Below, piece by piece: positions 1 to 64,000 of a stretch of DNA of 64,000 nucleotides. This DNA is from Geodermatophilus sp. DSM 45219. GTDB lineage: Bacteria > Actinomycetota > Actinomycetes > Mycobacteriales > Geodermatophilaceae. How positions within the stretch are numbered: the first letter of the stretch is position 1; each line of letters begins with the position of its first letter. The position numbers and the translations under genes are program-made. The notes under the pieces are model-generated. The model was not told the DNA's origin, made no database searches, and saw nothing but the letters and a program-made list of their open reading frames with translations. The DNA is taken from positions 248,001 to 312,000 of the forward strand of contig NZ_FNIQ01000001.1 in the NCBI RefSeq assembly GCF_900104025.1. The letters are read 5' to 3'.

Positions 1-73
1 TCATCACAGCCGATTGCTGGGCGTTCAGGCCGAGCAGCGCGGTCTGGGTGACGGCGCGGTTCGTGATGCGCAT
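1..73 (-). CDS. flgL: Flagellar hook-associated protein 3 (FlgL), N-terminal fragment
   Basis: Only the first 24 codons lie in the window; the gene continues past the left edge. Reading the minus strand from the ATG at 73 gives MRITNRAVTQTALLGLNAQQ, the classic FlgL/flagellin-type D0 helix start. FlgL forms the second hook-filament junction ring with FlgK. The start is four bases after the flgK stop codon, so the two are translationally linked in the order flgN-flgK-flgL. Identification rests on this short N-terminus plus position, which is the usual place for flgL. Confidence 0.85.
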   Translation of the reverse strand, partial: MRITNRAVTQTALLGLNAQQSAVM

Positions 74-77
74 CAGG

Positions 78-1508
78 TCACCGCCCCACGAGGCCGGTGC
101 GCATGAGGGTGGTCAGCGCCTCGTCGATGGCAGTCACCATCCGGGCGGCCGCGCTGTAGGCGTGCTGGAACGACATCATGGTGATCATCTCCTCGTCGAG
201 GTTGACGCCGGACACGGACTCGCGGGCAGCGTCCACCTGGGTGGAGATCACCTTCTGGACCTGCACGTCGCGGGCGGCGACGGAGGCCTCGACACCGAGC
301 GAGACGATCAGCGCGCGGTAGGTGGCGTCGACGCCGCCCTCCTCGAGGCTCAGGTCGAAGAACGCCTCGGCGTTGGCGCCGTCGGCCGACGCCTGCCCGC
401 CGATGTCGGCCGGGTCCGTGGCGGCCGCGGCGAGCAGCAGCGGGTCGGAGATCCGCAGGCTGATGTTCGAGGCGTCGACGTTGGCGGGGTCCCCGGCGCC
501 GTCGTCCATGAGCAGCTGCGCGGCACCGGGGTCGCCGTTGGCGTCCCAGCCCTGTGCCTGGACGGCGTTCAGCTTCTGCACCAGGTCGCGGGCCAGCGCG
601 TCGAGCGACTGGCGGTAGGACGGCAGCGTCGTCGACAGGGCGGCCAGCTGACCGCCGGCGGTGCCGCCGACCGGCAGGGTCGTGTCGCCCGGGTCGGTCA
701 CCAGCCGCGGGGCGCCGCCCACGCCGCCCGGCGAGTCGGCGCCGGCCACCCGCAGGTTGAGCACCGAACCGCTGGCGACGAGCGTCGTGCCGCCGACGAT
801 GACGTCGACCATGCCGTCGGAGGCCGGCACCGTGGTCGCGCCCACCTTCCCGGCCAGTTGCATGACCAGCAGGTCGCGGCGGTCGGAGAGCTCGTTGCTG
901 GGCAGTCCGGACCGCACGGCCTGGCGGATCTGGGTGTTGAGGTCGGCGATGGACGCCGACGTCGAGTTCACCTCGGCGGCCAGCGCCACCACGGTGTCCT
1001 GGGTCTGGTGCCACTGCTCGTCCAGGCTGGCCGCGGTCGTCCGGATGCCGGCCGCGAGCGTGTCCAGCCGCTGCAGCACCTGGGTCCGCGCGCCGACCTC
1101 CTGCGGCTTCTGCGCGTTGGCCAGCGCGCTGAAGCCGGTCCAGACGTCGTCGAGCATGCTGCGGATGCCGGTGTCGCCCGGCTCCCGGAAGGCCGCCTCC
1201 ACCTGCGCCAGCGCCTCGCTGCCGGCGGTCAGCTCCGCGGTGCGCGCGGACTCGACCTGCCCGCGTCGCTCCAGGAACACGTCGCGGATGCGGATGACCT
1301 GGTCGGCGTCGACGCCGTTGCCGACCGGGCTGCTCACCGAGTGGATCGCCGGGACGGCGGTCCCGCCCATGGCACGCAGCTCGACCCGCTGGCGCGAGTA
1401 GCCGTCGGTGTTGACGTTGGCGATGTTCTGGCCGGTGACGTCGAGCCCGCGCTGCGCCGCCCACAGCGCCGTCCGGGCGGTGTTCAGACCGCCGAAGGTG
1501 GAACTCAC
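78..1508 (-). CDS. flgK: Flagellar hook-associated protein 1 (FlgK)
   Basis: FlgK makes the hook-filament junction outside the cell and is exported by the flagellar type III apparatus. The 476-residue product starts VSSTFGGLNTARTALWAAQR and continues with the rod/hook signature GLDVTGQNIANVNTDGYSRQ, the conserved Flg_bb_rod motif of FlgK. The C-terminus (SGVNLDEEMITMMSFQHAYS) is the matching FlgE/FlgK C-terminal helix. The GTG start at 1508 overlaps the flgN stop by four bases (GTGA), which decides it over the longer in-frame reading upstream. Length is a little short for the family (about 450-550). Confidence 0.96.
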   Translation of the reverse strand: MSSTFGGLNTARTALWAAQRGLDVTGQNIANVNTDGYSRQRVELRAMGGTAVPAIHSVSSPVGNGVDADQVIRIRDVFLERRGQVESARTAELTAGSEALAQVEAAFREPGDTGIRSMLDDVWTGFSALANAQKPQEVGARTQVLQRLDTLAAGIRTTAASLDEQWHQTQDTVVALAAEVNSTSASIADLNTQIRQAVRSGLPSNELSDRRDLLVMQLAGKVGATTVPASDGMVDVIVGGTTLVASGSVLNLRVAGADSPGGVGGAPRLVTDPGDTTLPVGGTAGGQLAALSTTLPSYRQSLDALARDLVQKLNAVQAQGWDANGDPGAAQLLMDDGAGDPANVDASNISLRISDPLLLAAAATDPADIGGQASADGANAEAFFDLSLEEGGVDATYRALIVSLGVEASVAARDVQVQKVISTQVDAARESVSGVNLDEEMITMMSFQHAYSAAARMVTAIDEALTTLMRTGLVGR

Positions 1509-1999
1509 AGGGCACCGTCCAGGGTGACCGCGCGGTGGCCGCGCTCGTCGCTGCGCCCGGTCGACCCGTAGGTGCCGGCCGCGGGGGCCTTGACCGACAG
1601 CAGCGCGTCGCCGATGGCGGTCAGCCCACCCTCGATCAGCTCGCGGTTGGCGTCGGACAGGCCGCGCAGCTCGGTCACCAGGACCAGCAGCGTCTCGTGG
1701 TGCTTGGCGTACAGGTCGCCCCACGGGGCCGGTGCGGCCTCCGCGAGCTTGCGCAGCGACGGGTTCACCCCCACGCCGAGCCGCTCGGCGAGCACCTCGG
1801 TGGCCGCCGCGCGCTCCACCTCGACGGTGCGCAGCTGGTCGAGCACGACCTCGATCTCGTGCGCGATCCGCGACAGCCAGCGGCTCTTGCCCGTGACGAT
1901 CAGGTACTGCTTCTCCTCCGCCTTGAACAGCAGCAGGTCCAGCAGCTCCTGCTCACGCCACAGCAACGTCGACAGGTGCTGGTAGTCCACGCGCCCCAC
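1505..1999 (-). CDS. flgN: Flagellar export chaperone FlgN family protein
   Basis: FlgN-type chaperones hold FlgK and FlgL soluble in the cytoplasm and deliver them to the export gate. The 164-residue product is largely helical, with the FlgN-like pattern of a heptad-rich N-terminal half (WREQELLDLLLFKAEEKQYL) and a second helical hairpin, followed by a polar C-terminal tail after about residue 140. It lies directly upstream of flgK with a 4-base overlap, as in many Gram-positive flagellar loci. The start is GTG at 1999; a second GTG nine bases in (1990) is possible. Family call is from pattern and context. Confidence 0.85.
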   Translation of the reverse strand: MGRVDYQHLSTLLWREQELLDLLLFKAEEKQYLIVTGKSRWLSRIAHEIEVVLDQLRTVEVERAAATEVLAERLGVGVNPSLRKLAEAAPAPWGDLYAKHHETLLVLVTELRGLSDANRELIEGGLTAIGDALLSVKAPAAGTYGSTGRSDERGHRAVTLDGAL

Positions 2000-2057
2000 C
2001 GCCCTTCCCTACTCCCCGGGGCAGGCATCCGTGCTGCCTGCGGGTTCTCGAAGAGCA

Positions 2058-2085
2058 GCTTCGGCATCCCCGGGAGGGCCTTGAG
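2058..2085 (-). promoter_or_regulatory. Probable sigma-28 (FliA-type) promoter of flgN-flgK-flgL
   Basis: On the minus strand a CTCAAG -35 element (2085-2080) and a GCCGAAGC -10 element (2065-2058) are separated by 14 bases. The general sigma-28 consensus is CTAAAG-N15-GCCGATAA. The flgN start is about 59 bases downstream of the -10. It is back-to-back with the fliA promoter, the two -35 elements being 8 bp apart. Confidence 0.6.
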
Positions 2086-2093
2086 CCGAGGTG

Positions 2094-2122
2094 CTCAAGT
2101 CCGGGCGGGGTCGTGCCGAGGA
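2094..2122 (+). promoter_or_regulatory. Probable sigma-28 (FliA-type) promoter of fliA
   Basis: CTCAAG at 2094-2099, a 15-base spacer, then GCCGAGGA at 2115-2122: the same architecture as the flagellin promoter in this window. It suggests that fliA is transcribed by its own product. A transcript starting near 2129 excludes the GTG at 2091 as a start and leaves 2163 or 2241 as the likely fliA starts. Confidence 0.6.
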
Positions 2123-2162
2123 GGGGGTGCCGTCGGGGCCCGAGGCTGCCGAGAGAAGGGAC

Positions 2163-3134
2163 GTGAGCCCATCGCGTGCCCAGGCGCCCCTGCGGTCCAG
2201 TGCCACCGCCGCGCGCCTCCCCTCCGCTGCGACCGCCGGCGTGCCCGTCCGGCGGGACGTGCCGCGGGACGTCGACGCCCTCGTGACCGAGCACCTGCCG
2301 CTCGCCGCGTTCGCGGTCAACGCGGTGGCCTCGCGCATCTCCCTGCCCGCCCACGTCAGCCGCGAGGACCTGCTGTCCTGCGCGCGGGTGGCGCTGGTCG
2401 AGGTGGCGCGGCGGTTCGACCCGTCGGCCGGGGCCTCCTTCGCCACCTACGCCCTGGCCCGGCTGCAGGGCGCCGTGCTCGACGAGCTGCGCTCCGGCGA
2501 CTGGGCCAGCCGCTCGGTGCGCGCCGCCGCCCGGCGCACCGACGCCGCCGCCGACGCCCTCGCCATCCAGCTGGGCCGGCCCCCGACGCGGGAGGAGCTG
2601 GCCGCCAGCCTCGGCATGGCCATGAGCGACCTGGACACGCTGCAGGTCGACGTCCACCGCGCGGTCATGGTGAGCATCGACGCCGAGACCGGCCCCGACG
2701 GCGGCTCGCTCGACCTGCCCGACACGGGCGAGTCGCCGGAGCGGGCACTGCTGCGCAGCGAGCGCTCCCGGTACCTGCAGGAGGCGATCCGCCAGCTGCC
2801 GGACCGGCTCGACGAGGTCGTGGAGCGCAACTTCTTCGGGGGCGAGTCGCTCACCGACATCGCCGCCGACCTCGGCGTCACGCTGTCGCGCGTCTCCCAG
2901 ATGCGCGCCCGTGCCCTGACCCTGCTGCACGCGGCGATGAGCGAGGTCTGGGAGGGCCGGGCGGTGCCGGCCGACGGGGGCGTGCGCGCCCGCAACCAGC
3001 AGCGCTCCTACGTCGACCGCGTGGCCGGCCGCAACGCGCCGCCGGCGGCGGCCCCGCCGCTGCCCTCCCCGCGGACGTCGGCCGTCCCCCCGCACCGCAA
3101 CCCGTGGGTGACGGCGACCGGCCGGAGCGCCTGA
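2163..3134 (+). CDS. fliA: RNA polymerase sigma factor FliA (sigma-28/WhiG family)
   Basis: This sigma factor directs RNA polymerase to late flagellar promoters. Region 2 carries the sigma-28 hallmark (RRFDPSAGASFATYALARLQ followed by GAVLDELRSGDWASRSVR), region 3 is PPTREELAASLGM, and region 4 ends in a helix-turn-helix (SLTDIAADLGVTLSRVSQMR). The C-terminal 75 residues are a Pro/Arg-rich tail absent from typical 240-260-residue homologues. The start is uncertain: GTG 2163 follows an AGAAGGGA stretch and lies after the presumed promoter; GTG 2127 would overlap the -10 box, and GTG 2241 is also possible. The tail contains SYVDR, also found at the end of the FliT-like protein. Confidence 0.93.
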   Translation: MSPSRAQAPLRSSATAARLPSAATAGVPVRRDVPRDVDALVTEHLPLAAFAVNAVASRISLPAHVSREDLLSCARVALVEVARRFDPSAGASFATYALARLQGAVLDELRSGDWASRSVRAAARRTDAAADALAIQLGRPPTREELAASLGMAMSDLDTLQVDVHRAVMVSIDAETGPDGGSLDLPDTGESPERALLRSERSRYLQEAIRQLPDRLDEVVERNFFGGESLTDIAADLGVTLSRVSQMRARALTLLHAAMSEVWEGRAVPADGGVRARNQQRSYVDRVAGRNAPPAAAPPLPSPRTSAVPPHRNPWVTATGRSA

Positions 3135-3156
3135 GCCCGGAACACGGTTGGACGCG

Positions 3157-3195
3157 AGAGCGCCCCGGGTCCTCGTCGAGGACCCGGGGCGCTCT
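3157..3195. terminator. Bidirectional terminator between fliA and the glycan island
   Basis: A perfect 19-bp inverted repeat (arms 3157-3175 and 3177-3195) of very high GC content sits between two convergent genes, so it can end both transcripts. There is no U-tract, as is usual for actinobacterial terminators. Confidence 0.85.
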
Positions 3196-3223
3196 GCTGT
3201 CCGGACGGCCGACCGTGACGGGC

Positions 3224-3709
3224 TCAGCCGCCGGCCGGCCGGCCGTCGACCGACCCGACGATCCGCGCCGGGTTCCCGATGACGACGGCGCGCGGCGGAA
3301 CGTCACGGGTGACCACGGCGCCAGCACCGATCATCGCTTCCCGCCCGATGGTCAGGCCCGGGAGGATCGTGGCGTTGGCGCCGATTGATGCTCCCCGCTC
3401 CACCACCGTGGACGGGAAGAACGGTGGGTGGATCCGGCTCCGCGGAAAGGGGTCGTTGGTGAACGTGACGTTCGGCCCGACGAAGACGTCGTCGGCGAGC
3501 CGGGTGCCGTCCCACAGCTGCACGCCGCACTTGACCGTGACCCGGTCCCCGACGACGACGTCGTTCTCCACGAAGACGTGGTCGCAGATGTTGCAGTCCG
3601 CGCCGATCCGCGCGCCCGGTAGGACGTGGGTGAACGCCCAGATCCGCGTCCCGGGACCGACGTCGGAGGATTCGCAGAGCCCCCGGTCGTGGACGAAGTG
3701 GCCGGTCAT
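3224..3709 (-). CDS. Left-handed beta-helix N-acetyltransferase (FdtC/QdtC/WbpD-like)
   Basis: The 161-residue protein is built of hexapeptide repeats (for example [52 protein letters not shown]), the trimeric beta-helix fold of sugar-nucleotide N-acetyltransferases. With the adjacent ketoisomerase and aminotransferase it would acetylate a dTDP-3-amino-3,6-dideoxyhexose using acetyl-CoA. The NDPFPRS segment matches the FdtC/WbpD subgroup. The ATG at 3709 overlaps the stop of the upstream glycosyltransferase (ATGA). Whether the sugar is the galacto (Fuc3NAc) or gluco (Qui3NAc) form cannot be read from this gene. Confidence 0.85.
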
Positions 3710-5037
3710 CGCGCGACCGGCTGCGTCCGGGCGGCGGCGAGGTCCACGATCCACACGGGGACCCGCCCGCGGTGCCACGTCCCGGCCCGGGGGGCGACAG
3801 CGAGCCAGCTGTCCTCGAGCAGCGCTGCGGGGTCGTCGGTCGGCACCAGGTCGACGTCGATGTCCGGCCCAGCCGCGAGGGCCGCCTCGGCCAGCGGAAC
3901 CACCGTCGCGACCAGCCTCGGGGCCACGGCCAGCACCAGGTGCGGCGCGGCGCCGGACGCCCGGACCTGCCGCAGCGCGTCGATCGTCGCAGCCACCTCG
4001 ATCGGGTCCGGTGCGGGCGCCGCCAGGGCGACGGCGTGCGGCCGCGACCACACGTCGAGCTGCTGGCTGAGGCGGCTCAGGGCGACGGGAGCGTGCGCCC
4101 GCTCCGAGAGGGGACGGCCACCGTGCGCAGCGTCGCCCGTGTGCAGTTCCAGCAGCCGGGAGGTCGACAGGAAGGCGGCCTCGAGGACCTCCCCGGTGTA
4201 CTCGGAGGCCGGCAGCGCGGAGAGGGTGCCGGCGGCCATCGCCAGGGCCTCTACGTGGGCCTGCCGCTCCTCGTCCGCGGCGGCAAGGAACCCCTGCCGC
4301 CGTCCCCAGTCGATGATGCGCGGCCAGTCGAGGGCCCCGCCCGCGAGAACCCGGGGGTTGGCGGTCTGCTGCAGGCCATGCCTGCGGAAGGAGCTCAGCG
4401 TCCTGGGTGTGTAGTAGGCCTTGCCTCTGCTCAGCAGCCGCAGCCACAGGGCGACGTCCTCGTTGGCGACGAGGGGCCGGCCGTCGAGCTCCACCAGATC
4501 GGCCGGATCGACGTCGGAACGGCGGAACAAGCAGGTGGACGGCTCGCCGATGATGTTCCGGCACGAGCTGAGAACAGTGTCACCCAGCTGACGCCCGTCG
4601 AGCAGGCCCTCGGTGGTGAGCAGGAGGGGACTGGCGCCCTCGATGGCGTGCCCCTCCTCGTCGATGATCGACCGGTGCGAGAACGCCAGCGTCACCGCGC
4701 GGGAGTGTTCGAGGCCGCCGACGAGGGTTGCGACGCAGTCCGGTTCCAGGAGGTCGTCGTGGTAGAGGAACTTGACGTACTCGCCACGTGCCTCCGTCAG
4801 CAGGCTCAGCGAGTTGCCCCAGGCCCCCCGCGCCGGCGCGTGGCGGAGCACTCGGATCCGGGAGTCCGTTGCCGCGAGCTCACGCAGGAGGCCCGCCGTG
4901 CCGTCGGTGGACGAGTCGTCCCCGACGAGGACCTCGATCGCCTGATGCGTCTGCGCCAGCGCCGAGCGCAGCGTTTCCCCGAGGAAGCGCTCCCCGTTGT
5001 ATGTGGGGACCAGGACGCTGACCAGCGCCGCGTTCAC
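3706..5037 (-). CDS. Family 2 (GT-A) glycosyltransferase
   Basis: The N-terminal 230 residues are a GT2 domain: [20 protein letters not shown], the nucleotide-binding [10 protein letters not shown], and the metal-binding region [12 protein letters not shown], followed by [12 protein letters not shown] (ED acid/base motif). The C-terminal 200 residues form a second domain rich in Ala/Leu that I do not recognise. The 443-residue product starts at GTG 5037, overlapping the aminotransferase stop (GTGA). It is the third gene of the island and probably transfers the amino sugar made by its neighbours. The acceptor is unknown; flagellin is suggested only by location. Confidence 0.88.
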
Positions 5038-6149
5038 GGCCGGAACGTCCGGATCGCATCGACGACCCGCTCCTGCGCGGATTCGGGCAGGTGGGGACCG
5101 ATCGGCAAGCTGAGCACCTCTCGAGCGAGTGCGTCGGCGACCGGGAGGGCGGCGTCCGCGAGCGGGGTGCCCGCGAATGCCGGCTGCCGGTGCGGCGGCA
5201 CGGGGTAGTGGATCCCGGTCTCGACCCCGCGGGCTGCGAGATGGGATCGGAGGGCATCGCGGTGCGGGGTGCGCACGACGTAGAGGTGCCAGACCGGTGT
5301 GGCCCAATCGGCGATCGTGGGCAACCGCAGGTCGAGGCCGGCCAGGGCTTCCTCGTACCGGCGGGCGATCTGCGCCCGGCGGTCGTTGAACTCCCCAAGC
5401 CGGGAGAGCTTCACCGACAGCACGGCGGCCTGGAGCTCGTCGAGCCGGCTGTTGTACCCGACCTCGTCGTGCCTGTACTTCTCCGTCGACCCGTAGTTGC
5501 GCAACGACCGCACCCGGTCGGCCACCTCCGGGTCCGAAGTCGTCACCGCGCCCCCGTCCCCGAGGGCGCCGAGGTTCTTACCGGGGTAGAAGCTCCACGC
5601 CGTCGCGTGCGCGAGGCCCCCGACCGGACGGCCGCGGAGGGTGGCGCCGTGGGCCTGCGCGGCGTCGTCCAGCACGGCCAGGCCGTGCCGCGCGGCCAGC
5701 GCCATCAGCGGGCCGAGGTCCACGGGGTGCCCGTAGAGGTGGACCGGCAGGATCGCCCGTGTGCGCGGGCCGACGGCTGCCGTCACCGCGTCGACCTCCC
5801 ACCGCCCGGTCACCGGGGAGACGTCCACGGGAACGGGAACCGCTCCCACCTGGATGACGGCCAGCCAGGTGGCGATGAAGGTGTGCGAGGGGACGAGGAC
5901 CTCCTCGCCCGGTGCCACGCCCAACGCCCGGAGACCCAACGACAGGGCGTCCAGCCCACTACCCACGCCCACGGCACTCCGGGCGCCTACCGCGGCGGCC
6001 CAGTCCCGCTCGAAGGTCGCCAGCCGCGGGCCCAGCAGGACGCGCTCGCCGTCCAGCACCCCGAGCAGAGCCGCCGAGAGTTCGGGCCGCAGCTCGGCGT
6101 GGAGGGCGGGGAGGTCCAAGAAGGGGACCGTCGAGCACACCGCGGTCAC
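5034..6149 (-). CDS. fdtB: DegT/DnrJ/EryC1 sugar aminotransferase (FdtB-like)
   Basis: A PLP-dependent aminotransferase of 371 residues that would convert a dTDP-3-keto-6-deoxyhexose to the 3-amino sugar. Visible hallmarks are the N-terminal FLDLPALHAEL, SGLDALSLGLRALG (cofactor phosphate binding), LDDAAQAHGA, and the Schiff-base lysine in SFYPGKNLGALGDGGA (about K191). It resembles FdtB/QdtB more than 4-aminotransferases because it pairs with an FdtA-like isomerase. The GTG start at 6149 overlaps the previous stop by four bases; the next gene overlaps likewise, so the five-gene island is one tightly coupled operon. Confidence 0.88.
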   Translation of the reverse strand: MTAVCSTVPFLDLPALHAELRPELSAALLGVLDGERVLLGPRLATFERDWAAAVGARSAVGVGSGLDALSLGLRALGVAPGEEVLVPSHTFIATWLAVIQVGAVPVPVDVSPVTGRWEVDAVTAAVGPRTRAILPVHLYGHPVDLGPLMALAARHGLAVLDDAAQAHGATLRGRPVGGLAHATAWSFYPGKNLGALGDGGAVTTSDPEVADRVRSLRNYGSTEKYRHDEVGYNSRLDELQAAVLSVKLSRLGEFNDRRAQIARRYEEALAGLDLRLPTIADWATPVWHLYVVRTPHRDALRSHLAARGVETGIHYPVPPHRQPAFAGTPLADAALPVADALAREVLSLPIGPHLPESAQERVVDAIRTFRP

Positions 6150-6682
6150 GAACCCACCTCCCGGGCCCGCCCGGCCGCCACCGCGAACTCGTCGTGATCG
6201 CGGTAGTAGTCGGCCTCCTCGTACGGCCTCGACGCCAGCACCAGGCAGACGCTCCCGCTCGAGAAGTTGGCCAGCTCGCGCCACACCATCCGTGGCACGT
6301 AGAGGCCGTAGTAGGAGCGGTTGAGGAAGAAGCGCTCGGTGTGCACGCCGTCGTCGACCAGGACGTCGAAGCTGCCGGCCGCGGCGATGACCAGCTGCTC
6401 CAGCTGCCGGTGCGCGTGGCCACCCCGGGACTCACCGCCGGGCACGTCGTAGAGGTAGTAGACGCGGGCGATGTCGAAGGGCACGTGCCCCGAGCCCTCG
6501 ATGAAGGTCAGGTTGCCGCGGGGGTCGGTGATCCGCGGCAGGTCGACGATCCGACAGCCGGACGCCCCGGCGACCCGGGACGAGTCCATGTCGGCCCCGC
6601 GATGCCCCGGCGACCCGGTGAGCATCATCTCGGCGGCGCGGACGCCGGCGCCGTCCGGACGGGCCGGCCGCAGTCCGGTCAT
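6146..6682 (-). CDS. fdtA: dTDP-6-deoxyhex-4-ulose 3,4-ketoisomerase (FdtA/QdtA-like cupin)
   Basis: A small cupin enzyme that moves the keto group of dTDP-4-keto-6-deoxyglucose from C4 to C3, setting up 3-amination. The WxcM/FdtA signature is clear: DPRGNLTFIEG, then GGESRGGHAHRQLEQLVIAA with the HAH active-site pair, then GLYVPRMVWREL. The family is usually about 135-150 residues; the ATG at 6682 (overlapping the upstream stop) gives 178 with a non-conserved N-terminal extension, so translation may really begin at an internal ATG such as 6589. The substrate must come from RmlA/RmlB encoded outside the window. Confidence 0.85.
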   Translation of the reverse strand: MTGLRPARPDGAGVRAAEMMLTGSPGHRGADMDSSRVAGASGCRIVDLPRITDPRGNLTFIEGSGHVPFDIARVYYLYDVPGGESRGGHAHRQLEQLVIAAAGSFDVLVDDGVHTERFFLNRSYYGLYVPRMVWRELANFSSGSVCLVLASRPYEEADYYRDHDEFAVAAGRAREVGS

Positions 6683-7758
6683 GCCCCGATCCGGTCTGCG
6701 CGGGTGCGGACCTCCCGCGCCTGACGCCAGGCGCCGGCCCACAGCTCGGCCGTGTGCTCGGTCAGGTGCTGCGCCAGGACCTGCTCGCGGGCGGCCGCCG
6801 CCTGCTCGCGCCGCCAGCCGGCGTCCTCCACGGCACGCGAGATCGCCGTGGCCCAGTCGCGGGGGCGCTTGGCGCGGTAGCCGAGGGCGAGCCGCTCGTA
6901 CTCCGCACTCGGCGAGCGGACGGCGAAGACCCCGCGCGCGGAGTACTCCATGACCTTCAGCCAGCTCTTGCAGTTGTTGAAGGAGTCGATGCGCAGCGGC
7001 GCGACGCCGACGTCGAACCGCTCACCGACCGCAGCGGTGAAGGCGTCGACGTCCTCGACCCACGGGATGTGCTCCGGCTCCTCGGCCAGCCGCAGCCGGT
7101 GCTTGGCGTCGGCCGCCCCGCCCATGATGGCGAACCGGCTCCGGCCGCGGGTCCGGTCCAGCGCCTGCTGCAGCCCCGACCCCATCTCCTGCAGGTCGTA
7201 GGGGTGCGTGCCCACCGTGCCGGTCCAGCCGACCGTCACGACGTCGGGCTCGCGCTCGTAGGCCGGCGGCAGCTCGGCGATCCGCCGCGGGATGGCGTTG
7301 GGCACCACCGCGCCGTGCCCACGGGGGCCGTACTCCTCGAGCAGGTTGGGGGTGGACACGGTGACGAAGTCGGCCTCGCGGGCGCATGCCTCGGCGATCC
7401 GCCCCACGCCCCTGCGGATCAGCACGTCGTGGCCCTGGTGCCCGGGCGGCAGCGCGGTGAGGTGGTCGTCGAGCTCGACGACCACAGCGACGCCCTGGGC
7501 CTGCAGCAGCCGCAGGCAGTCGAGCATCTCCTTGGTCTTCGGCAGCTGGAGGACGACGACGTCGGCGCCCTGGGCGTCGACCTCGCGGACCACCATCGGC
7601 CCCCCGGGGTTCTCCGGGTCGGGGGCCATCGTGGTCTTCAGACCGCGCTGGACGGTGACCTGGATGCCCAGGTCGGCCTCCTCGACGGCCCGCGCCGGCT
7701 CGGACATGCGGTGGTAGAGGGAGCCGAGGAAGACGGTGGTGCACAGCAGCACGTTCAT
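6679..7758 (-). CDS. GT-B fold glycosyltransferase
   Basis: First gene of the glycan operon. The 359-residue protein begins MNVLLCTTVFLGSLYHRMSE and shows a glycosyltransferase GT-B layout: an N-terminal domain with the ADVVVLQLPKTKEMLDCLRL segment and a C-terminal nucleotide-binding domain with VTVGWTGTVGTHPYDL and DVGVAPLRIDSFNNCKSWLK, then VMEYSARGVFAVRSPSAEY, the usual donor-binding glutamate region. Codons upstream of 7758 stay open but show no coding pattern, so the ATG at 7758 is chosen. Donor and acceptor are not evident; proximity to fliC suggests flagellin. Confidence 0.82.
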   Translation of the reverse strand: MNVLLCTTVFLGSLYHRMSEPARAVEEADLGIQVTVQRGLKTTMAPDPENPGGPMVVREVDAQGADVVVLQLPKTKEMLDCLRLLQAQGVAVVVELDDHLTALPPGHQGHDVLIRRGVGRIAEACAREADFVTVSTPNLLEEYGPRGHGAVVPNAIPRRIAELPPAYEREPDVVTVGWTGTVGTHPYDLQEMGSGLQQALDRTRGRSRFAIMGGAADAKHRLRLAEEPEHIPWVEDVDAFTAAVGERFDVGVAPLRIDSFNNCKSWLKVMEYSARGVFAVRSPSAEYERLALGYRAKRPRDWATAISRAVEDAGWRREQAAAAREQVLAQHLTEHTAELWAGAWRQAREVRTRADRIGA

Positions 7759-8025
7759 GGTCGAAGGCGTCCTCACGGCGCCCGGGTGCCGGGCGCGGGT
7801 TCGCGGGCCGCGCGGCGTGGCCGCGCGGCAGGGATCGGGGAACCGGGGTGCGTCCACCGGACGCTCGACCCCGCGGGCCCACCTTCCCGGCCCGGTGTGC
7901 CGGCCGGTCGTCCCTGGGTGGCGGACACGCCGCCCCGCGCACCGCACGTCACAGGCGCCCGCCCCGTCCCACGGCAGGGGTCGCCCCGTCGGGTGAGACG
8001 CCGCCGGAGATTTCTCGCCGTTCGC

Positions 8026-8054
8026 CTCAAGGTCAGCTCGCCCGCGGCCGTAAT
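8026..8054 (+). promoter_or_regulatory. Sigma-28 type promoter of the flagellin gene
   Basis: In the 364-bp gap 7759-8122 the only clear signal is CTCAAG (8026-8031), a 15-base spacer and GCCGTAAT (8047-8054), close to the sigma-28 consensus. It leaves a leader of about 60 bases with a strong AAGGAGG ribosome binding site at 8110-8116. I see no promoter of this type for the divergent glycan operon in the same gap. Confidence 0.75.
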
Positions 8055-8122
8055 GACACCTGCAAGGCCGCAGCACGGATGCAGCGGTTACCAGGAACGA
8101 CCCGATTCCAAGGAGGAACACC

Positions 8123-8941
8123 ATGGGTCTGCGCGTCAACAACAACATCGCCGCGTTCAACGCCTACCGGAACCTGAACGTGACCGATGGCGCGATGAGC
8201 AAGTCGCTGGAGAAGCTGTCCAGCGGTCTGCGCATCAACCGTGCCGCCGACGACGCGGCCGGTCTGGCCATCTCCGAGGGCCTGCGCTCGCAGATCGGTG
8301 GCCTCAAGGTCGCCGTCCGCAACGCGCAGGACGGCATCTCGGTCGTCCAGACCGCTGAGGGCGCTCTCACCGAGACGCACTCGATCCTGCAGCGCATGCG
8401 TGACCTCGCGGTGCAGGCGTCCAACGACGGTGCCCTGAGCGACACGGACAAGGCCAAGGCCGACGAGGAGTTCCAGGCCCTGGCCAAGGAGCTCGACGAC
8501 ATCGCCGGCAAGACCACGTTCAACGGCACCAAGCTGCTCGACGGCAGCTACTCGTCGAAGTCCTTCCAGGTCGGTTCGAACGCCGGCGAGACGCTCGCGG
8601 TCACCGTCGGCGACATGAGCGCCTCGGCGCTGGGCGCCTCGGGCAACATCTCCTCGGCGGCCACGGCCTCCGCGGCGATCTCGTCCATCAGCGACGCCAT
8701 CGGTGACGTGTCCACCGAGCGCGCCAAGCTGGGTGCGGTGCAGAACCGGCTCGAGCACAAGATCAACAACCTGAACGCCACCGTCGAGAACCTGGCCGCG
8801 TCGGAGAGCCGCATCCGCGACACCGACATGGCCCTGGAGATGGTGTCCTTCACCAGGTCGCAGATCTTGTCGCAGGCCGGTACGGCGATGCTGGCCCAGG
8901 CCAACCAGGGCTCGCAGGGCGTCCTGCAGCTCCTCGGCTGA
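8123..8941 (+). CDS. fliC: Flagellin
   Basis: The filament subunit, 272 residues. The N-terminal D0/D1 region is canonical (LRVNNNIAAFNAYRNL, SLEKLSSGLRINRAADDAAG, LAISEGLRSQ, NAQDGISVVQTAEGAL) and so is the C-terminal one (ESRIRDTDMALEMVSFTRSQ, ILSQAGTAMLAQANQ, GVLQLLG). The middle is short, so there is essentially no D2/D3 domain. The Ser/Ala/Thr-rich stretch at about residues 170-195 (MSASALGASGNISSAATASA) is the natural surface for O-glycosylation. Codon use and a strong ribosome binding site suggest high expression. A terminator follows, so it can be transcribed alone. Confidence 0.97.
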   Translation: MGLRVNNNIAAFNAYRNLNVTDGAMSKSLEKLSSGLRINRAADDAAGLAISEGLRSQIGGLKVAVRNAQDGISVVQTAEGALTETHSILQRMRDLAVQASNDGALSDTDKAKADEEFQALAKELDDIAGKTTFNGTKLLDGSYSSKSFQVGSNAGETLAVTVGDMSASALGASGNISSAATASAAISSISDAIGDVSTERAKLGAVQNRLEHKINNLNATVENLAASESRIRDTDMALEMVSFTRSQILSQAGTAMLAQANQGSQGVLQLLG

Positions 8942-8976
8942 CCTGGGGCGCTGAGCGCCTGACCGCACAGCACCAC

Positions 8977-9014
8977 CCGGTGAGGGGGGAGGTTCCGGCC
9001 TCCCCCCTCACCGG
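8977..9014 (+). terminator. Terminator after flagellin
   Basis: Inverted repeat with arms 8977-8990 and 9001-9014 (14 bp, extendable to 16 bp with a 6-base loop). It starts 35 bases after the fliC stop and separates fliC from fliD. Confidence 0.85.
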
Positions 9015-9053
9015 CGTACCGCCCCCGCTCCCCGACCCGCCTGGAGGAACCCC

Positions 9054-10439
9054 ATGGTCAGCCTGAGCGTCGACGGCCTGGTCTCCGGGCTGGACACCAC
9101 CTCGCTGGTCTCCCAGCTCGTCGCGGCCGAGGCCCTGCCGCAGACCCGGCTCAAGACGCAGCTGACCACCACGCAGGCCGCGGCGACCGCCTACCGGGCG
9201 GTCAACTCCAAGGTCGACGCCGTGCGCACCGCCGCAGAAGCGCTCACCGCCGACGGCCTCGCTGCCGCCCGGACGGCGAAGAGCAGCGCCACCTCGGTGA
9301 GCGCGAGCGCCACGTCGACCGCGGTCACCGGCAGCCGGCTCAGCTTCACCGTCGAGTCCCTCGCCTCGGCCGCCAGCTACCTGAGCGCCAGCACCTGGGC
9401 CTCGCCCACCACCCCGGTCCGCAGCCCCTCGAACCCGGACGGCACCGCCGCCCCGTCACCCTGGCCGCTGACGATCAGCCGCGAGGGCCAGGCCCCGGTG
9501 ACCATCGAGCCGCCGGCCGGCGCGACCCTGGCGCAGACGGTCGCCCACATCAACGGCCTGGAGGACCTCGGCATCCGAGCCACCGCGGTCAAGGGCAGCG
9601 ACGGCTACCACCTGCAGCTGAGCAGCGCGACCTCCGGTGCGGACGGCGACTTCACGGTCGCCACGGCGGCCGGTGCCCAGTTCACGCAGCTCTCCTTCGC
9701 GACCGACGCCACCCTCGACCTCGGCGGCGGCATCAAGGCCACGTCGTCGACCAACACCTTCGCCGAGCTGATGACCGGCGTCTCGGTCACGGTCACCGAG
9801 CGGGGTGCCGCTGCGGTCGTCGAGGTGGCCGAGGACCCCAAGAGCGTCTCCGCCAAGGTGAAGACCCTCGTCGACGCGGTCAACTCCGCGCTCGACTCCA
9901 TCAAGACCCACAGCAACAGCGAGACCGACAGCAAGGCTGTCCTCAAGGGCGACTTCGAGCTGCGCACGCTGACCAGCGAGCTGCTGCAGAACGTCTCCAG
10001 CGCCGTGAGCGGCGCCGGCTCCCCCGGCGCCATCGGCATCGAGCTGACCCGTGACGGCACGGTCGTGTTCGACGAGACCACCTTCCTGGCCGCGCTGGCG
10101 TCGGACCCCGACCTCGTCGAGCGGATGCTCGCCGGCGCGCCGGCCGACCCCACGGCCGCGCCGCCGGTGACGGCCGTCGACGGCCTGAGCCAGCGCCTGC
10201 AGAAGCTGACGGAGCGGTTCGCGGACTCGACCACCGGCACCCTGACGCTGCTGGCCAAGGGCCGCGACGCCCTCGCCGAGGACTTCAAGGACCGGATCGC
10301 CGACTGGGACCTGCGGCTGGCCACGCGCAAGGAGACCCTGACCCGCCAGTTCACCGCCATGGAGACCGCGCTCAGCTCGCTGCGCAACCAGTCCACCTGG
10401 CTCGCCGGTCAGCTCAACGCGCTGCCCAGCTCAAGCTGA
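9054..10439 (+). CDS. fliD: Flagellar filament capping protein FliD
   Basis: FliD (HAP2) sits at the filament tip and folds incoming flagellin. The 461-residue product begins with the FliD_N motif (SLSVDGLVSGLDTTSLVSQL, VAAEALPQTRLKTQL) and ends with the FliD_C helices (GLSQRLQKLTERFADSTTGT, RIADWDLRLATRKETLTRQF, TAMETALSSLRNQSTWLAGQ). It follows the fliC terminator and has its own GGAGG ribosome binding site. I see no clear separate promoter; low-level read-through from fliC or a promoter I cannot recognise would drive fliD-fliS. Confidence 0.95.
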   Translation: MVSLSVDGLVSGLDTTSLVSQLVAAEALPQTRLKTQLTTTQAAATAYRAVNSKVDAVRTAAEALTADGLAAARTAKSSATSVSASATSTAVTGSRLSFTVESLASAASYLSASTWASPTTPVRSPSNPDGTAAPSPWPLTISREGQAPVTIEPPAGATLAQTVAHINGLEDLGIRATAVKGSDGYHLQLSSATSGADGDFTVATAAGAQFTQLSFATDATLDLGGGIKATSSTNTFAELMTGVSVTVTERGAAAVVEVAEDPKSVSAKVKTLVDAVNSALDSIKTHSNSETDSKAVLKGDFELRTLTSELLQNVSSAVSGAGSPGAIGIELTRDGTVVFDETTFLAALASDPDLVERMLAGAPADPTAAPPVTAVDGLSQRLQKLTERFADSTTGTLTLLAKGRDALAEDFKDRIADWDLRLATRKETLTRQFTAMETALSSLRNQSTWLAGQLNALPSSS

Positions 10440-10492
10440 CGCCTGCCCCGCCGAACCTCTCTGTACCACCGCTTCCCCCAGGAGACCGCCTG

Positions 10493-10876
10493 ATGAGCAC
10501 CGCCTCTCTCCGTTCCCGCTACCTCGGCGACTCGGTCGCGACGGCGTCCCCGCAGCGGATCCTCGTCATGCTCTACGACCGGCTGGTGCTCGACCTCGAG
10601 CGTGCCGAGCTGGCCCTGGACGCCGGCGACCGCGCCGAGGCGGCCGCGCAGATCCAGCACGCGCAGGACATCGTCTTCGAGCTCCGCGAGAGCCTGCGGG
10701 TCGAGGCGTGGGAGGGCGGGCCGCGGCTGGCCTCCCTCTACAGCTGGATGATCACCGAGCTGGTCCAGGCCGGCGTCAAGCGCGACCGCAACCGCGTGTC
10801 CGCCTGCCGGCAGATCGCCGAGCCGCTGCGCGACGCGTGGCGGCAGGCCGCCGCCACGCTCACCACCACCGCATGA
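10493..10876 (+). CDS. fliS: Flagellin export chaperone FliS
   Basis: FliS binds the C-terminus of flagellin and prevents early polymerisation. The 127-residue protein shows the family pattern: the Tyr-rich start (SLRSRYLGDSVATASPQRIL), VMLYDRLVLDLERAELAL, the helical AAAQIQHAQDIVFELRESL, and LASLYSWMITELVQAGVKRD. The length is typical. A GGAG ribosome binding site lies upstream of ATG 10493, and the gene overlaps the next by four bases (ATGA). Confidence 0.95.
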   Translation: MSTASLRSRYLGDSVATASPQRILVMLYDRLVLDLERAELALDAGDRAEAAAQIQHAQDIVFELRESLRVEAWEGGPRLASLYSWMITELVQAGVKRDRNRVSACRQIAEPLRDAWRQAAATLTTTA

Positions 10877-11229
10877 CCACCGGCCGCTCCCCGGCGGCCG
10901 GCGGCGAGGCGTCCCGCGACTGGGCCACCGTCCTCGACGAGCTCGAGGGCGAGGTGCTCGCCGCCGAGGCGACCCTCCGGTCCGACCGGCACGACGAGAT
11001 CGCCGCCTGGGGCCGCCGCGCCGAGGACTGGGTCGCCCCGTCGTCGTCCCTCGGCCCGGTGCCCGCGGACCTCCGCGAGCGCGCCGCCCGCCTGCTGCAG
11101 CACCAGCTCGCCGTCGCCGAGGAGCTCGTCGAGCGGATCATCCAGTCCCGCCGGCAGCGCGACGTCGCCGCCCGGATGTCCTACGGCCCGGCCCGCCCCG
11201 AGGCCTCCTACGTCGACCGGGCCCTCTGA
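10873..11229 (+). CDS. FliT-like small helical protein after fliS
   Basis: A 118-residue, mostly helical protein that overlaps fliS by four bases. Its position (fliD-fliS-fliT) and composition (DWATVLDELEGEVLAAEATL, RAARLLQHQLAVAEELVERI) suggest a flagellar chaperone of the FliT kind, which would bind FliD, but sequence similarity is too weak to be sure. It ends SYVDRAL; the pentapeptide SYVDR recurs in the C-terminal tail of FliA. FliT proteins in other bacteria can also act on flagellar regulators, so a link to FliA is possible but unproven. Confidence 0.7.
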   Translation: MTTGRSPAAGGEASRDWATVLDELEGEVLAAEATLRSDRHDEIAAWGRRAEDWVAPSSSLGPVPADLRERAARLLQHQLAVAEELVERIIQSRRQRDVAARMSYGPARPEASYVDRAL

Positions 11230-11252
11230 GCGGCCCACTCGCAGCCCCTCCC

Positions 11253-11288
11253 CCGCCCCCCGTGACGCCCCCGGCGTCCGGGGGGCGG
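11253..11288 (+). terminator. Terminator after fliD-fliS-fliT
   Basis: G+C-only inverted repeat with 10-bp arms at 11253-11262 and 11279-11288, 24 bases after the stop codon. The rest of the 347-bp gap to flgB holds the flgB promoter; nothing else is recognised. Confidence 0.75.
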
Positions 11289-11424
11289 CGGCGTTCCCGG
11301 GCCCGTCGTCCCCAGCTGCCTTCCGCGCGCGAGAGGCACCTCCCCGGCCGGTGACGCACCGCGAGTCACAGTCGACACGTCCATCCCACCGGCGTACTCC
11401 GGCCACTCCCGTGGGGGGTTGCCG

Positions 11425-11453
11425 GTCAGGGGGCCCGGCGCGCGTGCCGATGA
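11425..11453 (+). promoter_or_regulatory. Probable sigma-28 type promoter of the flgB-flgE operon
   Basis: GTCAGG (11425-11430), a 15-base spacer and GCCGATGA (11446-11453). The identical pair of hexamer and octamer with the same spacing precedes fliM, which supports the call. The leader to the flgB GTG at 11577 is about 115 bases. Confidence 0.6.
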
Positions 11454-11576
11454 CCCCAGAGCACGGAAAGCGCACCTCTCGCCACGGATCGGCGGACCCC
11501 GCACTCGCTCGCGAGTGCCTCCTTGCGTACCCCGGAGGCCGATCGTGTCCCGTTGCCCTGCCCGAGGGACGTCCCT

Positions 11577-11924
11577 GTGATCGGGGACGTCACCTCCACG
11601 GCCCTGCACTCCGCGCTCAACGGGCTCGCCCAGCGGCAGCGGGTGACCGCCGACAACATCGCGAACCTGCAGACCCCCGGCTTCCTCGCCGGCCGCGTCG
11701 ACTTCGAGACCGGCCTGCGCGGCGCCCTGGCCAGCGGCTCGACCCAGACCGCCGCGGGCGGCACGGTCCGCCGGTCGATGGAGCCGACCCGCATGGACGG
11801 CAACAACGTCAACCTCGACGCGGAGACCGTGATCGCCACCGAGACCGGGCTGCGCTACCAGCTGGCCCTCAACGCCCTCGACGGGAAGTACAACGTCATG
11901 CGCACGGCCCTGAGGACCAACTGA
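11577..11924 (+). CDS. flgB: Flagellar basal-body rod protein FlgB
   Basis: FlgB is the proximal rod subunit that attaches to FliE and the MS ring. The 115-residue product starts VIGDVTSTALHSALNGLAQR and has the rod motif VTADNIANLQTPGFLAGRVD. The C-terminal half (RYQLALNALDGKYNVMRTAL) is typical. GTG 11577 is preferred over the ATG at 11523 because FlgB homologues start at this point and GAGGGA lies seven bases upstream. First gene of the basal-body operon; the stop shares a base with the flgC ATG. Confidence 0.95.
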   Translation: MIGDVTSTALHSALNGLAQRQRVTADNIANLQTPGFLAGRVDFETGLRGALASGSTQTAAGGTVRRSMEPTRMDGNNVNLDAETVIATETGLRYQLALNALDGKYNVMRTALRTN

Positions 11925-12328
11925 TGAGCACGTTCGACTCGCTCGGCATCTCGGGCTCCGGGCTGCTGGTCCACCGCAAGTGGCTGGACGCCGTCTCGGA
12001 CAACATCGCCAACATCAACAACGTCACCTCGACCGACCAGGACGCGTTCCAGGAGCGGCTGATCGTGGCGCAGGCGGTCGACTACGGCTCCGGCGAGGGC
12101 GGCGTCCGCGTGGCCCGCGCCGAGTACGGCAGCGCCGAGGGCCGGCTGGTCCACGAGCCGGACCACCCGCTGGCCGACGCCAACGGCTACGTGCGCTACC
12201 CGGACATCGACCTGGGCGACCAGATGACCCAGCTGATCATGGCCCAGCGCGGCTACCAGGCGAACCTCGCCGTCGTCGAGCGCGCCACCACCGCCTACCA
12301 GGCCGCACTGCAACTCGGGAAGGGCTGA
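11924..12328 (+). CDS. flgC: Flagellar basal-body rod protein FlgC
   Basis: Proximal rod protein of 134 residues. It has the N-terminal rod motif (SGSGLLVHRKWLDAVSDNIA, NINNVTSTDQDAFQER) and the C-terminal family motif VRYPDIDLGDQMTQLIMAQR followed by GYQANLAVVERATTAYQAAL. The start ATG overlaps the flgB TGA by one base. The order flgB-flgC-fliE-fliF is the standard core of Gram-positive flagellar operons. Confidence 0.96.
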   Translation: MSTFDSLGISGSGLLVHRKWLDAVSDNIANINNVTSTDQDAFQERLIVAQAVDYGSGEGGVRVARAEYGSAEGRLVHEPDHPLADANGYVRYPDIDLGDQMTQLIMAQRGYQANLAVVERATTAYQAALQLGKG

Positions 12329-12331
12329 TCG

Positions 12332-12408
12332 GTGGCCGAGCTCGCGAGGACACGGATGAACAGAGCACCCCAGGGCATGCGCCCGACGAGCGCCAGCGAG
12401 GAGGGGGC
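12332..12408 (+). repeat. Intercistronic repeat family A, copy 1 (before fliE)
   Basis: About 77 bases filling the flgC-fliE gap and closely matching copies at 14327, 16353 and 45985. Conserved blocks are CCGAGCTCGCGAGG, CAGAGCACCCC-GGGCA, CGACGAGCG-CAGCGAGGAGG, then the start codon of the next gene followed by ACC. The GAGGAGGGGG at its end is the fliE ribosome binding site. Confidence 0.8.
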
Positions 12409-12738
12409 ATGACCTCGCCGATCGGTGGCATCTCCTTCCCGTCCGCGGTCACCGGCCTGGCCGGGGTCACCGGCACGGACGCCACGGACGCCGTCGCCCG
12501 GACGCCGGCGGCCGGCGACAACGGGTTCGCGTCGGTGCTCGTGTCCTCGCTGGAGGAGCTGCAGGCCAAGCAGTCGACGTCCGACGGCCTCGCCGTCCAG
12601 GCCGCCAGCGGCGACCTGCGCGACGTGCACGACTACATGATCGCGTCCAACGAGGCCCGCCTGGCCACCGAGATGGCCGTGACCATCAAGAACAAGGCCG
12701 TCGAGGCCTTCAACGAGATCCTGAGGATGCCGGTCTGA
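12409..12738 (+). CDS. fliE: Flagellar hook-basal body complex protein FliE
   Basis: FliE links the MS ring to the rod. The 109-residue product has the family C-terminus: FASVLVSSLEELQAKQSTSD, SGDLRDVHDYMIASNEARLA, MAVTIKNKAVEAFNEILRMP. The ATG at 12409 is placed eight bases after a GAGGAGG that belongs to the preceding repeat element. The stop overlaps the fliF start by one base. Confidence 0.95.
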   Translation: MTSPIGGISFPSAVTGLAGVTGTDATDAVARTPAAGDNGFASVLVSSLEELQAKQSTSDGLAVQAASGDLRDVHDYMIASNEARLATEMAVTIKNKAVEAFNEILRMPV

Positions 12739-14330
12739 TGCCTGCCGCCCTCGCCGGGCCGCTGGAGCGCATCCGCTCCGGGCTCGCCACGATCAGCCTC
12801 GGCCAGAAGGTCGTCATCGGCCTGCTCGCTGCCGGGTTGCTCCTCGGCGGCTTCGTGTTCTACCGGTGGATCACCGCGCCGACCTACGCGCCGCTGTTCT
12901 CCAACCTGGCCTCGGCCGACGCCTCGGCGATCGTCGAGGAGCTCAACGCGGCCGGGGTCGGCTACGAGCTCGCCGACGGCGGCGGCACGATCATGGTGCC
13001 GAACGAGCAGGTCTACGACCTGCGGCTGTCGATGAGCGGCAAGGGGCTGCCCGCCGGCAACGACACCGGGTACGCGCTGCTGGACGAGCAGGGCATCACC
13101 ACCAGCGAGTTCCAGCAGCAGGTCACCTACCAGCGCGCCCTGCAGGACGAGCTGGCCCGCACCCTGCAGTCGCTGGAGGGCGTGCGCACCGCCGTCGTCC
13201 ACCTGGCCCTGCCCGAGGAGGAGGTGTTCGCCTCCGACGAGGCCGAGCCCACCGCCTCGGTGCTGCTGGACCTGGCCCCGGGCACCGCGCTGGACAGCGG
13301 CCAGGTGCAGGCGGTGACCAACCTGGTCTCCTCGAGCATCGAGGGGATGGACCCCGAGCAGGTCACCGTCGCCGACGCCACCGGCGCGGTGCTCTCCGCA
13401 CCGGGCCAGGGCGTGACCAGCGCCGCCGGCGACGCCCGCTCCCAGATGGAGCAGGACTACGAGGCCCGGCTGGCCGACAACGCCCAGGTGATCCTCGACC
13501 GGGTCTTCGGTCCCGGCCGCGCGCAGGTGTCGGTCCGCGCCGACCTCGACCTGGACCAGCGCAGCACCACCTCGGAGACGCACACCTACGAGGAGGGCAC
13601 CCCGCCCATCTCGGAGAGCACGACCACCGAGGACTACACCGGCAACGGCGCCGCGGTCGGCGGCATCCTCGGCCCGGAGAACCAGGCCGACGCCGGGGCC
13701 GGCACCGGGGACTCCACGTACAACAAGGAGTCCACGACCGCGAACAACGCCGTCGGGACGACGGTGGAGACGGTCGAGGCCGCACCCGGTGCGGTCAACC
13801 GGCTGACCGTCTCGGTCGTGATGGACGAGGCCGTGGCCGGCAACGCCAACCAGGCGCAGATCCAGGACCTCATCGGCAACGCCGTCGGTCTGGACGTCGC
13901 CCGCGGCGACGACATCACCGTGGCCTCGATGGCCTTCGACACCAGCGCCGCCGACCGGGCCGCCGAGGAGCTCGCGGCGGCCGAGGAGGCCGAGCGGCAG
14001 GCCCAGCTGTGGTCGATGGTGAAGACCGGCGGCATCGCCCTCGGCATCGCCCTGCTCGTGCTGGTCGTCTGGCTGCGCTCCCGGCGCCGGCAGGACGACG
14101 AGGAGGAGGACTACGAGGCCCTGGAGCTCACCGACGACGTGATGGCCGAGCTGGACCGCATCCGCATCGAGAGCACGCGGGCGGTGCCGGTCGTCGACAA
14201 CGAGGCCCTGGAGCTCGAGGCCGCCGAGCGGGCCCGGGTCCGCGGCGAGATCGCCGCCATGGTCAACGAGAAGCCCGACGAGGTCGCCGCCATGCTGCGC
14301 GGCTGGCTGAGCGAGAGCGGTGTGAAGTGA
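12738..14330 (+). CDS. fliF: Flagellar M-ring protein FliF
   Basis: Forms the MS ring in the membrane, on which rotor, rod and export gate are built. The 530-residue protein has a first membrane segment at about residues 24-46 (VVIGLLAAGLLLGGFVFYRW), a YscJ/FliF domain (YAPLFSNLASADASAIVEEL, STGK-like loop SMSGKGLPAGNDTGYALLDE), the second ring domain (ANNAVGTTVETVEAAPGAVN, RLTVSVVMDE), a second membrane helix near residue 430, and the acidic cytoplasmic tail that binds FliG. The last codons run into a repeat element. Confidence 0.97.
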   Translation: MPAALAGPLERIRSGLATISLGQKVVIGLLAAGLLLGGFVFYRWITAPTYAPLFSNLASADASAIVEELNAAGVGYELADGGGTIMVPNEQVYDLRLSMSGKGLPAGNDTGYALLDEQGITTSEFQQQVTYQRALQDELARTLQSLEGVRTAVVHLALPEEEVFASDEAEPTASVLLDLAPGTALDSGQVQAVTNLVSSSIEGMDPEQVTVADATGAVLSAPGQGVTSAAGDARSQMEQDYEARLADNAQVILDRVFGPGRAQVSVRADLDLDQRSTTSETHTYEEGTPPISESTTTEDYTGNGAAVGGILGPENQADAGAGTGDSTYNKESTTANNAVGTTVETVEAAPGAVNRLTVSVVMDEAVAGNANQAQIQDLIGNAVGLDVARGDDITVASMAFDTSAADRAAEELAAAEEAERQAQLWSMVKTGGIALGIALLVLVVWLRSRRRQDDEEEDYEALELTDDVMAELDRIRIESTRAVPVVDNEALELEAAERARVRGEIAAMVNEKPDEVAAMLRGWLSESGVK

Positions 14331-14403
14331 CCGAGCTCGCGAGGTCACAGGGAGACAGAGCACCCCGGGGCACGGCTCCGACGAGCGTCAGCGAGGAGGG
14401 GCT
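14327..14403 (+). repeat. Intercistronic repeat family A, copy 2 (before fliG)
   Basis: Fills the fliF-fliG gap. It begins at GTGACCGAG, where the TGA is the fliF stop, and has the inverted pair GTGACC/GGTCAC at its left end. It ends CAGCGAGGAGGGGCT directly before the fliG GTG, so it supplies the fliG ribosome binding site. Over 75 bases it is nearly identical to the copy before fliE. Confidence 0.82.
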
Positions 14404-15489
14404 GTGACCCTTGCGTCAGTGGAGCAGATGGTCGGGATCACCCCGGCCGCCCAGGAGACCGCCGTCCTCCCGGCCGTGCGGCAGCCCGCGGCGATGCCGG
14501 GCCTGCGCAAGGCCGCGGTGTTCATCGCGCAGCTGTCCAAGGAGGAGGCCGGCGCGCTGCTGGCCAAGATGCGGCCGCGCGAGGTCGAGCTGCTGACCCG
14601 CGAGCTGATGAAGCTCGGGGCGGTCGAGCCCGACGACGTCGACGGGGTCCTCGAGGAGTTCCACCACCTCATGACCGCCCAGCGGTTCGTGGGACGCGGC
14701 GGTGTGGAGTTCGCGCGCGAGATCCTCGCGGCGGGCCTGGGCGAGGACAAGGCCGACGGCATCCTGTCCCGGCTCAACGTCGTCTACACCGAGGTGCCGT
14801 TCGCCTCGCTGCGCAACGCCGACGTCCGCCAGCTGGTCACCTTCCTCAAGGACGAGCACCCGCAGGTCATCGCCCTGGTGCTCGCCCACCTGACCGCGGC
14901 CCAGTCGGCCGAGGTGCTCTCCGGCTTCGCTCCCGAGCAGCAGGCCGCCGTCGCGCACCGCATCGCGACCATGGACCGCACCTCCCCGGAGATGGTCCGG
15001 CTGGTCGAGGAGGAGCTGGGCCGCCGGATGGGCTCGCTGCTGGCCCACCAGGACATGAGCACCGTCGGCGGCGTCGAGACCCTGGTCGAGATCATCAACC
15101 GCTCGCCGCGGCCGACCGAGCGCTCGATCCTGGAGTGGCTGGACACCACCGACCCGGAGCTGGCCGACCAGGTCCGCGCGCAGATGTTCGTGTTCGAGGA
15201 CATCGTCACCATCGACGACCGCTCCCTGCAGCTGGTGCTGCGCGAGGTCGAGGCCAACGACCTGGCGACCGCGCTCAAGGGCGTGCGCCCCGACGTCCGC
15301 GACAAGGTCGTCCGGAACCTCTCCGAGCGTGCCGCGGAGAACCTCGCCGAGGAGATCGAGCTGCTCGGCCCGGTCCGCACCCGCACGGTCGAGGAGGCGC
15401 AGGCCAAGGTCGTCGGCGTCATCCGCACCCTCGAGGAGCAGGGCGTGCTGACCATCTCGCGGGGCGGTGAGGACGATTTCGTCGCGTGA
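14404..15489 (+). CDS. fliG: Flagellar motor switch protein FliG
   Basis: Rotor protein that couples to the stator and sets rotation direction. The 361-residue product has FliG_N (KAAVFIAQLSKEEAGALLAK), the middle domain with the EHPQ motif (DEHPQVIALVLAHLTAAQSA) and the C-terminal torque helix (FVFEDIVTIDDRSLQLVLRE), where the charged residues contacting MotA are conserved (DDRS...R). Length is typical. The start is GTG, taken from the preceding repeat element. Confidence 0.97.
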   Translation: MTLASVEQMVGITPAAQETAVLPAVRQPAAMPGLRKAAVFIAQLSKEEAGALLAKMRPREVELLTRELMKLGAVEPDDVDGVLEEFHHLMTAQRFVGRGGVEFAREILAAGLGEDKADGILSRLNVVYTEVPFASLRNADVRQLVTFLKDEHPQVIALVLAHLTAAQSAEVLSGFAPEQQAAVAHRIATMDRTSPEMVRLVEEELGRRMGSLLAHQDMSTVGGVETLVEIINRSPRPTERSILEWLDTTDPELADQVRAQMFVFEDIVTIDDRSLQLVLREVEANDLATALKGVRPDVRDKVVRNLSERAAENLAEEIELLGPVRTRTVEEAQAKVVGVIRTLEEQGVLTISRGGEDDFVA

Positions 15490-16354
15490 CGACAGCGCCG
15501 GGAGCATCGCTGCGAGGAACGAGCGAGGAGCGGACCGGCGCGCGGAGTCGCGCCAGTGGACGTCGCCTGATGGAGGACCCCCTGCGCCCCGCCACTCGCC
15601 GGCTGACGTCCGCCCACCACGGGAGTCGCCGCTGCTGCGCGGCGGCACCGCGGCGCAGGCGGCACCCCGGGCGCCGTACACGCGCGCAGTGCCCGTGCCG
15701 CCGCAGCAGACCACCGAGCGGCGGACGACGGTGCGCCGCGCGGCCGACGTCCCGGTGCCCGGCGGCCGGACCGCGCTGCGGCTCGGCGACGTCTACGCCG
15801 AGGAGCTGGCCCGGCTGCGCGAGCACGCCCGCCAGGAGGGCTACGCCGCCGGCCACGCCGAGGGGGTCCAGGCCGCCGACGCCGTCGTCGCCGAGGCCGA
15901 GCGCGCCGCGCAGGCCCGCCTGGCCGAGGTGCAGGCCCGCTGGGAGCGGCGGATGGTCTCGGCCACCGCCGCCCTCGGCGCCGCGGTGACCCAGCTGGAG
16001 GAGGCCGCCGTCCCGGTCGCCGAGGACGTCCGCGACTCGGTGATCACCATCGTCACGACCCTCGTCGAGGACCTGCTCTGCCGCGAGCTCGCCCTGGCGG
16101 AGGACCCGGTGATGGACGCCGTCCGCCGGGCGCTGACGCTGTGCCCGACCGACGAGCCGGCCGTCGTCCGGCTGCACCCCGACGACCTGGCCGAGCTGCC
16201 CGCCGAGGCGCTGGCCGAGCTGCCCGGCACGGTGCGCGTCGTCGGCGACCTCGCCGTGGAGCGCGCCGGCGCGGTCGTCGAGACCGGCCCCGTCCGCGTC
16301 GACGCCCAGCTGGGCGCGGCGCTGGAGCGCGTCCGGGCGGTGCTGGCGTCGTGA
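15467..16354 (+). CDS. fliH: Flagellar assembly protein FliH (start uncertain)
   Basis: FliH regulates the export ATPase FliI. The body is clear: a helical, Ala/Glu-rich centre (EYAEELARLREHARQEG-like, with repeated AxxxG/ExxxA spacing) and the C-terminal FliH/HrpE fold (LEDLLCRELALAEDPVMDAV, VVRLHPDDLAELPAEALAEL, LAVERAGAVVETGPVRVDAQ). The conserved N-terminal motif SPLLRGG lies near codon 54, so translation must start upstream of it. The only in-frame start there is the GTG at 15467 inside fliG; the N-terminus would then be encoded by a repeat element. The ATG at 15570 is in another frame. Confidence 0.85.
   Translation: MRTISSRDDSAGSIAARNERGADRRAESRQWTSPDGGPPAPRHSPADVRPPRESPLLRGGTAAQAAPRAPYTRAVPVPPQQTTERRTTVRRAADVPVPGGRTALRLGDVYAEELARLREHARQEGYAAGHAEGVQAADAVVAEAERAAQARLAEVQARWERRMVSATAALGAAVTQLEEAAVPVAEDVRDSVITIVTTLVEDLLCRELALAEDPVMDAVRRALTLCPTDEPAVVRLHPDDLAELPAEALAELPGTVRVVGDLAVERAGAVVETGPVRVDAQLGAALERVRAVLAS
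15487..15560 (+). repeat. Intercistronic repeat family B, copy 1 (fliG-fliH junction)
   Basis: Starts at the fliG stop codon. Shares GAGCATCGC, CGAGGAGCGGA-C and GCGCGGAGTCG, in that order, with the element before fliQ (27940-28022). If fliH starts at 15467 the element is translated as part of its N-terminus. Confidence 0.65.
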
Positions 16355-16415
16355 GCTCACGCGGAGACGCAGCACGCTGCGGCACGACGCCGCCGAGCGC
16401 CAGCGAGGAGGAGTC
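16353..16415 (+). repeat. Intercistronic repeat family A, copy 3 (before fliI)
   Basis: Shortened copy between fliH and fliI. It keeps GCAGCAC--GCGGCAC, CGAGCGCCAGCGAGGAGGA and the GTGAC start-codon context of the other copies. The GAGGAGGA is the fliI ribosome binding site. Confidence 0.72.
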
Positions 16416-17720
16416 GTGACGCTCGGGCTGCTCGAGCGCGCCCGGGCCGCCGCCCGCCCGCAGGTCACCGGCTCGGTCGTCGGCGCGATGGGCCTGACCC
16501 TGTCGGTCGAGGGCGTCGTGGCCGCCGTCGGCGACCTGGTGGAGGTCAACCCCTCACCGCGCGGCGGCCTGCTCGCCGAGGTCGTGGCCGTGTCCCGCGA
16601 GCGGCTCACCTGCATGCCGCTCGGTGAGCTCTCCGGCGTGCACGCCGGCGCCCGGGTGCGGGCGACCGGCATGCCGCTGCAGGTGCCGGTGGGCGAGGCG
16701 CTGCTCGGCCGGGTGCTCGACGGGCTCGGCCGCCCCGTGGACGGCCGCGGCCCGCTGGACCCGTCGCTGGAATTCGTCGACCTGGCCAGCGAGACGCCGC
16801 ACGCGCTCACCCGCACCCGCGTCGAGGAGCCGCTGACCTCCGGCGTCCGGGTGCTCGACACGATGGTCCCGCTCGGCAAGGGCCAGCGGCTGGGCATCTT
16901 CGCCGGCTCCGGCGTGGGCAAGTCGACCCTGCTGGCCCAGATCACCCGTGGCACCGACGCCGACGTGCGGGTCATCGGGCTGATCGGCGAGCGTGGCCGC
17001 GAGGTGCGCGAGTTCCTCGAGGAGAACCTCGGCGCGGAGGGGATGGCGCGCACCGTCGTCGTCGTCGCCACCTCCGACGAGCCACCGCTGGTGCGGCTGA
17101 AGGCAGCGTTCGTGGCGACCCGGATCGCCGAGGGTTTCCGCGACCAGGGCCGCGACGTGCTGCTGATGATGGACTCGATCACCCGCACGGCGATGGCCCA
17201 GCGCGAGGTCGGCCTGTCCGCGGGCGAGCCCCCGGCGACCCGCGGCTACCCGCCGAGCGTCTTCGCGATGATGCCCCGGCTGCTGGAGAAGGCCGGCACC
17301 GCCGCGGTCGGCTCGATCACCGGGCTCTACACCGTGCTGGTGGACGGCGACGACCACAACGAGCCGATCGCCGACACCGCCCGCTCCATCCTCGACGGCC
17401 ACGTCGTGCTCACCCGCAAGCTCGCCACCGCCGGGCACTTCCCCGCGATCGACGTGCTCGAGTCGATCTCCCGGGTGGCCACCGCGGTCGTCGCGCCGCC
17501 GCAGATGGCCGACGCGCGGGAGGTCCGCCGGCTCATGGGGGCGCTGCGCGACGTCAAGGAGCTCATCGAGATCGGCGCCTACCAGGCCGGCACCGACCCG
17601 CTGGTCGACCGGGCCCGCCAGCTGGCGCCGGCGATCGAGGCGTTCCTCCAGCAGCCCACCGGCGAGCTCACCCCGGCCCGTGACTCCTGGGCGTGGCTGA
17701 ACCGCATCGTGCGCTCGTGA
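16416..17720 (+). CDS. fliI: Flagellar export ATPase FliI
   Basis: Hexameric ATPase of the flagellar type III export apparatus, related to F1-beta. The 434-residue product has the P-loop GIFAGSGVGKSTLL (about residues 161-174), the GERGREVREF motif, the Walker B region DVLLMMDSITRTAMAQREVG, and the FliI-specific GEPPATRGYPPSVFAMMPRL. The GTG start at 16416 is provided by the repeat element. The stop overlaps the fliJ GTG by three bases. Confidence 0.97.
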   Translation: MTLGLLERARAAARPQVTGSVVGAMGLTLSVEGVVAAVGDLVEVNPSPRGGLLAEVVAVSRERLTCMPLGELSGVHAGARVRATGMPLQVPVGEALLGRVLDGLGRPVDGRGPLDPSLEFVDLASETPHALTRTRVEEPLTSGVRVLDTMVPLGKGQRLGIFAGSGVGKSTLLAQITRGTDADVRVIGLIGERGREVREFLEENLGAEGMARTVVVVATSDEPPLVRLKAAFVATRIAEGFRDQGRDVLLMMDSITRTAMAQREVGLSAGEPPATRGYPPSVFAMMPRLLEKAGTAAVGSITGLYTVLVDGDDHNEPIADTARSILDGHVVLTRKLATAGHFPAIDVLESISRVATAVVAPPQMADAREVRRLMGALRDVKELIEIGAYQAGTDPLVDRARQLAPAIEAFLQQPTGELTPARDSWAWLNRIVRS

Positions 17721-18172
17721 GACGGGCGACCTTCCGGCTGCAGCCGGTCCTCGAGCTGCGCCGCACCGAGGAGCGGGCCGCCGCGCTGGCGGCCGCCGAC
17801 GCCGCCCGGGCGGCCGCCGACGCCGACCGCCGGGCTGCCTCGGCCGAGGCCGCCGCCATCGCGACCGTGCCGACCGGTCCCACCGACTCCCTCGCCTTTG
17901 TCGCGATATTGGCGACGGCGCGGCTGGCCGCGGAGGACGCCGCCGCGGCCCGGTCGCTGGCGACCGCGTCGGCCGAGCAGGCCGAGCTGGTCCGGGCGGC
18001 GTGGACCTCGGCCGCCCAGCGGACCAAGGGCCTGGAGCGGTTGCGCGAACGTCACGTCCAGGCGGTGCGACTGGCCGAGCAGGCTGCCGAGGAGAGGACC
18101 GTGGACGACCTCGTCACCGGCCGCTCCGGCCGCCGCACCCGCACCGACGGGGAGTCGGCGTGGACGGACTGA
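17717..18172 (+). CDS. fliJ: Flagellar export protein FliJ
   Basis: FliJ is the coiled-coil stalk of the export ATPase. The 151-residue protein starts RRATFRLQPVLELRRTEERA, the standard FliJ opening, and is an almost continuous Ala-rich coiled coil through AAWTSAAQRTKGLERLRERH (RVQAVRLAEQ). The GTG at 17717 overlaps the fliI stop and is preferred over 17693. Assignment is firm from position and opening; the rest of the sequence is low in complexity. Confidence 0.88.
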   Translation: MRRATFRLQPVLELRRTEERAAALAAADAARAAADADRRAASAEAAAIATVPTGPTDSLAFVAILATARLAAEDAAAARSLATASAEQAELVRAAWTSAAQRTKGLERLRERHVQAVRLAEQAAEERTVDDLVTGRSGRRTRTDGESAWTD

Positions 18173-19122
18173 CCGCGGTGCACTCCCGGATCAGCGAGAT
18201 CCAGACCCGCTTCCTGACCGCGCCGCGCCCGGCGGTGGCGAACGCCGACTGGACGGCGGCCGCCGCGGCCGCCGGGCTGACCGGCGCCGGCGCCGGCGCC
18301 ACCCCCGCGACCACCGCGGGGACGGCGGGCAGCGCCTCCGAGGGCGCCGTCGTCACCGAGGCGCGGAAGTACCTCGGCGTCCCCTACCTGTGGGGCGGGA
18401 CCGATCCGGCCAAGGGGCTGGACTGCTCCGGCTTCACGAAGCTGGTCTACGGCAACCTCGGCATCGACCTGCCGCGCACCTCCTCGCAGCAGGCGACGGC
18501 CGGCACCGCGGTGGCCTCGCTGGCCGACGCCCGCCCGGGCGACCTGGTGTTCTTCGACTACTCACCGGAGCGCCCCGGGATCGACCACGTCGGCATCTAC
18601 GTCGGCGACGGCAAGATGATCGCCGCCCCGCAGGCCGGCGAGGTGGTCAAGGTGCAGGACGTGGGGAACCCGTCGGTCATCCGCCGGGTGCTGCCCGCGG
18701 AGCCGGCGTCCGCCCGGACCGCGTCGTCCACCGCGTCGCTGTCCGGCGTCCCCTACGCCGACCTGTTCACCCGCGCCGGCGCCCGGCACGGCGTCGACCC
18801 CGCGCTGCTCGCGGCCGTCGCGCAGCAGGAGTCCTCCTTCGACGCCGGCGCGGTCTCCCCCGCCGGCGCGCAGGGCCTCATGCAGTTCATGCCCGCCACC
18901 GCCCGGGGCCTGGGTGTCGACCCGTTCGACCCGGCCTCGGCCGTCGACGGCGCGGCCCGCTACCTGGCCGAGCTGACCGGGCAGTTCGGCTCCACCGAGC
19001 TGGGCCTGGCCGCCTACAACGCCGGGCCCGGCACCGTGCGCCGGTACGGCGGCATCCCGCCCTACGCCGAGACCCAGGACTACGTCCGCTCCGTGATGAG
19101 CAAGGCAGAGGCCCTCCGATGA
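18160..19122 (+). CDS. NlpC/P60 endopeptidase-lytic transglycosylase fusion
   Basis: A 320-residue wall hydrolase inside the flagellar operon. Domain 1 (about 65-180) is NlpC/P60: YLGVPYLWGGTDPAKGLDCS with catalytic Cys89, and DHVGIYVGDG with the His. Domain 2 (about 200-315) is an SLT lysozyme-like transglycosylase: GVDPALLAAVAQQESSFDAG with catalytic Glu224, SPAGAQGLMQFMPATARGLG, and AAYNAGPGTVRRYGG. No signal peptide is visible, so export through the flagellar apparatus is plausible. It probably opens the peptidoglycan for the rod, the job FlgJ does in proteobacteria. The GTG start overlaps fliJ by 13 bases. Confidence 0.92.
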   Translation: MDGLTAVHSRISEIQTRFLTAPRPAVANADWTAAAAAAGLTGAGAGATPATTAGTAGSASEGAVVTEARKYLGVPYLWGGTDPAKGLDCSGFTKLVYGNLGIDLPRTSSQQATAGTAVASLADARPGDLVFFDYSPERPGIDHVGIYVGDGKMIAAPQAGEVVKVQDVGNPSVIRRVLPAEPASARTASSTASLSGVPYADLFTRAGARHGVDPALLAAVAQQESSFDAGAVSPAGAQGLMQFMPATARGLGVDPFDPASAVDGAARYLAELTGQFGSTELGLAAYNAGPGTVRRYGGIPPYAETQDYVRSVMSKAEALR

Positions 19123-20435
19123 CAGCTCCCCTGGCGGCCGCCGCACCGGCGCCTGCGCCCACCGCCGCGGGCCCCGCCGCGACCGGATCGCCCGACGGCG
19201 GCGAGCGCTTCGCCTCCGCACTCGACGACGCGGTGTCGCGCGGGCAGGACGGCCCCCGCGGCCGGGAGCGCGCCGCCGAGGACGAGGGCACCCCCGTGGA
19301 GCCGGCTCCCGAGGCGCCGGACGGCGAGCAGCCCGTCACCGAGCAGCCCGCCGTCTCCGGCGCCGGCATGCCGCCCGGCTTGTGGGCACTGCTCACGGGC
19401 ATCGGCCCGGGCGCGCCCGGGCCGGCGAACGCCGTCGCCCACGCGGCCGCCGGCTCCGCGGTCGCCGCGGTCGCCGCGGTCGCCGCGGTCGCCGACGCTG
19501 TAGCGGCCGGCAGCGTGGTCACGCCACCCGTCGTCCCGGACGGCGTCCCCGCCGCGGTACCGCCCGCCGCGACGCCCCCCGCCGGCGTCCCCGCACCCGG
19601 GACGACCGGGCTCCCGGCCGGTGCGGTCCCCGTCGCGGACACCCCGGCGGCCGGCAGCGTGCTGCCCGGGACCGCCGTACCGGCCCCGGCGGCCGGCGCG
19701 GCCACCGACCCGCTCCCGGGGATCACGGTCGTGCTCGCCGGCGCGGACGCGCCGGTCACCCCCGCCCCGACCGCGCCGGCACCCGTGGCCCCGGACGGCG
19801 TCGTCCCGCTCCCCCAGCCGGCCGCCCCGTCGGCGACGGCCGACGGCGCGGGCGGCGACACCGGCCCGGCCCCCGACCAGGACACCCCGCTGCCGGCGCC
19901 GGCCGCCGCGCCGGCACCCCCCGCGGGAGCTCCCGCCGTCCCGGCTCCCGTCGCGGTGCCACCCGCCGCGGCCGCGGAACCGGCGGCGCCGGCACCGCCG
20001 GTCGCCGGCCAGGTCGCGCAGCAGGTCGCCGTCCTGCGCAGCGCCCCGGACGGCACCCACACCATGACCGTGGTGCTCACCCCGGAGACGCTCGGCCCGG
20101 TCGAGGTCCAGGTGACGCTCACCCAGGGCACGGTCGAGCTGGCGCTGAAGAGCGCCACCGAGGCCGGCCGCGCGGCCCTGCTGGAGGCCCTGCCCGAGCT
20201 GCGCCGCGACCTGGCCGGCGCCGGCCTCAGCCTCACCGAGGCCTCGGTCGACCGCGATCCCGGCGGCTCCTGGGCCTCGGCCCAGCAGCACGCCGCCGGC
20301 GACCGCGCCGGCCGGCAGGGGCAGCCCGACGGCCGCGGCCGCCCGTGGCTGCGGGGCACCGACCTCGACGCGGGCCGCAGCGCCCCCGTCGCCACCACCG
20401 CCGTCCCGTCGTCCGGCCTGGACGTCCGGGTCTGA
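19119..20435 (+). CDS. fliK: Flagellar hook-length control protein FliK
   Basis: FliK is exported, measures hook length and switches the export gate to late substrates. The 438-residue product is Ala/Pro-rich and low in complexity over its first 280 residues, then has the conserved FliK C-terminal domain: DGTHTMTVVLTPETLGPVEV, QVTLTQGTVELALKSATEAG, ALLEALPELRRDLAGAGLSL. A nine-base tandem repeat (GTCGCCGCG, three full copies at 19461-19487) encodes VAAVAAVAA, and its copy number could vary between strains and change the ruler length. ATGA overlap with the upstream gene fixes the start. Confidence 0.93.
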   Translation: MTAPLAAAAPAPAPTAAGPAATGSPDGGERFASALDDAVSRGQDGPRGRERAAEDEGTPVEPAPEAPDGEQPVTEQPAVSGAGMPPGLWALLTGIGPGAPGPANAVAHAAAGSAVAAVAAVAAVADAVAAGSVVTPPVVPDGVPAAVPPAATPPAGVPAPGTTGLPAGAVPVADTPAAGSVLPGTAVPAPAAGAATDPLPGITVVLAGADAPVTPAPTAPAPVAPDGVVPLPQPAAPSATADGAGGDTGPAPDQDTPLPAPAAAPAPPAGAPAVPAPVAVPPAAAAEPAAPAPPVAGQVAQQVAVLRSAPDGTHTMTVVLTPETLGPVEVQVTLTQGTVELALKSATEAGRAALLEALPELRRDLAGAGLSLTEASVDRDPGGSWASAQQHAAGDRAGRQGQPDGRGRPWLRGTDLDAGRSAPVATTAVPSSGLDVRV

Positions 20436-20450
20436 GAGGAGCACCGACCG

Positions 20451-20873
20451 ATGACCAGCCCCGTCGGCGGGGTGGGCGGCACCGCCACCACGACCGCCAC
20501 CAGCACCGTCACCCGCAGCGACCAGATGGGCAAGGACGTGTTCCTGCAGCTCCTGGTGGCCCAGATGCGCTACCAGGACCCGAACAGCCCGACCAGCACC
20601 ACCGAGTTCATGTCGCAGACCGCGACGTTCACCCAGGTGGAGAAGCTGGAGGAGATCGCCGCGCAGAACGCCTCGCTGGTGGCCCTGCAGCGGTCGCTCA
20701 GCGCCGGCGCCCTGGTCGGCCACAGCGTCAGCTACACCGACGAGAAGGGCGCGACCGTGACCGGCACGGTCGGCTCGGTGCGGATCTCCGGTGAGGAGCC
20801 CAGTGCCGTCGTCGACGGCGTCGACGTCCCGATCGGCCGGCTGACCGAGGTCTCGCTGCCCGGCACGCGCTGA
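20451..20873 (+). CDS. flgD: Flagellar hook assembly/capping protein FlgD
   Basis: FlgD forms the cap under which hook subunits assemble. The 140-residue protein has the FlgD signature GKDVFLQLLVAQMRYQDPNS, PTSTTEFMSQTATFTQVEKL, and a short C-terminal beta domain (SAGALVGHSVSYTDEKGATV, IPIGRLTEV-like end). It lacks the FlgD Ig-like insertion seen in longer homologues, which is common in Gram-positive bacteria. A GAGAGGAGC ribosome binding site lies upstream. Immediately after its stop is a hairpin repeat. Confidence 0.95.
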   Translation: MTSPVGGVGGTATTTATSTVTRSDQMGKDVFLQLLVAQMRYQDPNSPTSTTEFMSQTATFTQVEKLEEIAAQNASLVALQRSLSAGALVGHSVSYTDEKGATVTGTVGSVRISGEEPSAVVDGVDVPIGRLTEVSLPGTR

Positions 20874-20875
20874 GC

Positions 20876-20933
20876 AAGGACCCCCGTGCCCCCCACCGTT
20901 CGCACGCTCACGGCGGGGCCCTGCACGGGGGCC
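20876..20933 (+). repeat. Stop-codon hairpin repeat, copy 1 (flgD-flgE gap)
   Basis: Begins two bases after the flgD stop. AAGGACC, outer stem CCCCGTGC/GCACGGGG and inner stem around CCACCG/CGGCGGGG. A second copy follows flgE (22184), with paired changes in the outer stem. It may act as attenuator or as a processing and stability element so that flgE is expressed differently from upstream genes. Confidence 0.8.
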
Positions 20934-20965
20934 ACCCCTGATCACCCTATTGAGAGGAGCACCCC

Positions 20966-22180
20966 GTGCTGCGTTCCATGAACTCCGCGATCTCCGGTCT
21001 GCGCGCCCACCAGACCAAGCTCGACGTCACCGGCAACAACATCGCCAACGTCAACACCGTCGGCTACAAGAGCTCGCAGACCGTCTTCGAGGACACCCTG
21101 TCCCAGGTCGTGCGCAACGGCTCGGCGCCGTCGGCGCAGGCCGGTGGCACCAACCCGGCCCAGGTCGGCCTGGGCGTCAAGGTCGCCGGCATCACCACCA
21201 ACTTCGAGCAGGGCGCGGCCCAGAACACCGGCCGGTCGACCGACTTCATGATCAGTGGCGACGGCTTCTTCGTGACCCGCGCCGGCAACGAGCAGGTCTA
21301 CACCCGCGCCGGGTCGTTCAACTACGACGCCGCGGGCAACCTGGTCACCCCGGACGGCGCCCTGCTGCAGGGCTGGATGGCCGAGGGCGGCGTGGTCGAC
21401 ACCAACGGCGCGATCGAGACCCTCACCGTCCCCTTCGGCGGGGTCATGCAGCCCGAGCGCACCACCACCGGCGCCGTTGTGGGCAACCTCTCCAGCGCGG
21501 CGGCCAGCGGCACCGGCGTGCAGACCCAGATCACCGTCTACGACGCCCTGGGCACCGCCAAGCAGGTCACCATCGCGTTCAGCAAGAACGCCGCAGCCAA
21601 CACCTGGGACGTGCGGACCAGTGACGGGACCAGCACGCTGAACACGCAGGTCACCTTCAGCACCGCCGTCGGCACGGAGGGCGAGCCGGCGACCGGTGCG
21701 ACCTACGAGTTCACCCCCACCGACGGCGTCTGGCCCGACGGCATCCAGATCGACCTGGCGGAGCTGCGCCAGTTCGGCGGTCCGTCCTCGCTCGCCCCGG
21801 CCCGGGTCGACGGCAACGCCATGGGCTCGCTGCAGTCGATCTCGCTCAGCGGCGACGGCACGGTCATGGGCGTCTACTCCAACAACCTGCGCGAGCCGAT
21901 CGGCAAGATCGCGCTGGCCACCTTCGCCAACCCCGGCGGCCTGGCCAAGGCCGGCAACAGCTCCTACCGCGTCGGCGACAACTCCGGCCAGCCCGCCATC
22001 GGCGAGGCCGGGTCCGGCGGTCGCGGCAGCCTGATCGCCGGCGCGCTGGAGATGTCCAACGTCGACCTGGCCGAGGAGTTCACCGGGCTGATCGTCGCCC
22101 AGCGCGGCTTCCAGGCCAACAGCCGCGTCATCTCCAGCTCCGACGAGGTGCTCCAGGACCTGGTCAACCTGAAGCGGTAA
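20966..22180 (+). CDS. flgE: Flagellar hook protein FlgE
   Basis: Hook subunit, 404 residues. It begins MLRSMNSAISGLRAHQTKLD, VTGNNIANVNTVGYKSSQTV, and ends LSNVDLAEEFTGL-type motif followed by IVAQRGFQANSRVISSSDEV, QDLVNLKR, the canonical hook/rod C-terminus. The FlgE D2-like domain (YTRAGSFNYDAAGNLVTPDG, LLQGWMAE) is present. The GTG start has GAGAGGAG upstream. It is the only FlgE/F/G-family gene in the window, although homologues usually have a separate distal rod gene flgG. Confidence 0.95.
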   Translation: MLRSMNSAISGLRAHQTKLDVTGNNIANVNTVGYKSSQTVFEDTLSQVVRNGSAPSAQAGGTNPAQVGLGVKVAGITTNFEQGAAQNTGRSTDFMISGDGFFVTRAGNEQVYTRAGSFNYDAAGNLVTPDGALLQGWMAEGGVVDTNGAIETLTVPFGGVMQPERTTTGAVVGNLSSAAASGTGVQTQITVYDALGTAKQVTIAFSKNAAANTWDVRTSDGTSTLNTQVTFSTAVGTEGEPATGATYEFTPTDGVWPDGIQIDLAELRQFGGPSSLAPARVDGNAMGSLQSISLSGDGTVMGVYSNNLREPIGKIALATFANPGGLAKAGNSSYRVGDNSGQPAIGEAGSGGRGSLIAGALEMSNVDLAEEFTGLIVAQRGFQANSRVISSSDEVLQDLVNLKR

Positions 22181-22183
22181 GTG

Positions 22184-22242
22184 AAGGACCCTCCTGCCCC
22201 CCACCGCTCGCAGGCTCGCGGCGGGCCCCTGCAGGAGGGCCG
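22184..22242 (+). repeat. Stop-codon hairpin repeat, copy 2 (after flgE)
   Basis: Begins four bases after the flgE stop. Outer stem CCTCCTGC/GCAGGAGG versus CCCCGTGC/GCACGGGG in the copy after flgD: the arms differ but stay complementary. The central block CACCG-TCGCA-GCTC-CGGCGGG is shared. Confidence 0.8.
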
Positions 22243-22259
22243 CCCTCCACGGGTGCCAT

Positions 22260-22293
22260 GCGGCCCGGTACCTCGTCCGAGGTGCCGGGCCGC
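22260..22293 (+). terminator. Terminator after flgE
   Basis: 16-bp inverted repeat (one G-U type position) with a 2-base gap, arms about 22260-22275 and 22278-22293. It lies between the flgB-flgE operon and the next promoter. Confidence 0.75.
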
Positions 22294-22365
22294 CGTCGTC
22301 GGTACGCCCCGGTGTCCGCGCAGGTCACACCGGTCTCACCCCGGAGGGTGAGGCGCCCTGTTCGG

Positions 22366-22394
22366 CTCAAGCCGTGCCCGCGCGACGCCGATGA
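22366..22394 (+). promoter_or_regulatory. Sigma-28 type promoter of flbD-motA-motB-fliL
   Basis: CTCAAG (22366-22371), a 15-base spacer and GCCGATGA (22387-22394), one of the best matches in the window. The flbD GTG is at 22463, giving a leader of about 60 bases with GAGGA as ribosome binding site. Confidence 0.75.
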
Positions 22395-22462
22395 CTCCTG
22401 CAGACCGGCGGCCCCGCGAGCGGACGCCGCCACCCCCTCCCTATCGACCATGAGGACTCCCC

Positions 22463-22759
22463 GTGATCCGTGTGACGCGCCTGAACGGAGAGCGGTTCGC
22501 GCTCAACCCCGACCTCGTCGAACGGGTCGAGGGCCACCCCGACACCGTCGTGTTCCTGGTCGACGGCACCAAGTACGTCGTCTCGGAGAGCGTCGACGAG
22601 GTGCTCGTGGAGATCCGCGAGTACCGCGCCAGCATCCTGGCCACGGCCTACGAGATGGACCGCGGCACCTACCGCTCGCCGTCCCGTTCGACGGAGGACG
22701 ACGCCCCGCTGGGCACCCGCGCCTCGGTCGTCCCCTTCCCGGCCCGCGAGGAGCGCTGA
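22463..22759 (+). CDS. flbD: FlbD family flagellar protein
   Basis: A 98-residue protein of the small FlbD/YlzI family often placed next to motA in Gram-positive flagellar loci. The conserved region is the first 60 residues: VTRLNGERFALNPDLVERVE, GHPDTVVFLVDGTKYVVSES, VDEVLVEIREYR. The following tail is polar and not conserved. Its biochemical role is unknown. It is the first gene after the sigma-28 type promoter, three bases before motA. Confidence 0.9.
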   Translation: MIRVTRLNGERFALNPDLVERVEGHPDTVVFLVDGTKYVVSESVDEVLVEIREYRASILATAYEMDRGTYRSPSRSTEDDAPLGTRASVVPFPAREER

Positions 22760-22762
22760 CCC

Positions 22763-23533
22763 ATGGACCCGGCCACCCTGATCGGGTTCGTCATCTCGAT
22801 GGTCGCCCTGCTGATCTTCATGGTCATGGAGGGCGCCGACCCGATGTCGCTGCTCTTCCTGCCCGCGATCATCCTGGTCATCGTCGCCACCTTCGGCGCG
22901 GCGATGTCCGGCCAGACGATGGACGACCTCAAGAAGATGCCCGGCTGGTTCAAGCTGGCCCTCATGCCGGCGAAGGTGCCGGCGGCCACCGAGCAGATCC
23001 AGACGCTGGTCAGCCTCGCCGAGAAGGCCCGCAAGGAGGGCCTGCTCGCCCTCGAGGCGCAGGTCAAGGCCATCGAGGACCCGTTCCTCAAGCGCGGCCT
23101 GCAGATGGGCATCGACGGCACCGACCCCGAGGAGCTGCGCGCCGTCCTGGAGAGCGAGATCGGCGCCAAGAAGGCCGAGGACAAGGTCGCCGCCAAGTTC
23201 ATGACGACGATGGGCGGCTACGCCCCCACCATCGGCATCGTCGGCTGCATCGTCGGCCTGATGAACGTGATGGGGAACCTCAGCAACCCCGAGGCGCTGG
23301 GCCCCATGATCGCCGCGGCGTTCGTCGCCACGCTGTGGGGCGTCATGGCCGCGAACTTCTGGTTCCTGCCGATGGGCGCCAAGATCGTGCGGGTCAGCGA
23401 GCTGCAGGCCGCGCAGATGGAGCTGCTGGTCGAGGGCATCGCCGAGATCCAGGCCGGCACCAGCCCGCGCGCCGTCCGGCTCAAGCTGACCTCCCTCATC
23501 CCGCCGAGTGAACTGGCCAAGGAGGCCGCGTGA
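22763..23533 (+). CDS. motA: Flagellar motor stator protein MotA
   Basis: Stator subunit with four membrane helices, 256 residues: helices at about 4-25 and 30-50, a cytoplasmic loop with charged residues that touch FliG (AEKARKEGLLALEAQVKAIE), then the C-terminal pair GYAPTIGIVGCIVGLMNVMG and MIAAAFVATLWGVMAANFWF. With MotB it forms a proton channel that drives rotation. It overlaps motB by four bases. Sodium versus proton use cannot be told from sequence alone. Confidence 0.96.
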   Translation: MDPATLIGFVISMVALLIFMVMEGADPMSLLFLPAIILVIVATFGAAMSGQTMDDLKKMPGWFKLALMPAKVPAATEQIQTLVSLAEKARKEGLLALEAQVKAIEDPFLKRGLQMGIDGTDPEELRAVLESEIGAKKAEDKVAAKFMTTMGGYAPTIGIVGCIVGLMNVMGNLSNPEALGPMIAAAFVATLWGVMAANFWFLPMGAKIVRVSELQAAQMELLVEGIAEIQAGTSPRAVRLKLTSLIPPSELAKEAA

Positions 23534-24438
23534 GCTCCGGCGGCCACGGCCGGCGCCGGGGCAAGAAGCACGAGGAGGAGGAGCACGAGAACCACGAGCG
23601 GTGGCTGGTGTCCTACGCGGACATGATGACGCTGCTCCTCGTCCTCTTCGTGGTGCTGTACGCGATGAGCCAGGTGGACAAGCAGAAGTTCGCCCAGCTC
23701 GCCAGTGGCCTCTCCGACGCCTTCGGCACGCCGGTCTCGGTGATCCCGGCGCCCACGCCGGACGGCGAGCCGCTCGACGGGCTCCCCGGCGCCATCGACA
23801 TCGCCTCGGCCATCGCCCCGGAGCAGACCGTCGAGCAGGCCGAGGTCGACGCCGCCGCCGCGGCCGCCGCGCTCGCCGAGGCCCAGCAGGTCGCCGCCGA
23901 GGCGCAGGCCCAGTACGAGGACCTGTCCGAGATCCGGGACCAGCTCGACGCGGCCCTGACCGCCGCCGGGTACGCCGGTGCCGCCCGCTACGAGATCGAC
24001 GAGCGCGGGCTGGTCGTGCACATCGTGGCCGACCAGGTGCTCTTCGACGCGGAGGAGGCCGTGCTGCGGCCCGAGGGTCGGGCCATCCTCGACGCGGTCG
24101 CCCCCACGCTGAGCGGGCTGCCCAACGACCTCAACGTCGAGGGGCACGCCAACCACCTGCCGGTCACCCTCGGCGGGATGTGGCCGTCGAACTGGGAGCT
24201 GTCGGCCTACCGGGCCACGACCGTCGTCCGCTACCTGGCCGACGGCGGTGTCCCGCAGGACCGGCTGGTCGCCAACGGCTACTCCGACACCCGGCCGCTC
24301 GTCGCGACCACCGACCCCGAGGCGATCGGCGTCAACCGCCGCGTCGACGTCGTCGTCATGTCCACCGCCTCTGCCGAGGCCAACGATCTGCTCCCCGGCC
24401 TGGACGCCGGCACACCCCAGGAAGGCACCGATGGCTGA
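23530..24438 (+). CDS. motB: Flagellar motor stator protein MotB
   Basis: 302 residues. After a charged N-terminus there is a single membrane helix SYADMMTLLLVLFVVLYAMS, in which Asp31 is the ion-carrying residue. The C-terminal OmpA-like domain binds peptidoglycan (LVVHIVADQVLFDAEEAVLR, VEGHANHLPVTLGGMWPSNW, YSDTRPLVATTDPEAIGVNR). An Ala/Glu-rich coiled coil at about 95-145 links them. The stop overlaps the fliL start by eight bases. Confidence 0.96.
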   Translation: MSSGGHGRRRGKKHEEEEHENHERWLVSYADMMTLLLVLFVVLYAMSQVDKQKFAQLASGLSDAFGTPVSVIPAPTPDGEPLDGLPGAIDIASAIAPEQTVEQAEVDAAAAAAALAEAQQVAAEAQAQYEDLSEIRDQLDAALTAAGYAGAARYEIDERGLVVHIVADQVLFDAEEAVLRPEGRAILDAVAPTLSGLPNDLNVEGHANHLPVTLGGMWPSNWELSAYRATTVVRYLADGGVPQDRLVANGYSDTRPLVATTDPEAIGVNRRVDVVVMSTASAEANDLLPGLDAGTPQEGTDG

Positions 24439-24904
24439 CAAGAAGAAGGCAGAGACCCCCGAGGACGACGAGGCCAAGGGCGGCGGCAAGAAGAAGCTGC
24501 TGGTCATCGGCCTCGTGGTGGCGCTCGCCGTCGCCGGCGCCGCGTACTTCTTCCTCTTCGCCGGCAGCGGCGAGGCCGAGGCGGCCCCGGCCCCCGAGCA
24601 CGGCGGGTACGTCGCCCTGGAGCCGATCGCGGTCAACCTCGCCGGCGGCGGCTACCTCAAGATCGGCATCACCCTGGACTACACCGTCGCCGCCGCCGGC
24701 GACGGGCACGGGGGCGGCGGCGTCGACGGCGCCAAGGCCCTCGACCTGGTGATCGCCACCTACTCCCAGGCCCAGCCGGCCGACGTGGTCGGTGCCCGGG
24801 ACGCCCTCAAGGAGTCCCTCGAGCAGAAGATCATCGAGGCCTACACGGAGGACGGCGTCCCGCTGGTCATGGGCATCTACCTCACCGAGTACGTCACCCA
24901 GTGA
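24431..24904 (+). CDS. fliL: Flagellar basal body-associated protein FliL
   Basis: FliL forms a ring round the stator and stabilises it. The 157-residue protein has a charged Lys-rich N-terminus, a membrane helix at about 23-43 (LLVIGLVVALAVAGAAYFFL) and the FliL periplasmic-type domain (GYVALEPIAVNLAGGGYLKI, ARDALKESLEQKIIEAYTED, GIYLTEYVTQ). ATG 24431 lies inside the end of motB. A strong hairpin terminator follows, making fliL the last gene of this unit. Confidence 0.93.
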   Translation: MADKKKAETPEDDEAKGGGKKKLLVIGLVVALAVAGAAYFFLFAGSGEAEAAPAPEHGGYVALEPIAVNLAGGGYLKIGITLDYTVAAAGDGHGGGGVDGAKALDLVIATYSQAQPADVVGARDALKESLEQKIIEAYTEDGVPLVMGIYLTEYVTQ

Positions 24905-24956
24905 CCGCCGGGGAGACCGCGGCCACGCGTCTCCCCCGCACCACCCGTCACACCCG

Positions 24957-24999
24957 TCCGCCCTGACCGGCAGCGCCTCCCGCCGCCGGTCAGGGCGGA
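24957..24999 (+). terminator. Terminator after fliL, overlapping the fliM promoter
   Basis: 15-bp perfect inverted repeat, arms 24957-24971 and 24985-24999, 13-base loop. The right arm contains the -35 element of the next promoter (GTCAGG, 24989-24994). Confidence 0.82.
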
Positions 25000-25017
25000 C
25001 TCGTTCCCCGCCGATGA
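24989..25017 (+). promoter_or_regulatory. Probable sigma-28 type promoter of fliM-flhF operon
   Basis: GTCAGG (24989-24994), a 15-base spacer and GCCGATGA (25010-25017), the same two boxes at the same spacing as upstream of flgB. The fliM GTG is only eight bases after the -10 box, so the message would be leaderless or nearly so. Confidence 0.6.
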
Positions 25018-25024
25018 CCTCCAC

Positions 25025-25978
25025 GTGACCCGCCCCGAGAACGGACCCGCCCCCTCCGGGCGCAGCCGCCGCGGCGAACCCCGCACGTACGACTTCCGCC
25101 GGCCGACGAAGCTCTCCCGCGAGCACGTCCGCGTGCTGCAGATCGCGCAGGAGGCCTTCGCCCGCCAGGCCACCACCGTCCTGACGACGATGCTGCGGGC
25201 CGGCGCGCGGCTGGAGCTGCTCGGGATCGAGCAGCACTCCTACGACGACTACGTCACCTCGCTGCCCGACCCGTGCTTCATCGCGACCTTCACCCTCGAG
25301 CCGCTGGCCGGCAAGGGCGTGCTGGCCTACCCGCTGGACATCGCGATGGCCGCCGTCGACCACATGCTGGGCGGCTCCGGCGCCGCCGACCAGCCGGACC
25401 GGCCGATGACGGTCATGGAGACGGCGATCACCAACCACCTGCTGACCCGGCTGCTGTCGGAGTTCACCGCCTCCTTCGCGCACATCGTCGAGCTGCAGCC
25501 CGAGCTCAGCGACGTGGAGTACAACCCGCAGCTGGCCCAGGCCGCGTCCGGCTCGGACACCGTGATGGTCGCCTCGTTCGACATCGGGATCGGCCCCCGC
25601 ACCGGCGAGGCCACCCTCGTGCTCCCCTTCTCGTCGTTCCAGGGGGCGCTGAGCAATGCCGCCTCCCCGACCCTGTCGGAGTCCGCCCAGGCCAAGCGGC
25701 GGCGCGCCTTCGAGGCGCTCAGCGAGCGGCTCACCGAGGTGCCCGTCGACGTGGGCGTGCGGTTCGCCTCGCTCGAGGTCTCCTCCGAGGACCTGCTGTC
25801 CCTCGCCGTCGGTGACGTGCTGCTGCTGCGCCACCCGCAGGACGCGCCGCTGGAGGTCACCACCAACGACGTGACGTTCGCCTACGCGATCGCCAGCAAC
25901 CACCGCCGCCGGCTCGCCGCGGCCATCGTGCCGACCCCGGCCACCTCCTCGCACCGATCCCAGAAGGACACCGCATGA
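25025..25978 (+). CDS. fliM: Flagellar motor switch protein FliM
   Basis: C-ring protein, 317 residues. The middle (CheC-like) domain begins YDFRRPTKLSREHVRVLQIA and continues IATFTLEPLAGKGVLAYPLD, VDHMLGGSG; the C-terminal SpoA domain includes TEVPVDVGVRFASLEVSSED. The N-terminal 20 residues are basic and polar and lack the EIDALL-type peptide that binds phosphorylated CheY in proteobacteria and Bacillus. No SD sequence precedes the GTG at 25025, consistent with a leaderless message. Overlaps fliN by four bases. Confidence 0.93.
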   Translation: MTRPENGPAPSGRSRRGEPRTYDFRRPTKLSREHVRVLQIAQEAFARQATTVLTTMLRAGARLELLGIEQHSYDDYVTSLPDPCFIATFTLEPLAGKGVLAYPLDIAMAAVDHMLGGSGAADQPDRPMTVMETAITNHLLTRLLSEFTASFAHIVELQPELSDVEYNPQLAQAASGSDTVMVASFDIGIGPRTGEATLVLPFSSFQGALSNAASPTLSESAQAKRRRAFEALSERLTEVPVDVGVRFASLEVSSEDLLSLAVGDVLLLRHPQDAPLEVTTNDVTFAYAIASNHRRRLAAAIVPTPATSSHRSQKDTA

Positions 25979-26724
25979 GCGCCACCGTGGAGCACTCGCA
26001 GGCCTCCGAGACCGTGATCGCCGTGGTGGCGTCGGCCGCCCGGGCGGCCGCCGCGCTGGTGCCGGCGACGACCGAGCTCGTCCCCGGCGCGCCGGTGAGC
26101 GACCCCGACGCCGTCCTCGCGCCGGCCACGGCCGCGACCGCGGTCGCCGCCCGCCTCTCCGGCGAGGTCAGCGGGGACGTCGTCCTGGTCGTCTCGGCCG
26201 AGATCGTCGACGCCCTCGCCAACTCCCCCGTCGGCCCGATGGACGTCGCCACCGCGCTGCGCCCCGCCCTCGAGGCCGCCGCCGCGACGCTGGGCCGCGT
26301 GCGCGTGGAGGCCGAGCGCACCGAGGAGCCCGACGCCGCGATGGACGGCCTGCGGGACAAGGGCATGTTCGTCGCCGTCCCGCTGCTGGCCGGCGGCGGC
26401 ACGGTCGAGGCGGTCTTCGCGCTGCAGGTCACACTGCCCCAGGCACGCACCCAGCGCGGCAGCCTGGACCTGCTGCGGCACGTGGCCATGGAGGTCACCG
26501 TCGAGATCGGCCGCACCCGGATGACCGTCGGCGAGCTGCTCTCGCTGCACCCCGGCGAGGTCGTCGAGCTCGACCGCGCCGCCAGCGCCCCGGCCGACCT
26601 GCTGGTCAACGGCACGCTGATCGCCCGCGGCGAGGTCGTCGTCGTCGACGAGGACTTCGGCCTGCGGATCAGCGAGATCGTCACCGACGCCGCTGCCTCC
26701 GAGCTCGGGGGCCAGCAGCCATGA
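25975..26724 (+). CDS. fliN: Flagellar motor switch protein FliN/FliY-type
   Basis: 249 residues, much longer than the 80-140-residue FliN. The last 80 residues are the SpoA/FliN domain (LLRHVAMEVTVEIGRTRMTV, GELLSLHPGEVVELDRAASA, LLVNGTLIARGEVVVVDEDF, GLRISEIV). The N-terminal 150 residues resemble a CheC-like domain (VSGDVVLVVSAEIVDALANS), the FliY layout, but without a visible CheC phosphatase motif of the usual kind. It is part of the rotor C-ring. Overlaps fliO by four bases. Confidence 0.9.
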   Translation: MSATVEHSQASETVIAVVASAARAAAALVPATTELVPGAPVSDPDAVLAPATAATAVAARLSGEVSGDVVLVVSAEIVDALANSPVGPMDVATALRPALEAAAATLGRVRVEAERTEEPDAAMDGLRDKGMFVAVPLLAGGGTVEAVFALQVTLPQARTQRGSLDLLRHVAMEVTVEIGRTRMTVGELLSLHPGEVVELDRAASAPADLLVNGTLIARGEVVVVDEDFGLRISEIVTDAAASELGGQQP

Positions 26725-27107
26725 CCTGGATGGTCGTCCGGCTGGTGCTCTCGCTGGCCTTCATCGGCGCCGTCCTCTGGTTCGCCGCCCGGGTCGCGCA
26801 GAAGCGCGGTGTCGGCCAGGGCAACGGCCTCATCGAGGTGGTCGCCCGGCAGCGCATGGGCCGGGCCAGCAGCGTCAGCGTCGTCCGCATCGCCGACCGT
26901 GTGCTGGTCGTCGGCTCCACCGAGGAGCAGGTCACGCTGCTCGCCGAGGTGGACGGCGACCTCGTCGCCGAGGCCATGGCCGAGCGGCGGCCGGCCACCG
27001 CCGCGCCGGCCGCGGCCGGGGTGCCCGCGCTCGCCGGCTCGGTGTTCGACCGCAACGGCTGGACGACGTTCGTCGCGCAGCTGCGGGAGCGGACGGTCCG
27101 CCGCTGA
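26721..27107 (+). CDS. fliO: Flagellar biosynthetic protein FliO
   Basis: Small membrane protein, 128 residues, that helps FliP assemble the export gate. One N-terminal membrane helix (VRLVLSLAFIGAVLWFAARV), then the FliO core GLIEVVARQRMGRASSVSVV, RIADRVLVVGSTEEQVTLLA. Overlaps fliN by four bases and fliP by one base. The weak family conservation is offset by invariant position. Confidence 0.9.
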   Translation: MTWMVVRLVLSLAFIGAVLWFAARVAQKRGVGQGNGLIEVVARQRMGRASSVSVVRIADRVLVVGSTEEQVTLLAEVDGDLVAEAMAERRPATAAPAAAGVPALAGSVFDRNGWTTFVAQLRERTVRR

Positions 27108-27943
27108 TGACCACCTCCCCCGCCCCGGTCCGGGGCGTCCCGGTCGCGCGGCGCGTGGGGCTGGTCCTGCTGCTCGCGGCGCTGCTCGGCGTCGTGCTCG
27201 CGCTGCTGGCCGGCCCGGCGTCCGCGGCCCCCGAGGCGCCGACCGCGCCGACGGCCCCGACCGCCCCCGTGGTGCCCGCCGTCGAGGGCGGCGTGGACAT
27301 CTCCATCGGCGGCGGCAGCCCCAGCACCTCGATCACCCTGATCCTCGCGATCACCGTGCTCTCGGTGGCGCCGGCGGTGATGCTGCTGGCCACCTCGTTC
27401 ACCAAGATCATCGTGGTGCTGTCGCTGACCCGGAACGCGCTGGGCATGCAGATGTCGCCGCCGAACACCGTGCTCACCGGCATCGCGCTGTTCCTGACGC
27501 TGTTCGTCATGGGCCCGGTGTTCTCCGAGATGAACGAGATCGCCGTCCAGCCCTACCTCAACGGGGCCATGACGGTGACGCAGGCCTACGACACCGGCGT
27601 CGTGCCGCTGCGGGAGTTCCTGCTCGACAACACCCGCGAGGACGAGCTGTCGCTGATGGTCGGGCTCTCCGGCGAGGAGGCCCCGGCCGACGCCGCCGCG
27701 GTGAGCATGACGACGCTGGTGCCCGCGTTCGTGCTCTCGGAGCTCAAGAGCGCGTTCATCATCGGGCTGGTCGTGTTCATCCCGTTCCTGGTGCTGGACA
27801 TGCTGGTCAGCGCCGCGCTCATGTCGATGGGCATGATGATGGTGCCGCCGGTGATCGTCTCCCTGCCGTTCAAGCTGCTGCTGTTCGTGGTGGTCGACGG
27901 CTGGGCGCTGATCACGACGGCGCTGGTGGGGAGCTACGGGTGA
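27107..27943 (+). CDS. fliP: Flagellar type III export protein FliP
   Basis: Core of the export gate (FliP5-FliQ4-FliR1). The 278-residue product has a cleavable signal peptide at the start (about 15-40, GLVLLLAALLGVVLALLAGP ASA cleavage), an Ala/Pro-rich linker, then the FliP domains: AITVLSVAPAVMLLATSFTK, IIVVLSLTRNALGMQMSPPN, LVPAFVLSELKSAFIIGLVV, FIPFLVLDMLVSAALMSMGM, MMVPPVIVSLPFKLLLFVVV. Signal peptides on FliP are normal for the family. Confidence 0.97.
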   Translation: MTTSPAPVRGVPVARRVGLVLLLAALLGVVLALLAGPASAAPEAPTAPTAPTAPVVPAVEGGVDISIGGGSPSTSITLILAITVLSVAPAVMLLATSFTKIIVVLSLTRNALGMQMSPPNTVLTGIALFLTLFVMGPVFSEMNEIAVQPYLNGAMTVTQAYDTGVVPLREFLLDNTREDELSLMVGLSGEEAPADAAAVSMTTLVPAFVLSELKSAFIIGLVVFIPFLVLDMLVSAALMSMGMMMVPPVIVSLPFKLLLFVVVDGWALITTALVGSYG

Positions 27944-28022
27944 GTGCCACGAAGACGACGCGCGAGCGAGCATCGCAGGGAGCGCCAGCGACCGAGGAGC
28001 GGAACGAGCGCGGAGTCGAGTC
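27940..28022 (+). repeat. Intercistronic repeat family B, copy 2 (before fliQ)
   Basis: Fills the fliP-fliQ gap from the fliP stop to the fliQ start. Shares GAGCATCGC, CGAGGAGCGGA-C and GCGCGGAGTCG with the fliG-fliH element. Its GCGGAG lies at ribosome-binding distance from the fliQ ATG. Elsewhere in fliM-fliR the genes overlap or nearly touch, so this 79-base insertion stands out. Confidence 0.7.
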
Positions 28023-28298
28023 ATGAGCGACGCCGACGTCACCGAGATCGCCGTCCAGACGATGCTGGTCGCGGCCAAGGTCGCCGCCCCGGTGCTGCTG
28101 ACCGCCCTGCTGGTCGGCTTCCTCATCTCGCTGTTCCAGGCGGCCACGCAGATCCAGGAACCGACGCTGTCCTTCGTCCCGAAGGTCATCGCGGTGGCGA
28201 TCGCGCTGCTGGTCACGGGCAACTGGGTGCTCTCCGAGCTGGTCACGTTCACCCAGAACCTGTTCGACTCGCTGCCGCGGCTGCTCGACCGGACGTAG
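28023..28298 (+). CDS. fliQ: Flagellar export protein FliQ
   Basis: 91-residue two-helix membrane protein of the export gate. Helices at about 16-38 (AAKVAAPVLLTALLVGFLIS) and 51-72 (KVIAVAIALLVTGNWVLSEL) with the conserved LFQAATQIQEPTLSFVPK between them. Length is exactly typical. The ribosome binding site is provided by the repeat element upstream; fliR follows after five bases. Confidence 0.96.
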   Translation: MSDADVTEIAVQTMLVAAKVAAPVLLTALLVGFLISLFQAATQIQEPTLSFVPKVIAVAIALLVTGNWVLSELVTFTQNLFDSLPRLLDRT

Positions 28299-28303
28299 CG
28301 ACC

Positions 28304-29068
28304 GTGGACCTCGAGGTCCCGGCCGGCTCGCTGGTGGCACTGCTGCTCGGCACCGCCCGGGCCACCGGCTTCGTCCTGCTCGCCCCGCCGTTCAACTCCC
28401 GGAGCATCCCGGCCCCGGTGAAGGGGGCGCTGGCGCTGGCCCTGTCGGTCGCGCTGATGACCCGCATCGCCCCGGACCTGCCCGAGCCGACCACCGGGTT
28501 CCTCGTGGTCGGGGCGGTCACCGAGGTCGCCATCGGTGCGGCGCTGGGCTTCGTCGTCCAGGTGCTGTTCGCCGCCATCCAGTACGCCGGCGACCTCATC
28601 GACCTCACCGGCGGCTTCTCGCTGCAGCCGGCCTACGACCCGCTGTCCATGACGACCAGCTCCTCGGTCGGCCGGCTCCACCACCTCCTCGCCGTGACCC
28701 TGCTGTTCACCAGCGGCGGGCACCTGCTGATCGTGCGCGGCTTCGCCACCTCCTACGAGGGGCTGCCGGTCGGCGGGACGGTGCCCACCGAGCAGCTGGC
28801 CCAGGTGCTCATCACCGCGCTGTCGCTGATGTTCCTGGCGGCGCTGCAGATCGCCGGCCCGATGGTCGCGGTGCTGCTGCTCGCCGACGTCGCGCTGGCG
28901 CTGCTGTCCCGGGCCGCACCCGCGCTCAACATCTTCTCCTTCGGCTTCCCGGTGAAGATCATGCTGACGCTGGCGCTGCTGGGCCTGACCTTCCCGCTGC
29001 TGCCCCCGGCCCTGGACTCGCTGCTGGAGCACGCGGCCCGGGCGATGGTCTCCCTGCGGAGCGGGTGA
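28304..29068 (+). CDS. fliR: Flagellar export protein FliR
   Basis: 254-residue polytopic gate protein. It begins near GSLVALLLGTARATGFVLLA and has the family core PVKGALALALSVALMTR, GAALGFVVQVLFAAIQYAGD, LIDLTGGFSLQPAYDP, and ALNIFSFGFPVKIMLTLALL. GTG 28304 fits homologue starts; the reading frame upstream of it is open but non-coding. flhB starts three bases after the stop. Confidence 0.95.
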   Translation: MDLEVPAGSLVALLLGTARATGFVLLAPPFNSRSIPAPVKGALALALSVALMTRIAPDLPEPTTGFLVVGAVTEVAIGAALGFVVQVLFAAIQYAGDLIDLTGGFSLQPAYDPLSMTTSSSVGRLHHLLAVTLLFTSGGHLLIVRGFATSYEGLPVGGTVPTEQLAQVLITALSLMFLAALQIAGPMVAVLLLADVALALLSRAAPALNIFSFGFPVKIMLTLALLGLTFPLLPPALDSLLEHAARAMVSLRSG

Positions 29069-29071
29069 GCC

Positions 29072-30205
29072 GTGGCCAAGGACGGTCCCGGCGGTGAGAA
29101 GACAGAGGACCCGACTCCGCAGCGCCTGAAGAAGGCGCGCAAGGACGGCCAGATCCCGCGGACCCAGGAGCTGGGCACCTGGGCCGGCGTCGCGGTGGCG
29201 AGCTTCCTGCTGCCGATGCTGGCCCGCACGGCCTTCGACGAGGTCGGCCGGATGTTCGTGCAGGTCGGCGTGGTGGTCGCCGAGCCCGAGGTCGAGGCGG
29301 TGACGGCGCTGCTCGGCCAGGCGCTGAGCACCTTCGTCACCGTCGCGCTGCCGACGGCGGTGGCCCTGATGGTCGTGGGCGTCGTCGCCTCGGCCGCGCA
29401 GGGCGGGGTCACCGTGACCAGCAAGCCGATGAAGCCGACGCTGAAGAAGCTCAACCCCTTCCCGGGCATCAAGCGGATGTTCGGCGGCCACGGACTGTGG
29501 GAGGCGACCAAGGCGGTCATCAAGACCGCGGCGCTGGGCACGGTCGTCGTCGTCACCAGCGACCGGGCGCAGGAGCTGGTGTCCTCGGCCGGCGCGCTGC
29601 CGCTGTCGGCGGTCACGGCCACCTTCGCCGACTCCGCCGTCCTGATGTTCCGCGTCGTCGCGGTCACCGGCCTCGGCATCGCGATCGCCGACTACGTCGT
29701 CGTCCGCAAGCAGATCATGAAGCAGCTCAAGATGAGCAAGTACGAGATCCAGCAGGAGCACAAGAACTCCGAGGGCGACCCGCACGTCAAGGCGCAGCGA
29801 CGGGCGACCCAGATGGCGATGTCGCGCAACCGGATGATGGCCGAGGTCGCCGACGCCGACGTCCTGCTGGTCAACCCCACCCACGTCGCCGTCGCGCTCA
29901 AGTACCAGCCCGACCGCGGCGCCCCGCGCGTGGTCGCCAAGGGCGCCGACGAGGTCGCCGCCAAGCTCCGCGAGCGCGCGGCCGAGGCCCGGGTGCCGCT
30001 GGTGCAGGACGTCCCGCTGGCCCGGGCGCTGCACGCCTCCTGCGAGATCGGCCAGGAGGTGCCCGCGCAGCTGTTCACCGCCGTGGCCCGGGTGCTGGCC
30101 TTCGTCATGCAGCTGTCCGCCCGCGGGGTGCAGGGCGGTTTCCACCGGCCCGGCTTCGCCGCGCCGGACGTCGGGGACCTCCCCCGGGCGGGCGCACGCC
30201 GCTGA
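29072..30205 (+). CDS. flhB: Flagellar export switch protein FlhB
   Basis: 377 residues. Opening EKTEDPTPQRLKKARKDGQI and four membrane segments are standard. The cytoplasmic domain contains the self-cleaving NPTH motif at residues 268-271 (LLVNPTHVAVALKY), which switches substrate class after hook completion together with FliK. The C-terminal tail after AARVLAFVMQL is about 35 residues long and variable. The start is GTG three bases after fliR. Confidence 0.97.
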   Translation: MAKDGPGGEKTEDPTPQRLKKARKDGQIPRTQELGTWAGVAVASFLLPMLARTAFDEVGRMFVQVGVVVAEPEVEAVTALLGQALSTFVTVALPTAVALMVVGVVASAAQGGVTVTSKPMKPTLKKLNPFPGIKRMFGGHGLWEATKAVIKTAALGTVVVVTSDRAQELVSSAGALPLSAVTATFADSAVLMFRVVAVTGLGIAIADYVVVRKQIMKQLKMSKYEIQQEHKNSEGDPHVKAQRRATQMAMSRNRMMAEVADADVLLVNPTHVAVALKYQPDRGAPRVVAKGADEVAAKLRERAAEARVPLVQDVPLARALHASCEIGQEVPAQLFTAVARVLAFVMQLSARGVQGGFHRPGFAAPDVGDLPRAGARR

Positions 30206-30284
30206 CGCGGGGCGGCTGGGGCGGGCGTGACGGCTGGGGCGGACGGCGGTGCCCCTGGGTGCCCGCTCTGCCGATGAGGGTCCC

Positions 30285-32327
30285 GTGCAGAAGCTGACGA
30301 AGGCCGCCGTCCCGATCGGCGTGGTGGCCATCGTCCTGATGCTCGTCGTGCCGCTGCCGGCCGCGGTGCTGGACCTGCTGCTCGGCCTGAACATCACCGC
30401 GTCGCTGCTGATCCTGCTGGTGGCCATGCAGATCCGGCGGCCGCTGGACTTCGCCGTCTTCCCGTCGCTGATCCTCATCGCGACGCTGTTCCGGCTGGCG
30501 CTCAACGTCTCCTCGACGCGGCTGGTCCTCACCGACGGCTACGCCGGGAAGGTCATCGAGGCCTTCGGGCACTTCGTGATCGGCGGCTCGCTGATCGTCG
30601 GTCTGGTGATCTTCGTGATCCTGACGATCATCCAGTTCGTCGTGATCACGAACGGTGCCGGCCGGGTCGCCGAGGTCGGCGCCCGCTTCACCCTCGACGC
30701 GATGCCCGGCAAGCAGATGGCGATCGACGCCGACCTCAACGCCGGCCTGATCAACGAGAAGCAGGCGCGCAAGCGGCGCACCGAGGTCACCGCCGAGGCC
30801 GACTTCTACGGCTCGATGGACGGCGCCTCGAAGTTCGTCAAGGGCGACGCCATCGCGGCCATCATCATCACGCTGATCAACCTGATCGGCGGCATGGCGA
30901 TCGGCGTCATGCAGCTGGGCATGGCCCCCGGCGACGCCGTCTCCACCTACTCGCTGCTGACCGTCGGCGACGGCCTGGTCTCCCAGATCCCCGCGCTGCT
31001 GCTGTCGACCGCGACCGGCATCATCGTCACCCGCTCGGCCTCCGACGGGGACATGGGCACGGACCTGATCGCCCAGCTCGGCCGCTTCAAGCAGCCGGTG
31101 CGGATCGCCGGCGGCGCCTCGCTGGCGCTGTGCCTGATCCCCGGCCTGCCCAAGCTGCCGTTCCTGGTCATCGGGGGGCTGTTCATGCTCATGGCCTCCC
31201 GCATGCAGGAGACCACGGACGTCGACGAGGACGCCGACCCGCAGGCCGCCGTGGACGACGAGCCCAAGCCCGACTCCCCCGAGGCGATCGCCGAGAAGAT
31301 GCGGGTCGACCCGCTCGAGCTCGAGGTGGCCTACGACCTGGTCGACCTGGTCGACGCCTCCCGCGGCGGTGACCTGCTGGACCGGGTCAAGGCGCTGCGC
31401 CGGAAGGTCGCGATGGAGACCGGCCTGGTGATCCCCCTGGTGCGCACCCGCGACAACCTCGACCTGCCGGCCTCGCAGTACGTCATCTGGCTCAACGGCG
31501 TCCCCGCGGCCAAGGGCACCTCGCCGGCCGGCACCGTGCTGGCGATCGGCGACATGCTCGACGGGCTGCCCGGCCGGGCCACCCGCGAGCCGGTGTTCGG
31601 GCTGCCCGCCAAGTGGGTGCCGATGGAGCTGCAGCGGCAGGCCGAGATGGCCGGCGCCACCGTCGTCGACCGCTCCTCGGTCATCACCACGCACCTGGCC
31701 GAGGTCGTCCGGCAGAACGCCGCGGACCTGCTCGGCCGGGAGGACGTGCGGCTGCTGGTCGAGATGGTCAAGCGGACCCACCCGATCGTCGTCGAGGAGC
31801 TCACCCCGACGCTGCTCACGCTCGGCGAGATCCAGCGGGTGCTGCACGGGCTGCTGGCCGAGAACGTCTCCATCCGCGACCTGGTGCGCATCTTCGAGGC
31901 GCTCTCGGTGCGGGCGAAGACCTCCACCGACGTCGACGGCCTGATCGAGGCCGCCCGGGCGGCACTGGGGTCGGCGATCAGCCAGCCCTACGTCACGCCC
32001 GACGAGCGGCTGCACGTCATGACCCTCGACCCGGCGTTCGAGCAGCGCCTGCTCGAGGCCGTGCGGCAGAGCGAGGGCGGTCAGGTCCTCGCGCTGGACG
32101 CCGGCACGGTCGACGCGCTGGTCAACGGCTGCAGCGGCCTGCTGACCGACGCCGAGCGGCTGGGCCTGGCCCCGGTGCTGGTGTGTTCCCCGCAGGTCCG
32201 GGCCGCGCTGTCCCGCCTGATGCGTCAGATCCTCCCCCGCCTGCCGGTGATCTCCTACACCGAGGTCTCCCGGACGGCCCAGATCGAGTCACTGGGAGTG
32301 GTGAACGGTGCCGTTGCCGTCCGTTGA
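30285..32327 (+). CDS. flhA: Flagellar export gate protein FlhA
   Basis: 680 residues; forms the nonameric export ring. Eight membrane helices occupy roughly the first 310 residues, with the signatures RPLDFAVFPSLILIATLFRL, ALNVSSTRLVL, and the FHIPEP region GARFTLDAMPGKQMAIDADL, NAGLINEKQARKRRTEVTAE, ADFYGSMDGASKFVKGDAIA. The rest is the cytoplasmic FlhA-C domain that binds chaperones. GTG 30285 is chosen because GATGAGGG lies four bases upstream and the residues before it are not conserved. Confidence 0.97.
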   Translation: MQKLTKAAVPIGVVAIVLMLVVPLPAAVLDLLLGLNITASLLILLVAMQIRRPLDFAVFPSLILIATLFRLALNVSSTRLVLTDGYAGKVIEAFGHFVIGGSLIVGLVIFVILTIIQFVVITNGAGRVAEVGARFTLDAMPGKQMAIDADLNAGLINEKQARKRRTEVTAEADFYGSMDGASKFVKGDAIAAIIITLINLIGGMAIGVMQLGMAPGDAVSTYSLLTVGDGLVSQIPALLLSTATGIIVTRSASDGDMGTDLIAQLGRFKQPVRIAGGASLALCLIPGLPKLPFLVIGGLFMLMASRMQETTDVDEDADPQAAVDDEPKPDSPEAIAEKMRVDPLELEVAYDLVDLVDASRGGDLLDRVKALRRKVAMETGLVIPLVRTRDNLDLPASQYVIWLNGVPAAKGTSPAGTVLAIGDMLDGLPGRATREPVFGLPAKWVPMELQRQAEMAGATVVDRSSVITTHLAEVVRQNAADLLGREDVRLLVEMVKRTHPIVVEELTPTLLTLGEIQRVLHGLLAENVSIRDLVRIFEALSVRAKTSTDVDGLIEAARAALGSAISQPYVTPDERLHVMTLDPAFEQRLLEAVRQSEGGQVLALDAGTVDALVNGCSGLLTDAERLGLAPVLVCSPQVRAALSRLMRQILPRLPVISYTEVSRTAQIESLGVVNGAVAVR

Positions 32328-34410
32328 GGCCGCCAGCCGCGAGGGCGCCATCGCCGCCGCGCGGGAGCAGTACGGCTCGTCCGTCCGCATCGTGGGGATC
32401 CGCCGGGTCCGCACCGGCGGGGTGATGGGCTTCTTCACCACCGAGCGCTTCGTGGCCGAGGTCGAGGAGCCCCCGGCGCCCGCGCCGGCGGTCGAGCGGC
32501 GCCCCGCGTCGAAGGCCGAGTCGATGGCCCGCATCGAGGCCGCGCTGCGCCGGGACCCGGTGCTGCCCGACCCGGTCGACGAGGTGGCCGACCTGCTCGG
32601 TGGCCGAGCCGACCAGCCCGCCGTCGGGCTGTACTCCCGCACGTCCGCGCCGCGCACCGCCCGCCCGGCCGCGGCGAAGGGCTTCCGGACGGCGGCTCCG
32701 AAGGCGCCGGCCGCGGCCGCCGCGCCGGCCCCGGCGCCCGCTCCCGTGGTGGACGACGCCCCGCTGTCACCCTCGCCGTTCACCGCGGCGCTGGCGCAGA
32801 TGGTCGCCCGCGACGTCGACGTGCGCGAGGCCGTGGACGACGCGATCGCGGCGGTCGCGGCTGCTGCTCCGGCGCCCGCTGCTCCTGCCGCACCTGCTCC
32901 GGCCCCGGCGGCGCCCCCGCCCGCTACCGCTGCTCCCGCCGCTGCCGTCGTCCCGCCCGCTCCGGCTCCGGTCACGCCGGCCCCGGCTGCACCGGCCCCC
33001 GCCTGGGAGGCCGAGCTGCCGCCGGCGGCCCCGCCCGCGCCGGCCGTCGTCCCCCCGTCGGCCCCCGCCGCCCGGCCCGCCGCGGCCACCGTCCCCCCGC
33101 TGCCCGAGCCGGTCACCGTCCCGGAGTGGGTGCACGAGCCGGACCTCAGCACCGGCCCGGTCACCTCCCGCGAGGAGGCGATCGCCGAGGTGCTGCGCGC
33201 GGCGCTGGCCCACGACACCTCCGAGGCGGCGCTGACCCAGCTGCTGCGGGGCGTGCTGGCCGGGTCCGCGCCGGCCGAGCAGGACGCCGACGCGGCCGAC
33301 GGCGCGTGGGACGAGTTCGCCGAGGCGCACACCGCCGAGATCCCCGTGTGGGTCGACGCGACCGCCGAGGCCGACGAGTGGGAGGTGGACGCCGACGTCC
33401 TGGCCCCGACCGCCAGCGACCCGGCCCCGCTCCCCCTCGACGCCACCACGGTGCTGCCGCCGCTGTCGCTGCTCCCGCCGCGGGCGCCGGGCACCGCGCT
33501 GGCCGTCCCGCCGCTGCTGTCGCGGCCGCCGGTGCCGCCGGCGATCGGCCGCGGCCCGGGCCAGTCGGTCGCCCGTGCGTCGCAGCCGGCCGCGGACTCC
33601 CGGCTGGCCACCGTGACCCGGTTGCCGGTGGACAAGCGCGCCGCCGCATGGCGCCGGTCCGCGCCGATGGTGGTGCCCTCGGTGCGGGGCCGGTCGACGT
33701 CCGCGGTCGCCAGCGGTCCGCTCCCCGGCGCGGCCGAGGACGCCCTGATCTGCCGGCTGCTGGAGCTCGGCGTGCCCGAGCAGCTGCTCGGCGAGGACTT
33801 CGCCGTCGAGGTCACCCGGTCCGGCGCCTACGCCGCGCTGACCCGCGCACTGGCCGCCGGCCTCCCCGCGGCGCCGGCGCTGCCCTCCGGTGCCGGTGAG
33901 GTGCTGCTGGTCGTGGGGCCCGGCGTCGAGACCCTCGCCGCCGCACGCTCCCTGGCCGCCTCGCTGCGGCTGGACGGCGAGCAGCTGCAGTGGGCCTCCC
34001 GCGGCGACCTGGCCGCGCTGGCCCCGCGCAGCAACCGGATCACCAGCATCGACACCGCGCTGGAGCGCAAGCAGAATGCCGACCGGTCCAGCGCGCTGAC
34101 GATCGTGGCGGTCGACGTCCCGCTGCGCGCCGGTGGCGGTGCCTGGCTGGAGCAGATGGTCGCGGTGTTCGCACCGGTCGGCGTGTGGGCGGTCGTCGAG
34201 GCCACCCGCAAGCCCGAGGACGTCGGCCCGTGGCTGGACGCGCTGCCCCGCGTGGACGCGCTCATGGTCCAGGACACCGACCTGACCGCCGACCCGGCCG
34301 CCGTCCTGGGCCGGACCGCCACGCCCGTGGCCCTCCTCGACGGTGCGCGGGCGACCGCCCACCGCTGGGCGTCGCTGCTCTGCGAGCGGCTGGAGACCGC
34401 GGGGGCATGA
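32308..34410 (+). CDS. FlhF-like protein with degenerate GTPase domain
   Basis: A 700-residue protein in the flhF position, overlapping flhA by 20 bases. The first 50 residues match the FlhF N-terminus (EAASREGAIAAAREQYGSSV, RIVGIRRVRTGGVMGFFTTE). Residues about 100-480 are a very long Ala/Pro linker. The last 200 residues have the SRP-GTPase outline, but the motifs are lost: the P-loop reads VVGPGVETLAAARSLAASLR (no GKT), there is no DTAGR, and no TKxD. So it cannot bind GTP in the usual way. FlhF normally sets flagellar number and place; this may be a scaffold that keeps the placement role. Confidence 0.8.
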   Translation: MPLPSVEAASREGAIAAAREQYGSSVRIVGIRRVRTGGVMGFFTTERFVAEVEEPPAPAPAVERRPASKAESMARIEAALRRDPVLPDPVDEVADLLGGRADQPAVGLYSRTSAPRTARPAAAKGFRTAAPKAPAAAAAPAPAPAPVVDDAPLSPSPFTAALAQMVARDVDVREAVDDAIAAVAAAAPAPAAPAAPAPAPAAPPPATAAPAAAVVPPAPAPVTPAPAAPAPAWEAELPPAAPPAPAVVPPSAPAARPAAATVPPLPEPVTVPEWVHEPDLSTGPVTSREEAIAEVLRAALAHDTSEAALTQLLRGVLAGSAPAEQDADAADGAWDEFAEAHTAEIPVWVDATAEADEWEVDADVLAPTASDPAPLPLDATTVLPPLSLLPPRAPGTALAVPPLLSRPPVPPAIGRGPGQSVARASQPAADSRLATVTRLPVDKRAAAWRRSAPMVVPSVRGRSTSAVASGPLPGAAEDALICRLLELGVPEQLLGEDFAVEVTRSGAYAALTRALAAGLPAAPALPSGAGEVLLVVGPGVETLAAARSLAASLRLDGEQLQWASRGDLAALAPRSNRITSIDTALERKQNADRSSALTIVAVDVPLRAGGGAWLEQMVAVFAPVGVWAVVEATRKPEDVGPWLDALPRVDALMVQDTDLTADPAAVLGRTATPVALLDGARATAHRWASLLCERLETAGA

Positions 34411-34631
34411 GCCCGCTGCGCTGGGACGTGCTGGCGGTGTCGCTCCTCCTGGCCCTGCCGGTGCTGGCCCTCGGGCTGCGCGGTGACCTGTCCGGCGACG
34501 ACGTCGTCGTGCGGCTGCCGTGGTGCCTGGCGGCGGGCTGGGCTGCGGTGGCGCTGCTGCGCTGGGCCGCCATCCCGCGCCCGCCGGCCGCCCCGACCCC
34601 TGCCGAGGACGATCTCACCCCGACGGTCTGA
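34407..34631 (+). CDS. Small two-helix membrane protein
   Basis: 74 residues starting MSPLRWDVLAVSLLLALPVL, with two hydrophobic segments at about 8-25 and 37-53 (WCLAAGWAAVALLRWAAI) and a polar Pro-rich C-terminus. The ATG overlaps the stop of the FlhF-like gene (ATGA), so it is the last gene of the flagellar operon. I do not recognise a family. It could be a partner of the FlhF-like protein at the membrane. Confidence 0.6.
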   Translation: MSPLRWDVLAVSLLLALPVLALGLRGDLSGDDVVVRLPWCLAAGWAAVALLRWAAIPRPPAAPTPAEDDLTPTV

Positions 34632-34656
34632 CCCCGGCGACCGCCGCCCGGCTCGG

Positions 34657-34728
34657 CACTCTCGCGCGGTTCCTGAAGCACGCGCGCTGCTGCAGCAGCG
34701 CCACGACGTCGGGAACAGCGCCAGAGTG
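34657..34728. repeat. Imperfect palindromic element, left copy
   Basis: CACTCTCGCGCGGTTCC at the left end and GGGAACAGCGCCAGAGTG at the right end are near-complementary, with a GCGCTGCTGCAGCAGCGC-like core. A homologous palindrome lies just after the next gene (35726-35797). Confidence 0.75.
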
Positions 34729-34791
34729 GTCGCCGTCCACAGATCCGGTTGATCGCTCCCCCGGCCCCGGCGTGGCCACCAGGCTGGAGGC

Positions 34792-35727
34792 GTGACAGCC
34801 CCGGATCACGAGCCGCCGTTCCTCCTGCGCCGGGCGGACGCGCTGACCGGGGGCTTCGACGACGCGGAGCTCGCCCGGATGGTGCGCCGCGGGGAGCTCC
34901 GCCGCCTGCAGCGCGGTACCTACGCGCACTCGCCGGCGGACCTGCCCACGGACGCCGCCGCGAGACATCGCCTCACCGTGCTGGCCACGATGCCCGGACT
35001 CCGGGTACCCGCGGTGGTGAGCCACCTCTCGGCCGCGGTCCTGCACGGCCTGCCCGTGTGGGGGGTGCTGCTCGCCCGCGTCCACGTCACTCGCCGCCCG
35101 CCGGTGAGTGGCACCGGCAGCACGCGCTTGCGACAGCACGTGGCACGGGTGCCGGAGAACCACCTCACCCTGGTCGACGGGGTCGAGACCACGAGCGTCA
35201 CGCGGACCGTGGTGGACGTCGCCCGGTCGGTGCCCTTCGAGTCCGCCGTCGTGCTCGCCGACCACGCGCTCCGGTCGGGCAGCACCACCCGGCAGGACCT
35301 CGTGGACTGCGTCACGCGGATGGGTCGGATCCCCGGGATCCGCGCCGCCGCGCGGGTGGTCGACTTCGCCGACCCGCTCAGCGAGAGCGTGGGTGAGAGC
35401 CGCAGCAGGGTGCTGATCCACCGGCTGGGACTCCGGCCGCCCGACCTGCAGGTGCGGGTCCGCCGCCGCGACGGCAGCGTCATGGCCCGCTGCGACTTCG
35501 GCTGGGAGGTGCACCGCACCCTCGGGGAGTTCGACGGGCGGGTGAAGTACGGTCGGCTCCTGGGACCGGGGCAGGAGCCAGGTGACGTCGTCTTCAGGGA
35601 GAAGCGGCGGGAGGACGAGCTGCGCGACCACCGCTGGCAGGTCGTCCGCTGGACATGGGACGACCTCGATCGCCCGCGCGGCGTCGGCGATCGCCTCCTG
35701 CGGGCCTTCGCCCGGGGCGGCCGCTGA
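34792..35727 (+). CDS. AbiEi-type antitoxin-domain / DUF559-like protein
   Basis: 311 residues. The N-terminal 55 residues look like the winged-helix domain of AbiEi antitoxins (DDAELARMVRRGELRRLQRG, TYAH). The middle has the actinobacterial AbiEi-like core (AVVSHLSAAVLHGLPVWG, TSVTRTVVDVARSVPFESAV, VLADHALRSG). The C-terminal 100 residues are DUF559/Vsr-like (CDFGWEVHRTLGEFDGRVKY with an acidic D..E..D-K pattern, DHRWQVVRWTWDDL). No AbiEii toxin is next to it. Such orphan genes are common in actinobacteria and of unknown function. It is framed by two palindromic repeats, which suggests insertion at this border. Confidence 0.75.
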   Translation: MTAPDHEPPFLLRRADALTGGFDDAELARMVRRGELRRLQRGTYAHSPADLPTDAAARHRLTVLATMPGLRVPAVVSHLSAAVLHGLPVWGVLLARVHVTRRPPVSGTGSTRLRQHVARVPENHLTLVDGVETTSVTRTVVDVARSVPFESAVVLADHALRSGSTTRQDLVDCVTRMGRIPGIRAAARVVDFADPLSESVGESRSRVLIHRLGLRPPDLQVRVRRRDGSVMARCDFGWEVHRTLGEFDGRVKYGRLLGPGQEPGDVVFREKRREDELRDHRWQVVRWTWDDLDRPRGVGDRLLRAFARGGR

Positions 35728-35797
35728 CTCTCGCGCGGTTCCCCTCACTCACGCGCTGATGCAGCAGCGCGACGGCGGGAGGAACCGCGCGAGAGTC
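35726..35797. repeat. Palindromic element, right copy
   Basis: GACTCTCGCGCGGTTCC at 35726-35742 is the inverted match of GGAACCGCGCGAGAGTC at 35781-35797; the core is ACGCGCTGATGCAGCAGCGC. It shares both ends and core with the copy at 34657. It may also serve as terminator between the AbiEi-like gene and the convergent phoH2. Confidence 0.82.
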
Positions 35798-35825
35798 ACC
35801 GCGCCGTACGCGGAGCCGGCCGGCG

Positions 35826-37121
35826 TCAGCGCGGGAGGTCCTCCAGCATCTCGGTGACCAGCGCGGCGATCGGCGAGCGCTCGGAGCGGGTGAGCGTCAC
35901 GTGCGCGAAGAGCGGGTGGCCCTTGAGCTGCTCGACCACCGCCGCGATGCCGTCGTGCCGGCCGACGCGCAGGTTGTCCCGCTGGGCGACGTCGTGGGTG
36001 AGCACCACCCGCGAGCCCGAGCCCAGCCGCGAGAGCACGGTCAGCAGCACCCCGCGCTCGAGCGACTGCGCCTCGTCGACGATCACGAACGAGTCGTGCA
36101 GCGACCGCCCGCGGATGTGCGTCAGCGGCAGCACCTCGATGAGGTCGCGCGAGGCGATCTCCTCCAGCACGACCTTGGACACCAGCGCGCCGAGGGTGTC
36201 GTAGACCGCCTGCGCCCAGGGTGACATCTTGTCGCCCTCGCTGCCGGGGAGGTAGCCGAGCTCCTGCCCGCCGACGGCGTACAGCGGCCGGAAGACGACG
36301 ACCTTCGCGTGCGCCCGGCGCTCCATCACCGACTCCAGGCCCGCGCACAGCGCCAGCGCCGACTTGCCGGTGCCGGCCCGCCCGCCCAGCGACACGATGC
36401 CGATCTCGGGGTCGAGAAGCAGGTCCAGGGCGATCCGCTGCTCCGCGGAGCGCCCGTGCAAGCCGAAGGCCTCGCGGTCGCCGCGCACCAGCCGCACGTG
36501 CTTGTCCGGCGTCACCCGCCCCAGTGCCGACCCGCGCGAGGACAGCAGCACCAGCCCGGTGTGCGCGGGCAGCTCGGCCGCGGCCGGCGCGTACACCTCG
36601 CCGTCGTCGTAGAGGGCGGCCAGCTCGGCGTCGTCCAGGGAGAGCTCGGCCATCCCGGTCCAGCCGGCGTCGACGGCGTCCAGTGCCCGGTAGTCGTCGG
36701 TGTCCAGGCCCACCGCCGCGGCCTTGACCCGCAGCGGCACGTCCTTGGTGACCAGGCAGACGTCGCGGCCGTCGGCGCGCAGGTTGAGCGCCACCACCAT
36801 GATCCGGCTGTCGTTGCTGTCGTTGCGGAAACCGGCCGGGAGCACCGACGGCTCGCTGTGGTTGAGCTCGACGTGCAGCGTGCCGCCGTCCTCACCGACC
36901 GGGACCGGCGCGTCCAGCCGCCCGTGCCGCACCCGCAGGTCGTCGAGCATCCGCAGCGCCTGCCGGGCGAACCAGCCGAGCTCGGGGTGGTTGCGCTTGT
37001 CCTCCAGCTCCCCGATCACGACGAGCGGGAGGACCACGTCGTGGGCGCCCATGCGCAGCAGCGCACCGGGGTCGGAGAGCAGGACGGAGGTGTCGAGGAC
37101 GAACGTGCGCCGAGTGTTCAC
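35826..37121 (-). CDS. phoH2: PIN-PhoH fusion protein (PhoH2)
   Basis: 431 residues. The N-terminal 150 residues are a PIN ribonuclease domain ([44 protein letters not shown], acidic D/E residues kept). The C-terminal part is a PhoH NTPase with P-loop [15 protein letters not shown] (about 247-261) and [12 protein letters not shown] (about 345-356). Mycobacterial PhoH2 with this layout is a sequence-specific RNA helicase/RNase, and length matches the M. tuberculosis protein. The GTG at 37121 has GGGAG seven bases upstream. A small upstream ORF overlaps it by four bases. Confidence 0.93.
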
Positions 37122-37345
37122 GAGTCGACTCCCGTGGGGCGCAGTGCGCGCCCCGGCTCGAAGGTGGCCGGGCCCCGGCCGAGGAGCCGGGTACCGGCCC
37201 CCCTGGTCGACGAGATCGTCAGCACCAACCGGGCCTCCCGTGGACGGCGAGGTGAGCTCGCCCTCCACCGCGGACGGTAGGCCCGCGAGGTGACAGGAAC
37301 GTGTCCTCCAGCGGGCGTGTCCCCCCATCGGGGCACCAGCGGCAC
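37118..37345 (-). CDS. Possible small ORF overlapping phoH2 (PhoAT-like position)
   Basis: An open frame of up to 75 codons whose TGA (37120-37118) overlaps the phoH2 GTG in the 4-base GTGA arrangement. In mycobacteria a small gene, phoAT, overlaps phoH2 in just this way. The product here is Arg/Pro-rich and not recognisably similar to anything. In such GC-rich DNA an open frame of this length is expected by chance, so this is only a candidate. A shorter start within the frame is also possible. Confidence 0.25.
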
Positions 37346-37353
37346 CAGGCGCC

Positions 37354-37530
37354 TCAGCGCCGGTCACGCCTCCGGACAGCGACCAGCACCCAGATCACCG
37401 GCACCAGCAGGACCGGCCACTGCAGTCTCAGGTCGCCCAGCCACCAGAGCCCGCCGACCAGCAGCACGGCCAGCCACCCCGCCGTCCACAGGCCCAGGTC
37501 ACGGGCCTCCTCCGGGCTGTGCCGTGCCAT
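37354..37530 (-). CDS. 58-residue small membrane protein
   Basis: Reading back from the ATG at 37530 gives [20 protein letters not shown] and then two hydrophobic stretches rich in Trp, Leu and Val ([31 protein letters not shown]), ending in RRRDRR. Two short membrane helices with a positively charged C-terminus fit a real small membrane protein. Codon third positions are G/C throughout. It lies between the DUF885-type peptidase and phoH2 on the same strand. No family recognised. Confidence 0.55.
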
Positions 37531-37562
37531 GTCACCCCCGCCACGTCATCCGCACCGCCTGC

Positions 37563-38777
37563 TCAGGCGGCCCGCAGCTCGCCGGCGACCGCGGCCGGGG
37601 TGAGGGGCTCGTCGAGCAGGCGGAGGAAGCGGTCGGCCACCGGCTGGTCGGCCGGGCGGGCGTCCAGCCAGCGGGAGAGCAGGTCCGCGCCCTCCACGTA
37701 GGTGGTCGTGTAGGCGCGCCACAGCGGGTGGGTGAGGAACCGCAGCTGCTGGCGGGCCCGGTCGGCGCTGACCAGCGACCAGCGCTGGATGAAGGCGGCC
37801 ACCTCGTCGGCCCCGGCGCCGCGGTCGTGCAGCATCACGGCGGCGTCCTGGCGCACCCGGTTCAGCGGCGCGGCGGCCGCGGCGATCCGCTCGGCCAGGT
37901 CCCCGTCGAAGTGCAGGCCCAGGTCGCCGAGCACCTCGGCCGCCCACGGCCCCCAGCCGTCCCCGATCGCGGCCTGCACGCCGAGGTCGGCCAGCCCCTC
38001 GGCCATGAGGCACTCGGGGGTGTTGACCAGGAAGACGGTGTGCTCGAGCCGGGAGCCGCGCTCGACCAGGCCCAGCTCCTTGCGGCAGTGCTCGGTGTGG
38101 TGGCCCGGGTAGGCCTCGTGGGCGACCAGGTGCGGCAGCTGGCCCAGCCGGTGCGGCAGGTCGGCGTTGATCGCCACCCGCGAGCGGTAGTCGCCCTCGT
38201 AGTAGTTGAAGCCCGACCACGGCTGGTCGGTGACCACCTCGTACCGGACCGTCTCCACCTCGGGCAGCCCGTACCCGGCGCGCACCCGGTCGCGCAGCGC
38301 GCTGGACAGGGCGTGCACCGCCTCGGCCAGCCGCCCGGGCGGGCACTCCTCGCGGCGGCGGTGCGCGGCGTAGCGGTCGGCCAGCGGACCGCTGCCCGGG
38401 AGCAGCGCGTCGAGCTCGGCGTGCGCGGCGCCGTACGCGGCGGCGTCGCCGAGGGTGAGGTCGACCTGGAAGTAGCTGCGCACCTCGTCGAGGAAGGCCA
38501 CCGGCTCGCCGCTCATCTTCCGCGCGGTGCACTCCAGCGCGGTGAGCTGGCCGCGCAGGAACCCGGTGCGGTCGGCGGGCAGGTCGGCCGCGGCGAGCTC
38601 GTGCAGCAGCCCGCGGGCCTGGTCGCGCAGCCCCTGCGGAGTGGGTGCGGGCTCCGCCTCCACCGCAGCGCGGACCCGCTTGTCGCCGGTGTAGGCGTCG
38701 ACGAACCCGGACTCCAGCCGGTCGAAGCGCAGCCCGAGCCGCACGTACTCCAGGGGGACGTCGAGCGCGCGGGCCAT
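37563..38777 (-). CDS. DUF885-type zinc metallopeptidase
   Basis: 404 residues. The motif HEAYPGHH (220-227), followed by ECLMAEGLADLG further on, is the zinc-binding signature of DUF885 proteins, an M32/M3-like peptidase group. The rest is helical (ALDVPLEYVRLGLRFDRLES at the start). Most DUF885 proteins are 550-600 residues, so this belongs to the shorter group. No signal peptide, so it is cytoplasmic. Substrate unknown. It follows the prenyl synthase gene on the same strand after 13 bases. Confidence 0.8.
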   Translation of the reverse strand: MARALDVPLEYVRLGLRFDRLESGFVDAYTGDKRVRAAVEAEPAPTPQGLRDQARGLLHELAAADLPADRTGFLRGQLTALECTARKMSGEPVAFLDEVRSYFQVDLTLGDAAAYGAAHAELDALLPGSGPLADRYAAHRRREECPPGRLAEAVHALSSALRDRVRAGYGLPEVETVRYEVVTDQPWSGFNYYEGDYRSRVAINADLPHRLGQLPHLVAHEAYPGHHTEHCRKELGLVERGSRLEHTVFLVNTPECLMAEGLADLGVQAAIGDGWGPWAAEVLGDLGLHFDGDLAERIAAAAAPLNRVRQDAAVMLHDRGAGADEVAAFIQRWSLVSADRARQQLRFLTHPLWRAYTTTYVEGADLLSRWLDARPADQPVADRFLRLLDEPLTPAAVAGELRAA

Positions 38778-38790
38778 GGCGGGCAGTTTC

Positions 38791-39570
38791 TCAGCCGCCG
38801 AAGCGCCGGTGCCGGGCGGAGTAGGCCCGCAGCGCCCGCAGGAAGTCCACCCGGCGGAAGTCGGGCCAGTAGACGTCGGTGAAGTGGAACTCCGAGTGCG
38901 CGGTCTGCCACATCAGGAAGCCGGACAGCCGCTGCTCCCCGCTCGTGCGGATCACCAGGTCCGGATCGGGCTGGCCGCGCGTGTAGAGGTGCTCGGCGAT
39001 GTGCTCGACCTCGAGGCAGGCGACCAGCTCGTCGAGCGTCGTCCCCCGTGCGGCGTGCTCGGCCAGCAGCGAGCGGACGGCGTCGGCGATCTCCCGCCGA
39101 CCGCCGTAGCCGACCGCCAGGTTGACCGACGCGCCCGGCCGGTCCCGGGTCGCCTCCTCCGCCTGCTTGAGGACGGCGACCGTCTCGGCCGGCAGCAGCT
39201 CCAGGGCCCCGACCGGCCGCAGCTGCCACCGCCGGTCGGGGGCGGCCAGGTCCTCGGCGACGCCCTCGATGATGCGCAGCAGCGGGACCAGCTCGGGCTC
39301 GGGCCGGGACAGGTTGTCGGTCGAGAGCAGGAAGAGCGTGACCACCGAGACGCCGGCCTCGTCGCACCAGCCGAGGAAGTCCGCGATCTTGTCCGCCCCG
39401 CGGCGGTGCCCGGCGTTGGGGTCCTCCAGGCCGATGGCCCGCGCCCACCGCCGGTTGCCGTCGACGATCACCCCGACGTGGCAGGGGATGTCAGCACCCT
39501 CCAGAGCCCGGGCGAGCCGGCGCTCGTACAGCTGGGTGAGGACCTCGCGTACCCACCGTCGGACCCCCAC
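38791..39570 (-). CDS. uppS: Cis-prenyltransferase (short-chain Z-isoprenyl diphosphate synthase)
   Basis: 259 residues with all UppS signatures: GVIVDGNRRWAR (catalytic Asp37), GHRRGADKIADFLGWCDEAG, LFLLSTDNLSRPEPEL, VNLAVGYGGRREIADA, PDLVIRTSGEQRLSGFLMWQ, SEFHFTDVYWPDF. It adds isopentenyl units in cis. By context it matches the mycobacterial Rv1086 type (Z-farnesyl diphosphate synthase), which feeds decaprenyl phosphate for cell wall synthesis. Product chain length cannot be read with certainty. The start GTG lies within a CCCAC/GTGGG palindrome and has little leader. Confidence 0.92.
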   Translation of the reverse strand: MGVRRWVREVLTQLYERRLARALEGADIPCHVGVIVDGNRRWARAIGLEDPNAGHRRGADKIADFLGWCDEAGVSVVTLFLLSTDNLSRPEPELVPLLRIIEGVAEDLAAPDRRWQLRPVGALELLPAETVAVLKQAEEATRDRPGASVNLAVGYGGRREIADAVRSLLAEHAARGTTLDELVACLEVEHIAEHLYTRGQPDPDLVIRTSGEQRLSGFLMWQTAHSEFHFTDVYWPDFRRVDFLRALRAYSARHRRFGG

Positions 39571-39705
39571 GGTGGGTCACAGTAAGCCCACTCCGCGGGG
39601 TCCCGCGCACCCGTCGTCCACCTGCACCGAGGCCCCGCGCCGTTGCCAGGCACCTCACAGCCCGCTCCCGTCGCCCCGCTCCCTACGGCCTCGTAACCTC
39701 GGCGC

Positions 39706-40521
39706 ATGAGCGACCCCCGCGGAGAGGGCGAGGCCGTCCGGGTCGAGGCCGACGGCGCCCAGATCGACGCGCCCGCCGGCCCGGCGCTGGCCACCGTCGT
39801 CGGTGAGGGCGAACAGGTCGAACGGACCTGGACCCGCGCCGACTTCGACCACGACAGCGACTGGGACCACCCCGACACCCGCCCGCGGATGCGCGGCTGG
39901 CTGCACCTGTTCGCGTTCTTCGGCGCGATCGTCGCCGGCGCCGTGCTCATCCCGCTGGGGTCGGTGCTCGGCGCCCGTGCCGGGTTCTCGGTCGCCGTCT
40001 ACTGCGCCACGATCTGCGGCCTGTTCGGCATCAGCGCGCTCTACCACCGCCGCCGCTGGTCACCGCGCGGCTGGAAGATCATGAAACGGCTCGACCACTC
40101 CATGATCTTCCTGTTCATCGCGGGCACGTACACCCCGTTCGCGCTGCTCGCGGTCGACCAGCCGACCGGCTACTGGGTGCTCGCCGGGGTCTGGGCCGGC
40201 GCGCTGGCCGGCGTCTCGCTCAAGCTCACCTGGCCGACCGCACCCCGCTGGGTCGGCGTGCCCCTCTACATCGGGCTGGGCTGGGTGGCGGTCTTCATCC
40301 TCACCGACATCCTGCACTTCGCCGGGGTGACGTCGCTGGTGCTGCTGGCCGTCGGCGGCGTGCTCTACACCGTGGGCGGGGTGGCCTACGCGGTGAAGCG
40401 CCCCAACCCCTGGCCCGATGTCTTCGGGTACCACGAGGTCTTCCACGCGATGACCGTCGTCGCCGCGATCTGCCACTACATCGCCGTCTACTTCGCGATG
40501 TACTCGAGCCCATTCGTCTGA
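39706..40521 (+). CDS. trhA: TrhA/hemolysin III family membrane protein
   Basis: 271 residues: a polar N-terminus of about 65 residues, then seven membrane helices with the PAQR-like signatures ALYHRRRWSPRGWKIMKRLD, HSMIFLFIAGTYTPFALLAV, and the C-terminal YHEVFHAMTVVAAICHYIAV with the metal-binding histidines (H in HSM, HEVFH, H). The family affects membrane energetics. It is divergent from the prenyl synthase gene, as Rv1085c is from Rv1086 in M. tuberculosis. The CGTAACCT box close to the ATG suggests a very short leader. Confidence 0.92.
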   Translation: MSDPRGEGEAVRVEADGAQIDAPAGPALATVVGEGEQVERTWTRADFDHDSDWDHPDTRPRMRGWLHLFAFFGAIVAGAVLIPLGSVLGARAGFSVAVYCATICGLFGISALYHRRRWSPRGWKIMKRLDHSMIFLFIAGTYTPFALLAVDQPTGYWVLAGVWAGALAGVSLKLTWPTAPRWVGVPLYIGLGWVAVFILTDILHFAGVTSLVLLAVGGVLYTVGGVAYAVKRPNPWPDVFGYHEVFHAMTVVAAICHYIAVYFAMYSSPFV

Positions 40522-40535
40522 CCTCCGGTCAGACA

Positions 40536-40602
40536 ACCGCGGCCAGGTGCCGTGCCGTGACATCGCGGTCCTCCGGACCGCACCGCGGCCACGTGCCGTG
40601 CC
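40536..40602. repeat. 21-bp direct repeat after trhA
   Basis: ACCGCGGCCAGGTGCCGTGCC at 40536-40556 recurs with one mismatch at 40582-40602. The two copies flank a short hairpin-forming sequence (GCGGTCCTCCGGACCGC). Function unknown. Confidence 0.6.
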
Positions 40603-40660
40603 CCTGTTGCTCTGAGCCGCTGCGTCCCTCGATCGCGGAGGCCTCCGGCCCCCACTCCTC

Positions 40661-40686
40661 GGGACCGCGGCTCCGCCGCCGGTCCC
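40661..40686. terminator. Hairpin between convergent trhA and the MenJ-like gene
   Basis: Arms GGGACCG and CGGTCCC with an internal GC-rich extension, just downstream of the minus-strand stop at 40705. Likely terminator for the reductase gene and possibly for trhA. Confidence 0.6.
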
Positions 40687-40704
40687 CTGCCCCTCACGCC
40701 CCGC

Positions 40705-41958
40705 TCAGGCGAACGGCGGGCGGGTGTCGGCCCGGGTGCTGAGCCGGCCGGCGGTGCGCCAGGTGCGGGCGACGAGGTCGCGGTCCTCGTCGGTGACCAG
40801 GTTGCCCATCACCCGCAGCGCCACGGTCATCAGCGCACGCGAGCGCATGCCGACCGGCCCCGCCGCGGGCAGGAAACGGGGCACGGTGAGCAGCCCGGCC
40901 AGTCGGCGGGCGATGGAGAAGGCCTCCCCGTACCGGCGGGCCAGGGTGGCCGGCCAGGCGGCGGTCCAGTCGTCCTCGCCGAACAGCCGGACGACGTCGC
41001 GGCCGGTCTCCAGGCCGTAGTCGATCCCCTCACCGTTGAGCGGGTTGACGCACCCCGCCGCGTCCCCGACCAGCGCCCAGTTGCGCCCGGCCACGCCGGA
41101 CACCGCCCCGCCCATCGGCAGCAGCGCCGAGGCGGGCGCCTCCACCGGACCCTCGAGCTGCCAGTCGTCCCGGCGGGCGTCGGCGTAGACCTCGATCAGC
41201 GCCTTGAGCTGCACCCCGGCGGGACGGCGGGCGGTCGCCAGCGTGCCGACCCCGATGTTGACCTGCCCCGACTCCGCCCCCAGCGGGAACACCCAGCCGT
41301 AGCCGGACAGCAGCTCGCCCTCGGTGCCCCGCAGCTCCAGGTGCGAGGAGATCCACTCGTCGTCGGCCCGCCCGGAGCGCACGTAGCCGCGGGCGGCGAC
41401 GCCGTACGCGGTGTCGCGGTGCCACTCGCGGCCGAGGACCCGGCCCAGCGGCGAACGGACGCCGTCGGCGACGACCAGCCGCCGGCAGCCGACGGTGACC
41501 GTCTCCTCGGCCGCGGTCTCGAAGACCACGCCGGTCACCCGGTCCCCGTCGCGCACCACGTCCACGGCCCGCGCACCCTCCAGGGGGACGGCGCCGTCGT
41601 CCAGCGCCACCTGGCGGATCCGGGTGTCGAGCTCGGTGCGCGGGACCGCGCTGCCGTGGTCGGGGAACGCCCCGCCGGGCCAGGGCAGCTCCCAGGTGTG
41701 CCCGAAGCCGGCCGCGCGCAGGCCCCGGTTGCGGGCCCGTGAACGCGCCCAGTCGCCCAGGCCCAGGCGGTCGAGCTCGGCGATCGCCCGCGGGGTCAGC
41801 CCGTCGCCGCAGGCCTTGTCGCGGGGGAAGACCGCGGCGTCGGCCAGGACGACGTCGTGCCCGGCCCGCGCTGACCAGGCCGCGGCCGCCGCGCCGGCCG
41901 GGCCGGCGCCGACCACGAGGACGTCGGTGTCGGCGGGGACGGCGGCACTGGCTGGCAC
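40705..41958 (-). CDS. Geranylgeranyl reductase family FAD oxidoreductase (MenJ-like)
   Basis: 417 residues. FAD-binding GxGxxG at the start (DVLVVGAGPAGAAAAAWSAR), the family motif FPRDKACGDGLTPRAIAELD, a second FAD motif NWALVGDAAGCVNPLNGEGI and DYGLETGRDV. Family members reduce isoprenoid double bonds; the mycobacterial MenJ saturates one bond in the menaquinone side chain. The C-terminal 80 residues hold amphipathic segments for membrane contact. Which isoprenoid is reduced is not certain; menaquinone is the best guess in this type of organism. Confidence 0.88.
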   Translation of the reverse strand: MPASAAVPADTDVLVVGAGPAGAAAAAWSARAGHDVVLADAAVFPRDKACGDGLTPRAIAELDRLGLGDWARSRARNRGLRAAGFGHTWELPWPGGAFPDHGSAVPRTELDTRIRQVALDDGAVPLEGARAVDVVRDGDRVTGVVFETAAEETVTVGCRRLVVADGVRSPLGRVLGREWHRDTAYGVAARGYVRSGRADDEWISSHLELRGTEGELLSGYGWVFPLGAESGQVNIGVGTLATARRPAGVQLKALIEVYADARRDDWQLEGPVEAPASALLPMGGAVSGVAGRNWALVGDAAGCVNPLNGEGIDYGLETGRDVVRLFGEDDWTAAWPATLARRYGEAFSIARRLAGLLTVPRFLPAAGPVGMRSRALMTVALRVMGNLVTDEDRDLVARTWRTAGRLSTRADTRPPFA

Positions 41959-41984
41959 GCCGCCCAGTGTCCCCCGACGGTGGT

Positions 41985-42608
41985 TCAGCCGACTTCCGGG
42001 CCGCGGGCGCGGACCTCCTCGACCGACGCCATCGCCGCACGGAGCTCACCGAGCCAGTCGTCGGCGTGCTGGGCGACCAGCCGCACCGCCCAGGCCAGCG
42101 CCTCGGACCGCGACCGGGCGACGCCGGCGTCCACGAGCGTGTCGAGGACCAGCCGCTCCGGCTGCCGCAGCCGCGTCATGACCGGGACCGAGAGGTTGGT
42201 GAACACCTCCCGCACGTCGCCGCAGGCCGCTCCCCACGCGACCGAGCGGCCGTACCGGGCCTGTGCGGCGTCGGCCACGGCCATGCGCTGCTCGCGGGTC
42301 TCCTCGCGGAAGCGGGCGATGCGGCCGGCACGTGCGGCCGCGGCGTCACCCTCCCCCGCCTCGGGCTCGGCCAGGGTGCCGACGACGGTGATCTCGTCGC
42401 GGTCGACGGTCAGCTCGACCGGGCCGGTGAACCAGTCGTCCGGCAGCCGGCCGGCGAACCAGCCGGCGACCTCGGCGCGCTCGACCGGCGGTGCTGCGTC
42501 GGCACCGCGGCCGCGGCCGCCGGGGCCACGACCACGGAAGCCGGGGCCGCGGAAGCCCCCGCGCATGCCGCCGAAGGGGGTGTCGGAGAAACGGTGGTGT
42601 CCGTGCAC
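41985..42608 (-). CDS. Conserved hypothetical protein with Gly/Arg-rich N-terminus
   Basis: 207 residues, not recognised. Residues 1-40 are His/Gly/Arg/Phe-rich (GGMRGGFRGPGFRGRGPGGR), like RNA-binding RGG tails. The centre is AGWFAGRLPDDWFTGPVELT, VDRDEITVVGTL. The last 70 residues (NLSVPVMTRLRQPERLVLDT, AGVARSRSEALAWAVRLVAQ) resemble a ribbon-helix-helix unit with an extra helix. The GTG start has GGGAGG at good distance. The AT-rich repeats just upstream may be its control site. Confidence 0.65.
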   Translation of the reverse strand: MHGHHRFSDTPFGGMRGGFRGPGFRGRGPGGRGRGADAAPPVERAEVAGWFAGRLPDDWFTGPVELTVDRDEITVVGTLAEPEAGEGDAAAARAGRIARFREETREQRMAVADAAQARYGRSVAWGAACGDVREVFTNLSVPVMTRLRQPERLVLDTLVDAGVARSRSEALAWAVRLVAQHADDWLGELRAAMASVEEVRARGPEVG

Positions 42609-42638
42609 AGCGGCCTCCCATGGCCTCCCGTGAGGTGA

Positions 42639-42657
42639 TTACACACTTACACGGTAA
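42639..42657 (-). promoter_or_regulatory. AT-rich palindromic operator/promoter region
   Basis: TTACACACTTACACGGTAA: two TTACAC units eight bases apart, the second forming the palindrome TTAC-ACG-GTAA. It is a rare AT-rich island in this DNA and lies 30-50 bases upstream of the hypothetical gene with a possible DNA-binding domain. Autoregulation is plausible. Confidence 0.5.
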
Positions 42658-42672
42658 GCCGCCGAGGCCCGG

Positions 42673-43230
42673 TCAGGAAGGGACCGGCGTTCCGCCGGGA
42701 GCGGAAGGCGCCCGGGACGGCACGGGGTCGGACCCCTCCCCCTCGTCGGGCTCCCGCTCCTTGCGGCGCAGCAGCCAGGAGGTGGCGCCGAGCAGGAGGA
42801 CGAGCACCCCCAGGACGCCGATCTCGGTGATCCGGTCGCTGAACACCGCGCCCTCGCCGACGACGCCGGCGGCCTCCACCGACAGCACGACGATCTCCTT
42901 GATCGAGGCGATGACACCGATGATCAGGAACGGCTCGGCGACGAGCTCGCGCTTCTCCACCGTCGTGCGGACGGCGAACAGCAGCTCGACCACGATGAAC
43001 ACCAGGAGCAGGACGTCGAGCAGGTCGAGCATCGGCTGCTCGGAGAGGTCGGAGGTCAGCGTCCACGCCGTCCGCCCGGCCAGCACGAGCAGCGCCAGTG
43101 CGCCCACCACGAGCAGCAGCGCGATGCCGCCGTAGACGACGTTCTCCGCGAACTCGAGGGCGCGCGTGCCGGCTCGGCCGAACCCGGGCGGGGGGACGTC
43201 GCGCTCGGGGTCGTGCCGTCGCTGGGCCAT
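42673..43230 (-). CDS. PsiE family phosphate-starvation-inducible membrane protein
   Basis: 185 residues with four hydrophobic segments: GGIALLLVVGALALLVLAGR, DLLDVLLLVFIVVELLFAVR, EPFLIIGVIASIKEIVVLSV, EIGVLGVLVLLLGATSWLLR. The arrangement and the LDVLLLVFIVVEL core are those of PsiE. In E. coli psiE responds to phosphate and cAMP; its function is unknown. The C-terminal tail is acidic and Pro-rich. ATG 43230 is chosen because the codons upstream do not look coding. Confidence 0.8.
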   Translation of the reverse strand: MAQRRHDPERDVPPPGFGRAGTRALEFAENVVYGGIALLLVVGALALLVLAGRTAWTLTSDLSEQPMLDLLDVLLLVFIVVELLFAVRTTVEKRELVAEPFLIIGVIASIKEIVVLSVEAAGVVGEGAVFSDRITEIGVLGVLVLLLGATSWLLRRKEREPDEGEGSDPVPSRAPSAPGGTPVPS

Positions 43231-43463
43231 CCCGGGATCCTCACCCCTTGCAGTGCCCGCAGCGACCGGGGGCGACGACGGGGTCACCCGGAGGGGTCGC
43301 TTAGCACGAGGTGACGGGTATGGGCGGGAGGCGCGCCGATGCAGCTGGCAACTCCTGCCGGGGAGTCCCGTGACAGTTCGTCGAGTCGACATGTCGACAG
43401 CCGTGGTGCCGATGCGCGTGTCGGGCGGATCCTGCCGTCGGCACCGACCCCAGGAGGCCCGCC

Positions 43464-44027
43464 ATGAACCGCATCCGGTTCCTCGTCCTCGCCGTCTCCG
43501 TCCTCTCCGCGCTGGGGGTGGTCGCGCCCGCTCAGGCGGGTGCCAGTCCGTACTGCGGGATCACGTGGGGCTCGCAGCCGAAGAGCGCGTCGGCCGCGGA
43601 CCGGGAGGTCCTCTACGACGTCCGGGCCGGACGGCACGGCTGCTTCGACCGGCTGGTGGTCGACGTGGGCGGCCAGGACACCACCTTCGGCTCGTACTCG
43701 GTGCGCTACGTGCCGGTCGTGCGGCAGGACGGCTCCGGCGACGCGGTGCCCGTCCGCGGGGCGGCCGACCTGGAGATCGTGGTCCGCGCCCCGGCGTACG
43801 ACGAGCAGGGCCGGCCCACGTACCTGCCGGCGGACCGGCGGGAGGCCGTGGACGTCGCCGGGTTCCGCACCTTCCGGCAGGTCGCCTACGCCGGGTCGTT
43901 CGAGGGCTCGACGACGCTGGCCCTGGGCGTGCGCGCCCGGCTGCCGTTCCGGGTGTTCAGCGTGACCGGGACGCCGAACTCCGACGACACGCCCCGCCTG
44001 GTCATCGACGTGGCCCACCGCTGGTAG
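43464..44027 (+). CDS. Secreted AMIN-like domain protein
   Basis: 187 residues. A clear Sec signal peptide (MNRIRFLVLAVSVLSALGVV, then APAQA-GA cleavage near 26). The mature part has CGITWGSQPKSA, HGCFDRLVVDVGG, GFRTFRQVAYAGSFEGSTTL, ALGVRARLPFRVFSV and RLVIDVAH, the pattern of the actinobacterial AMIN-like domain, a beta-sandwich related to peptidoglycan-binding AMIN domains. Two cysteines may form a disulphide. It has an AGGAGG ribosome binding site. Confidence 0.82.
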   Translation: MNRIRFLVLAVSVLSALGVVAPAQAGASPYCGITWGSQPKSASAADREVLYDVRAGRHGCFDRLVVDVGGQDTTFGSYSVRYVPVVRQDGSGDAVPVRGAADLEIVVRAPAYDEQGRPTYLPADRREAVDVAGFRTFRQVAYAGSFEGSTTLALGVRARLPFRVFSVTGTPNSDDTPRLVIDVAHRW

Positions 44028-44048
44028 CCATCAGCGGCGACCGGCCGG

Positions 44049-44375
44049 TCAGCCCCCTGCGGCGCCCGGCCGGTCGTCGTGCGGGCGCGGCCCCTCGATC
44101 GCCCGGGGCGCGCGCCGCAGCGTGTCGAGCACCTGCTGCCCCGGCTCGGGGCGCGGGTCGACGAGCTCGGCCGGGCTGTCGGGGACGACGACCCGCGGCC
44201 CGTCGTCCGCCGCGTCGAAGCTCTTCGGCACCCGCTTGAGGTGGGTGGTCATCGACTTCACCAGCAGCAGGATCGCGATGAAGAGCAGCACGGTCAGCAG
44301 CGCGCCGATGGGGCCGGCCTTGCCGACGTCCTCCGGCAGCTGCTGGTCGGCGGCCAGGAGCACCAGACCGGTCAT
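44049..44375 (-). CDS. Small single-pass membrane protein downstream of mca
   Basis: 108 residues: a short outside segment, one membrane helix at about 22-42 ([20 protein letters not shown]), then a conserved basic stretch [14 protein letters not shown] and a polar Pro-rich tail. The ATG overlaps the mca stop (ATGA). A gene of the same size and layout (Rv1083) follows mca in M. tuberculosis, so it is a conserved pair. Function unknown; it may localise or regulate Mca. Confidence 0.75.
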
Positions 44376-45259
44376 CGCACACCCACCTCACTGCGCACGC
44401 CGGCGAACAGGTCGTCCTCGGGCGCCGGCGAGTCGACGACCGAGCGGGCCAGCTCGTAGTCCTCGGTCGGCCACACCCGCTGCTGGACCTCCAGCGGGCA
44501 GGCGAACCAGCGGCCGTTCGGGTCGATCTGCGTGGCGTGCGCGATCAGCGCGGCGTCCCGGACGGCGAAGTACTCCGCGCACGGCACCTTCGTGGTGACC
44601 CGGTGGGACAGGTCCCGATCGGGGTCCCAGTTCTCCAGCCACTCCGCGTAGGGCGACTCCGCCCCCGAGGCCAGGATCGCCTCGTGCAGCGCCCGCGTCC
44701 GGGGCAGCGTGAAACCCATGTGGTAGTAGAGCTTGAGCGGCTGCCACGGCTCGCCGAGCTCCGGGTAGCGGTCCGGGTCACCGGCGGCGTCGAAGGCGTG
44801 CACCGAGACCTCGTGGGTCTTGATGTGGTCCGGGTGCGGGTAGCCGCCGCGCTCGTCGTAGGTCGTGACGACGTGCGGCCTGAACCGGCGGATCAGCTCG
44901 ACCAGCGGAGCGGCCGCCTCCTCGGTCGGCACCAGCGCGAAGCAGCCGTCGGGCAGCGGCGGCAGCGGGTCACCCTCGGGCAGACCGGAGTCCACGAAGC
45001 CGAGGAACTCCTGCTCGACGCCGAGGACCTCCCGCGCCCGGGCCATCTCGTCCCGCCGGATCTCCGGCAGGCGCTCCCAGACGTCGGGCCGGTCCAGCGC
45101 CGGGTTGAGCACGGACCCGCGCTCACCGCCGGTGCAGGTCGCCACCATGACGCGGGCGCCCTCGGCGACGTACTTGGCCATGGTCGCGGCGCCCTTGCTC
45201 GACTCGTCGTCGGGATGGGCGTGCACGGCGAGCAGGCGCAACTGGTCTGCGTCGGTCAC
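44372..45259 (-). CDS. mca: Mycothiol S-conjugate amidase
   Basis: 295 residues. The zinc-binding AHPDDES motif (14-20), [14 protein letters not shown], and the third ligand region [20 protein letters not shown] identify the MshB/Mca family; the length and [19 protein letters not shown] fit Mca. It cleaves toxin-mycothiol conjugates to mercapturates and GlcN-inositol in the cytoplasm. This implies that the host makes mycothiol, as actinobacteria do. GTG 45259 is the start; divergent from greA. Confidence 0.93.
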
Positions 45260-45304
45260 CCGCCCATCATCCACCGGCAGCACCGGGTGCCGCCGCCGCC
45301 GGGG

Positions 45305-45377
45305 CCACGATCGGGCGATCGTGGCGCTCGTCACTCCCCGGTACGCTGGCGTTCCGGATCCCGGAGGCCGGGGAGTG
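45305..45377. promoter_or_regulatory. Inverted repeats in the mca-greA divergent region
   Basis: The 217-bp gap holds a perfect palindrome, CCACGATCG-GG-CGATCGTGG (45305-45324), and a second inverted repeat CACTCCCCGG/CCGGGGAGTG (45332-45341 and 45368-45377) enclosing a TACGCT box. The first looks like a repressor operator serving both genes; the second could be a promoter-leader hairpin. Confidence 0.5.
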
Positions 45378-45476
45378 GGTGCAGCCCCGACCCCCGCCGA
45401 CGGTGTTACGTTGGCCGTTCTGAACGCGGCCGTTCCCCGGACGGGGAGCGGCCACCGACATTTCAGGAGCACTGTC

Positions 45477-45980
45477 GTGTCCACCCCGACTGACGAGCAG
45501 CACCAGGGCGTCTGGCTGACCCAGGAGGCCCACGACCGGCTGAAGGCCGAGCTCGACCAGCTGGTGGCGGGCCGCCCGGCCATGGCCGCGGAGATCAACG
45601 CCCGCCGCGAGGAGGGCGACCTCCGTGAGAACGGCGGCTACCACGCCGCCAAGGACGAGCAGGGCAAGCAGGAGGCCCGCATCCGCCAGCTGGAGGACCT
45701 GCTGCGGAAGGCCAAGGTCGGCAACGCGCCGACGACGGCGACCCACGCCGCCACCGGCACCGTCATCACCATCCGCTTCCAGGGCGACGACGAGACCGAG
45801 AAGTTCCTCCTCGGCTCCCGCGAGATCGTCGGGACCACGGGGCTGCAGGTCTACTCCCCGGAATCCGCGCTCGGCTCGGCCATCATGGGCGCCGCGCCCG
45901 GTGCGACGGTGACCTACCAGGCGCCCAACGGCCGCGACATCACCGTCGACGTCGTCGCCGTCGAGCCGTTCGTCCCCTGA
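45477..45980 (+). CDS. greA: Transcription elongation factor GreA
   Basis: 167 residues. It rescues backtracked RNA polymerase. The N-terminal coiled coil has the conserved acidic tip ([20 protein letters not shown]) and [16 protein letters not shown]; the C-terminal FKBP-like domain is [60 protein letters not shown] 45477 has CAGGAGC upstream. It is divergent from mca, as in M. tuberculosis. Confidence 0.97.
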
Positions 45981-45984
45981 GCCC

Positions 45985-46061
45985 GTGACCGAGCCTGCGA
46001 GGTCACGCAGGAACGCGGCACCCCGGGGCACCGGGTCGACGAGCGCCAGCGAGGCGGACCG
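45985..46061 (+). repeat. Intercistronic repeat family A, copy 4 (greA to RNHCP gene)
   Basis: Same element as in the flagellar locus: GTGACCGAG..GAGGTCAC at the left, GCACCCCGGGGCAC in the centre, CGACGAGCGCCAGCGAGG at the right, followed by the GTGACC start context of the next gene. It shows that the element is genome-dispersed, not flagellum-specific. Confidence 0.8.
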
Positions 46062-46391
46062 GTGACCCGCCCCGCGCGCTCCCGGCGGGCGGAGAACACC
46101 GGGTTCGCCTGCGTCCACTGCGGGTCGTCGGTGCCGGCCAACACCGACGGGCACTACCGCAACCACTGCCCGGTGTGCCTGTGGTCCCTGCACGTCGACG
46201 ACCTGCCGGGCGACCGGGCCAGCGAGTGCCGGTCGCCGATGGAGCCGGTCGGCCTGGTGGAGAAGTCGGGCAAGGGCTGGCAGGTGGTCCACCGCTGCAC
46301 CGCGTGCGGCCACCGCCAGCCCAACCGGCTGGTCCGCGAGGGCGACGCGCCCGACGACCTGGACGTCGTCCTCTCGCTGCCCTGGTCGTAG
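46062..46391 (+). CDS. RNHCP domain zinc-ribbon protein
   Basis: 109 residues with four Cys pairs: FACVHCGSSVP, HYRNHCPVCLWSLHVD (the RNHCP signature), SECRSPMEPVGL, VHRCTACGHRQPNRL. Probably binds one or two zinc ions and nucleic acid. Function unknown; it is widespread in actinobacteria. The GTG start and its weak GAGGCGGA ribosome binding site both lie at the end of the repeat element. Confidence 0.85.
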   Translation: MTRPARSRRAENTGFACVHCGSSVPANTDGHYRNHCPVCLWSLHVDDLPGDRASECRSPMEPVGLVEKSGKGWQVVHRCTACGHRQPNRLVREGDAPDDLDVVLSLPWS

Positions 46392-46416
46392 GGACCCGAC
46401 CTCGCCGCCATTGCCG

Positions 46417-46469
46417 GCGTTCCGCGTGCACTGCCGGGGCTGCAGCACCCGCGATGCGCGGGAACGCCC
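46417..46469. terminator. Hairpin between RNHCP gene and M3 peptidase gene
   Basis: GGCGTTCC-GCG (46417-46427) pairs with CGCGGGAACGCC (46458-46469) with one bulged base, in the 99-bp gap between convergent genes. A likely two-way terminator. Confidence 0.6.
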
Positions 46470-46490
46470 GCGATGGAGCTGCTGGAGCGC

Positions 46491-48572
46491 TCAGCCAGCC
46501 GGCAACAACCCGCGGCGGCGGAGCAGCGGCGTCGGGTCGGCGTCCCGGCCGCGGACGGCGCGGAAGGCCGCCAGCGGGTCCACCGACCCGCCGACGGCGA
46601 GCAGCCGGGACCGGAAGACGTCGCCGTTCTCCCGGCGCAGGCCGCCGTTCTCCTTGAACCACTCCACGGTGTCGGCGTCGAGGACCTCCGACCAGATGTA
46701 GGAGTAGTAGCCGGCCGCGTAGCCCCCGGCGAAGACGTGCTGGAAGTACGTCGTCCGGTAGCGCGGCGGCACCAGGTCGTAGGCGACGCCGGCGGCCTCG
46801 AGCGCGGATCGCTCGAACTCCTGCGGGTCGCCGACCTCGGTCTCCGGCGTGATCCGGTGCCAGGCCTGGTCGAGCAGCGTCGCCGCCAGGTACTCCAGTG
46901 TCGCGAAGCCCTCGCCCCACAGCTGCGCGGCCTCGATCGCCTCGACCACGGACGCCGGCAGCGGCTCACCGGTCTCGACGTGCCGCGCGTAGCCGGCCAG
47001 GACCTCGGGCCACAGCGCCCACATCTCGTTGACCTGGCTCGGGAACTCGACGAAGTCCCGCGGCACGCTGGTGCCGGCGAACCGCGGGTAGGTCACCGCC
47101 GAGCTCAGGCCGTGCAGTGTGTGGCCGAACTCGTGGAACAGGGTGTTCACCTCGTCGAGGGTGAGCAGCGTCGGCTGTCCGTCGGCGCCCCGGGTGACGT
47201 TGAGGACGTTCACCACCACCGGCCTGGTGTCCAGCAGCCGCGACTGGGTGACGAACGAGCTCATCCAGGCCCCGCCGCGCTTGCCGTCCCGGGCGTAGAA
47301 GTCGCCGAGGTACAGCCCCACCGTGGCGCCGTCCGCGTCGGTGACCTCCCAGACGCGGACGTCGGGGTGGTAGCCGTCGAGCTCCGGCCGCGGCGTGAAG
47401 CGGTAGCCGTAGAGGCGCTCGGCCGCGGCGAAGACGCCGTCGACGAGCACCCGGTCCAGCTCGAACCACGGCCGCAGCGCCGCGGTGTCGACCGAGTACC
47501 GCTCGGCGCGGACCCGCTCGCTGTAGAAGGCCCAGTCCCACGGGGCCAGCTCGGTCACGCCGTCGCGGGCGGCGACGTCGGCCAGGGCCGCGGCCTCGGC
47601 CCGCGCGTTGGCCAGCGACGGCCCGACCATCCGGGCCAGCATCGCGTCGACCGCCTCGGTGCTGCCGGCGGTCTGGTCGGCGAGGACCAGGTCGGCGTGG
47701 GTGGCGAAGCCGAGCAGCCGGGCGCGCTCGGCACGGACCCGGGCGATCCGGACGGCGACCGGCCCGTTGTCGTGCTCGCCCCGCGACGCCCGGCCGACCG
47801 AGGCCTCGAACACCCGGCGGCGCAGCTCGCGGTCGCGCAGCTTGGTCAGCACCGGCTGCCCGGTCGGCAGCAGCAGCGGGATGAGGAAGCCGGTCGCGCC
47901 GCGGTCCTCGGCCGCGCGGGCCGCCGCGGCGACCTCCTCGGGGCCGAGCCCGTCCAGCGAGGCGGCGTCGTCGACCACGACGGCGGCGGCCTCGGTGGCC
48001 AGCAGGAGGTTCTGCCCGAACGCGGTCGACAGCTCCGACAGCTCCCGGTTCAGCTCGGTCAGCCGGGCCCGGCCGGCCGCGTCGAGCCGGGCGCCGGAGA
48101 GGACGAAGTCCAGGTGGTAGCGCTCGACCAGCCGGACCGCCTCGGCGTCGAGGGCCAGCCCCTCTCCATCGATGTCGTGCCGCGCGGTGTGGACGGCGTC
48201 GATCCGGGCGAACAGGCCCGGGTCGAGCCGCAGCGCGTCCGCGTGGGCCGACTCCAGCGGCGCCAGCTCCCGCTCGATCTCGCGCATCCGGTCGGTGGCG
48301 ACCGACGAGGAGAGGTTGTGGAACACCGCGCCGGCGCGGCGGTGGAGCCGGCCCGAGCGCTCCAGGGCGACCACGGTGTTCTCGAACGTCGGCGGCTCGG
48401 TCGAGGCGACGATCGCGGTGACCTCGGTGCGCTGCTCGGCCATCCCGGCCAGCAGTGCCTCACGGCAGTGCTCGAGGGTGGTGCCGGCGAACGGCGGGAG
48501 CTGCAGCGGCAGCGGCGACGGCTCGAGCAGCGGGTTGTCGGCGGACGGGGCGGAGGCGGGGACGGCGCTCAT
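46491..48572 (-). CDS. M3 family oligopeptidase (Dcp-like)
   Basis: 693 residues, the usual size of peptidyl-dipeptidase Dcp and oligopeptidase A. The zinc motif HEFGH is at 480-484 (EVNTLFHEFGHTLHGLSSAV), with the downstream Glu and the FAGGYAAGYYSYIWSEVLDA segment typical of M3A. It degrades short peptides in the cytoplasm. ATG 48572 is chosen because GGAGG lies nine bases before it. Dcp is the closer match by NPLLEPSPLPLQLPPF at the start. Confidence 0.93.
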   Translation of the reverse strand: MSAVPASAPSADNPLLEPSPLPLQLPPFAGTTLEHCREALLAGMAEQRTEVTAIVASTEPPTFENTVVALERSGRLHRRAGAVFHNLSSSVATDRMREIERELAPLESAHADALRLDPGLFARIDAVHTARHDIDGEGLALDAEAVRLVERYHLDFVLSGARLDAAGRARLTELNRELSELSTAFGQNLLLATEAAAVVVDDAASLDGLGPEEVAAAARAAEDRGATGFLIPLLLPTGQPVLTKLRDRELRRRVFEASVGRASRGEHDNGPVAVRIARVRAERARLLGFATHADLVLADQTAGSTEAVDAMLARMVGPSLANARAEAAALADVAARDGVTELAPWDWAFYSERVRAERYSVDTAALRPWFELDRVLVDGVFAAAERLYGYRFTPRPELDGYHPDVRVWEVTDADGATVGLYLGDFYARDGKRGGAWMSSFVTQSRLLDTRPVVVNVLNVTRGADGQPTLLTLDEVNTLFHEFGHTLHGLSSAVTYPRFAGTSVPRDFVEFPSQVNEMWALWPEVLAGYARHVETGEPLPASVVEAIEAAQLWGEGFATLEYLAATLLDQAWHRITPETEVGDPQEFERSALEAAGVAYDLVPPRYRTTYFQHVFAGGYAAGYYSYIWSEVLDADTVEWFKENGGLRRENGDVFRSRLLAVGGSVDPLAAFRAVRGRDADPTPLLRRRGLLPAG

Positions 48573-48616
48573 CGCCGCCATCCTCCGCCACCGCATCGCT
48601 CGGTGGTGGGCCGACC

Positions 48617-48666
48617 GGTGGACACGGGGCCCAGGACCGGGCCGGTCCTGAGCCCCCGTGTCCACC
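48617..48666 (-). terminator. Long hairpin upstream of the M3 peptidase gene
   Basis: 13-bp perfect arms GGTGGACACGGGG / CCCCGTGTCCACC with a further inner stem (AGGACCG/CGGTCCT). It may back up the nearer terminator at 48711, or control read-through into the peptidase gene. Confidence 0.6.
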
Positions 48667-48710
48667 GCCCGACCGCCGAGACGCGTTCTGGCCGGTGTCG
48701 GGCCCGGGGG

Positions 48711-48753
48711 GTCCCCGGCGGGTGCGACGGTGGGGTCAGCGCCCGCCGGGGAC
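48711..48753 (-). terminator. Terminator of the ABC exporter operon
   Basis: 12-bp inverted repeat GTCCCCGGCGGG / CCCGCCGGGGAC, 38 bases downstream of the permease stop on the minus strand. Confidence 0.7.
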
Positions 48754-48791
48754 GACGCCTGGCCCCGGTGCGGTCCGGCAGGACCGCGACG

Positions 48792-49601
48792 TCATCGCGT
48801 GGCGGTGCGCTGGTAGAGCCGGACCGACAGCGGCACGAAGACCGCCAGGATGACCACCGTCCAGATCACCGTGTACAGCACCGGGTTCTGCAGCGACCAG
48901 GCATCGGGCACCGGAGCGCCGGCCGGGAAGTTGCCGAACAGCTCCCGGGCCGCCTGGGCGACCGCCGACACCGGGTTCCACTCCGCGAAGGTGCGCAGCA
49001 CGGACGGGAAGGTCTCCAGCGGGACGAAGGTGCTCGCCACGAACGTCAACGGGAAGATGACGATGAAGCTGGCGTTCTGGACCACCTCCGGGGTGCGCAC
49101 CAGCAGCCCGACCACGGCCATCAGCCAGGAGATGGCGTAGGCGAACAGCAGCAGCACGAGGAAGCCGCCGACCGCCTCGCCGAACGACGAGTTGATCCGC
49201 CACCCGACGACCAGACCGGTCAGCGCCATCACCGCGATGGAGATGGCGTTGAGCCCCAGGTCGGCGACCGTGCGCCCCACCAGGACGGCGGAGCGGGCCA
49301 TCGGCAGCGAGCGGAACCGGTCGATCAGGCCCTTCTGCAGGTCGTCGGCCAGCGAGGCGCCGGTGATCGTGCTCCCGAAGACCACCGTCTGCGCGAAGAT
49401 CCCCGGCAGCAGGAACTCCGCGTAGGAGACCCCCGGCGGCAGGCCCCCGATCGCGCCGCCGAACACGTAGCGGAACATCACCACGAACATGATCGGCGAC
49501 AGCGTCGAGAAGACGATCAGGTCGGGCACCCGCTTGACCTTGATCAGGTTGCGCTTGGTGATGACGACGCTGTCGGACAGCGTCGCCGCGAGGCTGCTCA
49601 T
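48792..49601 (-). CDS. DrrB-type ABC-2 transporter permease
   Basis: 269 residues with six hydrophobic segments and the ABC-2 signature (FRYVFGGAIGGLPPGVSYAE, FLLPGIFAQTVVFGSTITGA, SLADDLQKGLIDRFRSLPMA). It overlaps the ATPase gene by four bases and forms with it a DrrAB-like exporter of a hydrophobic compound or drug. The substrate cannot be told. The C-terminal ERNPVSAV-like motif (EWNPVSAVAQAARELFGN) is also typical. Confidence 0.9.
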   Translation of the reverse strand: MSSLAATLSDSVVITKRNLIKVKRVPDLIVFSTLSPIMFVVMFRYVFGGAIGGLPPGVSYAEFLLPGIFAQTVVFGSTITGASLADDLQKGLIDRFRSLPMARSAVLVGRTVADLGLNAISIAVMALTGLVVGWRINSSFGEAVGGFLVLLLFAYAISWLMAVVGLLVRTPEVVQNASFIVIFPLTFVASTFVPLETFPSVLRTFAEWNPVSAVAQAARELFGNFPAGAPVPDAWSLQNPVLYTVIWTVVILAVFVPLSVRLYQRTATR

Positions 49602-50593
49602 GCCATCCCCCCGGTGGGAGCCGGCTCGACCGGCTGGTCGTCGGTGGCGGTCTCCTCCGCCGCGTGCCCGGTGAGGGCGAGGAAGACGTCGTCGAGGTCG
49701 GGCCGGCGCAGGCCGACGTCGACGATCTCCGCGGTGTGGCCGTCGAGCCGCTGAAGGGCCTCGGCCAGGACCTCCGCGCCGCCGCTGACCGGCAGGCTCA
49801 GCCGGCGCGCCTGCTCGTCGACGTGCGGCTCGTCGACGGCCAGCCCCCGCAGCCGCGCCAGGATGTCGGGCAGGACGGCCGCCGTCGTCACGGTGAACTC
49901 CAGCCGCTGCCCGCCGACCTGCGCCTTGAGCTCGTCGGCGGTGCCGCGCGCGATGACCCGGCCGCGGTCGATCACCACCATCCGGTCGGCCAGCCGGTCG
50001 GCCTCCTCCAGGTACTGCGTGGTCAGCAGGATCGTCGTCCCGCCGTCGGCCAGGTCGGCGATGAACTCCCACATGCCCAGCCGGCTGCGCGGGTCCAGGC
50101 CCGTCGTCGGCTCGTCGAGGAAGAGGATGCGGGGGCGGGCTATCAGCGAGGCGGCGATGTCCAGCCGCCGGCGCATGCCGCCGGAGTAGGTCTTGGCCGG
50201 CCGGTCGCCCGCGTCGACCAGGTCGAAGCGCTCCAGCAGCTCACCGGCCCGTGCCCGCGCCTCGCGCCTGCCCAGCCGGTAGAGCCGGCCGACCATCTCC
50301 AGGTTCTCGAACCCGGTGAGGTACTCGTCGACGGCGGCGTACTGGCCGGTCAGCCCGATCGAGGCGCGCACCGCGTCGGCGTCGTCCACCACGTCGAGGC
50401 CGGCCACCCGCACGCGGCCGGCGTCGGCGCGCAGCAGGGTGGTCAGGATCCGCACCACCGTCGTCTTGCCCGCGCCGTTCGGGCCGAGGAGCCCGAGGAC
50501 GGAGCCCTCGGCCACGGTCAGGTCCACTCCGTCGAGGGCGGTGGTCTCGCCGAAGCGTTTGACCAGCCCCTCGACGACGATCGCGTCGTCCAT
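49598..50593 (-). CDS. DrrA-type ABC transporter ATP-binding protein
   Basis: 331 residues. Walker A GPNGAGKTT (37-45), Q-loop GLTGQYAAVDEYLTG, signature YSGGMRRRLDIAASL, Walker B ILFLDEPTTGLDP. The C-terminal 80 residues (GQRLEFTVTTAAVLPDILAR, VGLRRPDLDDVFLALTGHAA) are the DrrA-specific extension. It energises the adjacent permease. ATG 50593 gives the standard length. Confidence 0.94.
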   Translation of the reverse strand: MDDAIVVEGLVKRFGETTALDGVDLTVAEGSVLGLLGPNGAGKTTVVRILTTLLRADAGRVRVAGLDVVDDADAVRASIGLTGQYAAVDEYLTGFENLEMVGRLYRLGRREARARAGELLERFDLVDAGDRPAKTYSGGMRRRLDIAASLIARPRILFLDEPTTGLDPRSRLGMWEFIADLADGGTTILLTTQYLEEADRLADRMVVIDRGRVIARGTADELKAQVGGQRLEFTVTTAAVLPDILARLRGLAVDEPHVDEQARRLSLPVSGGAEVLAEALQRLDGHTAEIVDVGLRRPDLDDVFLALTGHAAEETATDDQPVEPAPTGGMA

Positions 50594-50651
50594 GACAGGA
50601 ACGGTAGATGCGAGGACCGACGGTTCCGACCGGATTTCCGGGCCCACCCCC

Positions 50652-51890
50652 TCAGCCGGTGGTGACCGTGTAGCCGGCCCGGTCCATCCGAGCCAGGACC
50701 TCCCCGGCGTGCTCGGGCCCGCGGGTCTCCAGGACGACGAACACCTCGACCTCGCCCAGGCCCAGGCGGGTCGCCGTCCGCTCGTGCTCGACCTCCAGCA
50801 CGTTGGCCCCGACCTGCGCGAGCTCGCCGAGCACCGCCGCCAGCGAGCCCGGCCGGTCGGGCACGCGCAGCCGCAGCGACAGGTACCGCCCGGCCGCGGC
50901 CATGCCGTGCTGCACCACCTTGAGCAGGAGCACCGGGTCGATGTTGCCGCCGGAGACCACCGCCACCACCGGCGGCTCGAAGGCGCCCGGATCGGCCAGC
51001 ACGGCGGCCACCGCGGCCACGCCGGCCGGCTCGACCACGAGCTTGGCCCGTTCCAGGCAGAACAGCAGCGCCTGGGACAGGTCCTCCTCGCTGACCGTGC
51101 GCACCTGGTCGACAAGGTCGCGGACGTGCGCGAACGTCAGCTCCCCCGGCGCGCCGACGGCGATCCCGTCGGCCATGGTCGTCATCGCCGACAGCGCGAC
51201 CGGCCGGCCGGCGGCCAGCGACCCGGGGAAGGCGGCCGCCGCCGCGGCCTGCACCCCGACCACGCGGACGTCGGGACGGCGGGCCCGCACCGCCGCCGCG
51301 ATGCCCGACACCAGCCCGCCGCCGCCGGTGCAGACGACGACGGTGCGGACGTCGGGGCACTGGTCGAGGACCTCCAGGCCGACCGTCCCCTGACCGGCGA
51401 TCACGTCGGGGTGGTCGAACGGGTGGATGAACACCGCGCCGGTCCGCTGCGCGTGCTCGGCGGCCGCGGCCAGCGCGTCGGTGAGCGAGGCGCCGCCCAG
51501 CCGGGCCTCGGCGCCGTAGCCGCGGGTGGCCGCCACCTTGGGCAGCGGCGCGCTCTCCGGCATGAACACCGTGGCCCGGATGCCCAGCAGCTGCGCGGCC
51601 AGCGCGACGCCCTGCGCGTGGTTGCCGGCGCTGGCCGCCACCACGCCGCGGGCCCGCTCGGCGTCGGTCAGCCGCGCCAGCCGGGTGTACGCGCCGCGGA
51701 TCTTGAACGAGCCGGTCCGCTGCAGGTTCTCGCACTTGAGCCACACCGGCCCGCCGACCCGGTCGGCGAGCGCGCGCGAGTGCTCCAGCGGCGTGCGCCG
51801 GACGACGCCCTCCAGCACCGCCGCCGCGGCCTCGACGTCCGCTCCGCCCACCAGCGCGACGTCGTCCCGCCGCACCTCCCCAGCCACCAT
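50652..51890 (-). CDS. ilvA: Threonine ammonia-lyase (biosynthetic/catabolic IlvA-type)
   Basis: 412 residues. PLP-binding Lys63 in GSFKIRGAY, then SAGNHAQGVALAAQLLG, the Gly-rich phosphate loop CTGGGGLVSG, and VVSGGNIDP. The C-terminal 75 residues are a single ACT domain (LSLRLRVPDRPGSLAAVLGE, LGLGEVEVFVVLETRG), the layout of the shorter, TdcB-like/IlvA2 enzymes, not E. coli IlvA with its double ACT region. It converts threonine to 2-oxobutyrate and ammonia. ATG 51890 is the start. Confidence 0.93.
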   Translation of the reverse strand: MVAGEVRRDDVALVGGADVEAAAAVLEGVVRRTPLEHSRALADRVGGPVWLKCENLQRTGSFKIRGAYTRLARLTDAERARGVVAASAGNHAQGVALAAQLLGIRATVFMPESAPLPKVAATRGYGAEARLGGASLTDALAAAAEHAQRTGAVFIHPFDHPDVIAGQGTVGLEVLDQCPDVRTVVVCTGGGGLVSGIAAAVRARRPDVRVVGVQAAAAAAFPGSLAAGRPVALSAMTTMADGIAVGAPGELTFAHVRDLVDQVRTVSEEDLSQALLFCLERAKLVVEPAGVAAVAAVLADPGAFEPPVVAVVSGGNIDPVLLLKVVQHGMAAAGRYLSLRLRVPDRPGSLAAVLGELAQVGANVLEVEHERTATRLGLGEVEVFVVLETRGPEHAGEVLARMDRAGYTVTTG

Positions 51891-51975
51891 GCCGGGGATC
51901 CTCGCAGGGGATGCGGCCAGGTGGGAGCAGCCGAACGGGTGCCCACCCCGCCGAGCTCGTCGTACCGTGGCGGGG

Positions 51976-53430
51976 GTGACGGACCCCGGCGTTCCCGCCT
52001 CCGCTCCCCCCGCTCCCACGACTCTCGGTGAGCTCCGCGCCAGCGGCGCCACCCCCCGGCCGGTCAAGGCCGAGATCCGCGCCAACCTGCTCGCCCGCTT
52101 GGCCACCGGCGAGCCGTCCCTGCCCGGCATCGTCGGGTTCGAGGACACCGTCGTCCCCGAGGTCGAGCGCGCCCTCATCGCCGGCCACGACCTGGTCCTG
52201 CTCGGCGAGCGCGGGCAGGGCAAGACCCGGCTGATCCGCACCCTGGTCGGCCTGCTCGACGAGTGGACGCCGGTCCTCGTCGGCAGCGAGCTGAACGAGC
52301 ACCCGCTGGCCCCGATCAGCGTCTGGGGGCACCGGCAGGTCGCCGAGCACGGCGACGCCACGCCGGTCGGCTGGCTGCACCGCAGCGACCGCTTCGGCGA
52401 GAAGCTGGCGACGCCGGACACCAGCGTCGGCGACCTGATCGGCGACGTGGACCCGATCAAGGTCGCCGAGGGCCGCACGCTGGGCGACCCCGAGACGGTG
52501 CACTACGGCCTGGTGCCGCGCACCAACCGCGGCATCTTCAGCGTCAACGAGCTGCCCGACCTGGCCGAGCGCATCCAGGTCGCGCTGCTCAACGTGCTCG
52601 AGGAGCGCGACATCCAGATCCGCGGCTACCGGGTGCGGCTGCCGCTGGACCTGCTGCTGGTCGCCAGCGCCAACCCCGAGGACTACACCAACCGCGGCCG
52701 GATCATCACCCCGCTCAAGGACCGCTTCGGCGCCGAGGTGCGCACCCACTACCCGATCGAGCTGGCCGACGAGGTGCGGCTGCTGCACCAGGAGGCCGGG
52801 ACCGCCTGGCCCGGCGGCGACCAGCTGGAGACGCCGCTGGTCCCCGAGCACCTGGTGGAGATCATCGCCCGCTTCACCCGGCTGGTCCGCGACTCCAGCC
52901 ACGTCGACCAGCGCTCCGGCGTCAGCGCCCGCTTCGCCATCGCCGGGCTGGAGACGGTGGCCGCCTCCGCCGTCCGCCGGGCCGCCGTCGCCGGGGAGAG
53001 CCGCCCGGTCGCCCGCGTCGTCGACCTGCCCAGCGTCGTCCCGGCCAGCCGGGGCAAGGTCGAGTTCGCCGACTCCGGCTCCGACCCCGACGACGAACGG
53101 GAGATGGAGGTGCTCGAGCACCTGCTCCGGCAGGCGACCGCGCAGACCTTCCGGGCCCGCTGCGCCGGGCTGGACCTGACCGGCCTGCAGGAGCACTTCA
53201 CCGGCGGGGAGACCGTGGAGTCCGGCGAGCTGGTGCCGGCCGCGGCGCTGCTGGGCCAGCTGGGCACCATCCCGAAGCTGGCCGAGCTGCTGGGGCGGCT
53301 GGGCGTGCCGGAGGGCGAGCAGTCGGCCGAGCAGGCCGCCGCCGCGGTGGAGTTCGCCCTCGAGGGGCTCTACCTCACCCGCCGATTGGCCAAGGACACC
53401 GACGGCGCCCGCACGGTGTACGGGGCCTGA
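51976..53430 (+). CDS. AAA+ ATPase, Mg-chelatase subunit I-like
   Basis: 484 residues. Walker A LGERGQGKTRL (G77-T84), Walker B-like GIFSVNELPDLAERIQVALL, sensor LLLVASANPEDYTNRGRIIT, and arginine finger PLKDRFGAEVRTHYP. It is of the BchI/MoxR class. It pairs with the following VWA gene, an arrangement like Rv0958-Rv0959 in M. tuberculosis. In such pairs the two proteins probably form a metal-inserting or remodelling complex of unknown target. The GTG at 51976 lies nine bases from a TACCGT box, so the message may be leaderless. Confidence 0.88.
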   Translation: MTDPGVPASAPPAPTTLGELRASGATPRPVKAEIRANLLARLATGEPSLPGIVGFEDTVVPEVERALIAGHDLVLLGERGQGKTRLIRTLVGLLDEWTPVLVGSELNEHPLAPISVWGHRQVAEHGDATPVGWLHRSDRFGEKLATPDTSVGDLIGDVDPIKVAEGRTLGDPETVHYGLVPRTNRGIFSVNELPDLAERIQVALLNVLEERDIQIRGYRVRLPLDLLLVASANPEDYTNRGRIITPLKDRFGAEVRTHYPIELADEVRLLHQEAGTAWPGGDQLETPLVPEHLVEIIARFTRLVRDSSHVDQRSGVSARFAIAGLETVAASAVRRAAVAGESRPVARVVDLPSVVPASRGKVEFADSGSDPDDEREMEVLEHLLRQATAQTFRARCAGLDLTGLQEHFTGGETVESGELVPAAALLGQLGTIPKLAELLGRLGVPEGEQSAEQAAAAVEFALEGLYLTRRLAKDTDGARTVYGA

Positions 53431-53431
53431 G

Positions 53432-55417
53432 GTGGTCCGCCGGCCCGGAAAGGGCTACCGGTACGGGCGCTGGCGGGGCGGGCCCGACCCGCTGGCGCCG
53501 CCCTACGACCTGGGCAGCGCGGTCGACGAGATCGGCGACTCGGTGCTCGGCGGCAGCGGCGTGCGCGAGGCGCTGCGCGAGCTGCTGCGCCGCGGCATGG
53601 ACGGCCGGCGCGGGCTCGACGAGCTGCGCCGGTCGGTCCGCGAGCGGCTGCGGCAGGCCCGCAACGCCGGCCGGATGGACGGCACCCTGCAGGAGGTCCG
53701 CGAGCTGCTCGACCGCGCGGTCGAGGCCGAGCGGCGCGAGCTGTTCCCCGACCCCGACGACATGGCCCGGCTCAAGGAGGCCGAGCTCGACGCGCTGCCC
53801 GAGGACACCGCGGGGGCGGTCCGCGCGCTCAAGGAGTACGACTGGCGCTCGGCCGAGGCGCGGCAGGCCTACGAGCAGATCCAGGACCTGCTGCGCCGCG
53901 AGGTGCTCGACAGCTCCTTCGCCTCGATGAAGCAGGCGCTGGAGAACGCGAGCGGGCAGGACATGCAGGCGGTCAAGGACATGGTCGCCGACCTCTCGCA
54001 GCTGATCGACGCGCACAACCGCGGTGAGGACACCGACCAGCGCTTCGCCGACTTCATGGAGAAGCACGGGCAGTTCTTCCCCGACGACCCGCAGTCGGTC
54101 GAGGAGCTGATCGACTCCCTCGCCCGCCGGGCCGCCGCCCAGGAGCGGATGATGGCCGGCCTCTCCCCCGAGCAGCGGGCCGAGCTGGCCGACCTGATGG
54201 CCCAGACGATGCAGGACATGGGCCTGGCCAGCGAGATGGCGCACCTGCAGGACGCGCTGCGCCAGGCCCGGCCCGACCTGCCATGGGGGCAGCGCGGCCA
54301 GGTGCCCGACGGCGAGCAGTCCCTCGGCATGGGCGACGCGACCAGCGCGGTGGCCGAGCTGGCCGACCTGGAGGCGCTGTCCAACCAGCTCTCCCAGGGC
54401 TACGCCGGCGCCTCGCTGGCCGACGTCGACGAGGAGCTGCTCGAGCGGGCACTCGGCCGCCCGGCGGTCGACGACCTCGCCGCGCTGCGCCAGATGGAGC
54501 GCGAGCTGGAGCGGCAGGGCTACCTGAACCGCTCCGAGGGCAAGCTGGAGCTCTCGCCCAAGGCGGTCCGCCGGCTGGGCGCCACGGCGCTGCGCCGGGT
54601 GTTCGCCGAGCTGGACGCGACCGGCCGGGGCGAGCACGACGTGGCCGACGCCGGGTCCGCCGGGGAGCTGACCGGTAGCTCGCGGGAGTGGCGGTTCGGT
54701 GACGAGCAGCCGCTGGACGTCGTCCGCACGGTGCGCAACGCCGTCCTGCGCACCGCGCACGAGCCGCGTGCCGACTCCGATCGCGCGGTGCGGATCGCCG
54801 TCGAGGACTTCGAGGTCGTGGAGACCGAGCGGCGCACCGGCGCCGCGGTCGCGCTGCTGGTCGACCTCTCCTACTCGATGGCGCTGCGCGGCACCTGGGG
54901 CGCGGCCAAGTCGACGGCGATGGCGCTGCACTCGCTGGTGACGACCCGGTTCCCGCAGGACGCCATCCAGATCATCGGCTTCTCCTCCACCGCGCAGGTG
55001 CTGCGCCCGGAGACGCTCGCGGAGCTGTCGGTGGACACGTTGCAGGGCACCAACCTGCAGCACGGGCTGATCCTGGCCCGCCGCTTCCTCGCCCGGCACC
55101 GGGACGCCGAGCCGGTGGTGCTGGTGGTCACCGACGGCGAGCCCACCGCCCACCTGGAGGACGACGGGACGCCGTTCTTCTGCTGGCCGCCGATGCCCGA
55201 GACGATCGCCCGCACCGTGGCCGAGGTGGAGCGGGTGGCCCGGTCGGGGGCGACGATGAACGTCTTCGCGCTGGACCCGGAGCCGGGGCTGGTGCACTTC
55301 GTCCACGACATCACCCAGCGGGCCGGTGGGCGGGTGTTCACCCCGGACAGCGAGCGGCTGGGCGAGTACGTGGTCGCGGACTACCTCCGCACCCGGCGGG
55401 GCCGCCGGGCCCGCTGA
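53432..55417 (+). CDS. VWA domain protein, partner of the AAA+ ATPase
   Basis: 661 residues. A long, helical and charged N-terminal 430 residues (LREALRRGMDGRRG-type repeats of Arg/Glu, DMARLKEAELDALPEDTAGA) and a C-terminal von Willebrand A domain with MIDAS DLSYSM (Asp478 on), TNLQHGLILARRF and VVTDGEPTAH. It resembles Mg-chelatase subunit D-like VWA proteins. It starts one base after the ATPase stop. Cytoplasmic; target unknown. Confidence 0.88.
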   Translation: MVRRPGKGYRYGRWRGGPDPLAPPYDLGSAVDEIGDSVLGGSGVREALRELLRRGMDGRRGLDELRRSVRERLRQARNAGRMDGTLQEVRELLDRAVEAERRELFPDPDDMARLKEAELDALPEDTAGAVRALKEYDWRSAEARQAYEQIQDLLRREVLDSSFASMKQALENASGQDMQAVKDMVADLSQLIDAHNRGEDTDQRFADFMEKHGQFFPDDPQSVEELIDSLARRAAAQERMMAGLSPEQRAELADLMAQTMQDMGLASEMAHLQDALRQARPDLPWGQRGQVPDGEQSLGMGDATSAVAELADLEALSNQLSQGYAGASLADVDEELLERALGRPAVDDLAALRQMERELERQGYLNRSEGKLELSPKAVRRLGATALRRVFAELDATGRGEHDVADAGSAGELTGSSREWRFGDEQPLDVVRTVRNAVLRTAHEPRADSDRAVRIAVEDFEVVETERRTGAAVALLVDLSYSMALRGTWGAAKSTAMALHSLVTTRFPQDAIQIIGFSSTAQVLRPETLAELSVDTLQGTNLQHGLILARRFLARHRDAEPVVLVVTDGEPTAHLEDDGTPFFCWPPMPETIARTVAEVERVARSGATMNVFALDPEPGLVHFVHDITQRAGGRVFTPDSERLGEYVVADYLRTRRGRRAR

Positions 55418-55434
55418 ACGGCGAGACTGGGCGG

Positions 55435-55893
55435 GTGACCGACCGGGCGAGCGCCGTGAGCGTCGCGGAGGTACCGCTCGACGTCGTCCTGCCGCTGCGC
55501 AGCGCCGTCCTGCGCGGCGGCGGCCCGGCGGGCATGCCCGGGGACGACGACCCGGCCACGGTCCACCTGGCCGCGCGCGATGCCGGCGGCCGGGTGGTCG
55601 GTGTCGTGCGCTACTCCCCCGCGCCCTGCCCGTGGCGGCCGGACGCCCGGGCGCCCTGGCAGCTGCGCGGCATGGCCACCACCCCCGGGGTCCGCGGGCT
55701 CGGGGTCGGCCGGGTGCTGGTCGCCGAGGGCCTGGCGCGCGTCGCGGCGCGCGGCGGGGACCTGGTCTGGTGCGACGCCCGCACCACCGCCGCCGGGTTC
55801 TACGAGCGGATGGGGTTCACCGTGGTCACCGGCGAGTACGACAAGCCCGGCGTGGGCCCGCACGTCGGGATGGTCGTGGCCCTGGAGCCCTGA
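55435..55893 (+). CDS. GNAT family N-acetyltransferase
   Basis: 152 residues with the GNAT core: WQLRGMATTPGVRGLGVGRV (acetyl-CoA motif A, RGxGxG/A) and GFYERMGFTVVTGEYDKPGV. The DxGPHVGMV-like end and RSAVLRGGGPAGMPGDDDPA resemble ElaA/YitI-type acetyltransferases. Substrate unknown. It begins 17 bases after the VWA gene and is probably co-transcribed. Confidence 0.85.
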   Translation: MTDRASAVSVAEVPLDVVLPLRSAVLRGGGPAGMPGDDDPATVHLAARDAGGRVVGVVRYSPAPCPWRPDARAPWQLRGMATTPGVRGLGVGRVLVAEGLARVAARGGDLVWCDARTTAAGFYERMGFTVVTGEYDKPGVGPHVGMVVALEP

Positions 55894-55908
55894 ACCGGGG
55901 GGTCCGGG

Positions 55909-56769
55909 TCAGCCCCGGACGAGCTCGGGGGACGCGATGAGGTCGGCGATCTCCGGCGGGTGCTCGGTCTGGGCCACCGGGACGAAGCAGTCCCCGCTCC
56001 GCCGGTACAGGCCGCCCCGCACGTCGATCCCCGGCACGCGCGGGTTGTCCACGACCAGCAGGTGGCCGCCCTCGGGCAGCCCGGCGAACAGCACCCGCAG
56101 GGCGCGCCGGATGTCCTCGTCGCCGAAGTAGAGCCGGCGGAGCAGGTTGGCCACCTTGACCACGTCGGGGGCCGGTCCGGTCCACGGCTGGAAGACGTCG
56201 TGGACCCGGGTGGTCACGCGGGGGTCCTCGCGGACCAGCCGGCGGGCCGCCGGCCCGAGCAGCAGCACCGGACGGGCGGGACGCCGTCGTGCCCGCGCGA
56301 CCAGCGGCGCGGCGAGGACCCGGACCACGCGCGACAGCGAGGGCCAGCCCACGAGCCGCCGGCCGGCCACGAGCACGCAGGTGCCGTGCGGGTCGAAGAG
56401 GACCACGTGCCGGCCGACCTCGACCGCGGAGAGCTCGAGGTAGAGGTCGGCGATCACGTACGACCCGAGGTCCGGCAGCTTCGCGACCAGGTCGACCGAG
56501 GTCGAGCCGTCGGAGGCGCCGATGTCGACGACCGTGGCGCCGGCGAGGTCGAGGTGGTCGCGCAGGAGCGCGTCCGCCGGGGCGTGCCGGTCCGCCTGGG
56601 TGATCTTGATGGTCTCGCCCACGTGGATGATCGACATGACCGCGCGGAAGTCCTCCGCCGAGGGGTCCTCCTCCAGCAGGACCCGGGGGTCGGTGCGGAA
56701 CAGGCGCGGGGCGCGGCGCTCCCAGGCGGCGGGCCAGCCCCCTCGGACGGCTCGGACAGGCGCTCTCAT
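55909..56769 (-). CDS. Class I SAM-dependent methyltransferase-like protein
   Basis: 286 residues. Motif I VVDIGASDGSTSVDLV at about 92-107 and VIADLYLELSAVEVG after it match a Rossmann methyltransferase. Later VVKVANLLRRLYFGDEDIRR, ALRVLFAGLPEGGHLLVVDN follows the post-motif II/III pattern. Target unknown. ATG 56769 is chosen as it begins the conserved part. It is convergent with the GNAT gene, only 15 bases apart. Confidence 0.75.
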   Translation of the reverse strand: MRAPVRAVRGGWPAAWERRAPRLFRTDPRVLLEEDPSAEDFRAVMSIIHVGETIKITQADRHAPADALLRDHLDLAGATVVDIGASDGSTSVDLVAKLPDLGSYVIADLYLELSAVEVGRHVVLFDPHGTCVLVAGRRLVGWPSLSRVVRVLAAPLVARARRRPARPVLLLGPAARRLVREDPRVTTRVHDVFQPWTGPAPDVVKVANLLRRLYFGDEDIRRALRVLFAGLPEGGHLLVVDNPRVPGIDVRGGLYRRSGDCFVPVAQTEHPPEIADLIASPELVRG

Positions 56770-56849
56770 GGCCAGCACGCTAGGGCCGGCGCCCCGCTCC
56801 GCGGCGCCGCCGGAGGGGACCCCTGACCCCAAGGGGGTGGCCGGGGGCG

Positions 56850-58202
56850 TCAGCGTCGCAGGGCGCGCCAGCCGCTCGAGCTGATCCCCGGGATCGCGCC
56901 GGCCCGGAAGGCGTCGACGAACAGCCGGAAGTCGTCCTGCGTGCGGTGCGCGTAGTCGTGCGCGAAGGCGACCACGTCGGCGACGAACTCCTCCTCGCGG
57001 TCACCGATCATCTCCACGATGGCCTCCTCGGTCTGGAACGGCACCAGCGTGTGGTCGCTGTCGGCGTCGCCGACGCAGTGCATCTTCGCCGTCGCCCGGC
57101 CCAGCTGGGCCAGCACCGGCGCGATGTCCTCGGGCTCGGTGAGGTCGTCCCAGTCCAGGTCGGACTCGTAGGGCGAGAGCTCCTGGACGACGAACCCCAC
57201 GCCGCCGATCTCGGTGTGCCCGAGGAACTGCGAGGCGTTGGCCTGCAGCGCCCGCTGCGAGATCGCCGTCCGGTGGCCCTCGTGCTCGAAGGACGCCCGG
57301 ATGTCCGGGTCCCGTACCACCCGGCTCGGCGCCGGCACGTTGCCCTGCTTGAGCGAGAGGACGACGTCGTTCTCCAGCGCCTGGTCGTAGCCCTCGAGCA
57401 ACACGTTGTACGCCGGGAGCCCGGCGCTGCCGATGCCGAATCCGCCGGTGGCGACGACGTCCTTGACGTCGTAGGCGACGTCGCGCCGCCGTCGCGGCGG
57501 GAAGACGGTGCCCCGGTAGCGGTCCAGGGCGGCCAGCACCGTGTCCCGCTCGGCGTCGTCCAGGCGCCGGGTGCGCGGCCCGTCGGCGAACCTCCGTCGG
57601 TAGTCCTCGACGACGGTCATCCGGTCCAGCAGCGCGGCCCGGCTGCGGGCGCTGGTCTCCAGGATGACCCGGTGCACCGCGCCCTCGGTGTTCTCCTTGA
57701 CCAGCGCGAAGGACTTGTCGTCGTCGAGGCGGGTGAAGTGCCGGACCTGGTCGAGGTAGGCGGTGAGGTAGCCGCGCAGCAGGTCGGAGATGACGTCGTC
57801 GCCGAATGCCTTGCGCCAGGACAGCAGCGCGAAGCTCGCGGCGAACCGGCGCAGGTCCCAGCTCACGTGCCCCACGTAGGCCTCGTCGAAGTCGTTGACG
57901 TCGAAGACGATCCGGCCGGCGCCGTCCATGTAGGTGCCGAAGTTCTCCGCGTGCAGGTCGCCCTGGATCCACACCCGGCCGGTGCGCTCGTCGCACCAGC
58001 GGTCCTCCAGCTGGGCCATGTCGGCGTAGAAGAGGCAGGCGGTGCCCCGGTAGAAGGCGAAGGGGTCGGCCGCCATCTTGCGGAACTTGGTGCGGAAGGC
58101 GTCCGCGTCGGCGGTCATCAGCTCGGAGAACGCGTCGACCAGCACGTCGACGATCTGCTGCGAGCGGTCACCAGGAGTGACCCTTGCGGGGGATTCAGCC
58201 AC
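56850..58202 (-). CDS. DUF2252 family protein
   Basis: 450 residues. Characteristic DUF2252 strings: MAADPFAFYRGTACLFYADM, VWIQGDLHAENFGTYMDGAG, FDVNDFDEAYVGHVSWDLRR, and the downstream DVAYDVKDVVATGGFGIGSA. The pattern GDLHxxNFG...FDxNDFDE is like aminoglycoside phosphotransferase-fold kinases (HGDxxxxN ... DFD), so it is probably a kinase-like enzyme. No substrate is known. The GTG at 58202 is preferred to longer readings since DUF2252 homology starts soon after. Confidence 0.85.
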   Translation of the reverse strand: MAESPARVTPGDRSQQIVDVLVDAFSELMTADADAFRTKFRKMAADPFAFYRGTACLFYADMAQLEDRWCDERTGRVWIQGDLHAENFGTYMDGAGRIVFDVNDFDEAYVGHVSWDLRRFAASFALLSWRKAFGDDVISDLLRGYLTAYLDQVRHFTRLDDDKSFALVKENTEGAVHRVILETSARSRAALLDRMTVVEDYRRRFADGPRTRRLDDAERDTVLAALDRYRGTVFPPRRRRDVAYDVKDVVATGGFGIGSAGLPAYNVLLEGYDQALENDVVLSLKQGNVPAPSRVVRDPDIRASFEHEGHRTAISQRALQANASQFLGHTEIGGVGFVVQELSPYESDLDWDDLTEPEDIAPVLAQLGRATAKMHCVGDADSDHTLVPFQTEEAIVEMIGDREEEFVADVVAFAHDYAHRTQDDFRLFVDAFRAGAIPGISSSGWRALRR

Positions 58203-58238
58203 GGAGCGACCGTAGGGGGCGGTTAGCCTCGGGGACAG

Positions 58239-59285
58239 GTGTCCGACGAGGGGACGGGGGCGGCGGTGACTCGAGCGGCCACGGCATGGCGGCTGGCCAC
58301 GGGCGCCGCCTACGGCGGCGGCGGGCTGGGCCTGGCCGGTGCCGGGATGCTCGCCGTCCTGCGGCAGCAGGCCCGCGCCGCCCGGCGCCGGGTCGAGTCC
58401 AGCAACCTGCGCGTCGACCCGCCATCGGGCGAGGGTGTCTACGGCCGCGGCCGCGGCCGTCCGATCGTGTTCACCGTGCTGGGCGACTCCAGCGCCGTCG
58501 GGCTGGGCGTGCAGCGGGCCGCCCAGACCCCCGGCGTGCTGCTCGCCGCGGCCCTGGCCGAGCTGGCCGAGCGCCCGGTCCGGCTGGTGCGGCTCGCGGT
58601 CTCGGGTGCCAAGTCCTGGCAGCTGGACGAGCAGGTGGACAAGGCGCTGCTGGAGCACCCGGCCGTCGCCCTGATCATGATCGGCGCGAACGACGTGACC
58701 AGCCGCACCGCGCCGGGGGTCTCGGTGCGGCACCTGCGCGACGCCGTCCGCCGGCTCACCGAGGCCGGCACGCAGGTCGTCGTCGCCACCTGCCCGGACC
58801 TGGGCACCGTGCGGCCGATCGGCCGGCCGCTGCGCTGGCTGGCCCGCCGGTGGAGCCGGCAGCTGGCCGCCGCGCAGACGATCGCCGTCGTCGAGGCCGG
58901 CGGGCGCACCGTGTCACTGGGCTCGGTGCTCGGCCCCTCGTTCGCCGAGGACCAGGACCTGTTCAGCGCCGACGAGTTCCACCCGAGCGCGCACGGCTAC
59001 GCGCAGGCCGCCGCCGTCCTGCTGCCGTCGATCGCCGACGCGCTCGGCGTCTGGCCGGCCGCCGCCGACCGCGGCCTGCGCAACCTGCGCCGCGACACCG
59101 TCCGCCCCGTCGCCCGGGCCGCGGCGCGGGCCGCCGGCCGCACCGGCACCGAGGTGCAGGCGACCGCCGTCCGCGGTCAGGACACCGGCCCGCGGGGTCC
59201 CTGGGCCCGGCTGCGCCGCCGCCGTCCCCCGGACATCCCGACGCCGGAGCAGGCCGAGCGGGCGGAGCAGGGCTCGGTCGGCTGA
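58239..59285 (+). CDS. SGNH/GDSL hydrolase
   Basis: 348 residues. After an N-terminal hydrophobic segment (AAYGGGGLGLAGAGMLAVLR, probable membrane anchor) come the SGNH blocks: FTVLGDSSAVGLGVQRAAQT (Ser84), the Gly block SGAKSWQLDEQ, MIGANDVTSRT, and the DxxH block FSADEFHPSAHGYAQAA. Probably an esterase acting at the cell envelope. A Rv1075c-like gene sits beside a fadA gene in M. tuberculosis as here. The gap to the divergent DUF2252 gene is only 36 bp. Confidence 0.88.
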   Translation: MSDEGTGAAVTRAATAWRLATGAAYGGGGLGLAGAGMLAVLRQQARAARRRVESSNLRVDPPSGEGVYGRGRGRPIVFTVLGDSSAVGLGVQRAAQTPGVLLAAALAELAERPVRLVRLAVSGAKSWQLDEQVDKALLEHPAVALIMIGANDVTSRTAPGVSVRHLRDAVRRLTEAGTQVVVATCPDLGTVRPIGRPLRWLARRWSRQLAAAQTIAVVEAGGRTVSLGSVLGPSFAEDQDLFSADEFHPSAHGYAQAAAVLLPSIADALGVWPAAADRGLRNLRRDTVRPVARAAARAAGRTGTEVQATAVRGQDTGPRGPWARLRRRRPPDIPTPEQAERAEQGSVG

Positions 59286-59373
59286 GGCCGGGGGCGTACG
59301 TACCGGGGAGTAGGTTCGGGGGCGCCCCGACGTCCGGCGCCCCGTCGCCGGATCCCCTCATCGTGGAGGACCC

Positions 59374-60594
59374 ATGCCCGAAGCCGTCATCGTCGCGACC
59401 GCGCGCTCGCCCATCGGCCGCGCGTTCAAGGGCTCGCTGAAGGACGTGCGACCCGACGACCTCACCGCGACCATCGTGCGGGCCGCGCTGGACCAGGTGC
59501 CGGCCCTCGACCCCACCGACATCGACGACCTGGTCCTCGGCTGCGGCCTCCCCGGCGGCGAGCAGGGCCACAACATGGCCCGCGTCGTCAGCGTCCTGCT
59601 GGGCATGGACCACCTGCCGGGGACGACGATCACCCGCTACTGCTCCTCGTCGCTGCAGACCACCCGCATGGCCATGCACGCCATCAAGGCCGGCGAGGGC
59701 GACGTGTTCGTCTCCGCCGGCGTGGAGATGGTGTCGCGCTTCGTGAAGGGCAACAGCGACTCGCTGCCCGACAGCCAGAACCCCGCCTTCGCCGACGCGC
59801 AGGCCCGGGTGGCCAAGACCGCCGAGAGCGGCGCGGACTCCTGGACCGACCCGCGGGAGAACGGCGAGGTCCCCGACGTCTACGTCGCGATGGGGCAGAC
59901 CGCCGAGAACCTGGCGCTGCTCAAGGACGTCTCCCGGCAGGAGATGGACGAGTTCGCCGTCCGCAGCCAGAACCTGGCCGAGCAGGCCCTGGCCGACGGC
60001 TTCTGGCAGCGGGAGATCACCCCGGTCACCACCCCCGACGGCACCGTCGTCAGCACGGACGACAGCCCGCGGGCCGGCACCACGCTGGAGGGCATCTCCG
60101 GCCTCAAGCCGGTCTTCCGCCCCGACGGACGGGTCACCGCCGGCAACGCCTGCCCGCTCAACGACGGCGCCGCCGCGGTCGTGGTCATGAGCGACACCAA
60201 GGCCCGCGACCTCGGCCTGACCCCGCTGGCCCGCATCGTCTCCACCGCGGTCACCGGCCTGTCGCCGGAGATCATGGGCTACGGCCCGGTGGACGCGTCG
60301 AAGCTGGCGCTGCAGCGGGCCGGGATGAGCATCGGCGACATCGACCTGGTGGAGCTCAACGAGGCCTTCGCCGCGCAGGTCATCCCGAGCTACCGCGACC
60401 TGGGCATCGACATCGACAAGCTGAACGTGCACGGCGGGGCGATCGCGGTCGGCCACCCGTTCGGCATGACCGGTGCCCGCATCACCGGCACGCTGATCAA
60501 CGGCCTGCAGACCCGGGACCAGACCTTCGGCCTGGAGACCATGTGCGTCGGCGGCGGCATGGGCATGGCGATGGTGCTCGAGCGCCTCTCCTGA
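59374..60594 (+). CDS. Thiolase (acetyl-CoA C-acyltransferase)
   Basis: 406 residues. Nucleophile Cys90 in [32 protein letters not shown], His361 in [16 protein letters not shown], and Cys391 in [16 protein letters not shown]: all catalytic residues are present. The length and [20 protein letters not shown] are those of FadA/FadA3-type beta-ketothiolases. It removes acetyl-CoA from 3-ketoacyl-CoA in fatty acid breakdown. Followed by a strong terminator. Confidence 0.93.
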
Positions 60595-60625
60595 GCCCGC
60601 CGACCGATCCCGGCCACCAACGGCC

Positions 60626-60659
60626 AGAGGCCCGGCCCCCTCGCGGGGACCGGGCCTCT
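60626..60659. terminator. Terminator between thiolase and BI-1 genes
   Basis: AGAGGCCCGG pairs with CCGGGCCTCT, with an inner CCCC/GGGG stem. It lies between convergent genes and can serve both. Confidence 0.85.
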
Positions 60660-60678
60660 GTCGTGTGGTGCTACGGGC

Positions 60679-61539
60679 TCACTCGTCCTGGAAGTAGGAC
60701 AGCAGCCGCAGGATCTCCAGGTACAGCCAGACGACCGTGATGAGCAGGCCGAAGGCGATGTACCAGGCGAACTTCGCCGGGGCGCCCCGCCGAATCGCCT
60801 CGTCGGCCATGTCGAAGTCGAGCAGCAGCGAGAACGCCGCGACGCCGATGACGACCAGGCTGAAGACGATCGACAGGGTGCCGCCGCTGCGCAGGCCCAG
60901 GCCGTCGCCGCCACCGATCCAGCTGGCGACGATGTTGACCAGCATCAGCGCGAGCACACCGAACATCGCGCCGACGATCCAGCGGGTCAGCTTCGGGGTG
61001 ACCCGGATGGCGCCGGTCTTGTAGACGACCAGCATGCCGAAGAAGACACCGAAGGTGCCCACCAGCGCCTGCATCACGATGCCGGGGTAGATCGCGTTGA
61101 ACGCCTCACTGATGGCGCCGAGCGCGATGCCGTACAGGGCGCCGTAGGACAGCGTGGCGACCGGGTTGGCGATCTGCTTGAACGAGATCACCAGGCCCAG
61201 CACCAGGGCGACCAGCACCGCCGGGATCGCCAGGCCGAAGGCCAGGCTCTCCGGCAGCAGCACCCAGGTGACGGCGGCCGACAGGACCGTGACCAGGAAG
61301 GACAGGCCCGTCTTCTGGACGACGTCGTCCATGGTCATGTAGCGGGTGGCCGGTGGCGCGTAGGGGGACTGCGCGTACGGCGAGGGCGCCGCGTACGGGT
61401 CCTGCGTGCCGTACTGCGGGGCGCCGTACTGGGGAGCTCCGTACTGGGGAGCCCCGTACTGCGGCGCGCCGCCCCAGGGGGCGGACTGCTGGCCCGCGTT
61501 GGGGAGTCCCCGGCCGAAGACCGGGTTGTGGCTGGGCAT
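60679..61539 (-). CDS. Bax inhibitor-1/YccA family membrane protein
   Basis: 286 residues: a 65-residue Pro/Tyr/Gln-rich N-terminus with four YGAPQ-type repeats, then seven membrane helices ([80 protein letters not shown], and [20 protein letters not shown] as last). The [11 protein letters not shown]...YLEILRLL end carries the conserved acidic pair of BI-1 proteins (pH-sensitive Ca2+ leak in other members). ATG 61539 has GAGGAG six bases upstream. Confidence 0.9.
61410..61469 (-). repeat. 15-bp tandem repeat in the BI-1 gene
   Basis: Four units of about 15 bp (plus-strand unit CGTACTGGGGAGCYC) encode repeated QYGAP in the N-terminal tail. Units 2 and 3 are almost identical, so copy number may vary by slippage or recombination. 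Confidence 0.8.
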
Positions 61540-61721
61540 CGTCATCTCCTCGAGGTGACCGGGCTGTCGTGGGGCCCACGGTCCTGCACCCCACTCGTCC
61601 AGGTCAACGCATCGAGGGCCCTGCGCGTTCCTGGACGTCCGCTGGACACTCGGACGGGGGGTGGGCCGGTGGGGTGCTGACCGTTGCTCTGACCAGCAGC
61701 GCAGCCGGCCGTTCGGCCGAC

Positions 61722-61754
61722 TTCTCACACGATTGTGGCGGAGTTCTTACACGA
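61722..61754. promoter_or_regulatory. Paired direct repeats, possible operator
   Basis: TTCTCACACGA (61722-61732) and TTCTTACACGA (61744-61754) are 22 bp apart, two helical turns. They lie in a 238-bp gap between the phosphoribosyltransferase stop (61778) and the BI-1 start (61539), in unusually AT-rich sequence. They could control the BI-1 gene. Confidence 0.45.
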
Positions 61755-61777
61755 GCGGCCTCTTCTTCCCGGGGGCG

Positions 61778-62338
61778 TCAGCCCAGATCTCTCTCGTGTA
61801 CCAGCGCCCGGACGCCCAGCGCTCGTCTGGTGCGGTGCTCGACGAGCGCGTCGACGACGACGGCCGTTCCCAGCCACGCTGCGCCCGCCGCGTCGACCAG
61901 GCGCTGCGCGCCGAGTGCCTGCCCACCAGTGGCGACCCAGTCGTCGACCAGGAGAACTCGGTCGGTCGTCCGGACGAGCGTCCGCCGGAAGCCAAGTTCG
62001 AGGTGGCGATCGCGGTAGTCCGGAGGGGTCGTCACCGTCAGCCACTGGTCGCTGTCCGCCGCCGGGCTGGGGTCTTTACGGACCTCAACCAGTCCCACCC
62101 CGAGTTCGCGGGCCACCAAGGCGCCCAGCAGGACGCCGCGGGACGGCAGTCCGAGGACGACTGTCGGCGCCTCGTCGGCGAACAGCCCGGCCAGCCCAGC
62201 TCCCAGGTCCTGCAGCAGCGCCGGATCCCGCCACCATCCGGTGACGTCGGCTCGAAAGCCGTCGTCGCCCCGGTCACCGCGCCAGGCGAACGCTGCGCAC
62301 AGTCGCTCACGCAGATCGGCCGCGGACATGGTCGTCAT
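61778..62338 (-). CDS. Phosphoribosyltransferase domain protein
   Basis: 186 residues. The PRPP-binding signature RVLLVDDWVATGGQALGAQR (about 125-145) marks a type I PRTase, and VVLGLPSRGVLLGALVAREL carries the early loop. Trp-rich N-terminus (CAAFAWRGDRG, VTGWWRDPALL). It is most like adenine phosphoribosyltransferase-type or regulatory PRTases, but base specificity is not visible. Two ATGs three codons apart could start it; neither has a strong ribosome binding site. Confidence 0.8.
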   Translation of the reverse strand: MTTMSAADLRERLCAAFAWRGDRGDDGFRADVTGWWRDPALLQDLGAGLAGLFADEAPTVVLGLPSRGVLLGALVARELGVGLVEVRKDPSPAADSDQWLTVTTPPDYRDRHLELGFRRTLVRTTDRVLLVDDWVATGGQALGAQRLVDAAGAAWLGTAVVVDALVEHRTRRALGVRALVHERDLG

Positions 62339-62440
62339 GGTGCCGTGGCGGGGTGTTGCGCTTCGATGTGGGCCTCCGCATCACCTTCGCTCGGAGCGCC
62401 CGCGATCTGCTCCGAGGCGCTGCGATCACCCCGGCGACCC

Positions 62441-62635
62441 CTAGGCGGCCGACCGCGGCTGGATGATCACCGGCTGGCGGTCGCGGGCGACGCAGATGCC
62501 GTTCTCCACGATGTAGACCCCGACGTAGTGGCTCCCCACGTACGAGGTGACCTCCTGGCGGCTGGTGCCACCCTTGGTGACCTCGCCGCGCAGCTGACGG
62601 ATCGCGCTGGCTTCGCGGCCGGTGTTCTTCACCAA
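62441..62635 (-). CDS. Small hypothetical protein just downstream of a tRNA gene
   Basis: About 63 residues, likely from the GTG at 62632 (KNTGREASAIRQLRGEV, RQEVTSYVGSHYVGVYIVEN, GICVARDRQPVIIQPRSAA). Codon use is normal for this DNA, and the hydrophobic pattern suggests a small beta-rich fold. There is no Shine-Dalgarno sequence, and the start lies about 10 bases after the tRNA 3' end, so processing of the tRNA would leave a nearly leaderless message. No family recognised. Confidence 0.5.
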   Translation of the reverse strand: MVKNTGREASAIRQLRGEVTKGGTSRQEVTSYVGSHYVGVYIVENGICVARDRQPVIIQPRSAA

Positions 62636-62642
62636 CTGCCAG

Positions 62643-62716
62643 TGCCCCCGGTCGGGTTCGAACCGACGCTGGAACCCTTTTAAGGGGCCTGCCTCTGCCA
62701 GTTGGGCTACGGGGGC
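62643..62716 (-). tRNA. tRNA with UAA anticodon, short variable loop
   Basis: A 74-nt cloverleaf: acceptor GCCCCCG/CGGGGGC with discriminator A; D arm GCCC...GGC; anticodon stem GGCCC/GGGTT with loop CTTAAAA (anticodon TAA); variable region of 5 nt; T arm GTCGG-TTCGAAC-CCGAC. CCA is not encoded. UAA should read Leu codon UUA, but leucine tRNAs normally have a long variable arm, which this one lacks. So the amino acid identity is open. The structure itself is sound. Confidence 0.85.
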
Positions 62717-62739
62717 CGCCGAGCACGCTAGCCCGGCGG

Positions 62740-64000
62740 TCAGCTCGCCCGTACGGTGCCCGACTGCGCCTTGTCCTCCGCCGAGGGCGGCGGCAGCGAG
62801 CCGGTCGGGCCGGCGTTCGCCGCCTCGACGAACTCACGGCGCGGGTCCTGCAGCTGACCCAGCGAGATGACCTCGCGGCGGAACACCGCGGCCAGCGTCC
62901 AGTCCGCGACCACCCGGGCCTTGCGGTTGAAGGTGGGCACCCGGCTGACGTGGTAGGTCCGGTGCATGAACCAGGCCGGCCAGCCCTTGAGCTTCACCCC
63001 GTAGACCTGGGCAACACCCTTGTGCAGGCCGAGGCTCGCCACGGAACCCGCGTAGGCGTGCCGGTAGGGCTCCGGCTCACGGCCCTCGAGCGTCGCCACG
63101 ATGTTGTCGGCCAGCCGCTTGGCCTGCCGGACGGCGTGCTGCGCGTTGGGCGCGGTGGTGGCGCCGGGGCTCTCCTTGGTGAGGTCCGGGACGGCGGCCA
63201 GGTCGCCGGCCGACCACGCGTCGGGCAGCCCGCGCACCTGCAGGGTGGGCTCGCAGACGACCCGCCCGCGCTCGTCCACCGGCAGGTCGGTCTCCTTCAG
63301 CATCGGGTTGGGCTTGGTGCCCGCCGTCCACACCAGGGTGTCGCTGGCGAACTCGTCACCGTCGGACAGCTTCACGACGCAGCCGTCGGAGACCGACTCC
63401 AGCCGGGTGTTGAGCCGCACGTCCATCCCCCGCGCGGTGAGCTGCTTGACCGTCCAGGCGGCCATGTCCAGGTCGACCTCGGGCAGGATCCGGCCCATCG
63501 CCTCGACCAGCACCCAGCGCATGTCGGCGGTCGACAGCCGCGGGTAGTAGTGCGTGATCGCGTAGCGGGCCATGTCCTCCAGCTCGGCGAAGGCCTCCAC
63601 CCCCGCGTAGCCGCCGCCGACGAAGGTGAAGGTCAGCGCCCGGCGGCGGACCTCGGGGTCGTCGGTCGAGCTGGCCGCGTCCAGCCGGGCCAGCACGTGG
63701 TTGCGCAGGTAGATCGCCTCGCCGACGTTCTTGAACCCGATGCCGTGCTCGGCCAGCCCGGGGATCGGCAGCGTGCGGGCCACCGAGCCCGCGGCCATGA
63801 CCAGCACGTCGTAGGACAGCTCGTAGGGCTCACCCTCGATCGGGGCGATGCGGGCCCGCTTCCTGGCGTGGTCCAGGCCGGTGACCGCCCCGGTGACCAC
63901 CCGGCAGCGCGGCAGGGTCCGGCGCAGCGGCACCACGACGTGCCGCGGCTCCACCGAGCCGGCCGCGGCCTCGGGGAGGAAGGGCTGGTAGGTCATGTGC
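62740..64000 (-). CDS. ndh: Type II NADH dehydrogenase / NAD(P)/FAD-dependent oxidoreductase, 5' end missing
   Basis: The gene runs off the right edge; about 420 C-terminal residues are present. MTYQPFLPEAAAGSVEPRHV is internal in NDH-2 (usually about residue 45-65), so the start is beyond 64000. Visible are the second nucleotide-binding motif FTFVGGGYAGVEAFAELEDM, DTLVWTAGTKPN, and AWSAGDLAAVPD (FAD). The C-terminus lacks a strong membrane helix but is amphipathic (GWPAWFMHRTYHVSRV). It passes electrons from NADH to menaquinone without proton pumping. Confidence 0.9.
   Translation of the reverse strand, partial: HMTYQPFLPEAAAGSVEPRHVVVPLRRTLPRCRVVTGAVTGLDHARKRARIAPIEGEPYELSYDVLVMAAGSVARTLPIPGLAEHGIGFKNVGEAIYLRNHVLARLDAASSTDDPEVRRRALTFTFVGGGYAGVEAFAELEDMARYAITHYYPRLSTADMRWVLVEAMGRILPEVDLDMAAWTVKQLTARGMDVRLNTRLESVSDGCVVKLSDGDEFASDTLVWTAGTKPNPMLKETDLPVDERGRVVCEPTLQVRGLPDAWSAGDLAAVPDLTKESPGATTAPNAQHAVRQAKRLADNIVATLEGREPEPYRHAYAGSVASLGLHKGVAQVYGVKLKGWPAWFMHRTYHVSRVPTFNRKARVVADWTLAAVFRREVISLGQLQDPRREFVEAANAGPTGSLPPPSAEDKAQSGTVRAS

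Follow-up and report, generated by a model that had tools for sequence, protein, structure and literature searches.

Probable back-to-back sigma-28-type promoters between flgN and fliA in Geodermatophilus, with a fliA side found only in Geodermatophilaceae among the loci examined

The short stretch between the flagellar genes flgN and fliA in Geodermatophilus sp. DSM 45219 probably holds two separate back-to-back sigma-28-type promoters, namely an older leftward one for the junction-protein operon and a rightward, family-specific one for fliA. The leftward promoter would drive flgN-flgK-flgL-fliW-csrA and appears the older of the two across the actinomycete loci examined, and the rightward one would give fliA a sigma-28-type promoter of its own, here found only within Geodermatophilaceae. 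FliA holoenzyme (and perhaps WhiG too) could then amplify fliA and turn on the junction genes together. The direct basis for this consists of sequence, position, conservation, and the recurrence of the box ahead of further motility genes; from these, we infer promoter activity, the sigma factor used, and positive feedback. An earlier sequence-only reading of this DNA had proposed such a loop and was largely right, the components being ordinary and their arrangement mildly novel.

The window, that is, the whole stretch of DNA analyzed, covers 64 kb (contig C5, 248001–312000) of a 4.97-Mb genome. On its minus strand lie flgN (1505–1999), encoding a filament-junction chaperone (Pfam PF05130 FlgN, 69.9 bits), and flgK (78–1508), encoding a hook-filament junction protein (TIGR02492, 290.7 bits), with flgN as the first gene in the operon order flgN-flgK-flgL-fliW-csrA. 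On the plus strand, fliA (2163–3134) encodes a sigma factor of the FliA/WhiG group, recognized by TIGR02479 and by Pfam sigma70 regions 2, 3, and 4. Its GTG start at 2163, with the ribosome-binding-site-like GAGAAGGG, is more likely than the ORF-caller start at 2091, which falls within the promoter. A GCCGAGAAGG-like block (2146–2165 in the window), found in most family sequences, abuts the fliA start codon and is a possible ribosome-binding site. Between fliA and fliC (3200–8120), the window holds acetyltransferase-, glycosyltransferase-, and aminotransferase-like ORFs of a sugar-modification type, as judged by eye; in some relatives (e.g., G036 and G018), fliC follows within about 160 bases after fliA.

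The two putative promoters face away from each other. Toward flgN, on the minus strand, the −10 box GCCGAA (2065–2060; TCGGC at 2061–2065 on the plus strand) is separated by 14 bp from the −35 hexamer CTCAAG (2080–2085; CTTGAG on the plus strand), and immediately upstream of this hexamer lies a possible −35 extension, CTCGG (2086–2090, minus strand; CCGAG on the plus strand). Toward fliA, on the plus strand, the −35 hexamer CTCAAG (2094–2099) and, after 15 bp, the −10 box GCCGAG (2115–2120) are identified from both sequence and family conservation. Direct reading, with 8 bp between the hexamers, matches the earlier description exactly in position, in both hexamers, and in the 14- and 15-bp spacers, including CTTGAG-N8-CTCAAG at 2080–2099. 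CTCA is one form of the sigma-28 −35 element, and both sides combine GCCGA with a TAAA/CTCA-like −35 at the roughly 15–17 bp of a sigma-28-type promoter. Since both −35 hexamers are CTCAAG when read on the strand they serve, the two together form the palindrome. In its exact form, it occurs once in the 64 kb and in none of 100 window shuffles, while about one match per window is expected by chance once two mismatches are allowed. When the 163 bp between flgN and fliA were shuffled 20,000 times by dinucleotides, CTCAAG-N14/15-GCCGA appeared on both strands in no shuffle and on one strand in nine. Taking the first G of GCCGA as −14, the transcription starts are estimated at about 2129 (plus strand) and 2051 (minus strand), hence 78 bp apart, which is borderline for exclusion of two polymerases; in relatives, the estimated separation ranges from 65 to 99 bp.

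The same box, CTCAAG-N14/15-GCC, also stands ahead of other motility genes in this genome, which identifies it as a sigma-28 (FliA/WhiG-type) promoter motif. On the plus strand of the window, it precedes fliC (CTCAAG-N15-GCCGTA, 8026–8052; the same form precedes fliC in relatives), fliS (CTCAAG-N14-GCCGA, 10430–10454; FliS by Pfam), and flbD-motAB (CTCAAG-N15-GCCGA with TTCGG in front, 22366–22391; FlbD and MotA by Pfam). Further matches in promoter position lie before or near cheB, an MCP gene, and genes for a PilZ protein and a protein with a PAS domain, so late flagellar and chemotaxis genes are both represented; the case is less clear for a CHASE3 histidine kinase, an amidase, and some others. 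Genome-wide, CTCAAG-N13-16-GCCGA shows no enrichment (31 matches vs 27 for a reversed control pattern), and most of the 31 matches are intragenic; the evidential weight of the box lies in its position, not in the number of matches. In most of 30 relatives examined, the fliC promoter has GCCGT rather than GCCGA as its −10, and at most of these promoters TTCGC or TTCGG precedes CTCAAG. Promoters of the FliA family in Actinoplanes missouriensis reportedly follow CTCA-N15-17-GCCGAA and would thus share core, spacing, and phylum with the site described here; we know of no claim that two such promoters stand back to back between flgN and fliA in that organism.

For the comparison within the family, a close fliA was found in 99 of 112 genomes, giving 99 loci. 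All of them have divergent flgN and fliA, and all keep the flgN-side frame TCGGC-N14/15-hexamer-YCGA. The fliA-side box, CTCAAG-N14-16-GCCGA, is exact in 50 loci. A scan of GTDB contigs for the combined pattern placed 38 of 45 matches in Geodermatophilaceae (Geodermatophilus, Blastococcus, Klenkia, Modestobacter, one Geodermatophilaceae record, and L247, which is counted here despite its Bacillus label) and the other 7 in scattered phyla. Outside the family, we compared 49 loci at order and class level (40 of 48 listed places plus 9 order-level loci). Divergent flgN-fliA is present in 39 of these, the other 10 having no recognizable divergent flgN in the stretch, and CTCA-N15-17-GCCGA points toward flgN in 28 of the 39. 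None of the 49 carries a sigma-28 box toward fliA. From this, the flgN promoter probably came first, and the fliA-side promoter looks like a gain at family level, possibly a repeated one. In outside loci without the box (L148–L150, L157, L176, and others), GTCACTC/GTGACT-like elements lie upstream of fliA, possibly as a developmental regulator site.

The absence of a fliA-side box from all 49 outside loci, and of a recognizable fliA-side promoter from 36 of the 99 family loci, is what one would expect if only the flgN side were a promoter and the fliA-side match were decaying or due to chance, with fliA transcribed from elsewhere. We consider this unlikely, since the box is present in 63 of 99 family loci when up to one mismatch in the −35 plus −10 is allowed, with a near-invariant spacing of 15 bp (53 of 55 counted), vs 3 of 1980 shuffles of the downstream stretch under slightly stricter scoring (none of the 1980 when exact). 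Moreover, a simple scan of 1950–2200, of a kind that performs poorly on GC-rich actinobacterial promoters, detected no sigma-70-type promoter; no terminator was detected in this stretch. The claim of two divergent sigma-28-type promoters, for the flgN operon and for fliA, is supported, and relatives keep the arrangement. Within the family, the fliA-side promoter is not essential, given the 36 loci without it, which include the entire other Geodermatophilus subclade within L026–L039 (10 loci). On a quick tree with many weak branches, its presence or absence changed at least 17 times, losses and gains being indistinguishable. The subclade without the box (L026, L027, L029–L031, L033, L034, and L037–L039) has a conserved CAGGATTGGCAGGAGTTGTGCG-like block at the same place, possibly another promoter or a regulator site.

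The palindrome itself fared differently. Its conservation in relatives had been named as a check; the exact form is present in only 6 of the 99 family loci, all in the window's own genus. Among the 63 loci with a fliA-side box, the gap between the hexamers is 7–9 bp (20 loci), 18–20 bp (34), or 28 bp (2), or the hexamers overlap fully (7, five of them exact). With such varying gaps between half-sites, we rejected the palindrome as an operator for a dimeric regulator; it is better seen as a by-product of two facing boxes than as a conserved operator. A broader version holds that the palindrome, or the inner block NTYRAG-YCGA, is the site of a separate regulator of both genes and that the match to a −35 is secondary. 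The block is indeed found in 97 of the 99 family loci (the remaining two being near variants), the center of its hexamer is always CA (79) or TG (18) and never one of the one-step intermediates CG or TA, and the gaps cluster at what are roughly helical turns. However, each of the four copies of CTTGAGCCGAR in the genome has a GCCGA after N14-16, properly oriented (chance about 2% per copy), so that the block looks like part of a promoter. The gap clusters also track genera and thus represent few independent events, and the loci with a shared hexamer are out of helical phase; helical phasing was accordingly suggestive but not retained. Together with the rarity of the exact palindrome, this makes a separate regulator unlikely, and we return to two back-to-back promoters as the preferred reading.

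The overlapping loci deserve a closer look. The sequence-only reading had the two promoters sharing a −35 site, which does not hold in the window, where the boxes are 8 bp apart, but does describe five relatives in which one hexamer appears to serve both directions. In these loci (L120–L123, from four Klenkia-group genomes, and L041, from another genus), the same six base pairs stand at −35 spacing from GCCGA on either side: one strand reads GCCGA-N14/15-CTTGAG and the other CTCAAG-N15-GCCGA, and the estimated starts are about 65 bp apart. Competition between polymerases is to be expected there. One duplex hexamer could seat sigma region 4 either way because CTCAAG and CTTGAG share CT..AG.

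Across the family, the central flgN hexamer reads NTCAAG on the plus strand in 79 of 99 loci and NTTGAG in 18, the two others (TGAAG and TTCAG) being omitted from the two-state counts. Read toward flgN, it is thus CTTGA in 79 of 99 loci, vs CTCAAG in 27 and GTCAAG in 3 of the fliC promoters from 30 of the 99 genomes (Fisher 2e-16, a value that ignores relatedness). We chose these 30 genomes by hand so that they spanned the genera and included many flgN sites of the CTTGA type; each contributed its best flagellin locus only. Where fliA has a separate box, its −35 is CTCGAG in 5 of 56 cases and never CTTGAG. On the same quick, weakly supported tree, the orientation of the flgN hexamer changed at least seven times. 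A separate fliA −35 is present in 16 of 18 TTGAG loci vs 38 of 79 TCAAG loci, a link that we dropped as not significant after tree correction (5 independent pairs). Candidate causes of the orientation contrast are a −35 that works both ways, looser recognition by sigma, and a regulator whose site overlaps the hexamer. That this hexamer works as a −35 in either direction, its orientation flipping within Geodermatophilaceae and with no other −35 candidate for flgN and fliA in the five relatives, strikes us as possible but not likely. If true, this would constitute a bidirectional sigma-28 promoter in which the −35, not the −10, is shared, and would force a choice between the sigma factor and the junction operon.

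Warman et al. describe bidirectional promoters that share a −10, exclude each other, and have 18 bp as the most frequent distance between their starts; these they distinguish from separate divergent promoters (PMC12825309). A short symmetric stretch serving both directions is common to those promoters and our site. In the window, however, the boxes are separate, including the −10 boxes (2060–2065 vs 2115–2120), and the five relatives would share a −35 instead of a −10. For a shared −35 in divergent promoters, we found no description in the open-access literature searched, which is not proof of absence.

Which sigma factor reads the site is a question in its own right. The best family match of the fliA product is TIGR02479 (FliA_WhiG) at 154.6 bits, under the cut-off of 189.6, so the name FliA derives from best match and flagellar context and probably denotes a divergent relative. 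A phmmer search matched sigma regions 2 to 4 of the protein to E. coli FliA (6pmi) and to WhiG (6pfv), an alignment that fits recognition of GCCGA. The genome also encodes a bona fide WhiG orthologue (395 bits, cut-off 343; L052:1858–2757, G000:C3), whose gene adjoins recombinase-like and peptidase-like ORFs. The promoters may be real while WhiG reads one or both of them, making fliA a target of c-di-GMP/RsiG-gated WhiG instead of a self-activating gene. According to PMC8325347, WhiG and flagellar sigma factors have a common promoter specificity, with TAAA / GCCGATAA as the flagellar consensus, and RsiG is present in 16 of 16 Geodermatophilaceae. In line with WhiG control, a genome-wide search with Pfam PF04316 returned no FlgM, and E. 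coli, B. subtilis, and T. maritima controls were positive. On the other hand, fliA adjoins the site, and the box is common to other flagellar genes. All in all, control by WhiG is a real possibility, though not the one we favor.

Reading by FliA has a precedent in E. coli, where, according to PMC4183435, FliA drives flgKL and flgMN, hence genes for junction proteins and a chaperone, and is also able to transcribe fliAZY, the operon that encodes it. The flgKL site given there, TCAAGTCCGGCGGGTCGCTGCCGATAAT, resembles the fliA side of the window. The same source lists flgKL, flgMN, and fliAZY as separate operons at separate positions. E. coli also differs in its FlhDC and FlgM control, the latter without a detected counterpart in this genome. 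Because of this precedent and the sigma alignment, a positive loop is plausible and ordinary in kind. The new details are that the two promoters are packed back to back and that the one for fliA is specific to this family.

If active, the site would be a compact positive-feedback switch for flagellar genes in an actinobacterium without a recognizable FlgM. It would also show a route to autoregulation of a sigma-factor gene, in which a new promoter evolved facing away from an older, adjoining promoter of one of its targets. Finally, with a shared hexamer or gaps of about 8, 19, and 28 bp, the sister species of this family offer a natural spacing series and thereby a ready-made test of interference between divergent polymerases.

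Follow-up and report, generated by a model that had tools for sequence, protein, structure and literature searches.

MIRUs constitute the basis of tuberculosis strain typing, and, to our knowledge, the questions of how they move and which role they play have been open since 1997. IS200/IS605 and REP/RAYT elements, in turn, are single-strand transposons in which guide sequences pair with the sites at the ends of the element, insertion taking place beside a fixed tetranucleotide. Regarding their anatomy, MIRUs measure 40-100 bp and, in M. tuberculosis H37Rv, are found at 41 locations, the copy number varying at 12 of these (PMC2734929); further, in the part of PMC12548453 that refers to Supply et al. 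(1997, Mol Microbiol 26:991), they are described as lying between operon genes, with a small ORF at a spacing of -4 nt.

In this work, we characterized a repeat present in a 64-kb window (i.e., the whole stretch of DNA that was analysed) of a genome (G000, 4.97 Mb) whose family is probably Geodermatophilaceae. We consider it quite likely that this repeat is a MIRU-like mobile element, which inserts at NTGA stop/start overlaps and relays translational coupling; the term MIRU-like refers to its build, the MIRUs of M. tuberculosis having been compared through their published description. A previous reading of the window, made from the sequence only, had pointed to four copies, located before fliE, fliG and fliI and at 45985, and all four were found (Table 1). 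As had also been stated, each of them runs directly into the next start codon, namely that of fliE (identified by Pfam), fliG, fliI and a gene encoding an RNHCP domain. The shared length of about 60-77 bases given in that reading applies as 77 bp to three copies, the third one comprising only 65 bp from position 16351, with 12 bp gone from the loop of the left hairpin and the frame intact. The copies at 12332 and 45985 do not lie on the upstream stop codon, and begin 3-4 nt after it.

Table 1. Copies of the repeat in the 64-kb window and features identified within them.
Feature	Position in the window	Strand	Description
Copy 1	12332-12408	+	77 bp; gap between flgC and fliE; left end 3 nt past the flgC stop
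Copy 1, small ORF	12332-12412	+	26 codons; stops on the ATGA of fliE
Copy 2	14327-14403	+	77 bp; fliF/fliG junction; best-kept of the window copies
Copy 2, small ORF	14327-14407	+	26 codons, VTELARSQGDRAPRGTAPTSVSEEGL followed by a stop; overlap of its GTG with the fliF stop and of its TGA with the fliG GTG
Copy 2, left hairpin	14327-14348	+	GTGACC (14327-14332) pairs with GGTCAC (14343-14348)
Copy 2, right pairing	14369-14408	+	GGCAC and next bases (14369-14377) with 14400-14408, up to and including the fliG start
Copy 2, Shine-Dalgarno	14393-14399	+	GAGGAGG inside the element; 4 nt 5' of the fliG GTG
Copy 3	16351-16415	+	65 bp; fliH/fliI junction; left boundary at 16351
Copy 4	45985-46061	+	77 bp; GreA-domain gene (stop 45978-45980) upstream, RNHCP-domain gene (start 46062) downstream

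A search of the whole genome with a single copy returned 47 matches. With a covariance model (R1) built from an alignment of 28 copies (A1), 44 copies were retrieved at E<1e-3, far beyond what chance would give, and these are grouped in 37 arrays; the clear copies span 65-101 bp, and the arrays hold 1, 2, 3 or 4 units, revealing that the repeat grows in tandem. When coding frames at the array ends were judged by third-position GC, 35 of the 37 arrays were found to end exactly on an NTG that begins a same-strand coding frame; the two that lie off a gene start are degenerate, low-scoring copies. In 26 of the 37, fliI counted, a gene running in the same direction has its stop in the left NTGA. 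The genome is thus populated by many copies placed before gene starts in a single orientation, in agreement with the sequence-only reading, which had described a dispersed, mobile-looking repeat carrying the Shine-Dalgarno sequence of the next gene. Features beyond that reading are that the unit is itself an ORF, that tandem arrays display a period of 77, and that a second pairing is formed at the right end.

NTGANC forms the left end of each unit, which extends up to the next NTGA. The usual length is 77 bp, others being 65, 68, 71, 74, 80 and 101 bp, and nearly all lengths are of the form 3n+2. From the left NTG, a frame of 22-27 codons (about 26 being typical) runs to the TGA contained in the right NTGA; the small ORF terminates in this manner in all four window copies, in 28/30 of the first loci and in 18/23 copies from other families, and the motif GAGGAGG is found 4 nt 5' of the downstream start in most copies. 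Paired units of 78 and 77 bp (L009 plus L024 in G000, and in G041) have a summed length of 3n+2, and about 7 copies are 3n long, in which case the small ORF would be joined, without a change of frame, to the gene or unit that follows. One 75-bp copy (L006, G000 C5:62251) carries its small ORF in frame into the downstream gene, possibly as a 25-residue N-terminal extension. Another copy (L015 1500-1600, contig C3 of G000) is split by a 24-bp net insertion with a GC-rich palindrome (TGGGGGCACCTCCCGCTTGCGGGGGA), reaching 101 bp, which is still 3n+2. Mean entropy by codon position was 0.62, 0.59 and 0.55, with no excess variation at the third position; judging from these values, the peptide is not visibly under selection, which points to the frame, more than the peptide, as the relevant feature.

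Other repeats were observed in the window. A different one occupies another stop/start junction at 27937-28030 (GAGCGAGCATCGCAGGGAGCGCCAGCGACCGAGGAGCGGAACGAGCGCGGAGTCGAGTC before an ATGAGC start); at this junction, relatives have either similar repeats that differ in length or just the NTGA overlap, and it thus seems to represent a second family of repeats associated with junctions. A sequence of similar style, GGGAGCATCGCTGCGAGGAACGAGCGAGGAGC...CGCCAGTGGACGTCGCCTGATG, is found at 15486-15575, at the fliG/fliH junction (the fliH start being uncertain), and a palindrome nearly identical to that of L015 sits within the second repeat type in L090 of genome G053. Furthermore, two partly palindromic 70-bp copies, 79% alike and with ends ACTCTCGCGCGGTTCC and GGAACCGCGCGAGAGT, were located at 34658-34727 and 35727-35796, about 1 kb apart around an ORF (34615-35748), and possibly mark the two termini of a small mobile element.

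From the anatomy of the unit, a mechanism can be proposed in which the element would insert at an NTGA formed by a stop codon and the start codon that overlaps it, one NTGA remaining at each end. Since the unit measures 3n+2 and its frame stays open between the left NTG and the right TGA, one stop/start overlap would give rise to two: a ribosome ending the upstream gene would re-initiate on the ORF of the element and translate about 26 codons; after termination at the right NTGA, it would start again on the downstream gene, aided by the GAGGAGG of the element, and translational coupling would be relayed rather than broken. The doubling of the overlap by a 3n+2 ORF unit would thereby make insertions tolerable inside operons. 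Translation relay through the small ORF would be the most likely function of the repeat, and its movement presumably occurs by transposition.

Two pairings were recognized in the unit, and both covary strongly. The GTGACC/GGTCAC arms that had been noticed at the left end are present and correspond to a pairing of NTGANC with an internal GNTCAN, of which variants such as ATGACC/GGTCAT and GTGAGC/GCTCAC covary among copies. At the right end, an internal GTCAN-like arm together with the next bases pairs with the right NTGAN and the bases that precede it. In alignment A1, which was made without structure, 88.5% of the cells pair, compared with 76.4% in shuffles, and two-sided changes amount to 42, compared with 13 in shuffles. 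Covariation was also found in other families (A2) and in 71 distinct copies of the family (A3), these two alignments, unlike A1, having been fitted to the structure and hence being biased towards it. The folding energy of single copies is weak (z from +0.8 to -2.7), and the convincing support for the structure is the covariation and not the single-copy energy. The outermost right pair involves the base after NTGA, that is, a base of the downstream gene, and is Watson-Crick in 67/71 family copies; an arm C stands opposite a gene G, and an arm G opposite a gene C, at independent junctions and, in one case, even between species at a single junction. Such a match between the arm and the downstream gene can mean either that the target is chosen by pairing or that selection acted once the element had inserted.

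These pairings bear on the possibility that the repeat moves as single-stranded DNA in the manner of IS200/IS605, with the internal arms serving, through base pairing, as guides for the NTGAN cleavage and target sites, and the enzyme being provided in trans. As in IS200/IS605 and REP/RAYT, the internal arms of the repeat pair with the sites at both of its ends, here NTGAN, and insertion takes place next to a fixed tetranucleotide; the covariation of the arms, as well as the match of the right arm to the host-gene base with its C/G swaps, would fit such a role. However, the same pairing could have been selected at the RNA level following insertion, and the repeat differs from those systems in having an ORF and a ribosome site and in being placed on stop/start overlaps. 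The Y1 transposase domain (Y1_Tnp, PF01797), found in the enzyme that serves the best-known guide-pairing elements, was absent from all 114 family genomes searched, with control genomes positive, so that a Y1 transposase was ruled out as the mobiliser. On balance, we regard single-strand movement of this kind as unlikely.

The fliG neighbourhood was examined in 40 genomes of the same family. In most of them, fliF and fliG lack the element and overlap by 4 nt (-4), and this includes G061, the closest genome by FliG (98% identical), whose junction is empty; by contrast, the spacing is exactly +73 nt (77-4) in G000, G045, G048, G043, G022, G032 and G025, and +151 nt, equivalent to two units, in G041. 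Three more flagellar junctions behave alike, with -4 when empty, +73 for a single unit, and at least +151 when more units are present. The relatives without the element therefore display clean empty sites, in which the genes overlap by 4 nt and no leader is found; the proposal of the sequence-only reading that native leaders had been replaced is thus unsupported, the sites corresponding instead to a clean insertion into the overlap.

In the tree built from FliF, FliG and FliI, the fliF/fliG junction, which holds 0, 1 or 2 units among species, shows at least 8 changes between presence and absence of the repeat. This patchiness, with exact empty sites in sister genomes, largely refutes the view that the repeat is a vertically inherited, non-mobile cis-regulatory RNA (a leader or a coupling switch) belonging to particular genes. 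Although covarying hairpins that enclose the Shine-Dalgarno sequence and the start codon speak for such an RNA, the downstream genes are unrelated (fliG, fliE, fliI and the RNHCP-domain gene), the repeat forms tandem arrays with a copy number ranging from 1 to at least 39, and no match to the curated covariance models of Rfam was obtained up to E=1; we hence deem this explanation very improbable.

The copies at the fliF/fliG junction also inform on gain and loss. The G000 copy and the first unit of G041 are mutual best matches (86%) and the intervening lineages are empty, a distribution that probably reflects precise loss in addition to gain, whereas the copies of G045, of the second unit of G041 and of G048/G043 are not closest to one another and, from their sequences, look like separate insertions. 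Precise loss, possibly through slippage between the terminal repeats, thus also seems to occur. A wider role of replication slippage and of recombination among copies and short NTGAN repeats, accounting for both spread and loss with no transposase, would agree with this implied loss and with the arrays of 2-4 units, which can be nearly identical (98-99% at C6:664376). Slippage, however, cannot seed new unlinked sites, and copies are dispersed at 37 places in one genome; moreover, the same junction holds dissimilar copies in different species. Spread by slippage therefore seems quite unlikely, and a MIRU-like mobile element remains our preferred reading.

Beyond the source genome, the repeat was found in 106/115 genomes of the family, with 1 to at least 39 copies per genome. 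In a class sample of 395 genomes, only 36 gave matches at E<=0.01, the weakest of which resemble chance matches; clear homologues of the same build are present in five other actinomycete families (f2, f10, f11, f15 and f19). A broader model (R2) was used on genus g13, which is probably Mycobacterium, given that it predominates in the sister family f2 and carries an MmpL-type transporter above the NCBIfam cut-off, and yielded matches in 14/118 genomes. The g13 copies that were read are nearly all of 65 bp, are bounded by NTGA, contain a 22-codon ORF and occur either singly or as tandem units; their outermost right pair is mostly not formed. No copy was found in the plasmid, phage and viral contig collections searched.

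With respect to known systems, the repeat resembles MIRUs in its length (40-100 bp, with a 77-bp type), in the number of loci per genome (about 40), in its location between operon genes in one orientation, in the -4 nt coupling of a small ORF and in a variable tandem copy number. The sequence-only reading knew of no described element of this type; given that mycobacterial MIRUs share this anatomy, small ORF included, that statement does not hold. The differences from MIRUs as described are its occurrence outside mycobacteria and the possession of GAGGAGG and of two covarying arms. Searches with MIRU primers gave no direct counterpart: with a MIRU4 primer (PMC8803872), no Mycobacterium record matched among the contigs searched, and the primer of PMC2453075 retrieved only unrelated (mostly MmpL-like) genes and no senX3-regX3 locus in 248 g13 genomes. 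MITE, BOX and ERIC elements are likewise short, dispersed and non-autonomous, with partly palindromic ends, but the repeat described here lacks long terminal inverted repeats and differs in its strict orientation with gene direction and its exact stop/start placement. A literature search of incomplete coverage returned nothing relevant on MIRU-like elements outside mycobacteria; the spread beyond that group, the clean empty sites and the two covarying arms that pair with NTGA junctions appear to be new.

A broader and more tentative view, to which we give rather little credence, is that MIRU-like units constitute an actinomycete-wide class of mobile elements specialised in operon junctions, whose insertion is guide-directed, the arms recognising stop/start overlaps along with the first base of the second codon of the downstream gene. 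If this were true, operon-junction insertions would be moved by a yet-unseen enzyme. The covarying arms represent a concrete clue to how the target might be recognised. With its numerous copies, its complete genomes and the dozens of sites that can be matched between the empty and the filled state, the family, whose members are probably harmless soil and rock bacteria, makes it possible to test directly how specific insertion is, how precise loss comes about and what happens to translational coupling.

Follow-up and report, generated by a model that had tools for sequence, protein, structure and literature searches.

In reviews, cytosolic tRNA-Leu is treated as a class II tRNA, i.e., one whose variable arm is long (PMC9976931, PMC7609411), an assumption also built into at least one tRNA-seq pipeline (PMC6297222). 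In E. coli, the leucine determinants are A73, the A15-U48 pair, G18G19, A20a and the contacts between the D and T loops, and variants of tRNA-Leu devoid of the variable arm stay active, making the arm dispensable (PMC9976931). Leucine tRNAs with short variable loops have been encountered before. Animal mitochondria possess a tRNA-Leu(UUR) that is recognised through A73 and A14 (PMC9976931). In some mycobacteria, clustered tRNA genes include a tRNA-Leu(TAG) with a short loop, as a comparative study remarked (PMC6582537). Additionally, a study of the toxin MenT3 of M. tuberculosis names long variable loops only for tRNA-Leu-2, -3 and -5 (PMC11541572); this implies short loops among the remaining tRNA-Leu of that species, as found here in its relatives, and that paper does not discuss short M. 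tuberculosis forms. None of the open-access papers searched gives an explicit account of a bacterial class I tRNA-Leu(UUR), though one may exist elsewhere; annotation of these genes as tRNA-Leu is routine.

The window considered here is a stretch of 64,000 nucleotides from Geodermatophilus sp. DSM 45219, near one end of which lies a tRNA gene with the anticodon UAA and a variable loop of only five nucleotides (Table 1). ARAGORN calls it as tRNA-Leu(taa) at 62642-62716 on the reverse strand, and the Rfam tRNA model matches it at full length (E 3.5e-09) with boundaries identical to the base to those drawn by the initial annotation, which had recognised the gene, its anticodon and its short loop correctly.

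Table 1. Coordinates of the short tRNA-Leu(UAA) gene and its diagnostic elements in the window.
Feature	Position	Strand	Basis
Short (class I) tRNA-Leu, anticodon UAA	62643..62716	-	ARAGORN; Rfam RF00005, 50.9 bits; same form read in 37/37 family genomes
Anticodon UAA (positions 34-36)	62680..62682	-	ARAGORN
Leucine-type D arm: stem GCC/GGC, C13 opposite A22, A14 A15, G18 G19, A20a	62691..62707	-	Comparison with tRNAs of the same genome
Variable loop CCAGC, 5 nt, C48 (most relatives U48)	62668..62672	-	Sequence, ARAGORN drawing, comparison
Discriminator base A73	62643..62643	-	Sequence; A73 in 130/132 short homologues

The fold comprises an acceptor stem of 7 bp, a D stem of 3 bp, and anticodon and T stems of 5 bp each, with the CCA end not encoded. 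The regular cloverleaf initially described thus holds for the acceptor, anticodon and T stems, but not for the D arm, where three pairs are followed by the opposed C13 and A22 as against the usual 4 bp of class I, a configuration resembling that of tRNA-Leu; the D loop, AACUGGCAG, likewise conforms to the leucine pattern. The variable loop falls short of the class II hallmark of an arm of at least 10 nt, and the 7/5 combination of acceptor and T stems differs from the 8/4 or 9/3 combination of allo-tRNAs. In single-sequence folding the cloverleaf is not the minimum; covariation, however, does support it: standard pairs fill 99.7% of the stem cells in an alignment of 112 distinct sequences of the short form, most acceptor, anticodon and T-stem pairs occur as two to four Watson-Crick types, and compensatory changes are many. 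This maintenance of pairing through several Watson-Crick types indicates that the short tRNA is functional rather than a relic.

In comparison with the class II tRNA-Leu(UAA) typified by E. coli leuZ and Streptomyces bldA, the window tRNA has in common the anticodon, A73, A14/A15, G18G19, A20a, the 3-bp D stem and the decoding role. However, it has no long variable arm, so that by definition it is not class II and differs in this from the bldA type, and it carries C12-G23 and C13; Streptomyces-like long forms (L317) differ from it. It resembles the animal mitochondrial tRNA-Leu(UUR) as a leucine tRNA for UUR codons without a long arm, but the latter is mitochondrial, floppy and served by a different LeuRS, and no close sequence kinship between the two is claimed. 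With the mycobacterial tRNA-Leu(TAG) it shares the short variable loop and an actinobacterial setting; that tRNA, however, has another anticodon and is an extra array copy beside a long isoacceptor, whereas the window tRNA is a core, single-copy reader of UUR.

The remainder of the tRNA set helps to place this gene. The genome (4.97 Mb, 99.99% complete, all 47 tRNAs read) encodes three long-arm tRNA-Leu, with anticodons UAG, CAG and GAG, which read the CUN codons, and both of its UUR tRNAs are short, namely that of the window and a tRNA-Leu(CAA) (G000:C7:202123-202196). The initial annotation had suggested a search for a second, long-arm tRNA-Leu(UAA); neither a covariance model run over the whole genome nor a long-arm pattern recovered any long-arm UUR tRNA-Leu. 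A tRNA-Leu(UAA) split by an intron, as in cyanobacteria, was also considered and rejected, as no group I intron able to hide one was found in this genome. Hence, apart from these two short tRNAs, nothing that would read UUA and UUG was found there. Further, a single gene exceeds the cut-off of the bacterial LeuRS model (leuS_bact), and its 971-aa product has solved bacterial LeuRS among its relatives.

The reading that best accommodates these features, to which a probability of roughly 0.9 may be assigned, is that the window gene encodes a normal elongator tRNA-Leu(UAA), which is charged with leucine by LeuRS and has become class I through loss of the variable arm and a change in the D stem. 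Once expressed, it would be charged by the single bacterial LeuRS via A73 and the corner formed by the D and T loops rather than via the variable arm, and it would decode UUA as well as UUG, the latter by wobble at U34. The short UAA and CAA tRNAs would then together constitute the UUR-reading capacity of the genome.

As initially noted, UUA is virtually absent from genes here: TTA was counted 0 times and TTG 147 times in 54,772 codons of predicted genes from a 200-kb stretch containing the window, the TTA count being somewhat understated as the gene caller favoured GC-rich third positions. Three sister species have 1 to 8 TTA codons in the same amount of sequence. Since UUA is so extremely rare, any gene containing it would depend on the window tRNA, which lends some appeal to the proposal that this is a normally charged leucine tRNA acting as a dedicated, bldA-like regulator, whose supply gates a few rare UUA genes. 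However, in four named genomes (Corynebacterium, Mycolicibacter, Trueperella and Leucobacter) no UAA tRNA other than this form was found, and in these four a loose pattern for the long-arm UAA type likewise had no match. Moreover, TTA codons occur in ordinary conserved genes at such loci in named genomes carrying the short UAA form, and the tRNA would be able to read UUG too. The regulatory parallel drawn by the initial annotation hence appears quite unlikely.

The meaning of the UUR codons bears on a second alternative, raised in the same annotation, that the short tRNA carries another amino acid and that UUA, perhaps along with UUG, has a changed or an ambiguous meaning. The short variable loop, the near disuse of UUA and the acceptor stem GCCCCCG, which tRNA-Arg(CCG) and tRNA-Arg(CCU) encoded by this genome also have, are compatible with such a scenario. 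However, TTG stands opposite leucine in 579 of 753 pairs in aligned genes from 20-kb stretches around the tRNA in the family and one relative, and 28 of 33 TTG sites of the genome itself have a leucine majority (200-kb stretch against three congeners, identical codons left out). At loci of named short-UAA genomes, majority-leucine sites account for 39/54 TTA, 566/709 TTG, 122/165 CTA and 4152/5158 CTG codons, i.e., TTG and TTA align to leucine about as often as the CTN codons. The meaning of UUA is thus read from 54 sites in other genomes, since the 54,772 codons of the window genome contain no TTA. As the TTA and TTG sites face leucine much like the CUN codons, UUR is, on the strength of these alignments, leucine where the short tRNA occurs. 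There is also no long-arm UUR tRNA that would otherwise supply leucine. A role in codon reassignment or suppression was rejected on the same alignments.

Bacterial tRNA-Arg is specified by A20 and C35. The window tRNA has C20 and A35 along with a leucine D arm and A73, and the arginine identity suggested by its acceptor stem was likewise rejected. The leucine elements, for their part, are nearly constant among the short forms: among 132 distinct short tRNAs, 130 have A73, 130 have AA at positions 14-15, 131 have the GGNAG motif and 129 have U48. The window tRNA has A73, AA at 14-15, and G18G19 with A20a in the form GGCAG, a D loop confined to the five leucine tRNAs in this genome; it is one of only three of the 132 with C48, which gives A15/C48 in place of the A15-U48 pair important in E. 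coli. The premise that a long arm is needed for LeuRS recognition is not supported, given the armless E. coli variants mentioned above. Charging with another amino acid is therefore less probable still than the regulatory role, and an unexpected arm length is by itself no evidence of codon reassignment: the window tRNA represents a known tRNA in a variant structure and would leave the genetic code unchanged. What had been flagged as an oddity would, going by the codon alignments, be a normal leucine acceptor in actinobacteria.

Each of the 37 family genomes (the window genome and 36 others) has the short UAA tRNA, as read from full sequences, and none of them matches a long-arm YAA pattern; among the 61 genomes scanned, six others of the order do. 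In a phylum-wide sample of 198 genomes, 26 match the short and 83 the long UAA pattern, these counts being lower bounds because the patterns are strict (about 89 of the genomes match neither). The two forms are nearly mutually exclusive, with no genome in the sample matching both against about 11 expected if they were independent, a comparison made across related genomes of one phylum. The one exception is a Rokubacteria MAG with the short form and a long-arm UAA tRNA truncated at a contig end, a joint presence that may reflect mis-binning. The split in arm length follows the isoacceptor and not the genome: both UUR tRNAs are short in the window genome, the genome G040 has a long UAA and a short CAA tRNA, and the genome G056 has a short UAA and a long CAA tRNA.

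Beyond these samples, a pattern scan of named genomes recovered at least 119 loci, mostly from Actinomycetes. The matches listed include Mycobacterium, Nocardia, Rhodococcus, Gordonia, Corynebacterium, Arthrobacter, Microbacterium, Brachybacterium, Pseudonocardia and Actinomadura along with Bifidobacteriaceae and others, and the copies in Mycobacterium, Nocardia, Corynebacterium, Arthrobacter, Microbacterium and Bifidobacteriaceae are near-identical. The closest named genomes among the listed matches belong to Blastococcus, with two copies (L188 and L198) differing from the window tRNA at few positions; outside the phylum, the listed matches are a small number of MAGs and a single cyanobacterium. 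The suspicion in the initial annotation that this might be an atypical actinobacterial class has accordingly been borne out, as the short form is family-wide and occurs in many Actinomycetes. That the gene is a pseudogene or a functionless tRNA of a mobile element, as similar short tRNAs on phages and a plasmid and the want of a clear promoter might suggest, is scarcely credible given its presence throughout the family, with the same NADH-dehydrogenase-like neighbour in many genomes, the compensatory changes that keep its stems and the absence of any other UAA tRNA in the window genome.

Taken more broadly, cytosolic tRNA-Leu does not seem always to be class II: it is likely that many Actinomycetota and scattered other bacteria decode UUR with a class I tRNA-Leu, which would have arisen, perhaps repeatedly, by loss of the arm with a matching change in the D stem, and that both structural classes are charged within one cell by a single LeuRS. 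If many bacteria, mycobacteria and corynebacteria included, indeed read UUR with a short-arm tRNA, rules that presuppose a long arm misfile a core tRNA. This would also amount to a natural experiment on leucine identity, in that a single LeuRS has to cope with armed and armless tRNAs alike, and should be of moderate interest to tRNA specialists.

Comparisons within families offer some indications as to the origin of the short form. In an actinobacterial family outside the class of the window genome (f30), some species have the short form and others the long one (e.g., L307 and L297, respectively). The two share the acceptor stem, T stem and anticodon loop; the short form has A9 for G9, C12-G23 and C13 for G12-C23 and G13, and a few changes in the D loop and anticodon stem, and the hairpin of the variable arm is missing. 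Such class I and class II pairs within one family (L296-L308) thus differ mainly in the D stem and the arm. In the proposed transition, the long variable arm would have been lost with an accompanying change of the D stem, in which the 12-23 pair went from G-C to C-G and position 13 from G to C; this coupling would be in keeping with a tRNA core that went from class II to class I packing, which may be what the D-stem change reflects. In a second family (f59), differences between the short and long forms extend over the whole tRNA, so that the short form there could be a replacement. Further, short tRNAs of f30 share the acceptor stem GGGGGCG with their own long relatives, as against GCCCCCR in the short form of Actinomycetes, and this difference hints at possibly more than one origin. 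In a Rokubacteria MAG, tRNA-Gly(GCC) and tRNA-Cys(GCA) precede the short tRNA-Leu(UAA), an order matching glyW-cysT-leuZ of E. coli, in which leuZ is the long tRNA-Leu(UAA).

Short leucine tRNAs also turn up on mobile elements and in dense arrays. A short tRNA-Leu(UAA) is found on the Streptomyces phage Genie2 (L096, MK359332.1), which thereby supplies a short tRNA for UUA to hosts of a genus with the long-arm bldA tRNA, on a gut phage scaffold (L098, MT836143.1) and on a plasmid of Bifidobacterium longum (L097, NZ_CP065398.1). Dense tRNA arrays within 8 kb occur in a Pyrinomonadaceae MAG (L170, 21 genes) and in Moorena bouillonii (L150, 12 genes), and the leucine tRNAs in both, including that with the UAG anticodon, are short as judged by gene length. 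These arrays, which lie outside Actinobacteria, may represent additional sets of tRNAs in which tRNA-Leu is class I.

In terms of genomic neighborhood, an NADH-dehydrogenase-like gene adjoins the short tRNA in many of the family genomes; in the window it ends at 62740. A scan of 62400-62900 for promoters and terminators returned nothing, its sigma-70-like consensus being poorly suited to actinobacteria. The gap between that gene and the tRNA contains the hexamer TAGCGT (62725-62730, reverse strand), 8 nt before the tRNA, a possible -10 box which the consensus scan did not call; similar hexamers, TAGCNT or TGGCGT, are seen in many relatives. On the other side, a possible 63-codon ORF (62441-62632, reverse strand) starts 10 nt past the 3' end of the tRNA, and the DNA 3' of the tRNA varies among relatives.

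The second short UUR tRNA of the genome, tRNA-Leu(CAA) (L074, L325), has peculiarities of its own. An A31-C39 mismatch reduces its anticodon stem to 4 bp in all six genomes of the genus that were read, and the same mismatch recurs in three other families (L344, L345, L347); tRNAs with 4-bp stems provide a comparison case (PMC13092985). The one genome of the genus without a match to the CAA tRNA hosts instead a short tRNA of the leucine type called with the anticodon UCA, with the loop CCUCAAA and C33 (L089, G020:C457:30973-31046), which could possibly read UGA, derive from a CAA tRNA by damage, or be a relic. Additionally, a further copy of the 3' half of tRNA-Leu(CAA) follows some 20 nt downstream in the window genome (G000:C7:202216-202250), and such a repeat is also present in four others (G009, G015, G018 and G050), that in G009 lying 5.4 kb away. 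With these repeats, the tRNA-Leu(CAA) gene looks like a probable integration site with remnants of attachment sites.
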